Source of the DNA: Bradyrhizobiaceae bacterium
Lineage (GTDB): Bacteria; Pseudomonadota; Alphaproteobacteria; Rhizobiales; Xanthobacteraceae
Reading direction: 5' to 3'
DNA length: 39,698 nucleotides
Assembly (NCBI GenBank): GCA_947481635.1
Contig: CANKHJ010000017.1
Span: 1 to 39,698 of the forward strand
In this document: one piece after another, positions 1 through 39,698 of the stretch
Numbering within the stretch: the stretch's first letter is position 1
How the letters are laid out: each line of letters starts with the position of its first letter
Notes under the pieces: generated by a model
The model's database searches: none
The model's input: only the letters and a program-made list of their open reading frames with translations
Told to the model about the DNA's origin: nothing
Program-made: the position numbers and the translations under genes

Positions 1-187
1 CGATCATCTTGATCAGCGTGGTCTTGCCGCATCCCGACGGTCCCACGATCGACACGAACTCGCCCTGGCGCACGTCGAAGGACACGTCCGAGACCGCGAC
101 CTGCGCGTCCTTGCCCGCGCCATAGGTCTTGCTCAGGCCGACGGCGCTCAGCACGAGGTCGCGACGGCTATCGGCGGTCTGCGCCAT
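1..187 (-). CDS. ABC transporter ATP-binding protein, N-terminal part (cut by window edge)
   Basis: Reverse-strand reading from the ATG at 187 gives M-A-Q-T-A-D-S and then a typical ABC ATPase N-terminus, with a Walker A motif (GPSGCGKTT) near residues 50-58. The rest lies beyond base 1. The gene is the last seen in a minus-strand operon. Its ATG overlaps the TGA of the upstream permease (TGATG at 185-189), which indicates translational coupling. It should energise the two permeases encoded just upstream. The closest families are the SsuB/TauB/NrtD-type ATPases, judging from the permeases. No binding protein for this importer is in the window, so it may follow this gene. The family assignment is firm; the substrate is unknown. 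Confidence 0.93.
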   Translation of the reverse strand, partial: MAQTADSRRDLVLSAVGLSKTYGAGKDAQVAVSDVSFDVRQGEFVSIVGPSGCGKTTLIKMI

Positions 188-1074
188 CACGTCGCCTCCG
201 CGCGCCCGTGGGCGCCGGCATGCCAGCGCAACAGCCGCCGCTCGACCGCCAGAAAGGCCATGTTGAGCAGATAGCCGATGATCGCCAGCATGAAGAGCGC
301 CGACCACATCTGCGCGATGTCGTAGTTGCGCTGGCGATCGAGCAGATAGAAGCCGAGCCCATAATCGGTCAGCAGCCATTCCGCCACCAGCATCACCTTC
401 AGGGCCAGCGAGAGCGTCACGCGCAAGGCGGCGAAGATCTTCGGGGCAGCAGACGGCAGGATGATGTGCGTGAGCTGTTTCCAGGCCGGAATGTGGAACA
501 CCAGTCCGGTGTCGCGCATCACCGGGTCGACGGTGCGGACACCATGCATGGTGTTCATCAGCACCAGCCAGATCGTCGAGGCCGCGATCGCGAGCACGCG
601 CGTGACCTCACTCGCACCGAAGACGATGATGAAGGTCGGCACCAGCGCAGCCTTCGGAATCGAGCGCAGGTAGCTCACCACCGGATCGATATAGCCACGC
701 GCCGCGGCGAAGCGGCCCGCCACGATGCCGATCGCAACGCCGATCAGGGCGCCGAGCGCCCAGCCGCCGAGCGCACGGCCGATGCTCGGCACGATATCGC
801 GCCACACCGCCTCGGTCATGAACAGTGAGGTCGCCGGTCCCGACAGCCAGGTCTTGTAGAACTGGACGAAAATGACCGAGGGAGGCTTGAACTGGAACAG
901 GTCGGTTCCCCACAGCGCGAACTCCCAGATCAGCAGCAGAACCGCCGGCAGGCTGAAGCTGATCACGAAGCGCGAGACCAGGCTCCACACCAGCCTGACC
1001 GCGGCACGCAGGTCGCGCACAAAACGTCCGTCACCGGCCGCGCCGCTCGATAGCGATGGAGTCACGAGCGTCAT
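187..1074 (-). CDS. ABC transporter permease, SsuC/TauC (nitrate/sulfonate/taurine) type
   Basis: This is a 295-residue inner-membrane permease of the BPD_transp_1 family. Several hydrophobic segments are visible, and the EAA-type cytoplasmic loop occurs in the stretch ending LPSAAPKIFAALR, which contacts the ATPase. I chose the ATG at 1074, not the frame-open start at 1119, because it overlaps the stop of the upstream permease (ATGA at 1071-1074) and gives a normal N-terminus (MTLVTPSL). It pairs with the neighbouring permease as a heterodimeric channel, with the ATPase at 1-187. In this family such importers carry sulfonates, nitrate, thiamine precursors or aromatic acids. The operon begins with a flavin monooxygenase, so an organic substrate is inferred. 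Confidence 0.9.
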   Translation of the reverse strand: MTLVTPSLSSGAAGDGRFVRDLRAAVRLVWSLVSRFVISFSLPAVLLLIWEFALWGTDLFQFKPPSVIFVQFYKTWLSGPATSLFMTEAVWRDIVPSIGRALGGWALGALIGVAIGIVAGRFAAARGYIDPVVSYLRSIPKAALVPTFIIVFGASEVTRVLAIAASTIWLVLMNTMHGVRTVDPVMRDTGLVFHIPAWKQLTHIILPSAAPKIFAALRVTLSLALKVMLVAEWLLTDYGLGFYLLDRQRNYDIAQMWSALFMLAIIGYLLNMAFLAVERRLLRWHAGAHGRAEAT

Positions 1075-1919
1075 GTCTGCTCGCTCCGCCGGGTATCCCA
1101 GCCGACCAGCCGGTCGCAAACCCAGTCCATCACGACGTTGAGCACGAAGCCGACGACGCCGGCCATCAACAACACGGCGTAGATCACTTCAGCGCGCCAG
1201 ATCACATTAGCCTGCCGCAGCAGCAGGAAGCCGCCGATCCCCTCCGCCGTCCCCACCACAAGTTCATCGGCGATCACGATCACAATGCTGATCGGCAGCG
1301 TGTAGCGGATACCGGTGGCGATGAACGGGGCCGCGCTCGGCAGCAGCACCCGCCGCCACAGCGCAATCCCGTTGACGCGGAACGAGCGCGCGCTTTCCAC
1401 CGCCACCTTGTCGACCGACATGATGCCGTACATGGTGTTGAACAGGATCGGCCACACCCCGACGAAGATCACCAGCAACACCTTCATCAGGTCGTCGCCG
1501 CCGATGGTGACCATGAACACCGGAATGAGCGCGGTGCCGGGCAGCGAGCGCATCAGGTCGATCAACCCACGGGACAGCCGCTCCGCGAGCGGCGAGACGC
1601 CGATCAACAGGCCGGCCGGGATACCGACGGCGCACGCCCCGGCGAGCCCGACGAGCGCCGGCCAGACAGTCTCGACAATGGCGGAATGAAAATCTGGATC
1701 GACCAGCAGCCGGCCCATTTCGAAAAGGATCGTCGTGACGGACGGCAGGACGCGTGGATCGACGATGCCCGACCAGTAGATCAGCTGATAGCACAGCGCC
1801 ACCGACATCGCGCCGACGAAGCCCTTGGCCACGGCCGCCAGCCAGGGGGTCGCGCGGTCCAGCCATCCGGCCAAACCTTTGTCGGTCCACGCGCTGCTGC
1901 TTTCGACCGATGTCGACAC
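1071..1919 (-). CDS. ABC transporter permease, SsuC/TauC type
   Basis: This is a 282-residue membrane permease and the second of two consecutive permeases in the operon. The conserved loop reads as FRVNGIALWRRVLLPSAAPF, with the LP-A-P signature of the family. Translation begins at a GTG at 1919, preceded by a GGGGGAA stretch. It lies 53 bases after the stop of the flavin monooxygenase gene and overlaps the next permease by 4 bases. Two distinct permeases in one SsuABC-like system suggest a heterodimer; many members of this family work with a single permease. The substrate cannot be inferred from the sequence. Confidence 0.88.
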   Translation of the reverse strand: MSTSVESSSAWTDKGLAGWLDRATPWLAAVAKGFVGAMSVALCYQLIYWSGIVDPRVLPSVTTILFEMGRLLVDPDFHSAIVETVWPALVGLAGACAVGIPAGLLIGVSPLAERLSRGLIDLMRSLPGTALIPVFMVTIGGDDLMKVLLVIFVGVWPILFNTMYGIMSVDKVAVESARSFRVNGIALWRRVLLPSAAPFIATGIRYTLPISIVIVIADELVVGTAEGIGGFLLLRQANVIWRAEVIYAVLLMAGVVGFVLNVVMDWVCDRLVGWDTRRSEQT

Positions 1920-1972
1920 TCCGACGCTTCCCCCTTCGTTTCACGCATGCTGGGGCATGCGTTCTCGTTCTA

Positions 1973-3073
1973 TCAGGCGATGGCGGCGACGCGCCTGGCA
2001 TCGGCCGGCGTGCCCTTGAAGCGAGGATAGATCTCGCCGAGGAACAGGTCGAGTTGCCGCTCGGCGTCCTCACGGGTCATGTGGCCGTAGTTGAAGCACA
2101 GCTTGATGTGGGGAACCCCCGCGGCCGCAATGTCATTGAGCTTGCGCGTGATGGTCTCCGGGCTGCCGACCAGCATGGCGCCTTTCAGGAACGCGTCGGG
2201 ATCTTCGGCCGAGATGCCGAGATGGGCCTTGGTGAAAGTCGGCGCCGCGTTGCCATCCGGCGTCGGGCTCGACCAGCTCCGGCGCACGCCTTCCGCAAGG
2301 CGTTCGATGATGCGCCGCGCGTGAGCCTCGGCCTCGGCATCGGTCTCTTCGATGACGACCTGCCGGGCGAGCGAGCTCCAGTCGAGCAATTCGGCCTGGA
2401 CCGCCTGGTCGAGCTGCGTCTTCGCAAGTTCGGACCGGTAGAGCGCGAAGCGCTGAGTGATCTCATCGAGCGGCGCGCGCGCCGTCATCAGATACCAGCC
2501 GCGCTGCGCCGTCCATACCACGCCTTGATCGTTCTGGGCCGCACGGGCGAAACGTGGGCTCGGCAGATACGACGTCGGCATGACCCGGGTCGAGAGCAGA
2601 CCCTTGTCGTAAGCGGTCGACCAGTGATACGGGGCATCGCCCAGCTTGTAGGCGAGCAGCTTCTCGACCACCTCGATCACCTCGATCATCTCAGCGTGCC
2701 GGTTCTTCGGATCGCGGCCGAGCGAATAGAACTCGATCGGCGAGCCGCCCGCCCCCATGCCGATGATCGCATCGCCGCGGCACAGGATGTCGAGAAGGTT
2801 GCATTGCTGGGCCAGACGCATCGGATGGTGCAGTTGCGGCACCACGATCGCCAGCAGGAAGCGCACGCCTTTCCTCACCTGCGGGGCGAGGTTGGCGGCC
2901 ATCATCATGTTGTCGCCGAAGGTATTGTAGCCCGACGCATGATGCTCGGTCAGCGCGATGCCGTCGAAGCCGGCCTCGGTCGCCCGGAGCGCCTGCTCGA
3001 TCGTGAGATCGATCTGCGCGATGTCGCCCTCGGGCCCACGGGTCTGCGGATTGCAATAGATCGAAAAGCGCAT
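1973..3073 (-). CDS. LLM-class flavin-dependent oxidoreductase (luciferase-like monooxygenase)
   Basis: This is a 366-residue protein of the bacterial luciferase-like family, which uses reduced FMN and oxygen to oxidise small organic molecules. The N-terminus MRFSIYCNPQTRG, the E-H-H segment (LTEHHASGYN) and the later G-A-G-G-S-P-I-E-F and G-S-P-E-T segments are typical of the TIM-barrel fold. The start is the ATG at 3073; the open frame extends further upstream, but that extension is rich in shadow-like sequence. It is first in the operon with the ABC permeases, so it probably acts on the imported compound. A separate flavin reductase would be needed and none is seen nearby. The operon is divergent from the LysR gene, which probably controls it. 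Confidence 0.88.
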   Translation of the reverse strand: MRFSIYCNPQTRGPEGDIAQIDLTIEQALRATEAGFDGIALTEHHASGYNTFGDNMMMAANLAPQVRKGVRFLLAIVVPQLHHPMRLAQQCNLLDILCRGDAIIGMGAGGSPIEFYSLGRDPKNRHAEMIEVIEVVEKLLAYKLGDAPYHWSTAYDKGLLSTRVMPTSYLPSPRFARAAQNDQGVVWTAQRGWYLMTARAPLDEITQRFALYRSELAKTQLDQAVQAELLDWSSLARQVVIEETDAEAEAHARRIIERLAEGVRRSWSSPTPDGNAAPTFTKAHLGISAEDPDAFLKGAMLVGSPETITRKLNDIAAAGVPHIKLCFNYGHMTREDAERQLDLFLGEIYPRFKGTPADARRVAAIA

Positions 3074-3183
3074 GTTGAGACCGCCCTGAAGTCGTTTCGC
3101 CCCGTGTGTCGAAATCGACCAAACGTCGTTTCGATCTGAAAAGTATCCGTATCGCTTGATCGAGTGGACAGACTTCCAAGTCA

Positions 3184-3212
3184 AATGCATAATTATCATG
3201 AATTCATGCATT
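3184..3212. promoter_or_regulatory. Palindromic operator candidate between LLM gene and LysR gene
   Basis: An AT-rich island in GC-rich DNA contains the inverted arms aatgcat (3184-3190) and atgcatt (3206-3212), with the perfect palindrome CATGAATTCATG at 3197-3208 inside. It lies 11 bases before the LysR start codon, in the 149-base divergent intergenic region. LysR-type regulators usually bind interrupted palindromes in such regions and repress their own gene. The binding role is inference. Confidence 0.5.
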
Positions 3213-3222
3213 AGGCGCATTC

Positions 3223-4146
3223 ATGTCCTCGCTGCAGCATTACCGGGCTTTCATTGCGGTGATGGAGGCGGGCTCGGTCACCGGCGCAGCGCAGGCGATC
3301 GGTCGGACTCAGCCCCAGGTCAGCCGGCTCATCGCGGCGCTCGAGCGTGAGCTTGGCTTTGAGCTGTTCGCGCGCGAGCACCGGCGTCTGGTCCCGACAC
3401 AGCGCGGCGGTCGCTTCTTCGAGGAGGCAAGGCGGGCGCTCAACGGCATCGACAATCTCGGCGTCATCGCCGGCGAGATCGCCCGCGGCAGCGAGGACGT
3501 CCTTCGCATCCTGGCGCCGACTTATGTCGGGTATTCATTTCTGCCGGCCGCGCTCGCGCGGCTCCGGGCCCGGCTTCCCAAGCAGCGGTTTGCCGTCGAG
3601 ATCGTGGCGCGCAATTCGATCGGAAGCTGGATCGCATTCCACCCGTTCGACGTCGGCGTTGCCGCGCTGCCCTTTGACCATCCGGGAATCAAGGTCGATC
3701 GTCTTGCCACCGTGGAAACCGTGGTCGTGCTGCCGAAGGGCCACCGTCTCAGCGCGAAGCGCATCATCTCCATCGATGACCTCGATGGCGAGCAATTCGT
3801 GACATTGGGCCGCAATACTCCCCTGCGCCAACGGCTCGACCAGGTGTTCCACGCCCACGGCATCACACCCAACATCGTGGTCGAGACGTCGAGCAGCAGC
3901 TCTGCCTGCGAACTCGTCGCTCAAGGCCTCGGCTTTACCATCGTCGACGTCATCGTCGCGCTGCCGCGTAGCGCCGAACTCAGCTTGGTGCTGAAACGGT
4001 GGCAGCCCGGGCTCACCTCCGAATTCGGGTTCATCTATCCGGCCTCGACCGGCCTGACCAAACCCGCCGCCGAGTTCGTGCGCGTCGTTGCCGACGTGGT
4101 GCTCAAAGCGCACCCGAAATTGGTGGTTTCATCGAGAGGGCGATGA
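3223..4146 (+). CDS. LysR-family transcriptional regulator
   Basis: This is a 307-residue regulator. The N-terminal winged helix-turn-helix covers roughly residues 3-62 (LQHYRAFIAVMEAGSVTGAA, then PQVSRLIAALERELGFELF). A periplasmic-binding-protein-like effector domain occupies residues 90-300. The gene is divergent from the LLM/ABC operon, and a palindrome sits in the shared promoter region. By the usual LysR arrangement it would activate that operon when it binds a substrate or pathway intermediate, and would repress itself. The ATG at 3223 follows an AGGCG stretch by about 8 bases. The gene converges with the second LLM gene downstream. Confidence 0.93.
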   Translation: MSSLQHYRAFIAVMEAGSVTGAAQAIGRTQPQVSRLIAALERELGFELFAREHRRLVPTQRGGRFFEEARRALNGIDNLGVIAGEIARGSEDVLRILAPTYVGYSFLPAALARLRARLPKQRFAVEIVARNSIGSWIAFHPFDVGVAALPFDHPGIKVDRLATVETVVVLPKGHRLSAKRIISIDDLDGEQFVTLGRNTPLRQRLDQVFHAHGITPNIVVETSSSSSACELVAQGLGFTIVDVIVALPRSAELSLVLKRWQPGLTSEFGFIYPASTGLTKPAAEFVRVVADVVLKAHPKLVVSSRGR

Positions 4147-4215
4147 TTGTCGCAGCCGGCATCGGGATCGACGCCCATTCGACGTGTGGCGCCGCAGCAG
4201 CCATAGCGAATGTGC

Positions 4216-5328
4216 CTATGCCGCTTCGTCGATCGCGATCTGCCGGCGCAGCAGCGGCATCACCTCCTGCGCCAGGCGCGAGAGCGATTCCCGTTCCCAG
4301 GCCGCGTTCGGTCCGCTCCAATCGATGCCGCTGACCAGCAGCGTGCCGAACGGCCCCGCCCGTTTGCGCAAAGCCGCCAGCTTGCCGGCAACGGTCTGCG
4401 GCGAGCCATAGATCAGACGGCTCTCGATGATCGCATCGAGCGTGATCTCGTGATCGGCCATGTCGGGGCGCGGGCGCAGCACGGCGAGCATCTTGTTTTT
4501 CGTGAACACCTTGAAGAAGTGTTCGAAGAAATAGCGGTAGGCGCTCTCCGGGCTGAAGGCGCGGGCCTTCGCCTCCTCGTCGGTCGCCGCGACGAACACC
4601 GTGCGCACCACGCGCCAGTTCTCCGGGGTCACCTCGCGTCCGGCATCGAGGCAGCCCTGCCGGTAATTCTTCCAGTGCGGGATCAACGCCGGTCCCGGCA
4701 GCAACGCGCTCGACACCGGCCCCCAGCCGCGCTGACCGCACAGATAGGTCGACTGCGAATTGGGGCTGGCGGAGGGAATGCAGATCGGCGGACGCGGCTG
4801 CTGGAACGGCTTCGGCATGATTCCGAACCCGACGTCGAGGAAACTCGAGTCCTTGACTTTCACATTCCAGAATTCGCCCTTGAGATCGTAAGGCGGATCC
4901 TGCGCCCAGATCCGCTCGACCATCTCGATATGCTCGATCAGCATGCGTCCCTTCTGGGTGCCGTCCGCTTTCACATCGAACAATTCCGAATCGGTCGGAA
5001 GGCTGCCGGTGCCGACGCCGAGGATAAAACGTCCGCCGCTCATATGATCGAACTGCGCGGCCTCGGCCGCGACGTGCGCGGGATGCCGGTTCGGCGCATT
5101 GACGACGCCGGTCGCGAATGTGAGCCGTTCGGTGCGCGGCAGCAGGCTCGCCATGAACATCAGCGGCGAAGGATACGGCTCGGTGCCGGCGGTGAAATGT
5201 TCTCCGACCCACAATTCATCATAGCCGAGCGTGTCGAGCAGGATCGCCTTCTCGGTATCCTCGGCGAGATATTCGCGCATCGTCCGTCCCGGCGGATGCA
5301 GCGGCATCATGAACATTCCAAGGCGCAC
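4216..5328 (-). CDS. LLM-class flavin-dependent oxidoreductase (second copy)
   Basis: This is a 370-residue luciferase-like monooxygenase. Family hallmarks are the N-terminal LGMFMMPLHPP, the DELWVGEHF segment, FATGVVNAPNRHPAHVAAEA, and SGGRFILGVGTGSLPTDSELF. The GTG at 5328 is preferred because a strong GGGGGGAG ribosome-binding site lies 7 bases upstream; an ATG further up at 5376 is possible but has no such site. It is only distantly similar to the other LLM protein at 1973-3073, so the two probably oxidise different substrates or positions. It is divergent from the bicupin gene at 5502, with which it may share regulation. Confidence 0.88.
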   Translation of the reverse strand: MRLGMFMMPLHPPGRTMREYLAEDTEKAILLDTLGYDELWVGEHFTAGTEPYPSPLMFMASLLPRTERLTFATGVVNAPNRHPAHVAAEAAQFDHMSGGRFILGVGTGSLPTDSELFDVKADGTQKGRMLIEHIEMVERIWAQDPPYDLKGEFWNVKVKDSSFLDVGFGIMPKPFQQPRPPICIPSASPNSQSTYLCGQRGWGPVSSALLPGPALIPHWKNYRQGCLDAGREVTPENWRVVRTVFVAATDEEAKARAFSPESAYRYFFEHFFKVFTKNKMLAVLRPRPDMADHEITLDAIIESRLIYGSPQTVAGKLAALRKRAGPFGTLLVSGIDWSGPNAAWERESLSRLAQEVMPLLRRQIAIDEAA

Positions 5329-5449
5329 GGCAGTCTCCCCCCGAGGATTTCGGCGCAACCATGCCATCCTCGCCATAGGCGATCAATCGACGCGGTTCGC
5401 AGGTCGCATTGCGCAGCCGGTCATGCTCTTCAGCGCGGGCTCAATGTCG

Positions 5450-5477
5450 TTGACTCGGTTTCCGCCTGGCCTTTAAT
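5450..5477 (+). promoter_or_regulatory. Sigma70-type promoter for the bicupin gene
   Basis: A -35 box TTGACT (5450-5455) and a -10 box TTTAAT (5472-5477) are separated by 16 bases. Each matches 5 of 6 positions of the housekeeping consensus. They would give a short leader before the ATG at 5502. This is read directly from the sequence; activity is inferred. Confidence 0.55.
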
Positions 5478-5501
5478 GCGCGCAGCGAGGAAAAGAACGC
5501 C

Positions 5502-6530
5502 ATGGCACAGGCTCAAGTCCAATCAGACGCGTTGAACGCCAACGAGATGGCCTCCTTCCGGGAGAGCCTGACGGCGGCGTCGGTCGCGCCGTTGTGGGAA
5601 ATCCCGGCGCATCAGACCGCGGTCGCCGAAGTCGCGCGGATCTGGCGCTGGCGCGATCTCGAGCCGCTGTTCGACCGCGCCGTGCTCGCGGCCGGCGTGG
5701 ATTCCGCGGAGCGCCGGGTGTTGAGCCTGGTCAATCCAAGCCTGCCGAGCAAAGGCCCGGCGCGGGTGACGATCAACATCAATGCCGGCATGCAGATCCT
5801 GATGCCGGGCGAGCGCGCGCGGCCGCATCGCCACACCGCCAATGCGATCCGCTTCGTGATCGAAGGCAGCGGCGCGTCGACCATCGTCGACGGCAAGCCC
5901 TGCGCGATGGAAGCCGGCGACCTGGTGCTGACGCCCGGCAATACCTGGCACGAACATGTCCATAACGGCCAGGAACGCGTCGTCTGGCTCGACGTGCTCG
6001 ACGTGCCGTTGATGGATTATCTCAAGGTGAACGAGTTCCAGCCGGGTCCGGTGCGCAATGTCGCCCCGGTCGTCGAGGACTCGGCGTTCCTGATTCCGGG
6101 CTTCATGCCGGACGGCGCGTTCAACGACAGTTACTCGCCGCTGTTCCGGTATCCGTGGGGCAAGGCCAACGCGGCGCTCGATGCGATGGCGCCCGCGACG
6201 GACGGTTCGCGCCTGCTGCGCTACGTCAATCCGACCACCGGCGGTCCGGTGATGTCGCTGCTGGATTGTTCGCTGCTGCGGCTCGAACAGGGGAAATCAA
6301 CGCACCGGCGGCGCGTCACCCACAACGCGGTCTGCTTCGTCGCGGAAGGCAGCGGCGTCTCGACCATCGGCGACACCGTTCTCGAGTGGCAGAAGCACGA
6401 CGTGATCAGCCTGCCGCACTGGAACTGGACCAGCCATCGCGCCACCAGCGCGCGGGCGAGCCTGTTCATGGTGTCGGATATCGAAGTGCTGAAACGGCTG
6501 GGTTTGTGGCGCGAGGAAGTCGAGAATTAA
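5502..6530 (+). CDS. Gentisate 1,2-dioxygenase-like bicupin ring-cleavage dioxygenase
   Basis: This is a 342-residue protein with two cupin domains, matching the length and layout of gentisate 1,2-dioxygenases. The first cupin (about 95-165) carries the metal-ligand pattern: His109 and His111 (PHRHTANAIRF) and His150 (NTWHEHVHNG). These correspond to the three Fe(II)-binding histidines of the family. The second cupin (about 260-325) has the same fold but fewer ligand residues, as is usual. The reaction in the family is extradiol-type cleavage of gentisate or 1-hydroxy-2-naphthoate. The FAD hydroxylase in the opposite operon could supply a hydroxylated ring. No maleylpyruvate hydrolase or isomerase is in the window, so the true substrate could differ. 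The ATG is preceded by GAGGAAAAG. Confidence 0.85.
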   Translation: MAQAQVQSDALNANEMASFRESLTAASVAPLWEIPAHQTAVAEVARIWRWRDLEPLFDRAVLAAGVDSAERRVLSLVNPSLPSKGPARVTININAGMQILMPGERARPHRHTANAIRFVIEGSGASTIVDGKPCAMEAGDLVLTPGNTWHEHVHNGQERVVWLDVLDVPLMDYLKVNEFQPGPVRNVAPVVEDSAFLIPGFMPDGAFNDSYSPLFRYPWGKANAALDAMAPATDGSRLLRYVNPTTGGPVMSLLDCSLLRLEQGKSTHRRRVTHNAVCFVAEGSGVSTIGDTVLEWQKHDVISLPHWNWTSHRATSARASLFMVSDIEVLKRLGLWREEVEN

Positions 6531-6539
6531 ACGCAGTCT

Positions 6540-6558
6540 CCCCCGCGAAGGCAGGGGG
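6540..6558. terminator. Short hairpin between convergent bicupin and FAD hydroxylase genes
   Basis: Five C at 6540-6544 pair with five G at 6554-6558 around a 9-base loop, in the 33-base gap between two converging genes. No U-tract is evident. It resembles the remnant of a common intergenic palindrome (reads SPAKAG in one frame). Terminator function is only suggested. Confidence 0.35.
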
Positions 6559-6563
6559 CCACA

Positions 6564-8204
6564 TCAATTGAACGCAGCGGTATCAGCCCCACGCACATGA
6601 TCGACCACCGCGAGCGGATCGGCGGGCACCGCCTCCCCGCGCCACGCGACGTGACCGTCAGGCCGTACCAGCACCAGCGGCTTCTCGTATAATCTCGCAA
6701 TCGCGGCATCGTCGACGCTGACGACCTTCAGCGGCACGCCGCGTTGTGCGAAGGCGCCCTCCAACGCCGCGGGCTGCGGCGCGTCGGCCCCGAGCCGCAG
6801 CAGCGTGAAGCCCTGGTCGAACATGTCGATGATCGAGCGGCCGGCGGCCAGCCAGACGTGCGGCGCGCGGCTCCCTGGGAACGTGGTCGCGTGATACTCG
6901 GCGCTTGTGCTCGGCTGCGGCGGCGATCCGTCGTCGCTGACGATCGGCGACGGCGCGTATTGATAGCCCAGCGCGAGACCGTCGGTGATGACGCGCTTGG
7001 TCTGCGCGCCGACCAGGCTGGCTCCCATCTCGCGCCGCGCCTCCGCGCCCGCCGGCGTGTCCATCGCGATCTCGGGATGCGTCGCCTGCTGGCGCTCGCT
7101 GTTGTGACTGGTATTGGCGTGGCCGATGTTTCGCAGGCCAACCGGGCGCCGCTCCGGCTCGTAGCTGTCGAGCAGCCGATCGCCGCCCCAGCCGGCGAGC
7201 ATCGCCGCCAGTTTCCATCCGAGATTGTCGACATCACCGAGCCCGGTATTCAGCCCAAGGCCCGCCGCCGGATGATTGAGATGCGCCGCATCGCCGGCCA
7301 GGAAGATGCGGCCCTGCTGATAACGGTCGGCCACGACATTGCGCGCGCTCCAGCGCCGCACCGACAGGATTTCGTGCGGCACGTCCTTGCCGATCGCTTC
7401 CCGGAACAGACCTTCGGCATCGACCTGATCCGGCGCGTCGTAATACGTCTTGCCGTTGACGCCGAGGCGATACAATTCGCGGCCATCGAGACTGATCAGA
7501 TTGCGCCACAGGCCTTTGGCGTCGACGAAGGTCACCAGCGCCGCCTTGCCCATCGCGTGATGTGCCCAGAGTTCAGGCGCGCGCACGAAGATGCTGACGA
7601 AGTAGCCGACATAAGGCGAGCCGCTCATCTCGATCCCGAGCGCGCGACGGATCACCGTACGGCCGCCGCTGCAATCGACCACATACCGCGCAGCGACCTG
7701 GAACCGCTCGTCCTTCGCCCGGTCGTGAATTGTAGCGACGACATGGTCACCGGCTTCAGTGACCGACTCCAGGCGACAGAGCTGGCGAATTTCGACGGTG
7801 TCAAAGCTTTTGGCGCGCCGGGTGAGGATCGGATCGAGAAACAGCTGATTGCAACGCTGCGGACGTTCCGGGCTTGGTCCGATCGGCGCACGGCCGCCAT
7901 GGCCCGGACGTTCGATCCGCGCGATCTCGAAATCGGCGAATGTCGTGACGTAAAGCGCGGTGTGGGGAAAGTCTTCCGGCGTACCGGCCGCATGCACGTC
8001 CTCGGAAATACCCCAGCGCCGCATGAATTCCATCGAGCGGGCATTCAACGCGGTGGCGCGCGGATGGTCCGGCGGACCTTCGCCCTGCTCGACCAGCAGG
8101 CAGGATACGCCGCGCATTCCGAGGTCGCAGGCGAGCCCGAGGCCGACCGGGCCGCCGCCGACGATCAGGACCGGCGTTTCCAAAGGCGAGGGAGATGAGG
8201 ACAT
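6564..8204 (-). CDS. FAD-dependent aromatic monooxygenase (PHBH/MhpA-like, FAD_binding_3)
   Basis: This is a 546-residue class A flavoprotein hydroxylase. The N-terminal FAD motif GGGPVGLGLA lies at about residues 17-26, the E of the Rossmann fold at VEQGEG, and the second FAD motif in GRIFLAGDAAHLNHPAAGLG. A thioredoxin-like C-terminal region typical of the MhpA/phenol hydroxylase subgroup is present (SIIDMFDQGFTLLRLG to the end). The reaction would be NAD(P)H- and O2-dependent ring hydroxylation of a phenolic or aromatic acid. The gene is last in the operon with the ABC importer, 100 bases after the binding-protein gene. A strong hairpin in that gap may lower its expression. It converges on the bicupin dioxygenase, a plausible next enzyme. 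Confidence 0.88.
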   Translation of the reverse strand: MSSSPSPLETPVLIVGGGPVGLGLACDLGMRGVSCLLVEQGEGPPDHPRATALNARSMEFMRRWGISEDVHAAGTPEDFPHTALYVTTFADFEIARIERPGHGGRAPIGPSPERPQRCNQLFLDPILTRRAKSFDTVEIRQLCRLESVTEAGDHVVATIHDRAKDERFQVAARYVVDCSGGRTVIRRALGIEMSGSPYVGYFVSIFVRAPELWAHHAMGKAALVTFVDAKGLWRNLISLDGRELYRLGVNGKTYYDAPDQVDAEGLFREAIGKDVPHEILSVRRWSARNVVADRYQQGRIFLAGDAAHLNHPAAGLGLNTGLGDVDNLGWKLAAMLAGWGGDRLLDSYEPERRPVGLRNIGHANTSHNSERQQATHPEIAMDTPAGAEARREMGASLVGAQTKRVITDGLALGYQYAPSPIVSDDGSPPQPSTSAEYHATTFPGSRAPHVWLAAGRSIIDMFDQGFTLLRLGADAPQPAALEGAFAQRGVPLKVVSVDDAAIARLYEKPLVLVRPDGHVAWRGEAVPADPLAVVDHVRGADTAAFN

Positions 8205-8244
8205 CGGCTTACTTCACGCGGGTTGGTTCAGCGACAAATGGAAA

Positions 8245-8272
8245 CGAGTACGGCGCGCTGGCGCCGTACTCG
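8245..8272 (-). terminator. Perfect 12-bp hairpin between binding-protein and hydroxylase genes
   Basis: Bases 8245-8256 and 8261-8272 are perfect inverted repeats (stem cgagtacggcgc) with a 4-base loop. On the minus strand the stem is followed by TTTCCATTTG, a weak T-rich tail. It lies inside the operon and may act as a partial terminator or as a 3'-end stabiliser for the upstream binding-protein mRNA. Confidence 0.6.
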
Positions 8273-8304
8273 CTATAAGCGTCGGCATTCCGATGCTGCA
8301 AGGA

Positions 8305-9330
8305 CTACTTGCCCGCCTCCTCGACGAAGCGGTTGGTCCAGGTCTCGCCTTCGACCAGCTTCGCCTTGGTGGCGGCGTTGTCGCCGACCGCCTGGCGGAA
8401 GATGTCCTGTACCTGCTGCCAGTCACGCAACGTGTCAGCCTTGGGACGGAAGGTGTAGCCGGTATTTTTCAGCGTATCCTCGATGTCGATCAGGTCGAAC
8501 TGGGCATAGGTGCCCTTCTTGAGCAGCTGCGCCGCTTCCGACGGATGATCGGCGATGTAATTGCCGGCTTCCATCACCGCCTTCACCACGCGGGCGACCA
8601 CCGGCGCATTCGACTGGACATAGTCGCGGCGGGTCTGCAGCCCGGTGAACAGCGCGCCCTTCAGCTCCGGCACTTCGCGGAAATCGACCAGCACTTTGCC
8701 GACGCCGAGCCGCTGCGTGGTGTAGCCGCCGGGCGGCGACTGGGTGAAGCCGTCGATCTGGCCGGCCTGCATCGCGCCGATTAGCTGCGCGGTGCCGCCA
8801 AGGGTCGACTGCTCGAGATCGCGGTTGGGATCCAAGCCGGCATATTGCATATACCAGCGGTTAAACGCCTCATTGGTCCCGCCGACCGCGCTGTTGCCGA
8901 CCTTCATGCCCTTCAGCTTGGCGATGCGGTCCTTGACCGGCGCCTTCAGATCGATGCCGCGCTGTTTGATGAAGGCCTCCGACACCACGAAATCGAAGGT
9001 CAGCGAATTCACCATAGTCAGGACGCGAATACCGCGGCCGCTATCCGAGACCTTGAGATACTCATAAGGATCGGCGGCGAGAAACTGGGCGTCACCCGAC
9101 AACAGCGCCGCATTGGCCGGCGGGCCGCCGCGGAACACCGGCAGGTCGACGTCGAGGCCGTGCTTCTTGAAGATGCCGGAATCCTTCGCGTAGTGCAGCG
9201 ACATCGTCACGGAGGCGAGAACCGGAAGCGCGATGGTGACCTTGGTCAGTTCCTGGGATTGCGCCCGCGGCGTTCCCGCCGCCACGGCCACCAATGCCAG
9301 AAGAATTGCACTTGTGCGTTGCAGTCTCAT
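8305..9330 (-). CDS. ABC transporter substrate-binding protein (SsuA/TauA/NMT1-like), exported
   Basis: This is a 341-residue periplasmic binding protein. It begins with a Sec signal peptide ([19 protein letters not shown], cleavage probably after the ...RAQS region) followed by a two-lobed domain ([20 protein letters not shown], later [12 protein letters not shown]) characteristic of the sulfonate/nitrate/taurine group. The ATG at 9330 has a GGGAGAG ribosome-binding site, so the earlier in-frame start at 9372 is not used. It captures the ligand for the permease and ATPase immediately upstream. The C-terminus ([11 protein letters not shown]) is intact. The ligand is not identifiable; the adjacent hydroxylase points to an aromatic or sulfonated compound. 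Confidence 0.92.
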
Positions 9331-9355
9331 CAAGCTCTCCCGTGATTGAAGTTTC

Positions 9356-10132
9356 TCAAATTCCATTTCCACCGGCGCCCATCTCGGGCAGCCAGCGTAG
9401 CACGCGCCGCTCGACGATGCCGATCGTCGTCGTCAGCACGAATACCAGCGCGACGATCAGGATGACCCCGACCCAGATGCCGTTGATGTTGAACGCGCCG
9501 GAGGCATTGAGGATGTAGTAGCCGAGGCCCGCCCGCGCCGCGATGAATTCGCCGATCAAGGCGCCGATCACCGCGAAGATGATGCTGGTCTTCAGCCCGT
9601 CGAAGATGTTCGGGGCAATCGCCGGAATCACGATGTAGCCGATCACCTCGGCGCGGTTCGCGCCCATGATGCGCGCCTGGTGGATGAAGTCGGGCTCGAT
9701 CTGCTTCACGCCCGAATACACCGCATAGAACATCAGGAAGAACACCATCGAGATGACGATCGCGACCTTCGACTGGATGCCGATGCCGAGCGCGATGATG
9801 ATGATCGGCGCGATCGCGATCTTCGGGATGGCGCTGAAGATCAAGATGTAGGGTTCAACGATGCGCGCGAGACGCGGACGAAAGCCGAGCACGAAGCCGA
9901 CCGCACCGCCGCTCAAGGCGCCCAGCACATAGCCGAGCATGATCTCCCAGAACGTGATCGCCGCATCGGCCCAGATCGCGCCGCGGCGGAGTTCGGCGAC
10001 CAGGTAGCTGAGGATTTGGCTCGGCTGCCCGACGAAGCGCGGATCGAACGCAAACATCGCGCCCAATTCCCAGGCCCCGATGATCACGACGGCCGGAAGC
10101 AGCGCTTGAATGATCGGCGTTACGCGATTCAT
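9356..10132 (-). CDS. ABC transporter permease, SsuC/TauC type
   Basis: This is a 258-residue inner-membrane protein with about six hydrophobic segments. The family loop is visible as [20 protein letters not shown] followed by [12 protein letters not shown]. The ATG at 10132 overlaps the ATPase stop by 4 bases (ATGA at 10129-10132). The binding-protein start follows 25 bases after this gene's stop. It forms the translocation channel of the second importer in the window. Length and topology are normal for the family. Confidence 0.92.
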
Positions 10133-10947
10133 AGGGCGTGCTCGCCAAACAGCAGCCGCTGCAGGTGCGCATGCAGTTCGACAAACCCGTCACAGTCGGG
10201 CACCGACAGAACGTTGCGCGGCCGCGGCAGCGCGACCTTCACCACGTCCGCGATGCGGCCCGGGCGCGGCGACATGACGATGATGATATCGGACAGCGCG
10301 ATGGCTTCGATGACGTCATGGGTCACGAACACCACGGTGTTCTTCACGTCTTCCCACAGCTGGGTCAATTGCTGCTGCAGGCTGAGGCGGGTATGCGCAT
10401 CGAGCGGCCCGAACGGCTCGTCCATCAGCAGGATCGGCTTGTCGGTGACCAGCGCGCGCGCCAGCGAACCGCGCTTCTCCATGCCACCGGACAATTGGCG
10501 CGGAAAATTCTGCTCGAAGCCACTGAGGTTGACCTTCGCGATCCATTCCAGCGCCCGGCGGCGGCGCTCAGCGGGCGCAACACCGGCGATCTTCAACGGG
10601 AACTCGACATTGGCGAGCAGCGTCATCCACGGGAACAGGCCACGCCCCTGCGGCACATAGGCGACGCCGGTGTTGACGCGGTCGACCACTTCGGTGCAAC
10701 GCACCACGCCGCTCGAAGGCTTTTCGATTCCGGCGATCAGCTTGAGCAAGGTCGACTTGCCACAGCCGCTCGGGCCCAGCAGGCTGACGAACGAATTCGC
10801 CGGCAGGTCGAGATTGATCCCCTCGAGCGCCACGACCAGACTAGCCGCGTTCTCACGGTAGGTCTTGTTGACGTTTTCGATCTGGATCGATCCCCGAGGG
10901 GCATGCACCGCAGCGTCCCCCGGTCGCATCGAGGCGACGATTTGCAT
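10129..10947 (-). CDS. ABC transporter ATP-binding protein, SsuB/TauB type
   Basis: This is a 272-residue ATPase with Walker A GPSGCGKST at residues 58-66, a Q-loop (YVPQGRG), signature LSGGMEKR, Walker B ILLMDEPFG and switch histidine in FVTHD. The signature is slightly unusual: M-E-K-R stands where M-Q-Q-R is typical. It is the first gene of the operon ATPase-permease-binding protein-FAD hydroxylase. It is divergent from the 4,5-dihydroxyphthalate-decarboxylase-like gene 104 bases away. An N-terminal extension of about 18 residues precedes the ABC fold; a second Met at residue 7 is possible. Confidence 0.94.
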   Translation of the reverse strand: MQIVASMRPGDAAVHAPRGSIQIENVNKTYRENAASLVVALEGINLDLPANSFVSLLGPSGCGKSTLLKLIAGIEKPSSGVVRCTEVVDRVNTGVAYVPQGRGLFPWMTLLANVEFPLKIAGVAPAERRRRALEWIAKVNLSGFEQNFPRQLSGGMEKRGSLARALVTDKPILLMDEPFGPLDAHTRLSLQQQLTQLWEDVKNTVVFVTHDVIEAIALSDIIIVMSPRPGRIADVVKVALPRPRNVLSVPDCDGFVELHAHLQRLLFGEHAL

Positions 10948-11051
10948 CAGGCTTGTCCGGGGCTCTATATCGGCCGGCGGGATCGCGGCCCAATTGTGAT
11001 TTTGTTGCTTGAGAGATTAAACAAGTCGCGTAGCCATGCCAAGGAGCTCCA

Positions 11052-12050
11052 ATGGCAAATCTGAAACTCACGCTTGCCTGCTGGGACTACGATCGCACGC
11101 GCGCGCTGTTTGACGGCCGGGTCAAGCCGGAGGGCATCGATCTGGAATTGTGGAGCACCTACAACGTCGGCGAGATCATGGAACGCATGATCCGGAACCG
11201 GCAATTCGAGGTCTCCGAGCTTGGGATCACCTATTACCTGCGCAGCCTCGAACTGGCCGAGCCGCCGTTCATCGCCATTCCGATATTTCCCAACCGCTTC
11301 TTCCGCCATTCCTCGATCTTCGTGAACACGACGAAGGGTATCAGGTCTCCGCGCGACCTCGCCGGCCGCAACGTCGGCGAATTGCAGCGTTACGGCCACG
11401 ACGCCGGCATCTGGGCCAAGGGCGCGCTGCACGACGACTTCGGCGTCGAGGCCAGCAGCATGGTGCATTACGTCGGCGGGATCGAGAAGACCACGCCCGG
11501 GCCGGACTGGGCGCCGTTCAATCCGCCCGCCGACGTGACCATCAACCACCTGTCGCCGGATCAAGGACTCGACGCGATGCTGCTGGCGGGCGAGATCGAC
11601 GCGCTGTTCAGCGCCCATATCCCGCCGAGCGCACGCAAACACCCGGATAAAGTGCAGCGCCTGTTTCCGGATTTCGAGCCGGTCGAGCGCGATTACTTTC
11701 AGCGCACCGGCATTTTCCCGATCATGCATACCGTGGTGATCCGCCGCGAGATCTACGAGCAGAACCGCTGGATCGCCCGCGCCATCATGCAGGCCTTCGA
11801 GGATTCCAAGGCGCTCGCGATGAAGGGCTACAACGCCGCGGATATCTTCTTCAACGCCCCGAGCATGATCCCGTGGTTTGTCGCATTGCGCGAAAAGAAC
11901 CGCGCCCTGATGGGCGACAATTTCTGGCCTTACGGCCTGGAGGCCAATCGCAAGACGCTCGAGGCCTGCCTGCGCCATCATCGGGAACAGGGCATTCTCA
12001 GGCGCTCGTTTGCGCTGGAGGAACTCTTCGCGCCGGAGACTCTGGGTTAG
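11052..12050 (+). CDS. 4,5-dihydroxyphthalate decarboxylase-like protein (periplasmic-binding fold, cytosolic)
   Basis: This is a 332-residue protein with no signal peptide, starting MANLKLTLACWDYDRTRALF. It resembles the 4,5-dihydroxyphthalate decarboxylase (Pht5) family, which has a periplasmic-binding-protein-like fold but acts in the cytosol. Recognisable segments are GEIMERMIRN, SELGITYYLRSL, AIPIFPNRFFRHSS and NVGELQRYGHDAGIWAKG. In known phthalate pathways the enzyme decarboxylates 4,5-dihydroxyphthalate to protocatechuate. Many homologues are annotated simply as substrate-binding proteins and their chemistry is untested. It has an AAGGAG ribosome-binding site and is divergent from the ABC/hydroxylase operon, which supports a role with an aromatic acid. 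Confidence 0.8.
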   Translation: MANLKLTLACWDYDRTRALFDGRVKPEGIDLELWSTYNVGEIMERMIRNRQFEVSELGITYYLRSLELAEPPFIAIPIFPNRFFRHSSIFVNTTKGIRSPRDLAGRNVGELQRYGHDAGIWAKGALHDDFGVEASSMVHYVGGIEKTTPGPDWAPFNPPADVTINHLSPDQGLDAMLLAGEIDALFSAHIPPSARKHPDKVQRLFPDFEPVERDYFQRTGIFPIMHTVVIRREIYEQNRWIARAIMQAFEDSKALAMKGYNAADIFFNAPSMIPWFVALREKNRALMGDNFWPYGLEANRKTLEACLRHHREQGILRRSFALEELFAPETLG

Positions 12051-12057
12051 GTTCCAT

Positions 12058-12169
12058 CGTCATTCCGGGGCGTGAGCGCAGCGAGCGAGCCCGGAATCCA
12101 GACCCAAGCGAAGGGCCTCGTTGTATGTCTGGATTCCGGGTTCGCGCTTGCGCGCGCCCCGGAATGACG
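12058..12169. repeat. Long imperfect palindrome (REP-like intergenic element)
   Basis: The outer arms CGTCATTCCGGGGCG (from 12058) and CGCCCCGGAATGACG (to 12169) are perfect inverted repeats. Inner arms (cccggaatccaga at about 12090 and tctggattccggg at about 12128-12140) pair as well. It fills the gap between two convergent genes, so its transcript would fold into a branched hairpin and could end transcription from both sides. Elements with this core are widespread in Rhizobiales genomes. Confidence 0.85.
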
Positions 12170-12182
12170 GAGAAAGTCGCAC

Positions 12183-13157
12183 TTACGTCGCGCGGATATT
12201 CGCGGCGCGGATGACCTTGCCCCACTTGTCGGTCTCGTCGGCGATCAGCCTGCCGAAATCGCCGGGCGATCCGGTGATCACGGTCGCGTCGGTATCGGCC
12301 ACCTGTCGCGCGATCCGCGGATCGGCGAGCGCCGCATTGATCGCGCGGTTGAGCGTCTCGATGACATCCGCCGGCGTGTCCTTTGGTGCGCCGATGCCCT
12401 GCCAGTTGCTGGCCTCGAAGCCGGGCAGTGAAGCGCCGACGGTCGGAAGGTCCGGCAGGATCTTCGACGGCGCCGTCGTCGTGACGGCGAGCGCGCGCAG
12501 TTGCCCTGCCTTGACGTATTCGAGGATCGGCGAGTTGCTGAACATCATCTGCACCTGGCCACCGACCAGATCGATCAGCGCGGGCGCGCCGCCGCGATAC
12601 GGCACATGGACCATGTCGATGCCGGCCAGGGTCTTGAACAATTCGCCGGCGATATGAGGAATGCTGCCGGCGCCCGGCGAGGCCATGTTGACCTTGCCCG
12701 GGTTGCTCTTCGCGAATGCGATGAACTCGGCGACGCTGTGAACCGGGACCGTCGGGTTCACCAGCATGACCAGCGGGGCGCGGCTGAGGCCGGCCACCGG
12801 TGCGATGTCACGGATGAAATTGAAGTTGAGCTTCTCGTAGAGCGAGACGTTGATCGACGCGCTCGATGCGACCAGGAGAAGGGTGTGGCCATCGGCGGGC
12901 GCATTCACCACCAGTTCGGTCGCGATATTGCCTCCGGCGCCGACCCGGTTCTCGACGACGAAAGATTGGCCCAACTGGTCCGACAGCCACTGGCCGATCA
13001 GTCGGGCATAGATGTCCTGGATGCCGCCCGGCGCAAAGCCGACGACGATACGAACATTTCGCGACGGATAAGATTGAGCCGATGCAACGCGCGATGCCGC
13101 CGGCAGCATGGCAGCGCCCGCAGCCAATCGAAGAAACCCGCGTCGCGGCAACGTCAT
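12183..13157 (-). CDS. Bug-family (TctC-like) tripartite tricarboxylate transporter solute-binding protein
   Basis: This is a 324-residue exported binding protein. The N-terminus has a twin-arginine-like signal (LPRRGFLRLAAGAA, ending ASAQ), so Tat export is possible. The mature part begins YPSRNVRIVVGFAPGGIQD, the usual Bug start, and contains ENRVGAGGNIATE and HVPYRGGAPAL, both conserved in the family. Bug proteins bind carboxylates and other polar compounds, and most genomes have many that are not linked to membrane subunits. No TctA or TctB gene is in the window. It follows the flavin monooxygenase by 50 bases in the same direction and is probably co-transcribed with it. Confidence 0.93.
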   Translation of the reverse strand: MTLPRRGFLRLAAGAAMLPAASRVASAQSYPSRNVRIVVGFAPGGIQDIYARLIGQWLSDQLGQSFVVENRVGAGGNIATELVVNAPADGHTLLLVASSASINVSLYEKLNFNFIRDIAPVAGLSRAPLVMLVNPTVPVHSVAEFIAFAKSNPGKVNMASPGAGSIPHIAGELFKTLAGIDMVHVPYRGGAPALIDLVGGQVQMMFSNSPILEYVKAGQLRALAVTTTAPSKILPDLPTVGASLPGFEASNWQGIGAPKDTPADVIETLNRAINAALADPRIARQVADTDATVITGSPGDFGRLIADETDKWGKVIRAANIRAT

Positions 13158-13206
13158 CGTCGAAATTCCCTGGTGCTCAACGCCGAGCGGGCGCTGTGTT
13201 CGGCTT

Positions 13207-14511
13207 CTAAGCCGCCTTGTGCAACTCGTCCATCAGCTCACGGCGGAAGTCGATCGCATCGACCTCCAGTGCGTGGCGCGCGGATTGCTCGAAATTCCAG
13301 TGCGGCGAGTTCACTTCATGCGCGACCCGCGCGGCGATATCGGAGGGCCGCGCGAGCCGCCCTGCGATCTGCAAAGCCGCGATCCGCGCCTGATAATCGG
13401 CCAGCCGCCAGATGCAGCCGATCGGCTGGAACAATCCGATGAAGAACAGATTCGGAATCCGCTCATGCATCATCTTGAGATAGAGCGGCGGCCGCTTCGC
13501 CGGATCCCAGTCGGTGATGGCCGGATCCAGGAACGGAAACGACGGCTTGAACCCGGTCGCCCAGATGACCGTGTCGTAATCCTCCGCGCTGCCGTCGGCG
13601 AAATGCACCTGCGTGCCGGTGAAGCGCGCGATGCCGCCGCGCAGATGCACGACGCCATGGCGCAGTGCATCGAGGATGCGTGAGTTCAAGGTCGGATGCT
13701 GCTCGAACGGACCCGCCTTGGGGGACGGCAGGCCGTAATATTCGAACGGCCCCATGCCAAGCCGCAGCAGGCTGCCGAACGTCATGCGCATGAACCAGCG
13801 CGGAAAATTTTTGCGTGCCCGCGCATAGAGCACGTCGACCGGCCGGCCGAACACGATCTTCGGCACGATGTAATAGGGCCGCCGCATGCTGATGCCGACA
13901 AAGGACGCGACGCGCGCGACATCGACCGCGATGTCGCAGGCGGAATTGCCGCCACCGACCACCAGCACGCGCTTGTCGCGGAACGGATCGGCGCGCTTGA
14001 AGTCGCGCGAATGCAGCGTCTCGCCGCTGAAGGCTTGCGGATAATCCGGGATCAGCGGATCGCGATGATGCCCCGACGCCACCATCAGGTGATCGAACAT
14101 CTCCTCGCGTGCGCCGTCCGGCCCGGTGACGCGCAGGCGCCAGCGGCCATCGGCGTCGCGGCGCGCGGAATCGACGCGGTGCCGCAACTGGAGATACGGC
14201 ATCAATCCATAATGCGCCGCATAATCTTCGAAATAGGCGCGCACCTGACGATGCGAGGGAAAATCCGGAAACGCGAGCGGCATCGGATAATCGTCGAAGC
14301 TCGATTGCCGCCGCGATGAGATGATGTGCGTCGATTCATAGACGCTCATCCGGTTCGGATCGTCGGTGAAGACCCAGTTGCCGCCGACCGCCGCGCCCTC
14401 GTCGAAACAGACGATGTTGTCGAGGCCGCTCGCACGCAGGTTCTTCAGCGCGGTAAGCCCGCAAGGGCCGGCACCGATCACGCAAACCCGCGGGCCGCTC
14501 AACTGGTTCAC
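13207..14511 (-). CDS. Flavin-containing monooxygenase (FMO/Baeyer-Villiger class B type)
   Basis: This is a 434-residue class B flavoprotein monooxygenase. It has an FAD motif (VIGAGPCGLTAL) near residues 11-22, the FMO fingerprint FSGETLHSRDF, and an NADPH motif (VVGGGNSACDIAVDVA). The closing ATG motif reads as VIWATGFKPSFPFL. Such enzymes oxygenate soft nucleophiles (N, S) or ketones. I chose the GTG at 14511 because AGGAG lies 6 bases upstream; the frame stays open to 14664, but that extension overlaps the previous gene and a terminator. A 14-base tandem repeat in the leader duplicates the ribosome-binding site. The Bug-type gene follows it. Confidence 0.92.
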   Translation of the reverse strand: MNQLSGPRVCVIGAGPCGLTALKNLRASGLDNIVCFDEGAAVGGNWVFTDDPNRMSVYESTHIISSRRQSSFDDYPMPLAFPDFPSHRQVRAYFEDYAAHYGLMPYLQLRHRVDSARRDADGRWRLRVTGPDGAREEMFDHLMVASGHHRDPLIPDYPQAFSGETLHSRDFKRADPFRDKRVLVVGGGNSACDIAVDVARVASFVGISMRRPYYIVPKIVFGRPVDVLYARARKNFPRWFMRMTFGSLLRLGMGPFEYYGLPSPKAGPFEQHPTLNSRILDALRHGVVHLRGGIARFTGTQVHFADGSAEDYDTVIWATGFKPSFPFLDPAITDWDPAKRPPLYLKMMHERIPNLFFIGLFQPIGCIWRLADYQARIAALQIAGRLARPSDIAARVAHEVNSPHWNFEQSARHALEVDAIDFRRELMDELHKAA

Positions 14512-14514
14512 AAA

Positions 14515-14547
14515 GTCTCCTGCACCACGTCTCCTGCACCACGTCTC
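14515..14547 (-). repeat. Tandem 14-bp repeat duplicating the ribosome-binding site of the FMO gene
   Basis: Two exact copies of gtctcctgcaccac (14515-14528, 14529-14542) and a third partial copy (gtctc, 14543-14547) lie directly before the GTG start. On the coding strand each copy contains GCAGGAG, so two ribosome-binding sites stand in tandem, only the proximal one at correct spacing. Confidence 0.85.
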
Positions 14548-14555
14548 TGGCGGGC

Positions 14556-14589
14556 AAAAAGAAAGGCCGCCCAGCCACGCTGGACGGCC
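14556..14589 (-). terminator. Rho-independent terminator after the exported hydrolase gene
   Basis: On the minus strand the GC-rich hairpin (14589 to 14565; arms ggccg...cggcc and ccagc...gctgg, 3-base loop) is followed by TTTCTTTTT (14564-14556). It lies 23 bases after the hydrolase stop and ahead of the FMO gene, which therefore needs its own promoter. Confidence 0.8.
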
Positions 14590-14611
14590 GGTTATGCCGG
14601 ATCGGGAATGA

Positions 14612-15340
14612 TCAGCGCAAGGTCGGCACGGCGCCGGTCGCCTCCGGCTTCGCCGCGGTGGCACCTTCCGGGACTGCCGCAGCCGCCGCCGGCTTCGGCG
14701 CGGCCGGCTTCGCGCTCAGCGCGACGATCTGGCTGATCACGAGGTCCTGCACCTTATCGGCCTTGTCGATATTCATATGACCGACGCCGGAATTGCGCAG
14801 ATCGACATTGCGTACCGATCCCTTGAAGCCAGGTCCGGCAACGACCGCGGCGCCGACGCCGTCGGAGAGATAATAATTCACGATGCGCTTGGTGGTCCCG
14901 AGCGCGGTGGTGGTCACGATCGCGTCGAGCGGCACGACCAGATCGGCGGAGACACCGGCCTCGCTCAGCTCATTGGCCATGTCGACAACCGCGGACGCCC
15001 CGAGCGAGTGGCCGATCAGGACGATCGGACCGCGGTCGCCGGCGCGGCGCAGCTTGACGATGTCGCTCACGACACTGCCGGCCGCCGTGTGGTTATAGAC
15101 TTCGGCCTTGAGGCCCCTGCGCTGCAGCCGCTCGGCCATGGTATCCATGCCGAGCGAGAAGATGTTCATGAAGCCACGCATCAGATAGACGTGGGTCACC
15201 GTCGATCCGCGCGGCGCGGCTTTCGCCGCCGGGACTTGCGCCAGCGCCGGGCCGGCCGCCGAGACGAGCGCAACGGAAGCGAAGACGATCGCAGCACGCA
15301 GAATGGTCACGGGAAGCCTCACCAGCTCGAAAAACAACAT
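14612..15340 (-). CDS. Exported alpha/beta-hydrolase fold serine hydrolase
   Basis: This 242-residue protein starts with a signal peptide (hydrophobic LPVTILRAAIVFASVALVSA, cleavage near GPALAQ) and should be periplasmic. The nucleophile elbow GHSLGAS, a later D (VVPLDAIV) and a late H (SGVGHMNID) give a plausible catalytic triad. The motif suggests a lipase, esterase or thioesterase, but no narrower family is clear. The C-terminal 40 residues are rich in Ala, Pro and Lys (AAPKPAAAAAVPEG). The start is uncertain: the ATG at 15340 is listed, but a GTG 10 codons later, directly before the hydrophobic core, has a GTGAGG site. It lies 120 bases after ligD on the same strand and ends at a strong terminator. 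Confidence 0.75.
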   Translation of the reverse strand: MLFFELVRLPVTILRAAIVFASVALVSAAGPALAQVPAAKAAPRGSTVTHVYLMRGFMNIFSLGMDTMAERLQRRGLKAEVYNHTAAGSVVSDIVKLRRAGDRGPIVLIGHSLGASAVVDMANELSEAGVSADLVVPLDAIVTTTALGTTKRIVNYYLSDGVGAAVVAGPGFKGSVRNVDLRNSGVGHMNIDKADKVQDLVISQIVALSAKPAAPKPAAAAAVPEGATAAKPEATGAVPTLR

Positions 15341-15459
15341 CGTCTGATTTACCGCGGATTTCGAATGGGTCAAGACTGTGGCGGGTTGCACACCCGCCAT
15401 CCACACCCGGTGTTGCAATTCGATCAGTCGGACGTACGGGGGTACGCCGGCCACCACGC

Positions 15460-18174
15460 TCAAGCCTTGAAATTCGGCAGCTTTTGCTTGACCCGGCCGA
15501 TATCGGCCCAGGGATCGGACGTCAGGCCGCCGAGCCGGCGTCCGAGGTTGAGCACGGTATATTGATTGGCCGCCTTCACCCGGCCGAGTTCCTCCCAGGT
15601 CACCGGGACCGAGACCGGTGCGCCCGGCCGGGCGCGGGTCGAGAACGCCGCCACCGCGGTCTGCTCCAGCGAATTGCGCAGATAGTCGACGAAGATCCGG
15701 CCGTCGCGCAGCGATTTGGTCATCTTGGCGATATAGCGCTTCGGATCGTCGGCCGCCAAAGCCTCGGCCACCGCCTGGGCGAAACTCTTGGCGGTCTCCC
15801 AGTCCGTGCCTTTGATCGGCAGCACGACATGCAGCCCCTTGCCGCCGGTCAGTTTCACGAAGGTTTCCAACTTCAGCCCCCCCAGACGCTCCCGAACGTC
15901 GCGGGCGGCATCGACGATCTCTTTCCAGGTCACCCCCTCCCCCGGATCGAGGTCGAAGACGATGCGGTCGCACAGATCGAGCGTGTCGATCATCGAGCCG
16001 CGGACATGGATTTCCAGCACGCCGGCCTGGACCAGCGTGAGCAGGCCGTCGAGATCCTCGAGCGCGAGCACTTCGCGGTTTTTGGCGTCGGTGACGACGC
16101 GCAGCCGCTGGTCCAGCAGGCCGGCCGACGCGTGCTTCTGGAAGAAGCATTCGCCTTCGGCGCCGTCCGGACAGCGCAGCAGGCTGAGCGGCCGGTTCAC
16201 GACCTGCGGCGCGATCCAGTCCCAGATCGAGGTGTAGAAATCGGCGAGGTTCTGCTTGGTGACGCCAGCGTCCTTCCAATAGACGCGGTCGGGATTGGTA
16301 AGGCGAACGACACCCGCCGCCGGATCCGGCTTGGCGGTGCGGGCTTTGGGCGCGGTCTTCGCCGTTGTTGCGCGTTGCTCGGTGCTGGCCTGCTTGCCGG
16401 TCTGCTTGCTGTTCTTGATGCTTTTCTTGGGCATGGCGGGGGTCTCCCGAATGATCTCGTCCGGCGATTTGTCTTCCCGAAGTCCCTTGAACGACGCCTG
16501 GCGCACCAATCCGCTGTCGGTCCAGCCGCGGAAATCCGCCTCTACGACAACCGACGGCTTGAGCCATTTGACGTCCTTGCGGCGCTCGTCACCCGGGACC
16601 TCGACCGGCGGCTTCGTTGCCTCCAGCGGCGACAAGAGCTTCCACAGGTCGGCAGCCATGGCATGGGTGTAGCCGGTACCCATGCGGCCGCCATAGCGCA
16701 GCTTGCCGTCCTCGCGATAACCGAGCACCAGCGCGCCGATCGCCCGCTTCGTCGCCGTCGAGGGCGAATACCCGATCACGACGAATTCCTGGCGGCTGGT
16801 GCATTTGGCCTTCACCCAGGTATCGGAGCGGCCCGAAACATAAGGCGCGTCACGGCGCTTCGAGATGATGCCTTCGAGATGCATCTTGCAGGCATGGTCC
16901 AGAACCAACGGACCATCTTCTTCGAAATGCTCGCTGTAGCGGATCATGTCCTGCGCATCGGGCGAGTCATCGATCAACTGCTTCAGCAATTGCTTGCGCT
17001 CGATCAGCTGTCGGCCCCGCAGATCCTCGCCGTCGAGATGCATCAGGTCGAATGCGTAATAATGGAAGCGGTTCGCTTCGCCTTCCTTCAACGCATTCTG
17101 CAGGCCGGAGAAGTCCGACACGCCGTGCTCATTGAGCACCACCACCTCGCCATCGATCAGCGCGTTCGATGCGGACAGCGCCTTCACCGCGTCGGCGACC
17201 CTGGTGAAGCGCTCGGCCCAGTCGAGCGCCTTCCGCGTGAGCAGCGCGACCTCGCCGTCATCGAGCCGTGACTGGATCCGATAGCCGTCGAGCTTGATCT
17301 CGTGCACCCATGCCGCGCCATCCGGCGCGCGCTCGCGCAACGTCGCGAGCGTCGGCGCCACAAAGGCCGGCGGTGGGCTGCCGGACTTGGATTTCCGCTT
17401 GGCCTTTTTCGCCTTGGCGGTTTTGGCTTTGGCTTTCTTGGCGCGCGGCTTCGCCGTTGCCACCTTCGCTTTCTTCACGGGCGCAACCTTGCGCGCAGCG
17501 GGAACGGCTCCGGCCTTTAGCTTCGCCTTCGGCGGTGCCGCCTCCATGCTCGCGTAGGCGGTCTTCTCCTCGTGGTTTGACTGCCACACCGCCTTGCCAC
17601 CTTTGCCTTTGCCTGCGGCGATGGCGTCGAGATCGCGGCCGGTCTTCACCGACAGCGGCATCTCTTCGAGAATGTCGGGATCCTTCGGACCGCGCGCCGC
17701 CTCGTCCTCGCTCTTGATCAGCAGCCACGGCTCCTGCCGGTCGCCCGGCTTCTTCTTCAGCCGCACCAGATGCCAGGCGCCCTTGAGTTTCTGGCCGTCC
17801 AGCTGGAAGCGCAGATGGCCTTTCTTCATCCCGGCGCGCGGATCGCCCTCGGGTTGCCAGGTGCCGCGGTCCCACAGCATCACCGTGCCGCCGCCATACT
17901 GGCCCTCGGGAATGGTGCCCTCGAAGGTGGCGTAATCGAGCGGATGATCCTCGACATGGATCGAGAGCCGTTTTTCGCCCGGCACCAGGCTCGGTCCCCG
18001 CGTCACCGCCCAGCTCAGCATCACGCCGTCGAGCTCCAGGCGAAAGTCGTAATGCAGCCGCGAGGCGTCGTGCTTCTGGACGATGAAGCCATTGCCGGCC
18101 TTGCGCCCGACCTTGCCTTCCGGCTCAGGCGTGACGTCGAAGCGGCGCTTTTTGTTGTAGGTCTGAAGGGACAC
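15460..18174 (-). CDS. ligD: ATP-dependent DNA ligase D, three-domain (phosphoesterase-ligase-polymerase)
   Basis: This is a 904-residue non-homologous end-joining enzyme with domains in the Pseudomonas order. A 3'-phosphoesterase covers about residues 14-165 (HYDFRLELDG at 41-50, VEDHPLDY near 74-81). An ATP-dependent ligase covers about 285-580, with nucleotidyl lysine K294 in EIKLDGYRI. A primase-type polymerase covers about 625-900, with the metal-binding pair in DLDPG at 741-745. Two Lys/Ala-rich linkers (about 229-265 and 585-620) separate the domains. The GTG at 18174 has a GAGG site 8 bases upstream and gives the usual short N-terminus (VSLQTYNKKRRF); an ATG at 18204 lies in the palindromic leader. 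It partners Ku, encoded about 4.5 kb away. Confidence 0.96.
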   Translation of the reverse strand: MSLQTYNKKRRFDVTPEPEGKVGRKAGNGFIVQKHDASRLHYDFRLELDGVMLSWAVTRGPSLVPGEKRLSIHVEDHPLDYATFEGTIPEGQYGGGTVMLWDRGTWQPEGDPRAGMKKGHLRFQLDGQKLKGAWHLVRLKKKPGDRQEPWLLIKSEDEAARGPKDPDILEEMPLSVKTGRDLDAIAAGKGKGGKAVWQSNHEEKTAYASMEAAPPKAKLKAGAVPAARKVAPVKKAKVATAKPRAKKAKAKTAKAKKAKRKSKSGSPPPAFVAPTLATLRERAPDGAAWVHEIKLDGYRIQSRLDDGEVALLTRKALDWAERFTRVADAVKALSASNALIDGEVVVLNEHGVSDFSGLQNALKEGEANRFHYYAFDLMHLDGEDLRGRQLIERKQLLKQLIDDSPDAQDMIRYSEHFEEDGPLVLDHACKMHLEGIISKRRDAPYVSGRSDTWVKAKCTSRQEFVVIGYSPSTATKRAIGALVLGYREDGKLRYGGRMGTGYTHAMAADLWKLLSPLEATKPPVEVPGDERRKDVKWLKPSVVVEADFRGWTDSGLVRQASFKGLREDKSPDEIIRETPAMPKKSIKNSKQTGKQASTEQRATTAKTAPKARTAKPDPAAGVVRLTNPDRVYWKDAGVTKQNLADFYTSIWDWIAPQVVNRPLSLLRCPDGAEGECFFQKHASAGLLDQRLRVVTDAKNREVLALEDLDGLLTLVQAGVLEIHVRGSMIDTLDLCDRIVFDLDPGEGVTWKEIVDAARDVRERLGGLKLETFVKLTGGKGLHVVLPIKGTDWETAKSFAQAVAEALAADDPKRYIAKMTKSLRDGRIFVDYLRNSLEQTAVAAFSTRARPGAPVSVPVTWEELGRVKAANQYTVLNLGRRLGGLTSDPWADIGRVKQKLPNFKA

Positions 18175-18242
18175 GGACGGCCTCGTTCTCGCTCGCAAAG
18201 GCATCAACGCGCGGGCGGGGTATCGGTTTCGCCCGAAATACC

Positions 18243-18324
18243 GATGTCGTCGCGGGGCTTGACCCGGCGACCCATCCAACCCGAGTCTGGTGATTGAAGG
18301 ATACCTGGGTCAAGCCCGGGCATC
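18243..18324. repeat. Imperfect palindrome (GGCTTGACCC-type intergenic element)
   Basis: The arm ggcttgaccc (about 18256-18265) pairs with gggtcaagcc (18307-18316), with looser outer pairing between gatg (18243) and catc (18321). The element occupies the divergent region between ligD and the RidA gene. This type of palindrome is common between genes in Rhizobiales. It leaves only short flanks for both promoters. Confidence 0.75.
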
Positions 18325-18347
18325 ACCCTCTCACCGAAGGACATCCC

Positions 18348-18809
18348 ATGAGCGCCGAAGCCAGACTTGCCGCCCTCAAGCTCGACCTGCCTGCCGCCCC
18401 GCATGCGCCAGCCGGCAATTACGTCGGCGCGGCGCGCACCGGCAACCTGCTGTTCATGTCCGGCACCGGGCCGCGTTATGCCGACGGCTCGTTCTATACC
18501 GGCAAGGTCGGCGACACGCTCACCGTCGAGCAGGGCTACGAAGCCGCGCGCATCACCGCGCTCAGCATGCTGGTGAATATCCGCGCCGCGCTCGGGTCGC
18601 TCGACAAGGTGAAGCGCGTGGTGAAGACGCTCGGCATGGTCAATGCGGCGCCGACCTTCACCCAGACGCCCGAGGTGATCAACGGATTTTCCGACGTGTT
18701 CACCGCCGTATTCGGCGATGCCGGCCGCGGCGCGCGCAGCGCGGTGGGACTGGCGGCGCTGCCGCGGCAGATCGCGGTGGAGGTGGAGATGGTGCTGGAG
18801 GTGGAGTGA
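18348..18809 (+). CDS. RidA/YjgF family protein
   Basis: This is a 153-residue member of the RidA (YjgF/YER057c/UK114) family. It is slightly longer than the minimal fold of about 130 residues and belongs to the subgroup with a longer N-terminus. Conserved parts include the TGNLLFMSGTGP strand, the middle helix with NIRAALGSLDKVKRVVK, and the end SAVGLAALPRQIAVEVEMVL, where the arginine of the active cleft is expected. Canonical RidA hydrolyses reactive enamine/imine intermediates from PLP enzymes; members of this subgroup may differ. The ATG at 18348 has a GAAGGA site; an earlier ATG at 18294 would read through the intergenic palindrome. Confidence 0.9.
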   Translation: MSAEARLAALKLDLPAAPHAPAGNYVGAARTGNLLFMSGTGPRYADGSFYTGKVGDTLTVEQGYEAARITALSMLVNIRAALGSLDKVKRVVKTLGMVNAAPTFTQTPEVINGFSDVFTAVFGDAGRGARSAVGLAALPRQIAVEVEMVLEVE

Positions 18810-18821
18810 GGGCCGCCAAAT

Positions 18822-20818
18822 CTACGCCGCCCGAACCATCGACAGGAAGCGTTCCACCTCGCGCTTGAGCTTGACGCTCTCGCTCGACAGCGCACGCGCG
18901 GAAGCAAACACCGCCGATGAGGCGGTGTCGGTCTCGCTGGCGTCGCGGCTCACCTCGGCGATCGTGGTGGAGACCTGAGCGGTCGCATCGGCCGCGCTGC
19001 GCACATTCGAGGCAATCTGCTCAGTCGTCACGCCCTGCTCATGGACGGCGAAGCGGACGGTCGATGCGAGCGTATGCGCCCGATGATTCCGCTGATCTGC
19101 TTGATGGCGGCGACGGATTCGGCAGTGGCGGCCTGCATGCCGGAAATCTGTGTCCCGATCTCCTGCGTCGCCGCCGCGGTCTGTGCGGCGAGCTGCTTGA
19201 CCTCCTGGGCAACGACCGAGAACCCGCGGCCGGCGTCGCCGGCGCGGGCCGCCTCGATCGTGGCATTGAGCGCCAGGAGATTGGTCTGCTTCGCGATTGC
19301 GGAAATCAGGTCGACCACCGCTCCGACCCGGTCCGATGCCTGCGACAGCGTGGCGATCCGCGCGTCGGTTTGCCGCGCCTGATCGACCGCCTCGGCCGCG
19401 ATATCACTCGACTCCTGCACATAGCGGTCGATCTCGACAATCGATGAATCGAGCCCCTCCGCCGCGGTCGCAACCATCTTGGCATTTTCCGACGCATGTT
19501 CAGACGTCAGGGCGGCCGCGCTGGATCACTTGCGGGTGTGCTCGGCGATAGTGGTCAGCGAATTGGCGGCGTGTTCGAGATCCGTCGAAGCCGACGACAC
19601 AGTATCGATGATGTCGCCGACGGTGGACTGAAACCGGACCGCGAGTTCGCTTAGTTCGGCCCGCCGGCGCTCTGCCGCTTGCTTTTGCGCCTGGGCCTTG
19701 TCGGCCCGCATACTTTCGATGTCATTCATGCTGTCGCGAAACACGATCAGCGCGTTCGCCATCGTGCCGATTTCGTCGGTTCGCGCGACGCCGCGCACCT
19801 CGACGTCAGTTTCCCCCTTCGAGATGCGGTTCATCGCGTCTTCGAGTCGCGACAGCGGGAACACGATTGAGCGCCGGGTAAACAGATAGAGCCCGATCGC
19901 CACCAGCATGCCGACCGCCAGCGCCAGAATAGCGCCAGCCGTCATGATCTTGGCCCACACCCGATCTGGGCGAGATGTTCGGTGGATTGCCGCTGATTAT
20001 TCACCTGCAGCACCAGCGCCACGTTGCGCGAGTGATCCAGGATATCTTGAATGCGGAGCTGGACGGTGGAGAGACGGTCGGACGATCCTCCCACCTGGGT
20101 GACCAGACCGAACAGCTTCGAGCGCTCACGTTCCAGCACGCGCGACAGGGCGCGTGCGTCGCGGCCTCCCTCCTTCAGGATGGCGACTGCCTCATCATTG
20201 AGATCGGCATAATCTGAAAGGGCGCGCCGTGTGGCCTCGAACTCGTTCTGATCCGGCCGGATCGCGAATGCAGCGACGGCCTCGATCAGATTGCCGGTCC
20301 GTTCCACGAAGGCTTCCGATTTTGCCTCGGCACCCGCTGCCACAACCACCTTGAGTTCCGCCGCGATGGCCGCGGCCGCTTGCGCAAGTGAACCCAACCC
20401 GGACGGAAACAACGACATCGCTTCTGTCAGGCCGCCGCGTGCGAGCATGGCTTCGAGCACAATTCCCTCAAGACCTTGAATGTCATTCGAAAAGCCTTTG
20501 ACCATATCGGGGTCACGATCCCGCATGGCGGCCGCCCACGTCAGCAAGCTGTCGAAGTCGAGCGATCTCGGGCCTGAGGCGCGCTTCAACCTGCTGTTGC
20601 GAGCCGGGATCCTTGATGAAGCGGCTGGTCCGGTCAATGACGACGGAAAATTCGTTGGCATCCTGCAGGATCTTGCCGGAAGCGATCGCCAGGTTGGCGT
20701 GCTCCGCCACGCGGCCGATGCTGATGCCCGCAGCGCCGGAAATCGCGAATGCCGCAACGATCGGAATCGCGATCGCGAGATTGAGCTTGGTCAATATCCC
20801 GAACTTGGGAAGACGCAC
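18822..20818 (-). pseudogene. Methyl-accepting chemotaxis protein, disrupted by three frameshifts and one stop
   Basis: Translation starts at a GTG (20818) with a strong GGAGG site and first gives a transmembrane segment and a periplasmic helical region. The frame then shifts near 20550-20565, and the rest of the sensor domain continues in a second frame. It shifts again near 19962-19975, just before the second transmembrane segment and HAMP domain. An in-frame TGA stands at 19526-19528 (between EHTRK and [10 protein letters not shown]). A last shift lies near 19078-19082 (between SGIIG and [10 protein letters not shown]). The signalling core is well preserved ([20 protein letters not shown]), and the true end is the TAG at 18822. 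Repaired, it would be about 660 residues, normal for the family. Four lesions suggest a recent pseudogene, unless the assembly is poor here. Confidence 0.88.
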
Positions 20819-21003
20819 CGATAACCTCCATGCGGTTGAGTCCCGCCGTGGTTATCGACAATGCGTGAAGGGTTTGTTGCCAGACGTTTTGCGGCGATCC
20901 AACGATGACACCGTGATGTCATCAGATTGTCATGTTAGCGTTCGCCGGGATGACATACGCGGCGTGCGGCGCGATCGACGCGCCTCACGCAAATCACACG
21001 TCA

Positions 21004-21492
21004 TCAATGTCCTTCGTAGGCCTGCTTCAGCCCGGCGATATCGAGCTTCACCATCTTCATCATCGCTTCCATGACACGGCCGGCGCGCTTGCGGTCGGGA
21101 TCGGTCATGTATTCGCCGAGCACCGACGGCACGATCTGCCAGCACAGGCCGTAACGGTCGCGCAACCAGCCGCATTGCTCGGCGGCGCCGCCTTCGAGCA
21201 GCTTGTTCCAGTAGCGATCCACTTCAGCCTGGTCCTTGCAATCCACCATGAACGAGATCGCGTGATTGAACGGATCGAGCGGGCCGGCGCTGATCGCCAT
21301 GAAAGGCTGCCCGGCAAGCGTGAACTCGACCACCTTCACCGAGCCGGCCGGGCCGCTCGGCGTATCGGTGGGAATCGCGGTCACGCGGTCGACGCGCGAG
21401 TCCGGAAAGATCGACGCGTAAAACGCCGCGGCCTCATCGGCCTTTTCCGTGAACCAGAGATGCGGTGTGATTTTCTGTGTGATCTTGGCCAT
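21004..21492 (-). CDS. VOC-superfamily protein (PhnB/3-demethylubiquinone methyltransferase-like)
   Basis: This is a 162-residue glyoxalase/bleomycin-resistance superfamily protein. Typical segments are ITPHLWFTEKADEAAAFYAS near the start, GQPFMAISAGP in the middle, and CGWLRDRYGLCWQIVPSVL, with the YG-WQIVP ending of PhnB-like proteins. The biochemical role of this subgroup is undefined. The ATG at 21492 has an AGGA site. It is third in a small operon after the frameshifted DUF1428 gene and the DoxX gene, a combination of stress-type proteins of unclear role. Confidence 0.9.
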   Translation of the reverse strand: MAKITQKITPHLWFTEKADEAAAFYASIFPDSRVDRVTAIPTDTPSGPAGSVKVVEFTLAGQPFMAISAGPLDPFNHAISFMVDCKDQAEVDRYWNKLLEGGAAEQCGWLRDRYGLCWQIVPSVLGEYMTDPDRKRAGRVMEAMMKMVKLDIAGLKQAYEGH

Positions 21493-21518
21493 GGGTTGAT
21501 CCTTTGGATGTGAGAGTT

Positions 21519-21956
21519 TCAGCGCGCGAACGGCAGCAGCGCGCGCAGCCGCGCATCGCGAAACCAAAGGCCGCCCCAGACCAGAATGCCGATATAGACG
21601 CCGCCGAGTGTATGGGTGAATAGAGGATCGGCCACCCGCACATGCGCAGCGACCGCGCCGCCCAGATAACCGGTCAGCAGGATCGCGCCGAGATACGCCG
21701 TGCGCGGGAATGCATAGAGCAAGGCCGAGATGACCAGCACCGCCCCCATCGCGCGCAACGTCAGCACGTCGACCGGCCAGCCCATCGACGGCGAGGAATC
21801 GATCACCAACTGGAGCGGGATCAGCTTCATCGCGCCATCCATCAGCATGAATACGACGACGAGGCCGCTCATGATGCGTCCGGACCAGAGCATGACGCGT
21901 CCCGTCGCTTGCGCGCCGGAGGTCGCTGCAGAGCTTGCCGTTGTTGTCGCTTGCAT
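21519..21956 (-). CDS. DoxX-family membrane protein
   Basis: This is a 145-residue integral membrane protein with four hydrophobic segments (GLVVVFMLMDGAMKLI, LRAMGAVLVISALLYAF, LGAILLTGYLGGAVAAHV, GVYIGILVWGGLWF). The GAMKL segment and the G-Y-L-G-G-A-V-A-A-H region fit the DoxX-like family. Members are linked loosely to oxidative stress and quinone-dependent oxidation, but this subgroup has no defined function. It starts 12 bases after the DUF1428 stop, with GGGGAAG as ribosome-binding site, and lies 26 bases ahead of the VOC gene. Confidence 0.88.
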   Translation of the reverse strand: MQATTTASSAATSGAQATGRVMLWSGRIMSGLVVVFMLMDGAMKLIPLQLVIDSSPSMGWPVDVLTLRAMGAVLVISALLYAFPRTAYLGAILLTGYLGGAVAAHVRVADPLFTHTLGGVYIGILVWGGLWFRDARLRALLPFAR

Positions 21957-21968
21957 GGTCGCTTCCCC

Positions 21969-22327
21969 TCAGACGCCGGTATCGAGCAGAGTTTCAAACC
22001 CGCCAAAGATGAGCCTCTGCATGTTGAAGGGCATCTCTTCTCCCTCCATCTTCATGCGCGGATCGGCCATGCCTTCTTGTTGCCCGCGTCGCGCACCGCG
22101 CGGGACGGCCAGACGATCCACGAGAACACCACATTCTCGCCGGCCTCGCCCTGCACCGCGCGGCGGAAGTCGGTGACCTTGCCGTCGGGCACGTCGTCAC
22201 CCCAGCATTCCACCACCCGCGTGGCGCCATGTTCGAGGAAGATCGGCGCGGCCTTGGCGGCCATCGCGCGGTAGGCTTCCTTGTTGCCTATCGGCACCGG
22301 AATGACGAAGCCATCGATGTAAGGCAT
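21969..22327 (-). pseudogene. DUF1428 (YbaA-like) protein with a single-base frameshift
   Basis: The first 84 residues ([20 protein letters not shown], then [39 protein letters not shown]) match the DUF1428/YbaA family well. The frame then breaks and would end early at a TGA. One base further along, the family's normal C-terminus continues: [15 protein letters not shown], then MQRLIFGGFETLLDTGV, stop at 21969-21971. The missing base falls at about 22070-22072, between the GC of an Ala codon and the next ATG. The start is an ATG with an AGGAG site. The family is a small ferredoxin-like dimer of unknown role. Either the gene is freshly inactivated or the base was lost in sequencing. Confidence 0.85.
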
Positions 22328-22659
22328 GGTTTTCTCCTGTTGCTCGCGTGCGACCGTCGCCGGTCAGGCGGCGACGCTGCTCGGATCGCATGGCTGCTGC
22401 TGAAGCGCGGCGGGCTCGATCATCCTGGGCACCGGACGCTCCGTTGGTTGGTCCCTCATAGGACGAACGGGGTGGGGCCAGACCGACAAAGCCGGCGAAA
22501 GATTTTGCGGAAAAATTTCACTAGCTGCAGCAACAGGTTATCGCTCGCCACGGCCATCACGTCTTACTCGAAGCAAGACGTGGATGGCAGGGCATAGGCG
22601 AGCGAAGCGACGCCGTCCTTCGAACGGCTATGTCCGGCCATGACGGGGAGAGAACGGTG
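22328..22659. other. Gene-poor stretch between Ku and the DUF1428 operon
   Basis: No convincing gene is seen in these 332 bases. On the minus strand a 31-codon frame (22459-22364) exists but has no ribosome-binding site. A small hairpin (cgtctt...aagacg, 22559-22579) lies 80 bases past the Ku stop and has no T-tract. The promoter of the DUF1428-DoxX-VOC operon must lie here, but I cannot place it. Confidence 0.5.
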
Positions 22660-23526
22660 TCAGCTCGCCTTCTTGAGCTTGCGGCGCTTCGCGGGTGCGC
22701 GTTTGCGCGCAGTGGCGGTCTTGGCGCGACGCTGCGAGCCACCGTCACCTTTCCCGGCCTTCACGCTCTTGCGCAACGCGTCCATCAGATCGATCACGTT
22801 GCTCTCGCGGGGTTGCGGCGCCTCGGGCAGCTCCTTGCCCTGGCGCTTGGCCGCGATGAGCTTTTTGAGCGCGGTCTCGTATCGATCCTCGAACTTGTCC
22901 GGATCGAATTTGGTCACCTTCGATTTGAGGATATGCACCGCGAGGTCGAGCATGTCGGGCGACACGCGCGCCGCGGGGATGTCGTCGAAATAATCATCGG
23001 CGTCGCGCACTTCGTTGTTGTAGCGCAGCAGCGTCGCCGCGATCCCTTTGCCGCGCGGCTCCAGCATCAGCAGCCGTTCGCGCCGGTACATCACCACGCG
23101 CGCCAGCCCGACGAGATGTTCCTGCTCCATCGCCTTGCGGATCACCGCGTAGGCTTCGACGCCGACGTCGTCGGTCGGCACGATGTAGAGCGACTCATCG
23201 AGATAGATCTCATCCACCTCGGCGCGCGGGACGAAGGCCTCGATGTCGATGGTGTGGGTGCTTTCCAGCGCGACCGCGTCGAGATCCTCGTCCTCGAGGA
23301 GGGTGTAGTCGCCGCTCTTCTGCTTGTAGCCCTTGACCCGATCCGCATCGTCGACCTCGCGCCCGGTTTGTGCATCGACCACCTTGGTGTGGATGCGGTT
23401 GCCGGTCTTGCGATTGATGACGTTGAAATGCACCCGCTGGCTGGTCGTGGTCGCCGGGAATACCGCCACCGCACACGATACCAGCGACAGCTTGAGATAC
23501 CCCTTCCAGGTCGCGCGCGGAGCCAT
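22660..23526 (-). CDS. ku: Non-homologous end-joining protein Ku
   Basis: This is a 288-residue bacterial Ku. The core starts MAPRATWKGYLKLSLVSCAV, with later family segments KGYKQKSGDYTLLEDEDLDA, IYLDESLYIVPTD and LLRYNNEVRDADDYFDDIP. The homodimer rings DNA double-strand ends and recruits LigD. The last 35 residues are a Lys/Arg-rich tail (ARKRAPAKRRKLKKAS); in other bacteria such tails add DNA contacts. The ATG at 23526 follows an AGGGG site. The open frame runs much further upstream, but that part is antisense to dxs and is not coding. The gene is divergent from dxs and about 4.5 kb from ligD. Confidence 0.96.
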   Translation of the reverse strand: MAPRATWKGYLKLSLVSCAVAVFPATTTSQRVHFNVINRKTGNRIHTKVVDAQTGREVDDADRVKGYKQKSGDYTLLEDEDLDAVALESTHTIDIEAFVPRAEVDEIYLDESLYIVPTDDVGVEAYAVIRKAMEQEHLVGLARVVMYRRERLLMLEPRGKGIAATLLRYNNEVRDADDYFDDIPAARVSPDMLDLAVHILKSKVTKFDPDKFEDRYETALKKLIAAKRQGKELPEAPQPRESNVIDLMDALRKSVKAGKGDGGSQRRAKTATARKRAPAKRRKLKKAS

Positions 23527-23664
23527 CGGTTTTTCCCCTGTTAAGCCTGAGGAAACGCCCCATGCGGGGGCGAGTTCCCGCACTGCCGCATAGCGGCCTT
23601 GAACTGGCCTTGAACTGTCGGCTGGTGTAAGCCTCAGGAATGATGACCGATTGGTGACACGTCC

Positions 23665-25587
23665 TTGGCTCAAGACAGCAAAACGCCCCTGCTCGACCTG
23701 GTCCGCACGCCAGACGATTTGCGACGATTGCCCGCCGAAAAGCTGCCCCAGCTTGCTGCCGAACTCCGCTCTGAGACGATCGACGCGGTCGCCGTGACCG
23801 GGGGCCACCTGGGCGCCGGGCTCGGTGTGGTGGAACTCACGGTTGCGCTGCATCACGTTTTCGACACCCCGCGCGACCGGCTGATCTGGGACGTCGGCCA
23901 CCAGGCCTATCCGCACAAGATCCTCACCGGCCGGCGCGACCGCATCCGCACGCTGCGCCAGGTCGGCGGCCTCTCCGGCTTCACCCGCCGTGCTGAGAGC
24001 GAATACGATCCGTTCGGCGCCGCGCATTCGTCGACCTCGATCTCGGCCGGGCTCGGCATGGCGGTGGCGCGCGACCTCGCCGGCAAGGACCACAACGTCA
24101 TCGCGGTGATCGGCGACGGCGCGATGTCGGCCGGCATGGCCTATGAGGCGATGAACAATGCCGGCGCGATGAATTCGCGGCTGATCGTCATTCTCAACGA
24201 CAACGACATGTCGATCGCGCCGCCGGTCGGCGCGATGTCGTCCTATCTGGCGCGGCTGCTGTCCGGAAAGGCCTACCGGACATTGCGCGACATCGGCAAA
24301 CAGCTCGCGCATCGGCTGCCGAAATTCTTCGAGGAAAAGGCCGAGCTCGCCGAGGAATATGTCCGCGGCTTCTGGACCGGCGGCACACTGTTCGAGGAAC
24401 TCGGCTTCTATTATGTCGGGCCGATCGATGGGCATGATTTCGACCACCTGCTGCCGGTGTTGCGCAACGTGCGCGACGCGCAGAGCGGTCCGATCCTGGT
24501 CCATGTCGTGACCCAGAAGGGCAAGGGCTATGCGCCCGCCGAGACCTCGGCCGACAAATATCACGGCGTGGTCAAGTTCGATGTCGCCACCGGCGCGCAG
24601 AGCAAGTCCAAGGCGGCGGCGCCGGCCTATACCAATGTGTTCGGCGACAGCCTGATCCAGGAAGCACGCAAGGACGAGCGCATCGTCGCGATTACCGCCG
24701 CGATGCCGTCCGGCACCGGGCTCGACGGCTTCGCCAAGGAATTTCCGGACCGCATCTTCGACGTCGGCATCGCCGAACAGCATGCGGTGACGTTCTGCGG
24801 CGGCCTCGCCGCCGAAGGGCTGAAGCCGTTCGCCGCGATCTACTCGACCTTCCTGCAGCGCGCCTATGACCAGGTGGTGCACGACATCGCGATCCAGTCG
24901 CTGCCGGTGCGCTTCGCGATCGACCGCGCCGGGCTGGTCGGCGCCGACGGGCCGACCCATGCCGGCGCCTTCGACGTGGCCTACCTCAGCTGCCTGCCGC
25001 GCTTCGTGGTGATGGCGGCAGCCGACGAGGCCGACCTGAAACATATGGTCGCGACCGCCGCCGCGATCGACGACCGCCCCTCCGCGTTCCGCTATCCGCG
25101 CGGCGAAGGGCGCGGCGTGCCGATGCCGGATGCGGGCATCCCGCTTGAGATCGGCAAGGGCCGTATCCTGCGAGAAGGCACCAAGGTGGCGCTGCTGTCA
25201 TTCGGCGCACGGCTCGGCGAATGCCTCAATGCTGCTGACGAATTGTCGTCCTATGGTCTCTCCGCGACCGTGGCGGACGCGCGCTTCGCCAAGCCGCTCG
25301 ATCTCGACCTGGTCGCGCGCCTCGCCCGCGAGCATGAGGTGCTGATCACTATCGAGGAAGGATCGATCGGCGGTTTCGGCAGCCAGGTCCTGCAGGCGCT
25401 GGCCGAACAGGGCGCGCTCGACAGCGGGCTGAAGATTCGCACCATGGTGCTGCCCGATCTGTTCCTGGAACAGGATTCACCGGCGGCGATGTATGCGCGT
25501 GCAGGCCTCGACGCCAAGGGCATCGTCGCCAAGGTGTTCGAGGCGCTCGGCCGCGACATCAGGGTCGAGACCGTCAAACTCGCGTGA
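23665..25587 (+). CDS. dxs: 1-deoxy-D-xylulose-5-phosphate synthase
   Basis: This 640-residue thiamine-diphosphate enzyme joins pyruvate and glyceraldehyde 3-phosphate, the first step of the MEP isoprenoid pathway. Residues 75-90 ([15 protein letters not shown]) hold the catalytic-site His. [18 protein letters not shown] at 150-167 is the ThDP/Mg-binding motif, and [20 protein letters not shown] and [18 protein letters not shown] belong to the second domain. Start: the only upstream in-frame option before a stop is the TTG at 23665, which gives the expected N-terminus ([15 protein letters not shown]) after a GGTGA site. TlyA is encoded further downstream, a common neighbourhood in alphaproteobacteria. 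The gene is intact and normal in length. Confidence 0.97.
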
Positions 25588-25672
25588 GCCGGCGGCGAAT
25601 CTGGCATAAGATTCGCCATCCTTCGATCGACGCGGCGCGCGTAACCCTTCGTTAAGCATTGAACGAACTACC

Positions 25673-27424
25673 ATGCGGCTGACCGACATAACGATGCCGG
25701 TAATAACGGATTCTACCGCGAACGCGGGGCATACCGGACCGATGGCAGCAATGCGCACCTTGATGCAGGCGCGAGTTCTGATCGGGCCTCTGGTCACCGC
25801 GGTCATGGCGGCGTCCGTATACCTGATTGACCGCACTTTCGGACCGATGCCGGCGCCCGGCGCCATCATCACCGTCGCAGTATTATTCGCGGCCTATCAC
25901 GGCGGCGTTGCGTCAGCGCTGATCAGCCTGGCGATCGCCAGCGGCTTCGTCGCCGTCCAGCTCTCGCGGCCTGAGGCGCTGTTCACCTACGACCCGGAGA
26001 TTCTGGCGCGCGCCTGGGTGTTCTTCACGGTGGTGCCGGGCCTTGCCATCGTCGTCGCGTTGCTGCGCGCCCAGACCCGCGCCAACCTGGACGTCGAACG
26101 CAAAAATCGTGAATGGGCGGAGGCCGAAAATCGCGAACTCGAAAGCCTGCGCGCCGCCATCGATCAGATCAATCTCGGCGTGCTGCTGCTCGACAAGGAT
26201 ATGCGCGCGCGTTTCATGAGCCGGGCCATGATCCGGTTCGGGAACCTGCCGGAAAATGTCGCCGACAGCGCGCCCTATCTGCGCGACCTGTTGCGTCTCG
26301 GCTGCGATACCGGCGTGTTTCCGGTACCGCGACACAAGCGCGAAAAATTCATCGAGGCGCGCATTGCGCAAGTGCAGGGCGGCGACCCGATTCCGCGCGA
26401 GCTCCGGCTTGGGAATGGCGACATCGCGCGGATGCAATGCGCCGTGCTGCCGGATGGCGGACGGCTGCTCACCTATACGCTGGTCACCGACCTGGTGCGC
26501 CAGGCCGAAGAGCTCCAGAATTTGCGCGTCGCGCTCGACCAGGCCGACGATGGTATCGTGCTGCTTGACCGCGACCTGCGTGTGGAATTCATGAACCGCG
26601 AGGTGCGCCTGCGCGGCAAACTGACGGAGCCGCCACCGGGCGAGAAGCCTCTGTTCGGCGACGTGCTGCGGCGCGTAGCCGAGAACGGCGTCTATTCGCA
26701 GCCGAATCCGGATATCGAACAGCATGTGGCCCAGCGCCTGGCCTGGGTGCGGAGCGAGGACGCCGCTCCCTATGATTTCGTGCGTTCCGACGGCCGCATC
26801 ACGCGTGTGAAGAACCTGAAGCTGCGCGACGGCGCTCATCTGCTGATCTATTCCGACGAAACCGACGCGGTCCGGCACGTCGACGAGTTGGAAGAGCTCG
26901 CCTCGATCGACGGACTGACCGGACTCTATAATCGCCGCCATTTCCTCGGCCTTGCCGACATCGCCTGGGACACGTACCGCGCCGGCCGGCAGCCGCTGTC
27001 GATGCTGATGTTCGATATCGACCGCTTCAAGGCGGTCAATGACCGGTTCGGTCACGACGCCGGCGACCGTGTGCTGGCGCGTGTCGCCGACGTCTGCCGC
27101 GAGGAGAAGCGTGGCGCGGATATCGCCGTGCGGCTGGGCGGCGAGGAATTTGCGTTGCTGCTGCCGGAGACCCATCTCGACGACGCGCTGATCTTCGCGG
27201 AACGGCTGCGTGCTGCCGTGGCCGAACGCACCGGCAGCAATGACGTCCCGGCGGTCACGATCAGCGTCGGCGTCGCCGGCGCGACCAACGCCACCGCCGA
27301 TTTCGAGGAGTTGCTGAAGCTCACCGACCGCGCGCTCTACGCGGCCAAGAATGCCGGACGCAACAAGGTGATCATCGCCTCCGAGTGGAACAACGAGCAC
27401 AGCGCCGCCAAAAACGTGGCCTGA
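25673..27424 (+). CDS. Membrane diguanylate cyclase with tandem PAS-like domains and GGDEF domain
   Basis: This is a 583-residue c-di-GMP synthase. The N-terminus (about 34-132) has several membrane segments, resembling the DUF4118/KdpD-type membrane domain. Two PAS-like repeats follow (about 158-275 and 284-398; compare LRAAIDQINLGVLLLDKD with LRVALDQADDGIVLLDRD). The GGDEF domain covers about 405-572, with DFDIDRFKAVND-type metal residues (MFDIDRFK) and active-site GGEEF at 489-493. An inhibitory I-site RGAD at 480-483, exactly five residues ahead, predicts product feedback. No EAL domain is present. An alternative start is the ATG at 25742. It follows dxs by 85 bases, but a functional link is not evident. 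Confidence 0.92.
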   Translation: MRLTDITMPVITDSTANAGHTGPMAAMRTLMQARVLIGPLVTAVMAASVYLIDRTFGPMPAPGAIITVAVLFAAYHGGVASALISLAIASGFVAVQLSRPEALFTYDPEILARAWVFFTVVPGLAIVVALLRAQTRANLDVERKNREWAEAENRELESLRAAIDQINLGVLLLDKDMRARFMSRAMIRFGNLPENVADSAPYLRDLLRLGCDTGVFPVPRHKREKFIEARIAQVQGGDPIPRELRLGNGDIARMQCAVLPDGGRLLTYTLVTDLVRQAEELQNLRVALDQADDGIVLLDRDLRVEFMNREVRLRGKLTEPPPGEKPLFGDVLRRVAENGVYSQPNPDIEQHVAQRLAWVRSEDAAPYDFVRSDGRITRVKNLKLRDGAHLLIYSDETDAVRHVDELEELASIDGLTGLYNRRHFLGLADIAWDTYRAGRQPLSMLMFDIDRFKAVNDRFGHDAGDRVLARVADVCREEKRGADIAVRLGGEEFALLLPETHLDDALIFAERLRAAVAERTGSNDVPAVTISVGVAGATNATADFEELLKLTDRALYAAKNAGRNKVIIASEWNNEHSAAKNVA

Positions 27425-27470
27425 TTTCCTCTTCTGATGTCGTCCTGATTTCGGTTCTTGAGAAAATTGC

Positions 27471-27525
27471 GCTAGAGCCTCTTCGGCTTTGTTGACATCA
27501 AAGCCGGGCTCTAGCTTTTTATTTT
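27471..27525 (+). terminator. Rho-independent terminator after the diguanylate cyclase gene
   Basis: The outer stem gctagagcc (27471-27479) pairs with ggctctagc (27507-27515). An inner stem, ggctttg with caaagcc, extends it. TTTTTATTTT follows at 27516-27525. It lies 47 bases past the cyclase stop. Confidence 0.88.
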
Positions 27526-27577
27526 GACGCGTTTTCTTCACGCGAACCGGTGTCCACTTCGCTCGAAAACGCTATAG
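27526..27577. repeat. Dispersed intergenic element with GCGTTTTC/GAAAACGC arms
   Basis: The arms gcgttttc (27529-27536) and gaaaacgc (27565-27572) enclose a conserved-looking core (acgcgaaccggtgtccactt). This sequence type recurs in intergenic DNA of Bradyrhizobium-like genomes, from memory of such sequences. It ends 10 bases before the tlyA start, so it forms part of the tlyA leader. Confidence 0.6.
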
Positions 27578-27586
27578 TTCCACTCA

Positions 27587-28309
27587 ATGCCTGAACGCAT
27601 CCGCGCCGATCGCCTGCTGCTTGAGCGCGGCCTGTTCGACAGCCGCGCCCGCGCCCAGGCTGCCATCCTGGCCGGGCACGTCACCGCGGACGGCGTGACG
27701 GTGCGAAAACCGTCCGACAACATTTCCGTCGATGCGGTGGTGCTGGCGACGCCGGAGCACCCCTATGTCTCCCGCGGCGGCATGAAGCTCGCCGCGGCGC
27801 TGGATCATTTCGGCATCGAGCCCGCGGGCCGCATCTGCCTCGATGTTGGCGCCTCGACCGGAGGCTTCACCGACCTGCTGCTCACGCGCGGCGCGCGCCA
27901 TGTCCATGCCATCGATGTCGGCCGCGATCAGATGCATCCGCGCCTGCGCGGCCATGCGCGGGTCAGCGTGCAGGAGGCGACCGATATCCGAAAACGCGCG
28001 CCCTTCGCCGATCCGCCCGACCTCGCCGTGATCGACGTGAGCTTCATCTCGCTGACGCTGGTGCTGCCGGCGGTCTCGGCGCTGCTGACCCCCAGCGCCG
28101 AACTGGTGGCGCTGATCAAGCCGCAATTCGAGGCCGGCCGCGGCAATCTCAAGAAAGGCGTGGTGCGCGACGAGGCGGTGCATCACGCGGTCTGCGCGAC
28201 CATCGAACAAGCTATTGCCGGCCTTGGATGGAGCGTGCAGGGCACGATCCCCTCTCCGATCACCGGCGGCGACGGTAACCGGGAATTCCTGATCGCGGCG
28301 CGGCGCTGA
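27587..28309 (+). CDS. tlyA: TlyA-family 2'-O-methyltransferase (rRNA cytidine methyltransferase/hemolysin-like)
   Basis: This is a 240-residue protein with an N-terminal S4 RNA-binding domain (about 3-62; RADRLLLERGLFDSRARAQA, HVTADGVTVRKPS). An FtsJ-like Rossmann methyltransferase follows, with SAM motif LDVGASTGGFTD near residues 84-95. The later AVIDVSFISL and ALIKPQFEAG segments hold the D and K of the K-D-K-type active site. TlyA methylates 16S and/or 23S rRNA cytidines; 'hemolysin' is a historical label. The ATG at 27587 follows the repeat element, and no clear ribosome-binding site is seen. Length is normal for the shorter family type. Confidence 0.92.
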   Translation: MPERIRADRLLLERGLFDSRARAQAAILAGHVTADGVTVRKPSDNISVDAVVLATPEHPYVSRGGMKLAAALDHFGIEPAGRICLDVGASTGGFTDLLLTRGARHVHAIDVGRDQMHPRLRGHARVSVQEATDIRKRAPFADPPDLAVIDVSFISLTLVLPAVSALLTPSAELVALIKPQFEAGRGNLKKGVVRDEAVHHAVCATIEQAIAGLGWSVQGTIPSPITGGDGNREFLIAARR

Positions 28310-28372
28310 GCCGCACCTCCCGTCGCACATCGATGAATCCCCGGCGTGCATCTTCTCGCCGCTTTCCGGGCT

Positions 28373-29794
28373 ATGGTGCGCCGCATGACCGCACATGATC
28401 TGCCGCTCGCGTCGGGCGTTCACCGTCCCTCGCCTCGTGTCTGGCGCGCCGAATTCGCCGGCACGCTGGCGCTGGCGTGGCCGATCGCCCTGACACAGCT
28501 CGGCCAGGTCGCCATGATGACCACCGACCTCGCGCTGGTCGGCCGGCTCGGCGAGCAGGCCTTGGCCGGTTCGGCGCTCGGGCACATTGTGTTCTTCACC
28601 TGTTTCGTCTTTGGCATGGGAATCGTCGCCGCGGTCGCGCCGCTCACGGCGCAGGCCTATGGCGCGCGCGATCCGCGCATGGTGCGGCGTTCGTTGCGGG
28701 TCGGATTATGGGCCGCGCTGATGCTCGGCCTGCCGCTCACCGCCATACAGCTTTATGGCGAAGACCTGCTGCTGGCATCCGGCCAGGCGCCAGAAGCCGC
28801 GGCGCTCGGCGGCGTATACCTGCAAGGCCTTGGCTGGGCCCTCGTTCCCGCCTGGTTCTTCATCGCGCTACGCAATTTCATGGGGGCGGTGAATCGTCCC
28901 GAGCCCGCGCTTTGGATCACGCTGGTCGCGATCCCCGCCAACGGCCTGATCGCCTATGCGCTGATCCACGGTGCGTGGGGCCTGCCACGCCTTGAACTGC
29001 TCGGCGCGGGCGTGGCAACGACCCTGGTCAATCTCTGCATGTGCGCGGCGGCGTTGTGGATCGTGTCGCGCCGGCATCCATTCAGGAAATACCAGGTGCT
29101 CGGACATTTCTGGCGCGCGGATTGGCACCTGTTCGGCAAGCTGATCCAGATCGGCGCGCCGATCTCGGGGACGTTCCTGCTCGAATATGGCGTGTTCGCC
29201 GCCGCCGGCCTGTTGATGGGCTGGATCAGCACCGCAGCCCTCGCCGCCCATCAGGTCGCGCTGCAGGTGGCAGCGGTGATGTTCATGGTGCCATTCGGCA
29301 TCGGCATGGCGGCGACGGTGCGCGTCGGACATGCGGTCGGCCGGCGCGATCCGGACGACACGCGGCGCGCAGGCTTTGCCGCCGTCACGCTGGGATTCAT
29401 CTTCATGGCGGTGATGACGCTGCTGGTCGCGGTCTGGCGTCATGATCTCCCGTTGCTGTTTCTCGGCGGCGGGGCAGGCAGCGCGGGCGAGATCGCGGCG
29501 ATGCTGCTGCTGCTCGGGGCGACCTTCTTCATCGCCGACGGCGTGCAGACGATCATGGCCGGCGCGCTGCGCGGGCTCAACGACACGCGCATTCCGCTGC
29601 TGTTTTCCGCGATCAGCTTCTGGCTGATCGGCTTCGCCAGCGCTTACGGCCTGGCATTCGGGCTCGGCCTCGGCGCGGCTGGCGTGTGGATCGGCCTGTC
29701 GATTGGGCTCGCGGTGTTTTCGGTTCTGCTGGTGTCGCGGTTCCATCTGCTCACACGGCGTGCGTTCATGCCGGAATTGACCAAACCCGCATGA
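28373..29794 (+). CDS. MATE-family multidrug efflux transporter
   Basis: This is a 473-residue inner-membrane antiporter with about 12 hydrophobic segments in two similar halves. The N-lobe begins [20 protein letters not shown] with [13 protein letters not shown], and the C-lobe begins [20 protein letters not shown]. Both fit the NorM-like (Na+ or H+ coupled) branch. The start is uncertain: the ATG at 28373 is listed, with an ATG at 28385 and a GTG at 28346 also in frame; none has a strong ribosome-binding site. The stop overlaps the next gene's ATG (ATGA at 29791-29794), so the RNA methyltransferase is translationally coupled to it. Confidence 0.92.
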
Positions 29795-31020
29795 GCGCGC
29801 TCGCGGCCACGGAACGATTGCTGATCGACCGCATCGGCCAGCGCGGCGACGGCATCGCCGAGACCGCGACGGGTCAGGTCTTCGTGCCCTACACGCTGCC
29901 CGGCGAGACCGTCATCGTCGATGCGGATCGGGCCGAGCGCCGGCAATTGGTATCGGTCGTGTCGCCGAGCGCGGAGCGGGTCGCGCCGATCTGTCCGCAT
30001 TTCGGCGATTGCGGCGGCTGCGCCATGCAGCATTGGGACCTGCCGCGCTATCGCGAATGGAAACGCGGTCTGGTCGTGACCGCCTTGAGCCAGGCCGGCA
30101 TCGAAGCGCCGGTCGGCGACACCATCGATGCCCATGGCAACGGCCGCCGACGCGTGGTGCTGCATGCCCGCGGGCGCGACGTCGGCTTCACCGCCGCGCG
30201 CACGCATCGCCTGGTCACGATCGAGCAATGTCCGGTGCTGGCGCCGAGCCTCGCCGGCGCGATCACTGCCGCGCGCGCCATCGCGGACATTCTCGCGGTC
30301 ACGAAAAAACCGCTCGACATCCAGGTCACGGCGACCGAGTCCGGCCTCGATATCGATGTGCGCGGCAGCGGCGCGCTGTCCTCGTCGCGCTCGGCGGCGC
30401 TGGTGCTGGTCGCCGAGCGGCTGCGTCTCGCACGCCTGACGCGCCATGGCGAGATGGTCGCGCGGCGTGCCGCGCCGACGGTGATGATGGGCCGCACGCG
30501 GCTCGAACTGCCGGCCGGCGCGTTCCTGCAGCCGACCATCGCCGGCGAGGAGACGCTCGCCAATCTGGTGCTGCAACATTGCGACGGCGCCACGATGGTC
30601 GCCGACCTGTTCTGCGGCGTCGGGCCGTTTGCATTGCGGCTCGCCGAGCGGGCTCGCGTTCTGGCCGGCGATGCGGATATCCCCGCCATCGCCGCGCTCA
30701 CCGAGGCCGCCAAAACCCCGGGGCTCAAGCCGATCGACGCACAGGTCCGCGACCTGTTTCGCCGCCCGATGATCCCGAGCGAGTTGAAGCGCGCCGACGC
30801 GGTGGTGTTCGATCCGCCGCGCCAGGGCGCACAGGCCCAGGCGCAGGAGCTTGCCGGCTCGCGCGTAGAGCTGGTGGTTGCGGTGTCATGCAATGCGGCA
30901 AGCTTCGCACGCGACGCGCGCATCCTGATCGATGGCGGCTATCGGCTCACTTCGGTGACGCCGGTCGACCAGTTCCGCTATTCCGCCCACATCGAGATTG
31001 TCGCGCGCTTCGAGCGGTAG
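29791..31020 (+). CDS. TrmA/RlmD-type 5-methyluridine RNA methyltransferase (Fe-S)
   Basis: This is a 409-residue SAM-dependent RNA (uracil-5-)-methyltransferase of the RumA/TrmA family. Four cysteines (C68, C74, C77 in [10 protein letters not shown], and C147) form the C-x5-C-x2-C...C cluster ligand set of RlmD. A short TRAM-like N-terminus precedes it ([17 protein letters not shown]). The SAM motif [15 protein letters not shown], the FDPPRQGA motif and the catalytic cysteine in [12 protein letters not shown] are intact. It probably methylates 23S rRNA, but target specificity cannot be decided from sequence alone. The frame is open to 29686, but the ATG overlapping the MATE stop is the natural start. 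It converges on the DUF1194 gene with only 6 bases between stops. Confidence 0.93.
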
Positions 31021-31026
31021 CGGCGG

Positions 31027-31875
31027 CTATCTGCCCCAGCGGTCCTGCCACTGGCGTTCGCCGATCATGCACGAGACTCGCGGCGTGGTGGCCTGCACCG
31101 GCACGACGCGCGCTTCCGGCATGCGGCCGGCGACTTCCAGCACCAGTTTGGTGCGGGTCGCTTCCTTGAATTTGTCTTTTTCCCGGATCGGCACCACGAA
31201 GGCGCCGGGGCCGCCGATCACGCAATCCTCGTAATACAGATCGAGATTGGCGATATCGCCCTGGGTGAAGGCGTTCGGCCGGTTGAGCATGATCGGCAGG
31301 CCGTTGATCGTGATCCCCGCCGCGACGACCTCGTCGCGCACCGGCCCGAGCAACGGTCCGTTGTTGTTCGGCCCATCCCCCGATACGTCGATCACGCGGC
31401 GGATGCCGCGATATCCGGACGCATCGAATAGCGGCTTGGCGAATTGCAGCGCGCCGGAGATCGAGGTGCGCGACGCGCGCCGGTAGGGCGCGCGCGAAAT
31501 CTCGTTCGCCACCGCATCGGCCGATTCCGGCCCGTCGATCAGCCGCCACGGCATGACGAGGCGCTGGTCGTTGCCGCCGGCCCATTCGAAATAGGTCACC
31601 GCGATCTTGCCATTCATGCCGCCCTTCAGCGCCTGCATGAACTCGCGCGAGGTGATCGCGGCCAGGTAGCCTTCGCGCTGAAGCTGCTGCTCCTCCGGAT
31701 CCATCGAATAGGAGATGTCGACCGCGAGCACGAGCTCGACGTCGACGTCGACGGCGTTTCGGCTGTTGTCGGCGAAGCGGAGGTTGGGATTTGGGGCGGC
31801 AATGCCGCTGACCGTAACCGCCGCGGCCACGACGGCGATCAGGCCAAAAGCCGGAACCAGTGAACGGAATCGCAT
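31027..31875 (-). CDS. Exported DUF1194 protein (von Willebrand factor A-like)
   Basis: This is a 282-residue DUF1194 protein with an N-terminal signal peptide (LVPAFGLIAVVAAAVTVSGI, ending AAP). It has a VWA-like fold with MIDAS residues D53-x-S55-x-S57 (AVDISYSMD) and a later DVSGDGPNN segment. Such proteins are probably periplasmic or surface metal-dependent binding proteins; no function is established. The ATG at 31875 is preferred, since the frame's earlier start is a TTG. A GGGGG stretch stands upstream. Two late cysteines (EDCVIGG, VSCMIGE) could form a disulfide. Confidence 0.9.
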   Translation of the reverse strand: MRFRSLVPAFGLIAVVAAAVTVSGIAAPNPNLRFADNSRNAVDVDVELVLAVDISYSMDPEEQQLQREGYLAAITSREFMQALKGGMNGKIAVTYFEWAGGNDQRLVMPWRLIDGPESADAVANEISRAPYRRASRTSISGALQFAKPLFDASGYRGIRRVIDVSGDGPNNNGPLLGPVRDEVVAAGITINGLPIMLNRPNAFTQGDIANLDLYYEDCVIGGPGAFVVPIREKDKFKEATRTKLVLEVAGRMPEARVVPVQATTPRVSCMIGERQWQDRWGR

Positions 31876-31928
31876 CTGCGCCCCCAACCGGTGAATCTCA
31901 CGGATGGTGGCATGACGGACAGATGAAA

Positions 31929-31963
31929 GAAAGGCGGCCTCCGCCCCCGGAGGCCGCCTTTTT
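31929..31963 (-). terminator. Strong hairpin terminator after the Bug-type gene
   Basis: The perfect 12-bp arms aaggcggcctcc (31931-31942) and ggaggccgcctt (31949-31960) have a 6-base loop. T-runs follow on both strands (TTTCTTTC on the minus strand, ttttt on the plus strand), so it can work in either direction. It starts 15 bases past the stop of the binding-protein gene. Confidence 0.9.
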
Positions 31964-31974
31964 GTCAGTCGGGA

Positions 31975-32958
31975 CTATTGCGAGACGTCGACCGCCTCGA
32001 TCTTCGCCGCCTTGACGATCGGCTCCCAGATCTTGATGTCGCTCTGGATCCGCGCCGCAGTCTGCTCGCCGGTTTCAACCATCGGGATCGAGGCGATGGT
32101 TTCGAGGAACTTGGCAGCGTCCGGCGAGGAAGAGATTTCATTCATCCAGCGGCCGAGTTTGACGACGATATCGGGAGGCGTACCGGCGGGCACGAAGGCG
32201 CCCCACCACGGCGCGAACTCGAAATTGGGCACGCCGGCTTCGACCATGGTCGGCACGTCGGGCAGCGACGGTAGCCGCTTCCCGGTGGTCATCGCCAACG
32301 GCTTGATGCGCCCCTGGCGGATCTGGCCGGCGCCGAAGGTGCCGTCGATGATCATGAAGTCGATGGTGCCGTTGACGACATCCGGGACGGCGTCAGGTGC
32401 GGTCTTGTAGGCCACCTGAACCGGGTCCACGCCGGCAATCTGCTTGTAATACTCGGTCGCGAGCAGGGCGCTCTGGTTGGTGAAGGCGTATTTGGTCTGC
32501 TTGGTCTTCTTCAGATAATCGGTCAGTTCGGCAATGGTGTTGATCTTGGAATCCTTGCCGACCACGGTCATGAACGCGATCTGCGCGAACGACGCCACCG
32601 GCGTGAAATCCTTGACCGTGTCGAAGGTCAGCCCTTTGAACAGGAAGCGGCTGCCGGCCATGTTCGAATTGGCGATGAACAGCACGGTGTAGCCGTCGGG
32701 CTTGGCGCGGGCGACCTGCGCGGCCGCGATATTGCTGGTGGCGCCGGGCTTGTTTTCGACGATCACGGTCTGCTTGCTCACCTCGGCGAGCTTGGTCGTG
32801 AAATAACGACCGAGAATGTCGGCCCCGCTGCCGGCGGGGAAGCCGATCACCACATGGATCGGCTTGTTCGGATAATCCTGCTGCGCGGCGGCGGGACCGG
32901 CGCCCAGCGCCAGCAGGCCGGCGATCGCGCCAAGCCAGGCGGCTGCTCGCATCGTCAT
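31975..32958 (-). CDS. Bug-family (TctC-like) solute-binding protein
   Basis: This is a 327-residue periplasmic binding protein with a Sec signal peptide (MRAAAWLGAIAGLLALGAG, ending AAAQ). The mature part begins DYPNKPIHVVIGFPAGSGAD, the Bug signature. It continues with VIVENKPGATSNIAAAQVAR and a late APWWGAFVPAGTPPDIV segment. The ATG at 32958 has an excellent GGAGGAAA site. Family ligands are carboxylic acids and related molecules. No TctAB membrane subunits are nearby; the CoA-transferase and crotonase-like genes about 3 kb away suggest a carboxylate that is activated to a CoA thioester. A strong terminator follows. Confidence 0.94.
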   Translation of the reverse strand: MTMRAAAWLGAIAGLLALGAGPAAAQQDYPNKPIHVVIGFPAGSGADILGRYFTTKLAEVSKQTVIVENKPGATSNIAAAQVARAKPDGYTVLFIANSNMAGSRFLFKGLTFDTVKDFTPVASFAQIAFMTVVGKDSKINTIAELTDYLKKTKQTKYAFTNQSALLATEYYKQIAGVDPVQVAYKTAPDAVPDVVNGTIDFMIIDGTFGAGQIRQGRIKPLAMTTGKRLPSLPDVPTMVEAGVPNFEFAPWWGAFVPAGTPPDIVVKLGRWMNEISSSPDAAKFLETIASIPMVETGEQTAARIQSDIKIWEPIVKAAKIEAVDVSQ

Positions 32959-33094
32959 GGTGTTTCCTCCAGATTTTCGATGCGGCATAAGGCCGAATTA
33001 TCTCACGGCGGGCAAGCCCGGACCGGGGAACTTAATTGCATGAACGGGAATCCCCGATAAGCTTTAGGCCTCCGGACCGACGAACCGGGTCGAC

Positions 33095-33538
33095 ATGAGA
33101 CGAGCCTTGGGACGAGCCTCGCTGACGCGCTTGCTGATGATCCTGCTGCTGGCCTGCCCCGCGCTGCCTGCGACCACCGCGCGCGCCGAGACGGTTCAGG
33201 TCAAGCTCGGCGTGAGCTTCCTGACCGACTCGCAAAAGGCCGACCTGTGGGACCGCGTCGACAAGTTCGCCCGCTGGGAAGCGCGGCTGATCTATTGCAA
33301 TCGGCCGACCAACATCGTGCGGCGGGCAGTCGCGGCGGTGGATGCCTGCGTGCACGAACCCGATCTGAAACAGGTGGCCAGTCGCTTCCGCCGCAAGCTC
33401 GCGGACGAGCAGAAAAAACTCAAGCCGATCGACTGCGAGCATCAATTCGCGCAGACCTTTATCCGCGAGGTCCACGAACTGGCCGACGCCACCATCAATG
33501 ACGCGGCGCAGGTCTGCCGCGCGTGCTTGATCTGCTGA
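33095..33538 (+). CDS. Small exported cysteine-containing protein of unknown function
   Basis: I do not recognise this 147-residue protein. It has a basic N-terminus, a hydrophobic stretch (LTRLLMILLLACPAL) and a likely signal-peptidase-I site after TTARA. LLAC at 18-21 could alternatively be a lipobox. The mature part is helical and charged (DLWDRVDKFARWEARL, SRFRRKLADEQKKLKP). Cysteines stand in YCNRP, DACVHEP, IDCEHQF and the C-terminal CRACLIC, which gives closely spaced Cys pairs at the very end. It is divergent from one Bug-type gene and sits 97 bases ahead of another, so it could be periplasmic and act with either. Regular codon use supports a real gene. Confidence 0.7.
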   Translation: MRRALGRASLTRLLMILLLACPALPATTARAETVQVKLGVSFLTDSQKADLWDRVDKFARWEARLIYCNRPTNIVRRAVAAVDACVHEPDLKQVASRFRRKLADEQKKLKPIDCEHQFAQTFIREVHELADATINDAAQVCRACLIC

Positions 33539-33634
33539 CAGCCGCCAATTTTCAGATCGTTGTCATGGCAACGGCAACCGAATAGCTTGCCGGCAAGCGC
33601 GGTGAAAACCCGCACAAACGCCGAGGAGCCCGCC

Positions 33635-34618
33635 ATGCCGATACCACGTCGCACGCTGCTGCGCGCCGCGCTGGGCGCGCCCGCTTTTCTGCTCGTCAGG
33701 CCGGACGGCCTCCTCGCCGAAGACGCCTATCCGGCCAAGGAACTGCGCGCACCTTGCGGATTTCCACCGGGGTCGGCGAACGATGTGCTGGTGCGCTATT
33801 TCGCGGATCAATTGAGCAAGCTCGCGGGCAAACCGGTCGTGGTCGAGAACAAGCCTGGCGCCTTCGGCAACATCGCGACCGAGGCGGCCGCGAAGGCGCG
33901 TCCGGACGGCTATACCATTTATATCTCCGGCAGCGCCGCGCTGGCCGCGGCGCCGAATGTGTTCAAGAAACTCAGCTTCGCGCCGCTCGCCGATTTCGAA
34001 TTCGTCACCACGCTGGGCGAGCTTGCCTTCGTCCTCTTGGTCGATCCAAAGCTGCCGATCAACACGGTGGCTGACCTCACCGCGCATCTCAAAGCCAAGG
34101 ACGGCAAGGCAAGCTACGCCTCGGCCGCCCTGCCGAGCCTGGTCGCGTCCGAGCTCTATCTCCAGTCGGTCGGCGCCAAGGCGGCGACCGTCAATTACCG
34201 GACCACGGCCGACTCGCTGAACGATCTCTATGCCGGCAACATCGACTTCACCTTCGCCAGCGCATCCTTCGCGGTTGGCATGGTGAAGAGCGGCAAGCTG
34301 CGTGCGCTCGCGATCACCGCGCCGCGCCGCATGGCGGCGATTCCCGAATGGCCCAGCATGATCGAGGCCGGCGTGCCCGGCTATGACTTGCTCGAGTTCT
34401 GGATGGTGACGATCCCGGCCGGCACGCCGAAGCCGATCGTCGACCGGCTGGAAGGCTGGTTTAACCAGATCGTCGCCTCCGACGAGACCAAGACCTTCCT
34501 CCATGGCCTCGGCCTGGATCAACTGCGCGGCGACCGCGCGCTGGCGCGCGAGATGACCGTCAAACACACGGCGGCATGGAAGACATACGCGACGCTGGCG
34601 AAAATCGAGCCGATGTGA
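33635..34618 (+). CDS. Bug-family (TctC-like) solute-binding protein, Tat-like signal
   Basis: This is a 327-residue binding protein. The signal region PRRTLLRAALGAPAFLL has a twin-arginine-like motif. The mature part opens AYPAKELRAPCGFPPGSAND, an unusual Bug start with a cysteine before the ligand-loop GFPPGS. VVVENKPGAFGNIATEAAAK follows, as in the family. The ATG at 33635 has a GAGGAG site 6 bases upstream; the earlier in-frame start at 33560 has none. It converges with the crotonase-like gene 9 bases beyond its stop. It is similar in length to the Bug gene at 31975 but clearly divergent in sequence, so it is not a recent duplicate. Confidence 0.93.
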   Translation: MPIPRRTLLRAALGAPAFLLVRPDGLLAEDAYPAKELRAPCGFPPGSANDVLVRYFADQLSKLAGKPVVVENKPGAFGNIATEAAAKARPDGYTIYISGSAALAAAPNVFKKLSFAPLADFEFVTTLGELAFVLLVDPKLPINTVADLTAHLKAKDGKASYASAALPSLVASELYLQSVGAKAATVNYRTTADSLNDLYAGNIDFTFASASFAVGMVKSGKLRALAITAPRRMAAIPEWPSMIEAGVPGYDLLEFWMVTIPAGTPKPIVDRLEGWFNQIVASDETKTFLHGLGLDQLRGDRALAREMTVKHTAAWKTYATLAKIEPM

Positions 34619-34627
34619 CGGCGAGGA

Positions 34628-35410
34628 TTAAACGCCCTTGAATTGCGGACGGCGCTTTTGCATGAAGGCGGTGCGGCCCTCGACGAAGTCGGCGCTGTTG
34701 GCGCATTCGCTCACCAGACGATCGCACAAAGCCGTGTCCCAGTCGGACGGACTTTTCACCACCTGGTTGACGATGCCTTTGGTGGCGCGGGCGGAGAGCG
34801 GCGCATTCTCGACGATGTCGGCGACATAGGCGCGCGTGAAGCTTTCCAGTTCGGCGACCGGCACCAGCCGTTGCGCGAGGCCGATGCGCATCGCCTCGTC
34901 GGCGCTGTAGCGCCTTGCGGTGTAGAGAATTTCCTTGGTCATCGGAGCGCCGACGGTCTCCACGATCCAGCGCGTGAAGGCGGCGCGGTAGCCGACGCCG
35001 AGCCGTCCCGCGGGAATCGAGAACAGCGCATCACTGGCGACGATGCGGATGTCGCAGGCGCAGGCCAGCGCCATGCCGCCACCGAAGCAATAGCCATGGA
35101 TCATGGCAATGGTCGGCTTCGGGCAGTCGCGCACCCGATCATAGAATTCGAGCGGGGTGCGCTCCCCGGCAGGGATCTCACTGCTCGGACGCCGTTTCTC
35201 GAAATCCGAAATATCCGCGCCCGACATCCACGCCTTGTCGCCAGCGCCGCGGATGACGATCACACGCACCGCGGGATCGTCAGTGAATTGTGCGATGATG
35301 TCGGCCCCGCGCAATGCCATCTCCATCGACACCGCGTTGCGGCGTTCCGGATTGTTGATGGTCAGCCAGCCGATTCCGTCCTGCACTTCGGTCAGCATTT
35401 TGTCGGTCAC
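34628..35410 (-). CDS. Enoyl-CoA hydratase/isomerase-family (crotonase) protein
   Basis: This is a 260-residue crotonase-fold protein. The oxyanion-hole segments are WMSGADISDF and HGYCFGGGMALACACDIRI. In the active-site stretch, FSIPAGRLGVGYRAAFT stands where classical hydratases have F-x-Q-P-E, so the first catalytic glutamate appears replaced by alanine. The second glutamate may be kept (TKEILYTARR). This suggests an isomerase, lyase, hydrolase or decarboxylase rather than a plain hydratase. The GTG at 35410 has a GGGGAG site 6 bases upstream; an ATG four codons later is an alternative. It follows the CoA-transferase gene by 25 bases and is probably co-transcribed with it. Confidence 0.88.
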   Translation of the reverse strand: MTDKMLTEVQDGIGWLTINNPERRNAVSMEMALRGADIIAQFTDDPAVRVIVIRGAGDKAWMSGADISDFEKRRPSSEIPAGERTPLEFYDRVRDCPKPTIAMIHGYCFGGGMALACACDIRIVASDALFSIPAGRLGVGYRAAFTRWIVETVGAPMTKEILYTARRYSADEAMRIGLAQRLVPVAELESFTRAYVADIVENAPLSARATKGIVNQVVKSPSDWDTALCDRLVSECANSADFVEGRTAFMQKRRPQFKGV

Positions 35411-35435
35411 GCTCGTCTCCCCATCCGAAATGCGA

Positions 35436-36647
35436 TCAGACGATACCGCGTAGGCGGAACCCATCGATCTCCTCGCCGCTATAGCCGAGCGCCGCCAACA
35501 CCTCGCCGGAATGCGCACCGATCTCGGGCGCGCCGGTGACCAGCTTCGAACCGGTGCGCGACAAATGCACCGGCTGGCCGACGATCGTGATGTCGCCGAG
35601 CACCGCGGACGGCACCGATTGCGCGATGCCGGAATGCACCACCTGCGGATCGGCAAAGGTCTGGTCGATGCTGTTGATCACACCGGCGGGAACGCCCTGG
35701 GCGTTGAGCCGCTCGATCAAGGCCGCGCCGTCTTCCTGCATTGTCAGTGCTTCGATGATGCCGTTCAGCCGATCGCGGTTGTTGCGCCGCGCCGCGCCGG
35801 TTGCGAAATCTGGATCGTCGGCGAGATGGTCGAGCTGCATCGCGGCGCAGAAGCGGCGCCACAGGAATGGCGGCGGCGCGATGTTGATATAGCCGTCGCG
35901 GGTCTTGTAGCAGCCGGTCGGCACGCCGGAGGGATGATCGTTGCCGACCTGGCCCGGCACCTCGCCATTCATCAGCCAGCGCGCGGCCTGGAAATCCAGC
36001 ATGAAGATCTGTGCTTCCAGCAGGTTGGTCTGCACCCACTGCCCCTGCCCCGAGGTCTCCCGCTCGAGCAGCGCAGTCATCGCGCCGAGCGCCGCGAACA
36101 GGCCGGAGCAAAGGTCGGCAATCGGAATGCCGACCCGCATCGGCCCGCGGCCGGGCTCGCCGGTGACGCTCATCAACCCGCCGAGTCCTTGCGCCACTTG
36201 GTCGACGCCGGGACGCTCGCGGTACGGGCCATCCTCGCCGAAGCCTGAGATGCTGACATAGACGAGCCGCGGATTGACCGTGCGCAGCGCCTCATAGCCG
36301 ATCCCCAGCCGGTCCTTCACGTCGGGCCGGTAATTCTCGACCAGCACGTCGGCGTCGGCCACCAGCCGCTTCAGGATGGCGACGCCCTCCGGCGTCTTGA
36401 GATTGAGCGTGATGCTGCGCTTGTTGCGATGGAGATTCTGGAAATCCGGATCGTGGCGCGCTGAGAAATCGCCGGCGCCCTCCCCCTCGGGCATCTCGAC
36501 CTTGATCACCTCTGCGCCCCAATCCGCGAATTGACGCACGCAGGTCGGGCCGGCGCGCACGCGGGTGAGGTCGATCACGGTGAAGCGCTTCAGCGCCTGC
36601 GACGCAGCCGGCTGTGGCCGGTGCGATACTTCGGCCTGGACGTCCAT
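35436..36647 (-). CDS. Class III CoA-transferase (CaiB/BaiF family)
   Basis: This is a 403-residue CoA-transferase. Family segments include VIDLTRVRAGPTCVRQFADW, GAEVIKVEMP, NKRSITLNLKTPEG, DVLVENYRPDVKDRLG and ISGFGEDGPYRERPGVDQVA. At the position of the catalytic Asp of formyl-CoA transferase the sequence reads NLLEAQIF, a glutamate; whether this is a functional substitute needs an alignment. The reaction is CoA transfer between carboxylates. AGGAG lies 5 bases before the ATG. Its partner is the crotonase-like gene immediately downstream, and the pair probably catabolises a carboxylic acid, perhaps one captured by the Bug-type proteins nearby. It follows ribBX by 51 bases. Confidence 0.92.
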   Translation of the reverse strand: MDVQAEVSHRPQPAASQALKRFTVIDLTRVRAGPTCVRQFADWGAEVIKVEMPEGEGAGDFSARHDPDFQNLHRNKRSITLNLKTPEGVAILKRLVADADVLVENYRPDVKDRLGIGYEALRTVNPRLVYVSISGFGEDGPYRERPGVDQVAQGLGGLMSVTGEPGRGPMRVGIPIADLCSGLFAALGAMTALLERETSGQGQWVQTNLLEAQIFMLDFQAARWLMNGEVPGQVGNDHPSGVPTGCYKTRDGYINIAPPPFLWRRFCAAMQLDHLADDPDFATGAARRNNRDRLNGIIEALTMQEDGAALIERLNAQGVPAGVINSIDQTFADPQVVHSGIAQSVPSAVLGDITIVGQPVHLSRTGSKLVTGAPEIGAHSGEVLAALGYSGEEIDGFRLRGIV

Positions 36648-36698
36648 GTTTCTCTCCTGCGCAGCGAGGCAAGACCATGCACAGGCACGGCCGGCGCG

Positions 36699-37790
36699 TT
36701 AGCCGTCGAGCGCCTCGGTGCCCAGGATTTCGATACCGAAGCCGCCGATCCCGACATGGGTCCAGCGCGTCGAGGTGAGCAGGCGGATCGATGCGATGTT
36801 GAGGTCGCGGAGGATCTGTGCGCCCAGGCCGATTTCGCGCCATTGCCGGGTGCGCGTGGCTTCCGACGAGGTATCGTCGGCCTGGCCGACGGCGGTGGCC
36901 GGCACGCCGACCGCGCCGTCGCGCAGCATCACCAGCACGCCCCGCCCTTCCTGCTTGAAGCGGCGCAAGGTCGCGTGGATCGTGCTGTGGCCGCCGAACA
37001 CGTCATTGATGATGTCGGTGCGATGCAGCCGGACCAACACGTTCTCGCCGGTTCCGATATCGCCATGGACGAAGGCCATGTGCTGCACCTCATCGAACGG
37101 CGTGACATAGGCATAGCCGGCCAGCGTGCCGATCTCGCTCTTCACCGCGAATTCGCTGACGCGGCGCACCAGCTTCTCGCGCGCCTGCCGATAGGCGATC
37201 AGATCGGAGATTGAGATCCGCTGCAGCTTGTGCTTCTCGGCAAAGGCCGCGACCTGGTCGCCGCGCATCACGGTGCCATCGTCATTCATCAACTCGGAGA
37301 GCACGCCGACCGCCGGCAATCCGGCCAGCCGGCACATGTCGACGCAGGCCTCGGTATGGCCGGAGCGCATCAGCACGCCGCCTTCTTTCGCGACCAGCGG
37401 GAATACATGGCCCGGACGCACGAAATCCGATGGGCCGCTATTGCCGTTGGCGAGCGCGCGCACGGTGTTGTTGCGCTCTTCCGCGGAAATGCCGGTGGTC
37501 AGCCCATGGCGCACATCCACCGTCACGGTGAAGGCGGTGCCGAGCGGCGCGTCGTTCAGCGCCACCATCGGATCGAGATGGAGCCGCTTCGCCTCGTCGG
37601 GCGAAAGCGGGGCACAGACGATGCCGGAAGTGTGGCGGATGATGAACGCCATCTTCGCCGGCGTACAGAGCGAAGCGGCAACGAACAGGTCGCCCTCGTT
37701 CTCACGATCGTCGTCGTCGGCGACGACGACGATCTCGCCCTTCGCGAAGGCGGCAAGGACCTGGTCGATATGCTTATGGGTGTCGATCAC
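36699..37790 (-). CDS. ribB: 3,4-dihydroxy-2-butanone-4-phosphate synthase fused to a degenerate GTP-cyclohydrolase-II-like domain (RibBX)
   Basis: This is a 363-residue riboflavin-pathway protein. The N-terminal RibB domain (about 1-200) is complete: DDDDRENEGDLF at 25-36, TSGIVCAPL and SGHTEACVDMCRLAGL. It makes the four-carbon unit of riboflavin from ribulose 5-phosphate. The C-terminal domain (about 210-360) resembles RibA but lacks its zinc-binding cysteines: HRTDIINDVFGGHSTIHATL replaces the E-C-L-T-G-D...C-D-C pattern. It cannot therefore be a normal GTP cyclohydrolase II. This RibB-RibX arrangement is known from other proteobacteria. It lies 33 bases after aroC on the same strand. Confidence 0.92.
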   Translation of the reverse strand: MIDTHKHIDQVLAAFAKGEIVVVADDDDRENEGDLFVAASLCTPAKMAFIIRHTSGIVCAPLSPDEAKRLHLDPMVALNDAPLGTAFTVTVDVRHGLTTGISAEERNNTVRALANGNSGPSDFVRPGHVFPLVAKEGGVLMRSGHTEACVDMCRLAGLPAVGVLSELMNDDGTVMRGDQVAAFAEKHKLQRISISDLIAYRQAREKLVRRVSEFAVKSEIGTLAGYAYVTPFDEVQHMAFVHGDIGTGENVLVRLHRTDIINDVFGGHSTIHATLRRFKQEGRGVLVMLRDGAVGVPATAVGQADDTSSEATRTRQWREIGLGAQILRDLNIASIRLLTSTRWTHVGIGGFGIEILGTEALDG

Positions 37791-37823
37791 GATGTCTCTG
37801 TCTCTCTTGATTCTTGCAGAAAG

Positions 37824-38948
37824 CTACGGAGCGGATGGCGGAAACGGCCAGGACGGCGGAGCGCCGACCTGGCCGCGCTGGCGCAGATAATGGTCCGCGA
37901 TCACGCAGGCCAGCATGGCTTCGCCGATCGGCACCGCGCGGATGCCGACGCAAGGATCATGCCGGCCCTTGGTCGAAATCTCGGTCTCGCGCCCGTGGCG
38001 ATCGATGCTGGCGCGCGGCGCGAGAATCGAGGAGGTCGGCTTCACCGCGAAGCGCGCCACGATCTGCTGGCCGGTCGAGATGCCGCCAAGGATGCCGCCG
38101 GCCTGATTGGAGAGGAAGATCGGGCGGCCGTCATTACCCATGCGCATCTCGTCGGAATTGGCTTCGCCAGTGAGCGTCGCGGCCGCGAAGCCGGCGCCGA
38201 TCTCGACGCCCTTCACCGCGTTGATGCTCATGAGCGCGGCGGCGATGTCGGCGTCGAGCTTGCCGTAGATCGGCGCGCCGAGGCCCGGCGGCACGCCGTC
38301 CGCCACCACCTCGATCACCGCGCCGACCGACGAACCGCTCTTGCGGATCGCGTCGAGATAGCCTTCGAAGAATTTCGCCTTCTCCGCGTCGGGGCAGAAG
38401 AACGGATTATTGTCGACCTCGTCCCAGTCCCAGCGCGTCCGGTCGATGGTCTCCGTGCCCATCTGCACCAGGGCAGCGCGCACCGAAAGACCGGGCACGA
38501 CCTTGCGCGCGACCGCGCCGGCGGCGACCCGCGCCGCGGTTTCGCGCGCGGACGAGCGTCCGCCGCCGCGATAATCGCGCAGGCCGTATTTGACGTCATA
38601 GGCATAGTCGGCATGGCCGGGCCGATACTTGGAGGCGATGTCGGCATAGTCCTTGGAGCGCTGGTCGACATTGTCGATCAGCAAAGCGATCGGCGTCCCG
38701 GTGGTCACCTGGGCCCCGCTGGCCGGGTCCTGGAAGATGCCAGAGACGATGCGCACGGCGTCGGGCTCGCGTCGCTGAGTCGTGAAGCGCGACTGGCCGG
38801 GCCGGCGGCGGTCGAGGTGGTGCTGGATTTCCGCCTCGGTCAGTGGGAGCGCGGGGGGACAGCCATCGACCACGCAACCGATCGCCGGCCCGTGGCTTTC
38901 GCCGAAGGTCGTGACCCGGAACATATGGCCGAAGGTATTGAAGGACAT
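37824..38948 (-). CDS. aroC: Chorismate synthase
   Basis: This 374-residue enzyme makes chorismate from 5-enolpyruvylshikimate 3-phosphate, the last shared step of aromatic amino acid synthesis, using reduced FMN. Conserved parts are the N-terminal [19 protein letters not shown], the [17 protein letters not shown] stretch, [15 protein letters not shown], the [20 protein letters not shown] signature and GGISTGQQI. All are intact and the length is normal. The ATG follows a GGGGAAA site that is part of the palindrome CCCCGCGCGGGG (38955-38966), which could partly hide it. It leads an apparent operon with ribBX, which also serves an FMN-linked pathway. Confidence 0.97.
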
Positions 38949-39245
38949 GCGTTTCCCCGCGCGGGGCTGTGGTAGCCCGCAAGGGGGACAGGGTCAAACC
39001 ACGGCAACTGCGACGACACGGCGTCCTGAACGGGCATTCAACTCCCTGAACGAAGATTAATGCCAAGCTGAATGGCCGTTAAGCTACTGAAATAACACAC
39101 TTTTTTACGAATTTCCCATTGCGGCTTTGGGTCGCATGCGCTAAACATGACCATGGCAAGGGACGGAAGGGGCAAGGCGGGTCATCGCCAACCGAGCTCA
39201 CTCCCCGGCGACCTGCCGGTAACATGGTCCACAAAGGGAACTCCA
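38949..39245. other. Divergent intergenic region between aroC and the lysine-repeat gene
   Basis: About 300 bases carry no gene. A GC palindrome (38955-38966) precedes aroC. The middle (about 39060-39125) is AT-rich, with ttttttacgaatttccc. It must contain two divergent promoters, but I cannot assign boxes with confidence. Confidence 0.5.
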
Positions 39246-39698
39246 ATGCGCAAATTGATCGCTATCGTTGCTGCTCTCGGCTTCCTGGCTTCGACGAGCC
39301 TGCCGTCGATCGCCGCGACCGTCGGCAACGGCGTCGTGAAGATGGATGACGTCTCGGCCGCGAAGAAGAAGGCCAAGGCGAAGAAGAAGGCCGAACTGAG
39401 CACCGATATCTCGGCTGCCAAGAAGAAGGCCAAGGCCAAGAAGAAGGCCGACCTCAACACCGATCTCTCGGCTGCCAAGAAGAAGGCAAAGAAGAAGGTG
39501 ATGAAGAAGAAGGCCATGAAAAAGGCCGACCTGAACACCGATCTCTCGGCCGCCAAGAAGAAGGCAAAGGCCAAGAAGAAGGCTGACCTGAACACCGACC
39601 TCTCGGCCGCCAAGAAGAAGGCAAAGGCCAAGAAGAAGGCCGACCTGAACACCGACCTCTCGGCCGCCAAGAAGAAGGCAAAGGCCAAGAAGAAGGCC
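39246..39698 (+). CDS. Exported lysine-rich tandem-repeat protein (3' end beyond the window)
   Basis: The plus-strand frame opens with an ATG at 39246 and is still open at the last base (151 codons). A signal peptide is clear (MRKLIAIVAALGFLASTSLP, cleavage near SIAA). From residue 37 the protein consists of 19-residue repeats of the type SAAKKKAKAKKKADLNTDL. The first two differ slightly, the third is expanded to 26 residues (KKVMKKKAMKK inserted), the fourth and fifth are exact, and the sixth is cut by the window. Each unit joins a highly basic Lys/Ala stretch to a short D-L-N-T-D-L spacer. I do not recognise a family; a periplasmic or extracellular role such as binding anionic polymers is only a guess. 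Confidence 0.8.
   Translation, partial: MRKLIAIVAALGFLASTSLPSIAATVGNGVVKMDDVSAAKKKAKAKKKAELSTDISAAKKKAKAKKKADLNTDLSAAKKKAKKKVMKKKAMKKADLNTDLSAAKKKAKAKKKADLNTDLSAAKKKAKAKKKADLNTDLSAAKKKAKAKKKA
39354..39698 (+). repeat. 57-bp in-frame tandem repeat array
   Basis: The array encodes the 19-residue repeats. Units begin at the TCG serine codon at 39354, 39411, 39468, 39546, 39603 and 39660. The third is 78 bases long and the rest are 57. Late units are nearly identical at DNA level, while the first uses different codons, a pattern of recent duplication at the 3' side. Copy number may vary between strains. Confidence 0.85.

Follow-up and report, generated by a model that had tools for sequence, protein, structure and literature searches.

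The slot between aroC and fabI in Xanthobacteraceae appears to be one regulated locus with a polycation product, for which there are three unrelated ways of making it. We put the probability of this reading at about 55%. Behind a common promoter region, the slot contained either genes for lysine micro-peptides, genes for lysine-rich repeat proteins with a signal peptide, or a gene for a membrane synthetase of the Pls/PosA family, which makes cationic homopolymers. The repeat protein and its homologues are designated X, as a working name. The window is the whole stretch of DNA that was analysed, 39,698 nt from a Bradyrhizobiaceae bacterium. It contained the following features at its end.

37824..38948, minus strand: aroC (chorismate synthase), the divergent neighbour that marks the slot; open reading frame named from sequence, with tblastn matches in 16 of 18 homologue loci
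39027..39083, plus strand: control element of three tandem units TGAA[CT]-N5-TT[AC]A at 21-22 bp spacing; from upstream alignment
39119..39147, plus strand: inferred promoter, TTGCGG (39119-39124), 17 bp, TAAACA (39142-39147); from sequence reading
39233..39239, plus strand: Shine-Dalgarno sequence AAAGGGA of X; from sequence reading
39246..39698, plus strand: X, putatively exported lysine-rich repeat protein, 3' end cut by the contig edge; from ORF reading, homologue alignment and profile search
39246..39317, plus strand: signal peptide MRKLIAIVAALGFLASTSLPSIAA of X, conserved among homologues; cleavage point inferred
39354..39698, plus strand: six repeat units SAAKKKAKAKKKADLNTDL and variants in X; from Tandem Repeats Finder and codon comparison

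The X frame (39246-39698, plus strand) stayed open up to the contig end. Its start was placed at the ATG at 39246 rather than at the upstream ATG at 39147, because the homologues begin with MRK and because of the ribosome site AAAGGGA. The signal peptide was followed by six SAA-KKK units starting at residues 37, 56, 75, 101, 120 and 139, and the 57-base array scored 224 and 350 in Tandem Repeats Finder. An earlier note on this DNA had described, at the window edge, a signal peptide with at least six extremely basic units behind it, and the reading frame and repeat analysis bore this out. Its repeat length of 19 residues agreed with the unit spacing except for a single interval of 26. A basic-core pattern had five matches in the window, compared with a mean of 0.00 over 100 shuffles, and with up to three mismatches it found no site outside the X array in the whole 4.89-Mb assembly. 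With a 24-residue signal peptide assumed, mature X consisted of 37% lysine and carried a net charge of +35.

The window is the entire contig C17 in an assembly of 338 contigs, and the 3' end of X is therefore missing. The customary next gene, fabI, sits on contig C53, which opens with other genes. The family C-terminus pattern gave no match in the assembly, and the extension past 39698 that the earlier note had proposed recovered neither the full array nor the C-terminus. On the fabI side of the slot, positions 1-1400 of C53 appeared to encode two exported proteins, one YkuD-like and the other small and Gly-rich; the slot was bigger in this genome than in the relatives inspected.

Codon differences between equal-length repeats of one gene were counted pairwise as silent or replacing, the pairs not being independent. 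The silent:replacing counts were 13:0 in G003, 18:0 in G094, 23:9 in the window, 12:3 in G314 and 2:1 in G028, while G302 ran the opposite way (6:8); the remaining X genes had no equal-length pair or contained N and were omitted. In most genes tested, repeat copies changed mainly silently.

The existence of homologues, on which the earlier note had made its reading depend, was confirmed in other Xanthobacteraceae genera. Matches to X occurred in four of 61 genomes (its own and 60 relatives), namely its own, G003, G028 and G032. A profile search found X in 19 of 391 family genomes and eight of 47 genera. Among these 19, G070 seems to be unrelated; it has neither aroC nor the strict element. It and G262, which also looks unrelated, were retained in the homologue counts of their searches. 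Searches at order and class level (397 and 385 genomes) gave no convincing member outside this taxonomic family, which was taken to be Xanthobacteraceae. An extra order-level match, G616, was an exported basic protein with a different C-terminus and was judged unrelated by eye. A scan of genome contigs with the repeat protein as query found no relatives, probably owing to its low complexity, and tblastn against plasmids and phages with the low-complexity filter on gave no X matches. A profile search of the PDB gave one match (E=0.1).

The homologues shared the signal peptide and repeats of X, and full-length members ranged from 67 to 240 residues. Nine members ended in [VE]I-x-Y[RQ]IAA, and the other ends were lysines, CPKM or CKKM. 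In four of 15 X loci (L043, L046, L071 and L044) the repeats contained Cys pairs, as in CKKNPKLKGC, and much less lysine (23-26%). A fifth atypical locus, in G339, had a frame-broken gene. For the G003 homologue, not the window protein, AlphaFold predicted a helical model of low confidence (mean pLDDT 65, pTM 0.26). No Pfam or NCBIfam model attained its cut-off for the X proteins scanned. A literature search turned up no paper recognised, among the matches listed, as dealing with these proteins, the micro-ORFs or the locus, and most subscription journals lie outside its coverage. These results supported the assignment of X to a probably undescribed family of basic repeat proteins with a signal peptide. 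The earlier note knew of no described family. This held in that no model cut-off was reached, but exported repetitive basic proteins are known as a kind (Asr, NF033636), from which X is separated by profile.

By tblastn, aroC adjoined X in 16 of 18 homologue loci, and fabI lay on the opposite side in 13. Alignment of 17 upstream sequences showed a block common to X genes, consisting of the tandem units followed by a stretch rich in T and a -35 of the TTGC type. Under a lenient rule, all X loci but G003 (14 of 15) had TTG[CT] at 45-52 bp from where the last unit begins. A consensus promoter scanner found no promoter at 39119-39147. In the whole assembly CTGAAYNNNNRTTAA matched twice, both times upstream of X, and the backward control pattern matched once. 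CenR was set aside as the regulator: TGA recurs here at 21-22 bp, unlike the CenR motif, which is TGA-N8-TGA (PMC9275681).

The 391 family genomes were then searched with a 25-base element pattern, which was derived from X promoters and contained no coding sequence, allowing up to two mismatches. It matched 48 sites in 47 genomes, compared with 12 sites for the backward control. aroC adjoined the element in 44 of the 47 genomes, one of which (G274) stops at a contig end. The 43 readable slots contained a micro-ORF in 23 cases, X in 15 and Pls in five. Three genomes with neither aroC nor a lysine gene were taken as chance matches, as was a second site in G012. In this survey 33 sites were read afresh and the 15 X genomes were assessed from previously collected loci; the latter include four Cys-type genes, one with a broken frame and, in addition to the window, one cut by a contig end.

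Features outside the search pattern were also scored. An adjacent repeat unit was present in 22/23 micro-ORF, 12/15 X and 5/5 Pls loci, compared with 0/4 chance sites. TTG[CT] within the following 50 bases occurred in 23/23, 14/15, 4/5 and 1/4, respectively, under a lenient rule, and its position varied among the Pls loci. A terminator core (GGCCGGAC..GTCCGGCC), sought with one regular expression, followed 10/15 X and 11/23 micro-ORF genes, 0/5 Pls genes and 0/4 chance sites.

Among 80 named aroC loci, the strict 16-base unit was found in nine, two with X (L078 and L082) and seven with a lysine micro-ORF. L073, the eighth micro-ORF locus, had the relaxed form only, for which 28 of the 80 loci were searched. 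The other 70 loci had no lysine gene and no Pls in the DNA examined, some stretches of which were short. At Labrys loci L122 and L137 (4413-4715, minus strand), the aroC-fabI slot appeared to hold an exported basic protein. That of L122 had a borderline PsiF repeat (PF07769; 20.7 bits against a cut-off of 21), and the relaxed pattern found no element there. The window protein and nine homologue-search hits gave no PsiF profile match.

Thirty micro-genes were found in 25 loci (those of 23 genomes from the element search, L073 and L080). Their products (MAKKKSKKK, MATKKKKAKKKSK, MAAKKKAKKAKKKM and similar) were 9-19 residues long with 6-10 lysines and had no signal peptide. The peptides at the eight named micro-ORF loci, six of which are contigs also counted among the G-labelled genomes, were of 12-16 residues. 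Genes of 9-19 codons are shorter than gene finders usually call. Under a lenient rule, a ribosome-site-like tetramer lay within 18 bases upstream of all 30. Applied to 874 kb (the 80 named aroC loci and the window), a strict micro-ORF rule picked out the slot of eight loci; it also matched once inside an X gene and once as a stray with no ribosome site. A looser rule (36% Lys, any start) added six strays outside slots.

Tandem copies were seen in G009 (L226; four, about 156 bases apart), G034 (L216; two) and L080 (two). Two of the G009 copies use AGC for serine and the other two TCC, a silent swap. Over seven micro-ORF pairs at least 75% alike, the differences by codon position were 10, 10 and 21, and the silent:replacing count was 15:11. 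The coding evidence from substitutions alone was modest. A role of the micro-ORFs as attenuators or leader peptides was set aside, as the four loci read downstream of them showed no gene of greater length on the same strand. The X repeat SAAKKKAKAKKKA resembles these peptides, and X may, as a hypothesis, have arisen by amplification of one of them behind a signal peptide.

The five Pls slots (G134, G012, G079, G181 and G195) represent two genera. In the first four, the slot gene encoded about 1,400 residues and matched TIGR02353 at 693-710 bits (cut-off 423); that of G195 was contig-cut and matched to Pls by tblastn only. PF00501 and PF00550 (adenylation and carrier) were present in both slot Pls scanned with Pfam, and TIGR01733 in all four. 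In the four longer loci, fabI appeared to lie on the far side of Pls. With two slot synthetases as queries against the collected loci and the window, tblastn (E<=1e-20) gave matches at Pls loci only, and no sequence relation of X or the micro-ORFs to Pls/PosA was found.

The specificity positions, in GrsA numbering, read D-F-E-A-L-G-S-V-T in G134, G012, G079 and G181 alike. The Asp and Glu that bind both substrate amino groups (A4 motif) were present in all four. The positions were assigned by motif to the scheme of PMC10522769, in which the first Asp and the Glu are conserved among cationic-polymer synthetases and position 2 is Phe for diaminopropionate or diaminobutyrate (Dap/Dab), Met for ornithine and Ala for lysine. 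The lysine-type Ala was absent from the slot Pls, all four having Phe as in the PDAP/PDAB synthetases. By this rule the predicted product is a polycation, but not polylysine.

In G079, the one Pls operon scanned in full, Pls was followed by an acetyltransferase of the GNAT type (55.9 bits in Pfam against a cut-off of 20.7), whose nearest PDB sequences were spermine/spermidine acetyltransferases, and by a phosphopantetheinyl transferase (62.3 bits; cut-off 27). A similar GNAT frame in G134, scanned with NCBIfam only, attained no cut-off. The slot Pls proteins ended in YRIAAE (G079), PRIAAE (G181) and PAIAAE (G134) at L239, L240 and L237, but in ALAAE in G012, and X ends in YRIAA. This likeness may be a coincidence or may reflect a common 3' end.

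An AroC tree with 63 rows served to trace the history of the slot; it included 19 of the 70 loci with neither lysine gene nor Pls, and four Pls rows (G181 left out). The fewest changes among X, micro-ORF and Pls were six, or 13 when those 19 loci were included, the deep nodes being weak. Pls required two changes, one of them forced by well-supported branches; the micro-ORFs and X required seven and six, with three forced in each case. Genus g62 has both X (G061, G094 and G115) and Pls (G134, G181 and G195).

One promoter region and one slot appear to serve three unrelated product types, and a polycation is the simplest common factor. The micro-peptides of 9-19 residues, the repeat proteins including X, and the polymers of the Pls/PosA synthetase would answer a common need for a lysine-type polycation, turned on by a regulator binding the tandem 21-22 bp repeats. 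X itself would be a Sec-exported polycation, unfolded or loosely helical. A polycation role for X gained support from the presence of the X-type promoter region before Pls/PosA synthetases in relatives. The Pls/PosA enzymes (epsilon-poly-L-lysine, delta-poly-L-ornithine; TIGR02353) make the product class proposed for this locus, a polycation of diamino acids; unlike their products, X and the micro-ORF peptides would be ribosomal. In the least certain step, the polycation outside the cytoplasm would bind LPS, capsule, peptidoglycan or extracellular DNA, or shield the stressed envelope. The earlier note had suggested that X could coat anionic polymers, bind extracellular DNA or buffer acid stress; its idea of polyanion binding would fit this step.

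An Asr-like role for X, as an exported disordered basic protein of acid or envelope stress functionally apart from the micro-peptides and Pls, was considered unlikely. E. coli Asr consists of a signal peptide and basic repeats, and X shares this build and its strong basicity; the conserved upstream element would also suit a stress regulator. Asr differs from X in repeat, C-terminus and location. NF033636, titled 'acid resistance repetitive basic protein', matched neither the window protein nor any of the eight family members scanned at E<=1, and its sole scorer was the doubtful G070 protein (21.9 bits; cut-off 50). This role would also leave the element before the micro-ORFs and Pls unexplained. 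That element could instead regulate aroC or form an RNA of its own, with functionally unconnected lysine-rich genes coming and going in the slot, as its position between divergent genes and its frequent adjacency to aroC might suggest. We regarded this as improbable: all 43 readable slots contained X, a lysine micro-ORF or Pls; the 70 named aroC loci lacking a lysine gene had no copy of the strict unit, and the 18 of them checked with the relaxed pattern had no match to it; and Rfam gave no match for the element region in 11 loci. In G075 the element preceded X with no aroC found within 11 kb, a single instance of association with X rather than with aroC.

Binding of nucleic acids, by micro-peptides and X in the manner of histone tails and by X on extracellular DNA, would suit the lack of a signal peptide in the micro-peptides, and lysine-rich histone tails are similar in composition to both. 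The signal peptide predicted for X and the nature of the Pls products, which are not ribosomal proteins, count against this reading, which was considered very improbable. Hardly any weight was given to neutral expansion of a low-complexity lysine-rich repeat. The repeat number and unit do vary widely across species, and the frame-broken G339 and the replacing excess in G302 are in its favour; the mostly silent copy differences in G003, G094, G314 and the window argue against it, as does the conservation of signal peptide, C-terminus, promoter and slot.

The reading of one polycation locus with three kinds of product has its own difficulties, the main one being the micro-peptides with no signal peptide. 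Either they act inside the cell, or they leave by another route, or what the three types share is not an extracellular role. The predicted use of Dap/Dab rather than lysine by the slot Pls also counts against it, as do the four Cys-pair, low-lysine X loci and frame-broken G339, the codon ratio of G302, the modest micro-ORF count and the absence of the terminator at Pls loci. Further points against it are the restriction of Pls to two genera with one forced change, the backward-control sites, a search pattern learnt from X, the many aroC loci with neither lysine gene nor Pls, and the poor structure predicted for the G003 protein. Many of the genomes sampled were MAGs.

The genes, their common promoter region and slot, and the mainly silent repeat change in most genes tested were observed directly; export of X, regulation through the element and interchangeability of the three types are what the sequences suggest. 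The chance that ribosomal micro-peptides, repeat proteins and a non-ribosomal synthetase re-equipped one polycation locus during evolution was put at slightly below even. We rated as new the micro-genes for lysine peptides and the putative interchange of product types behind a single promoter; the single parts resemble known kinds (an Asr-like protein, Pls). PMC9606270 describes bacterial polycationic homopoly(amino acid)s as being of unclear biological significance. If a synthetase is indeed exchanged for simple encoded lysine peptides, the role of such a polycation would become testable. Ribosomal and non-ribosomal polycations would then be functional equivalents, with the charge and not the isopeptide bond under selection, and the locus would bring to light a conserved gene family whose members have only 9-19 codons.
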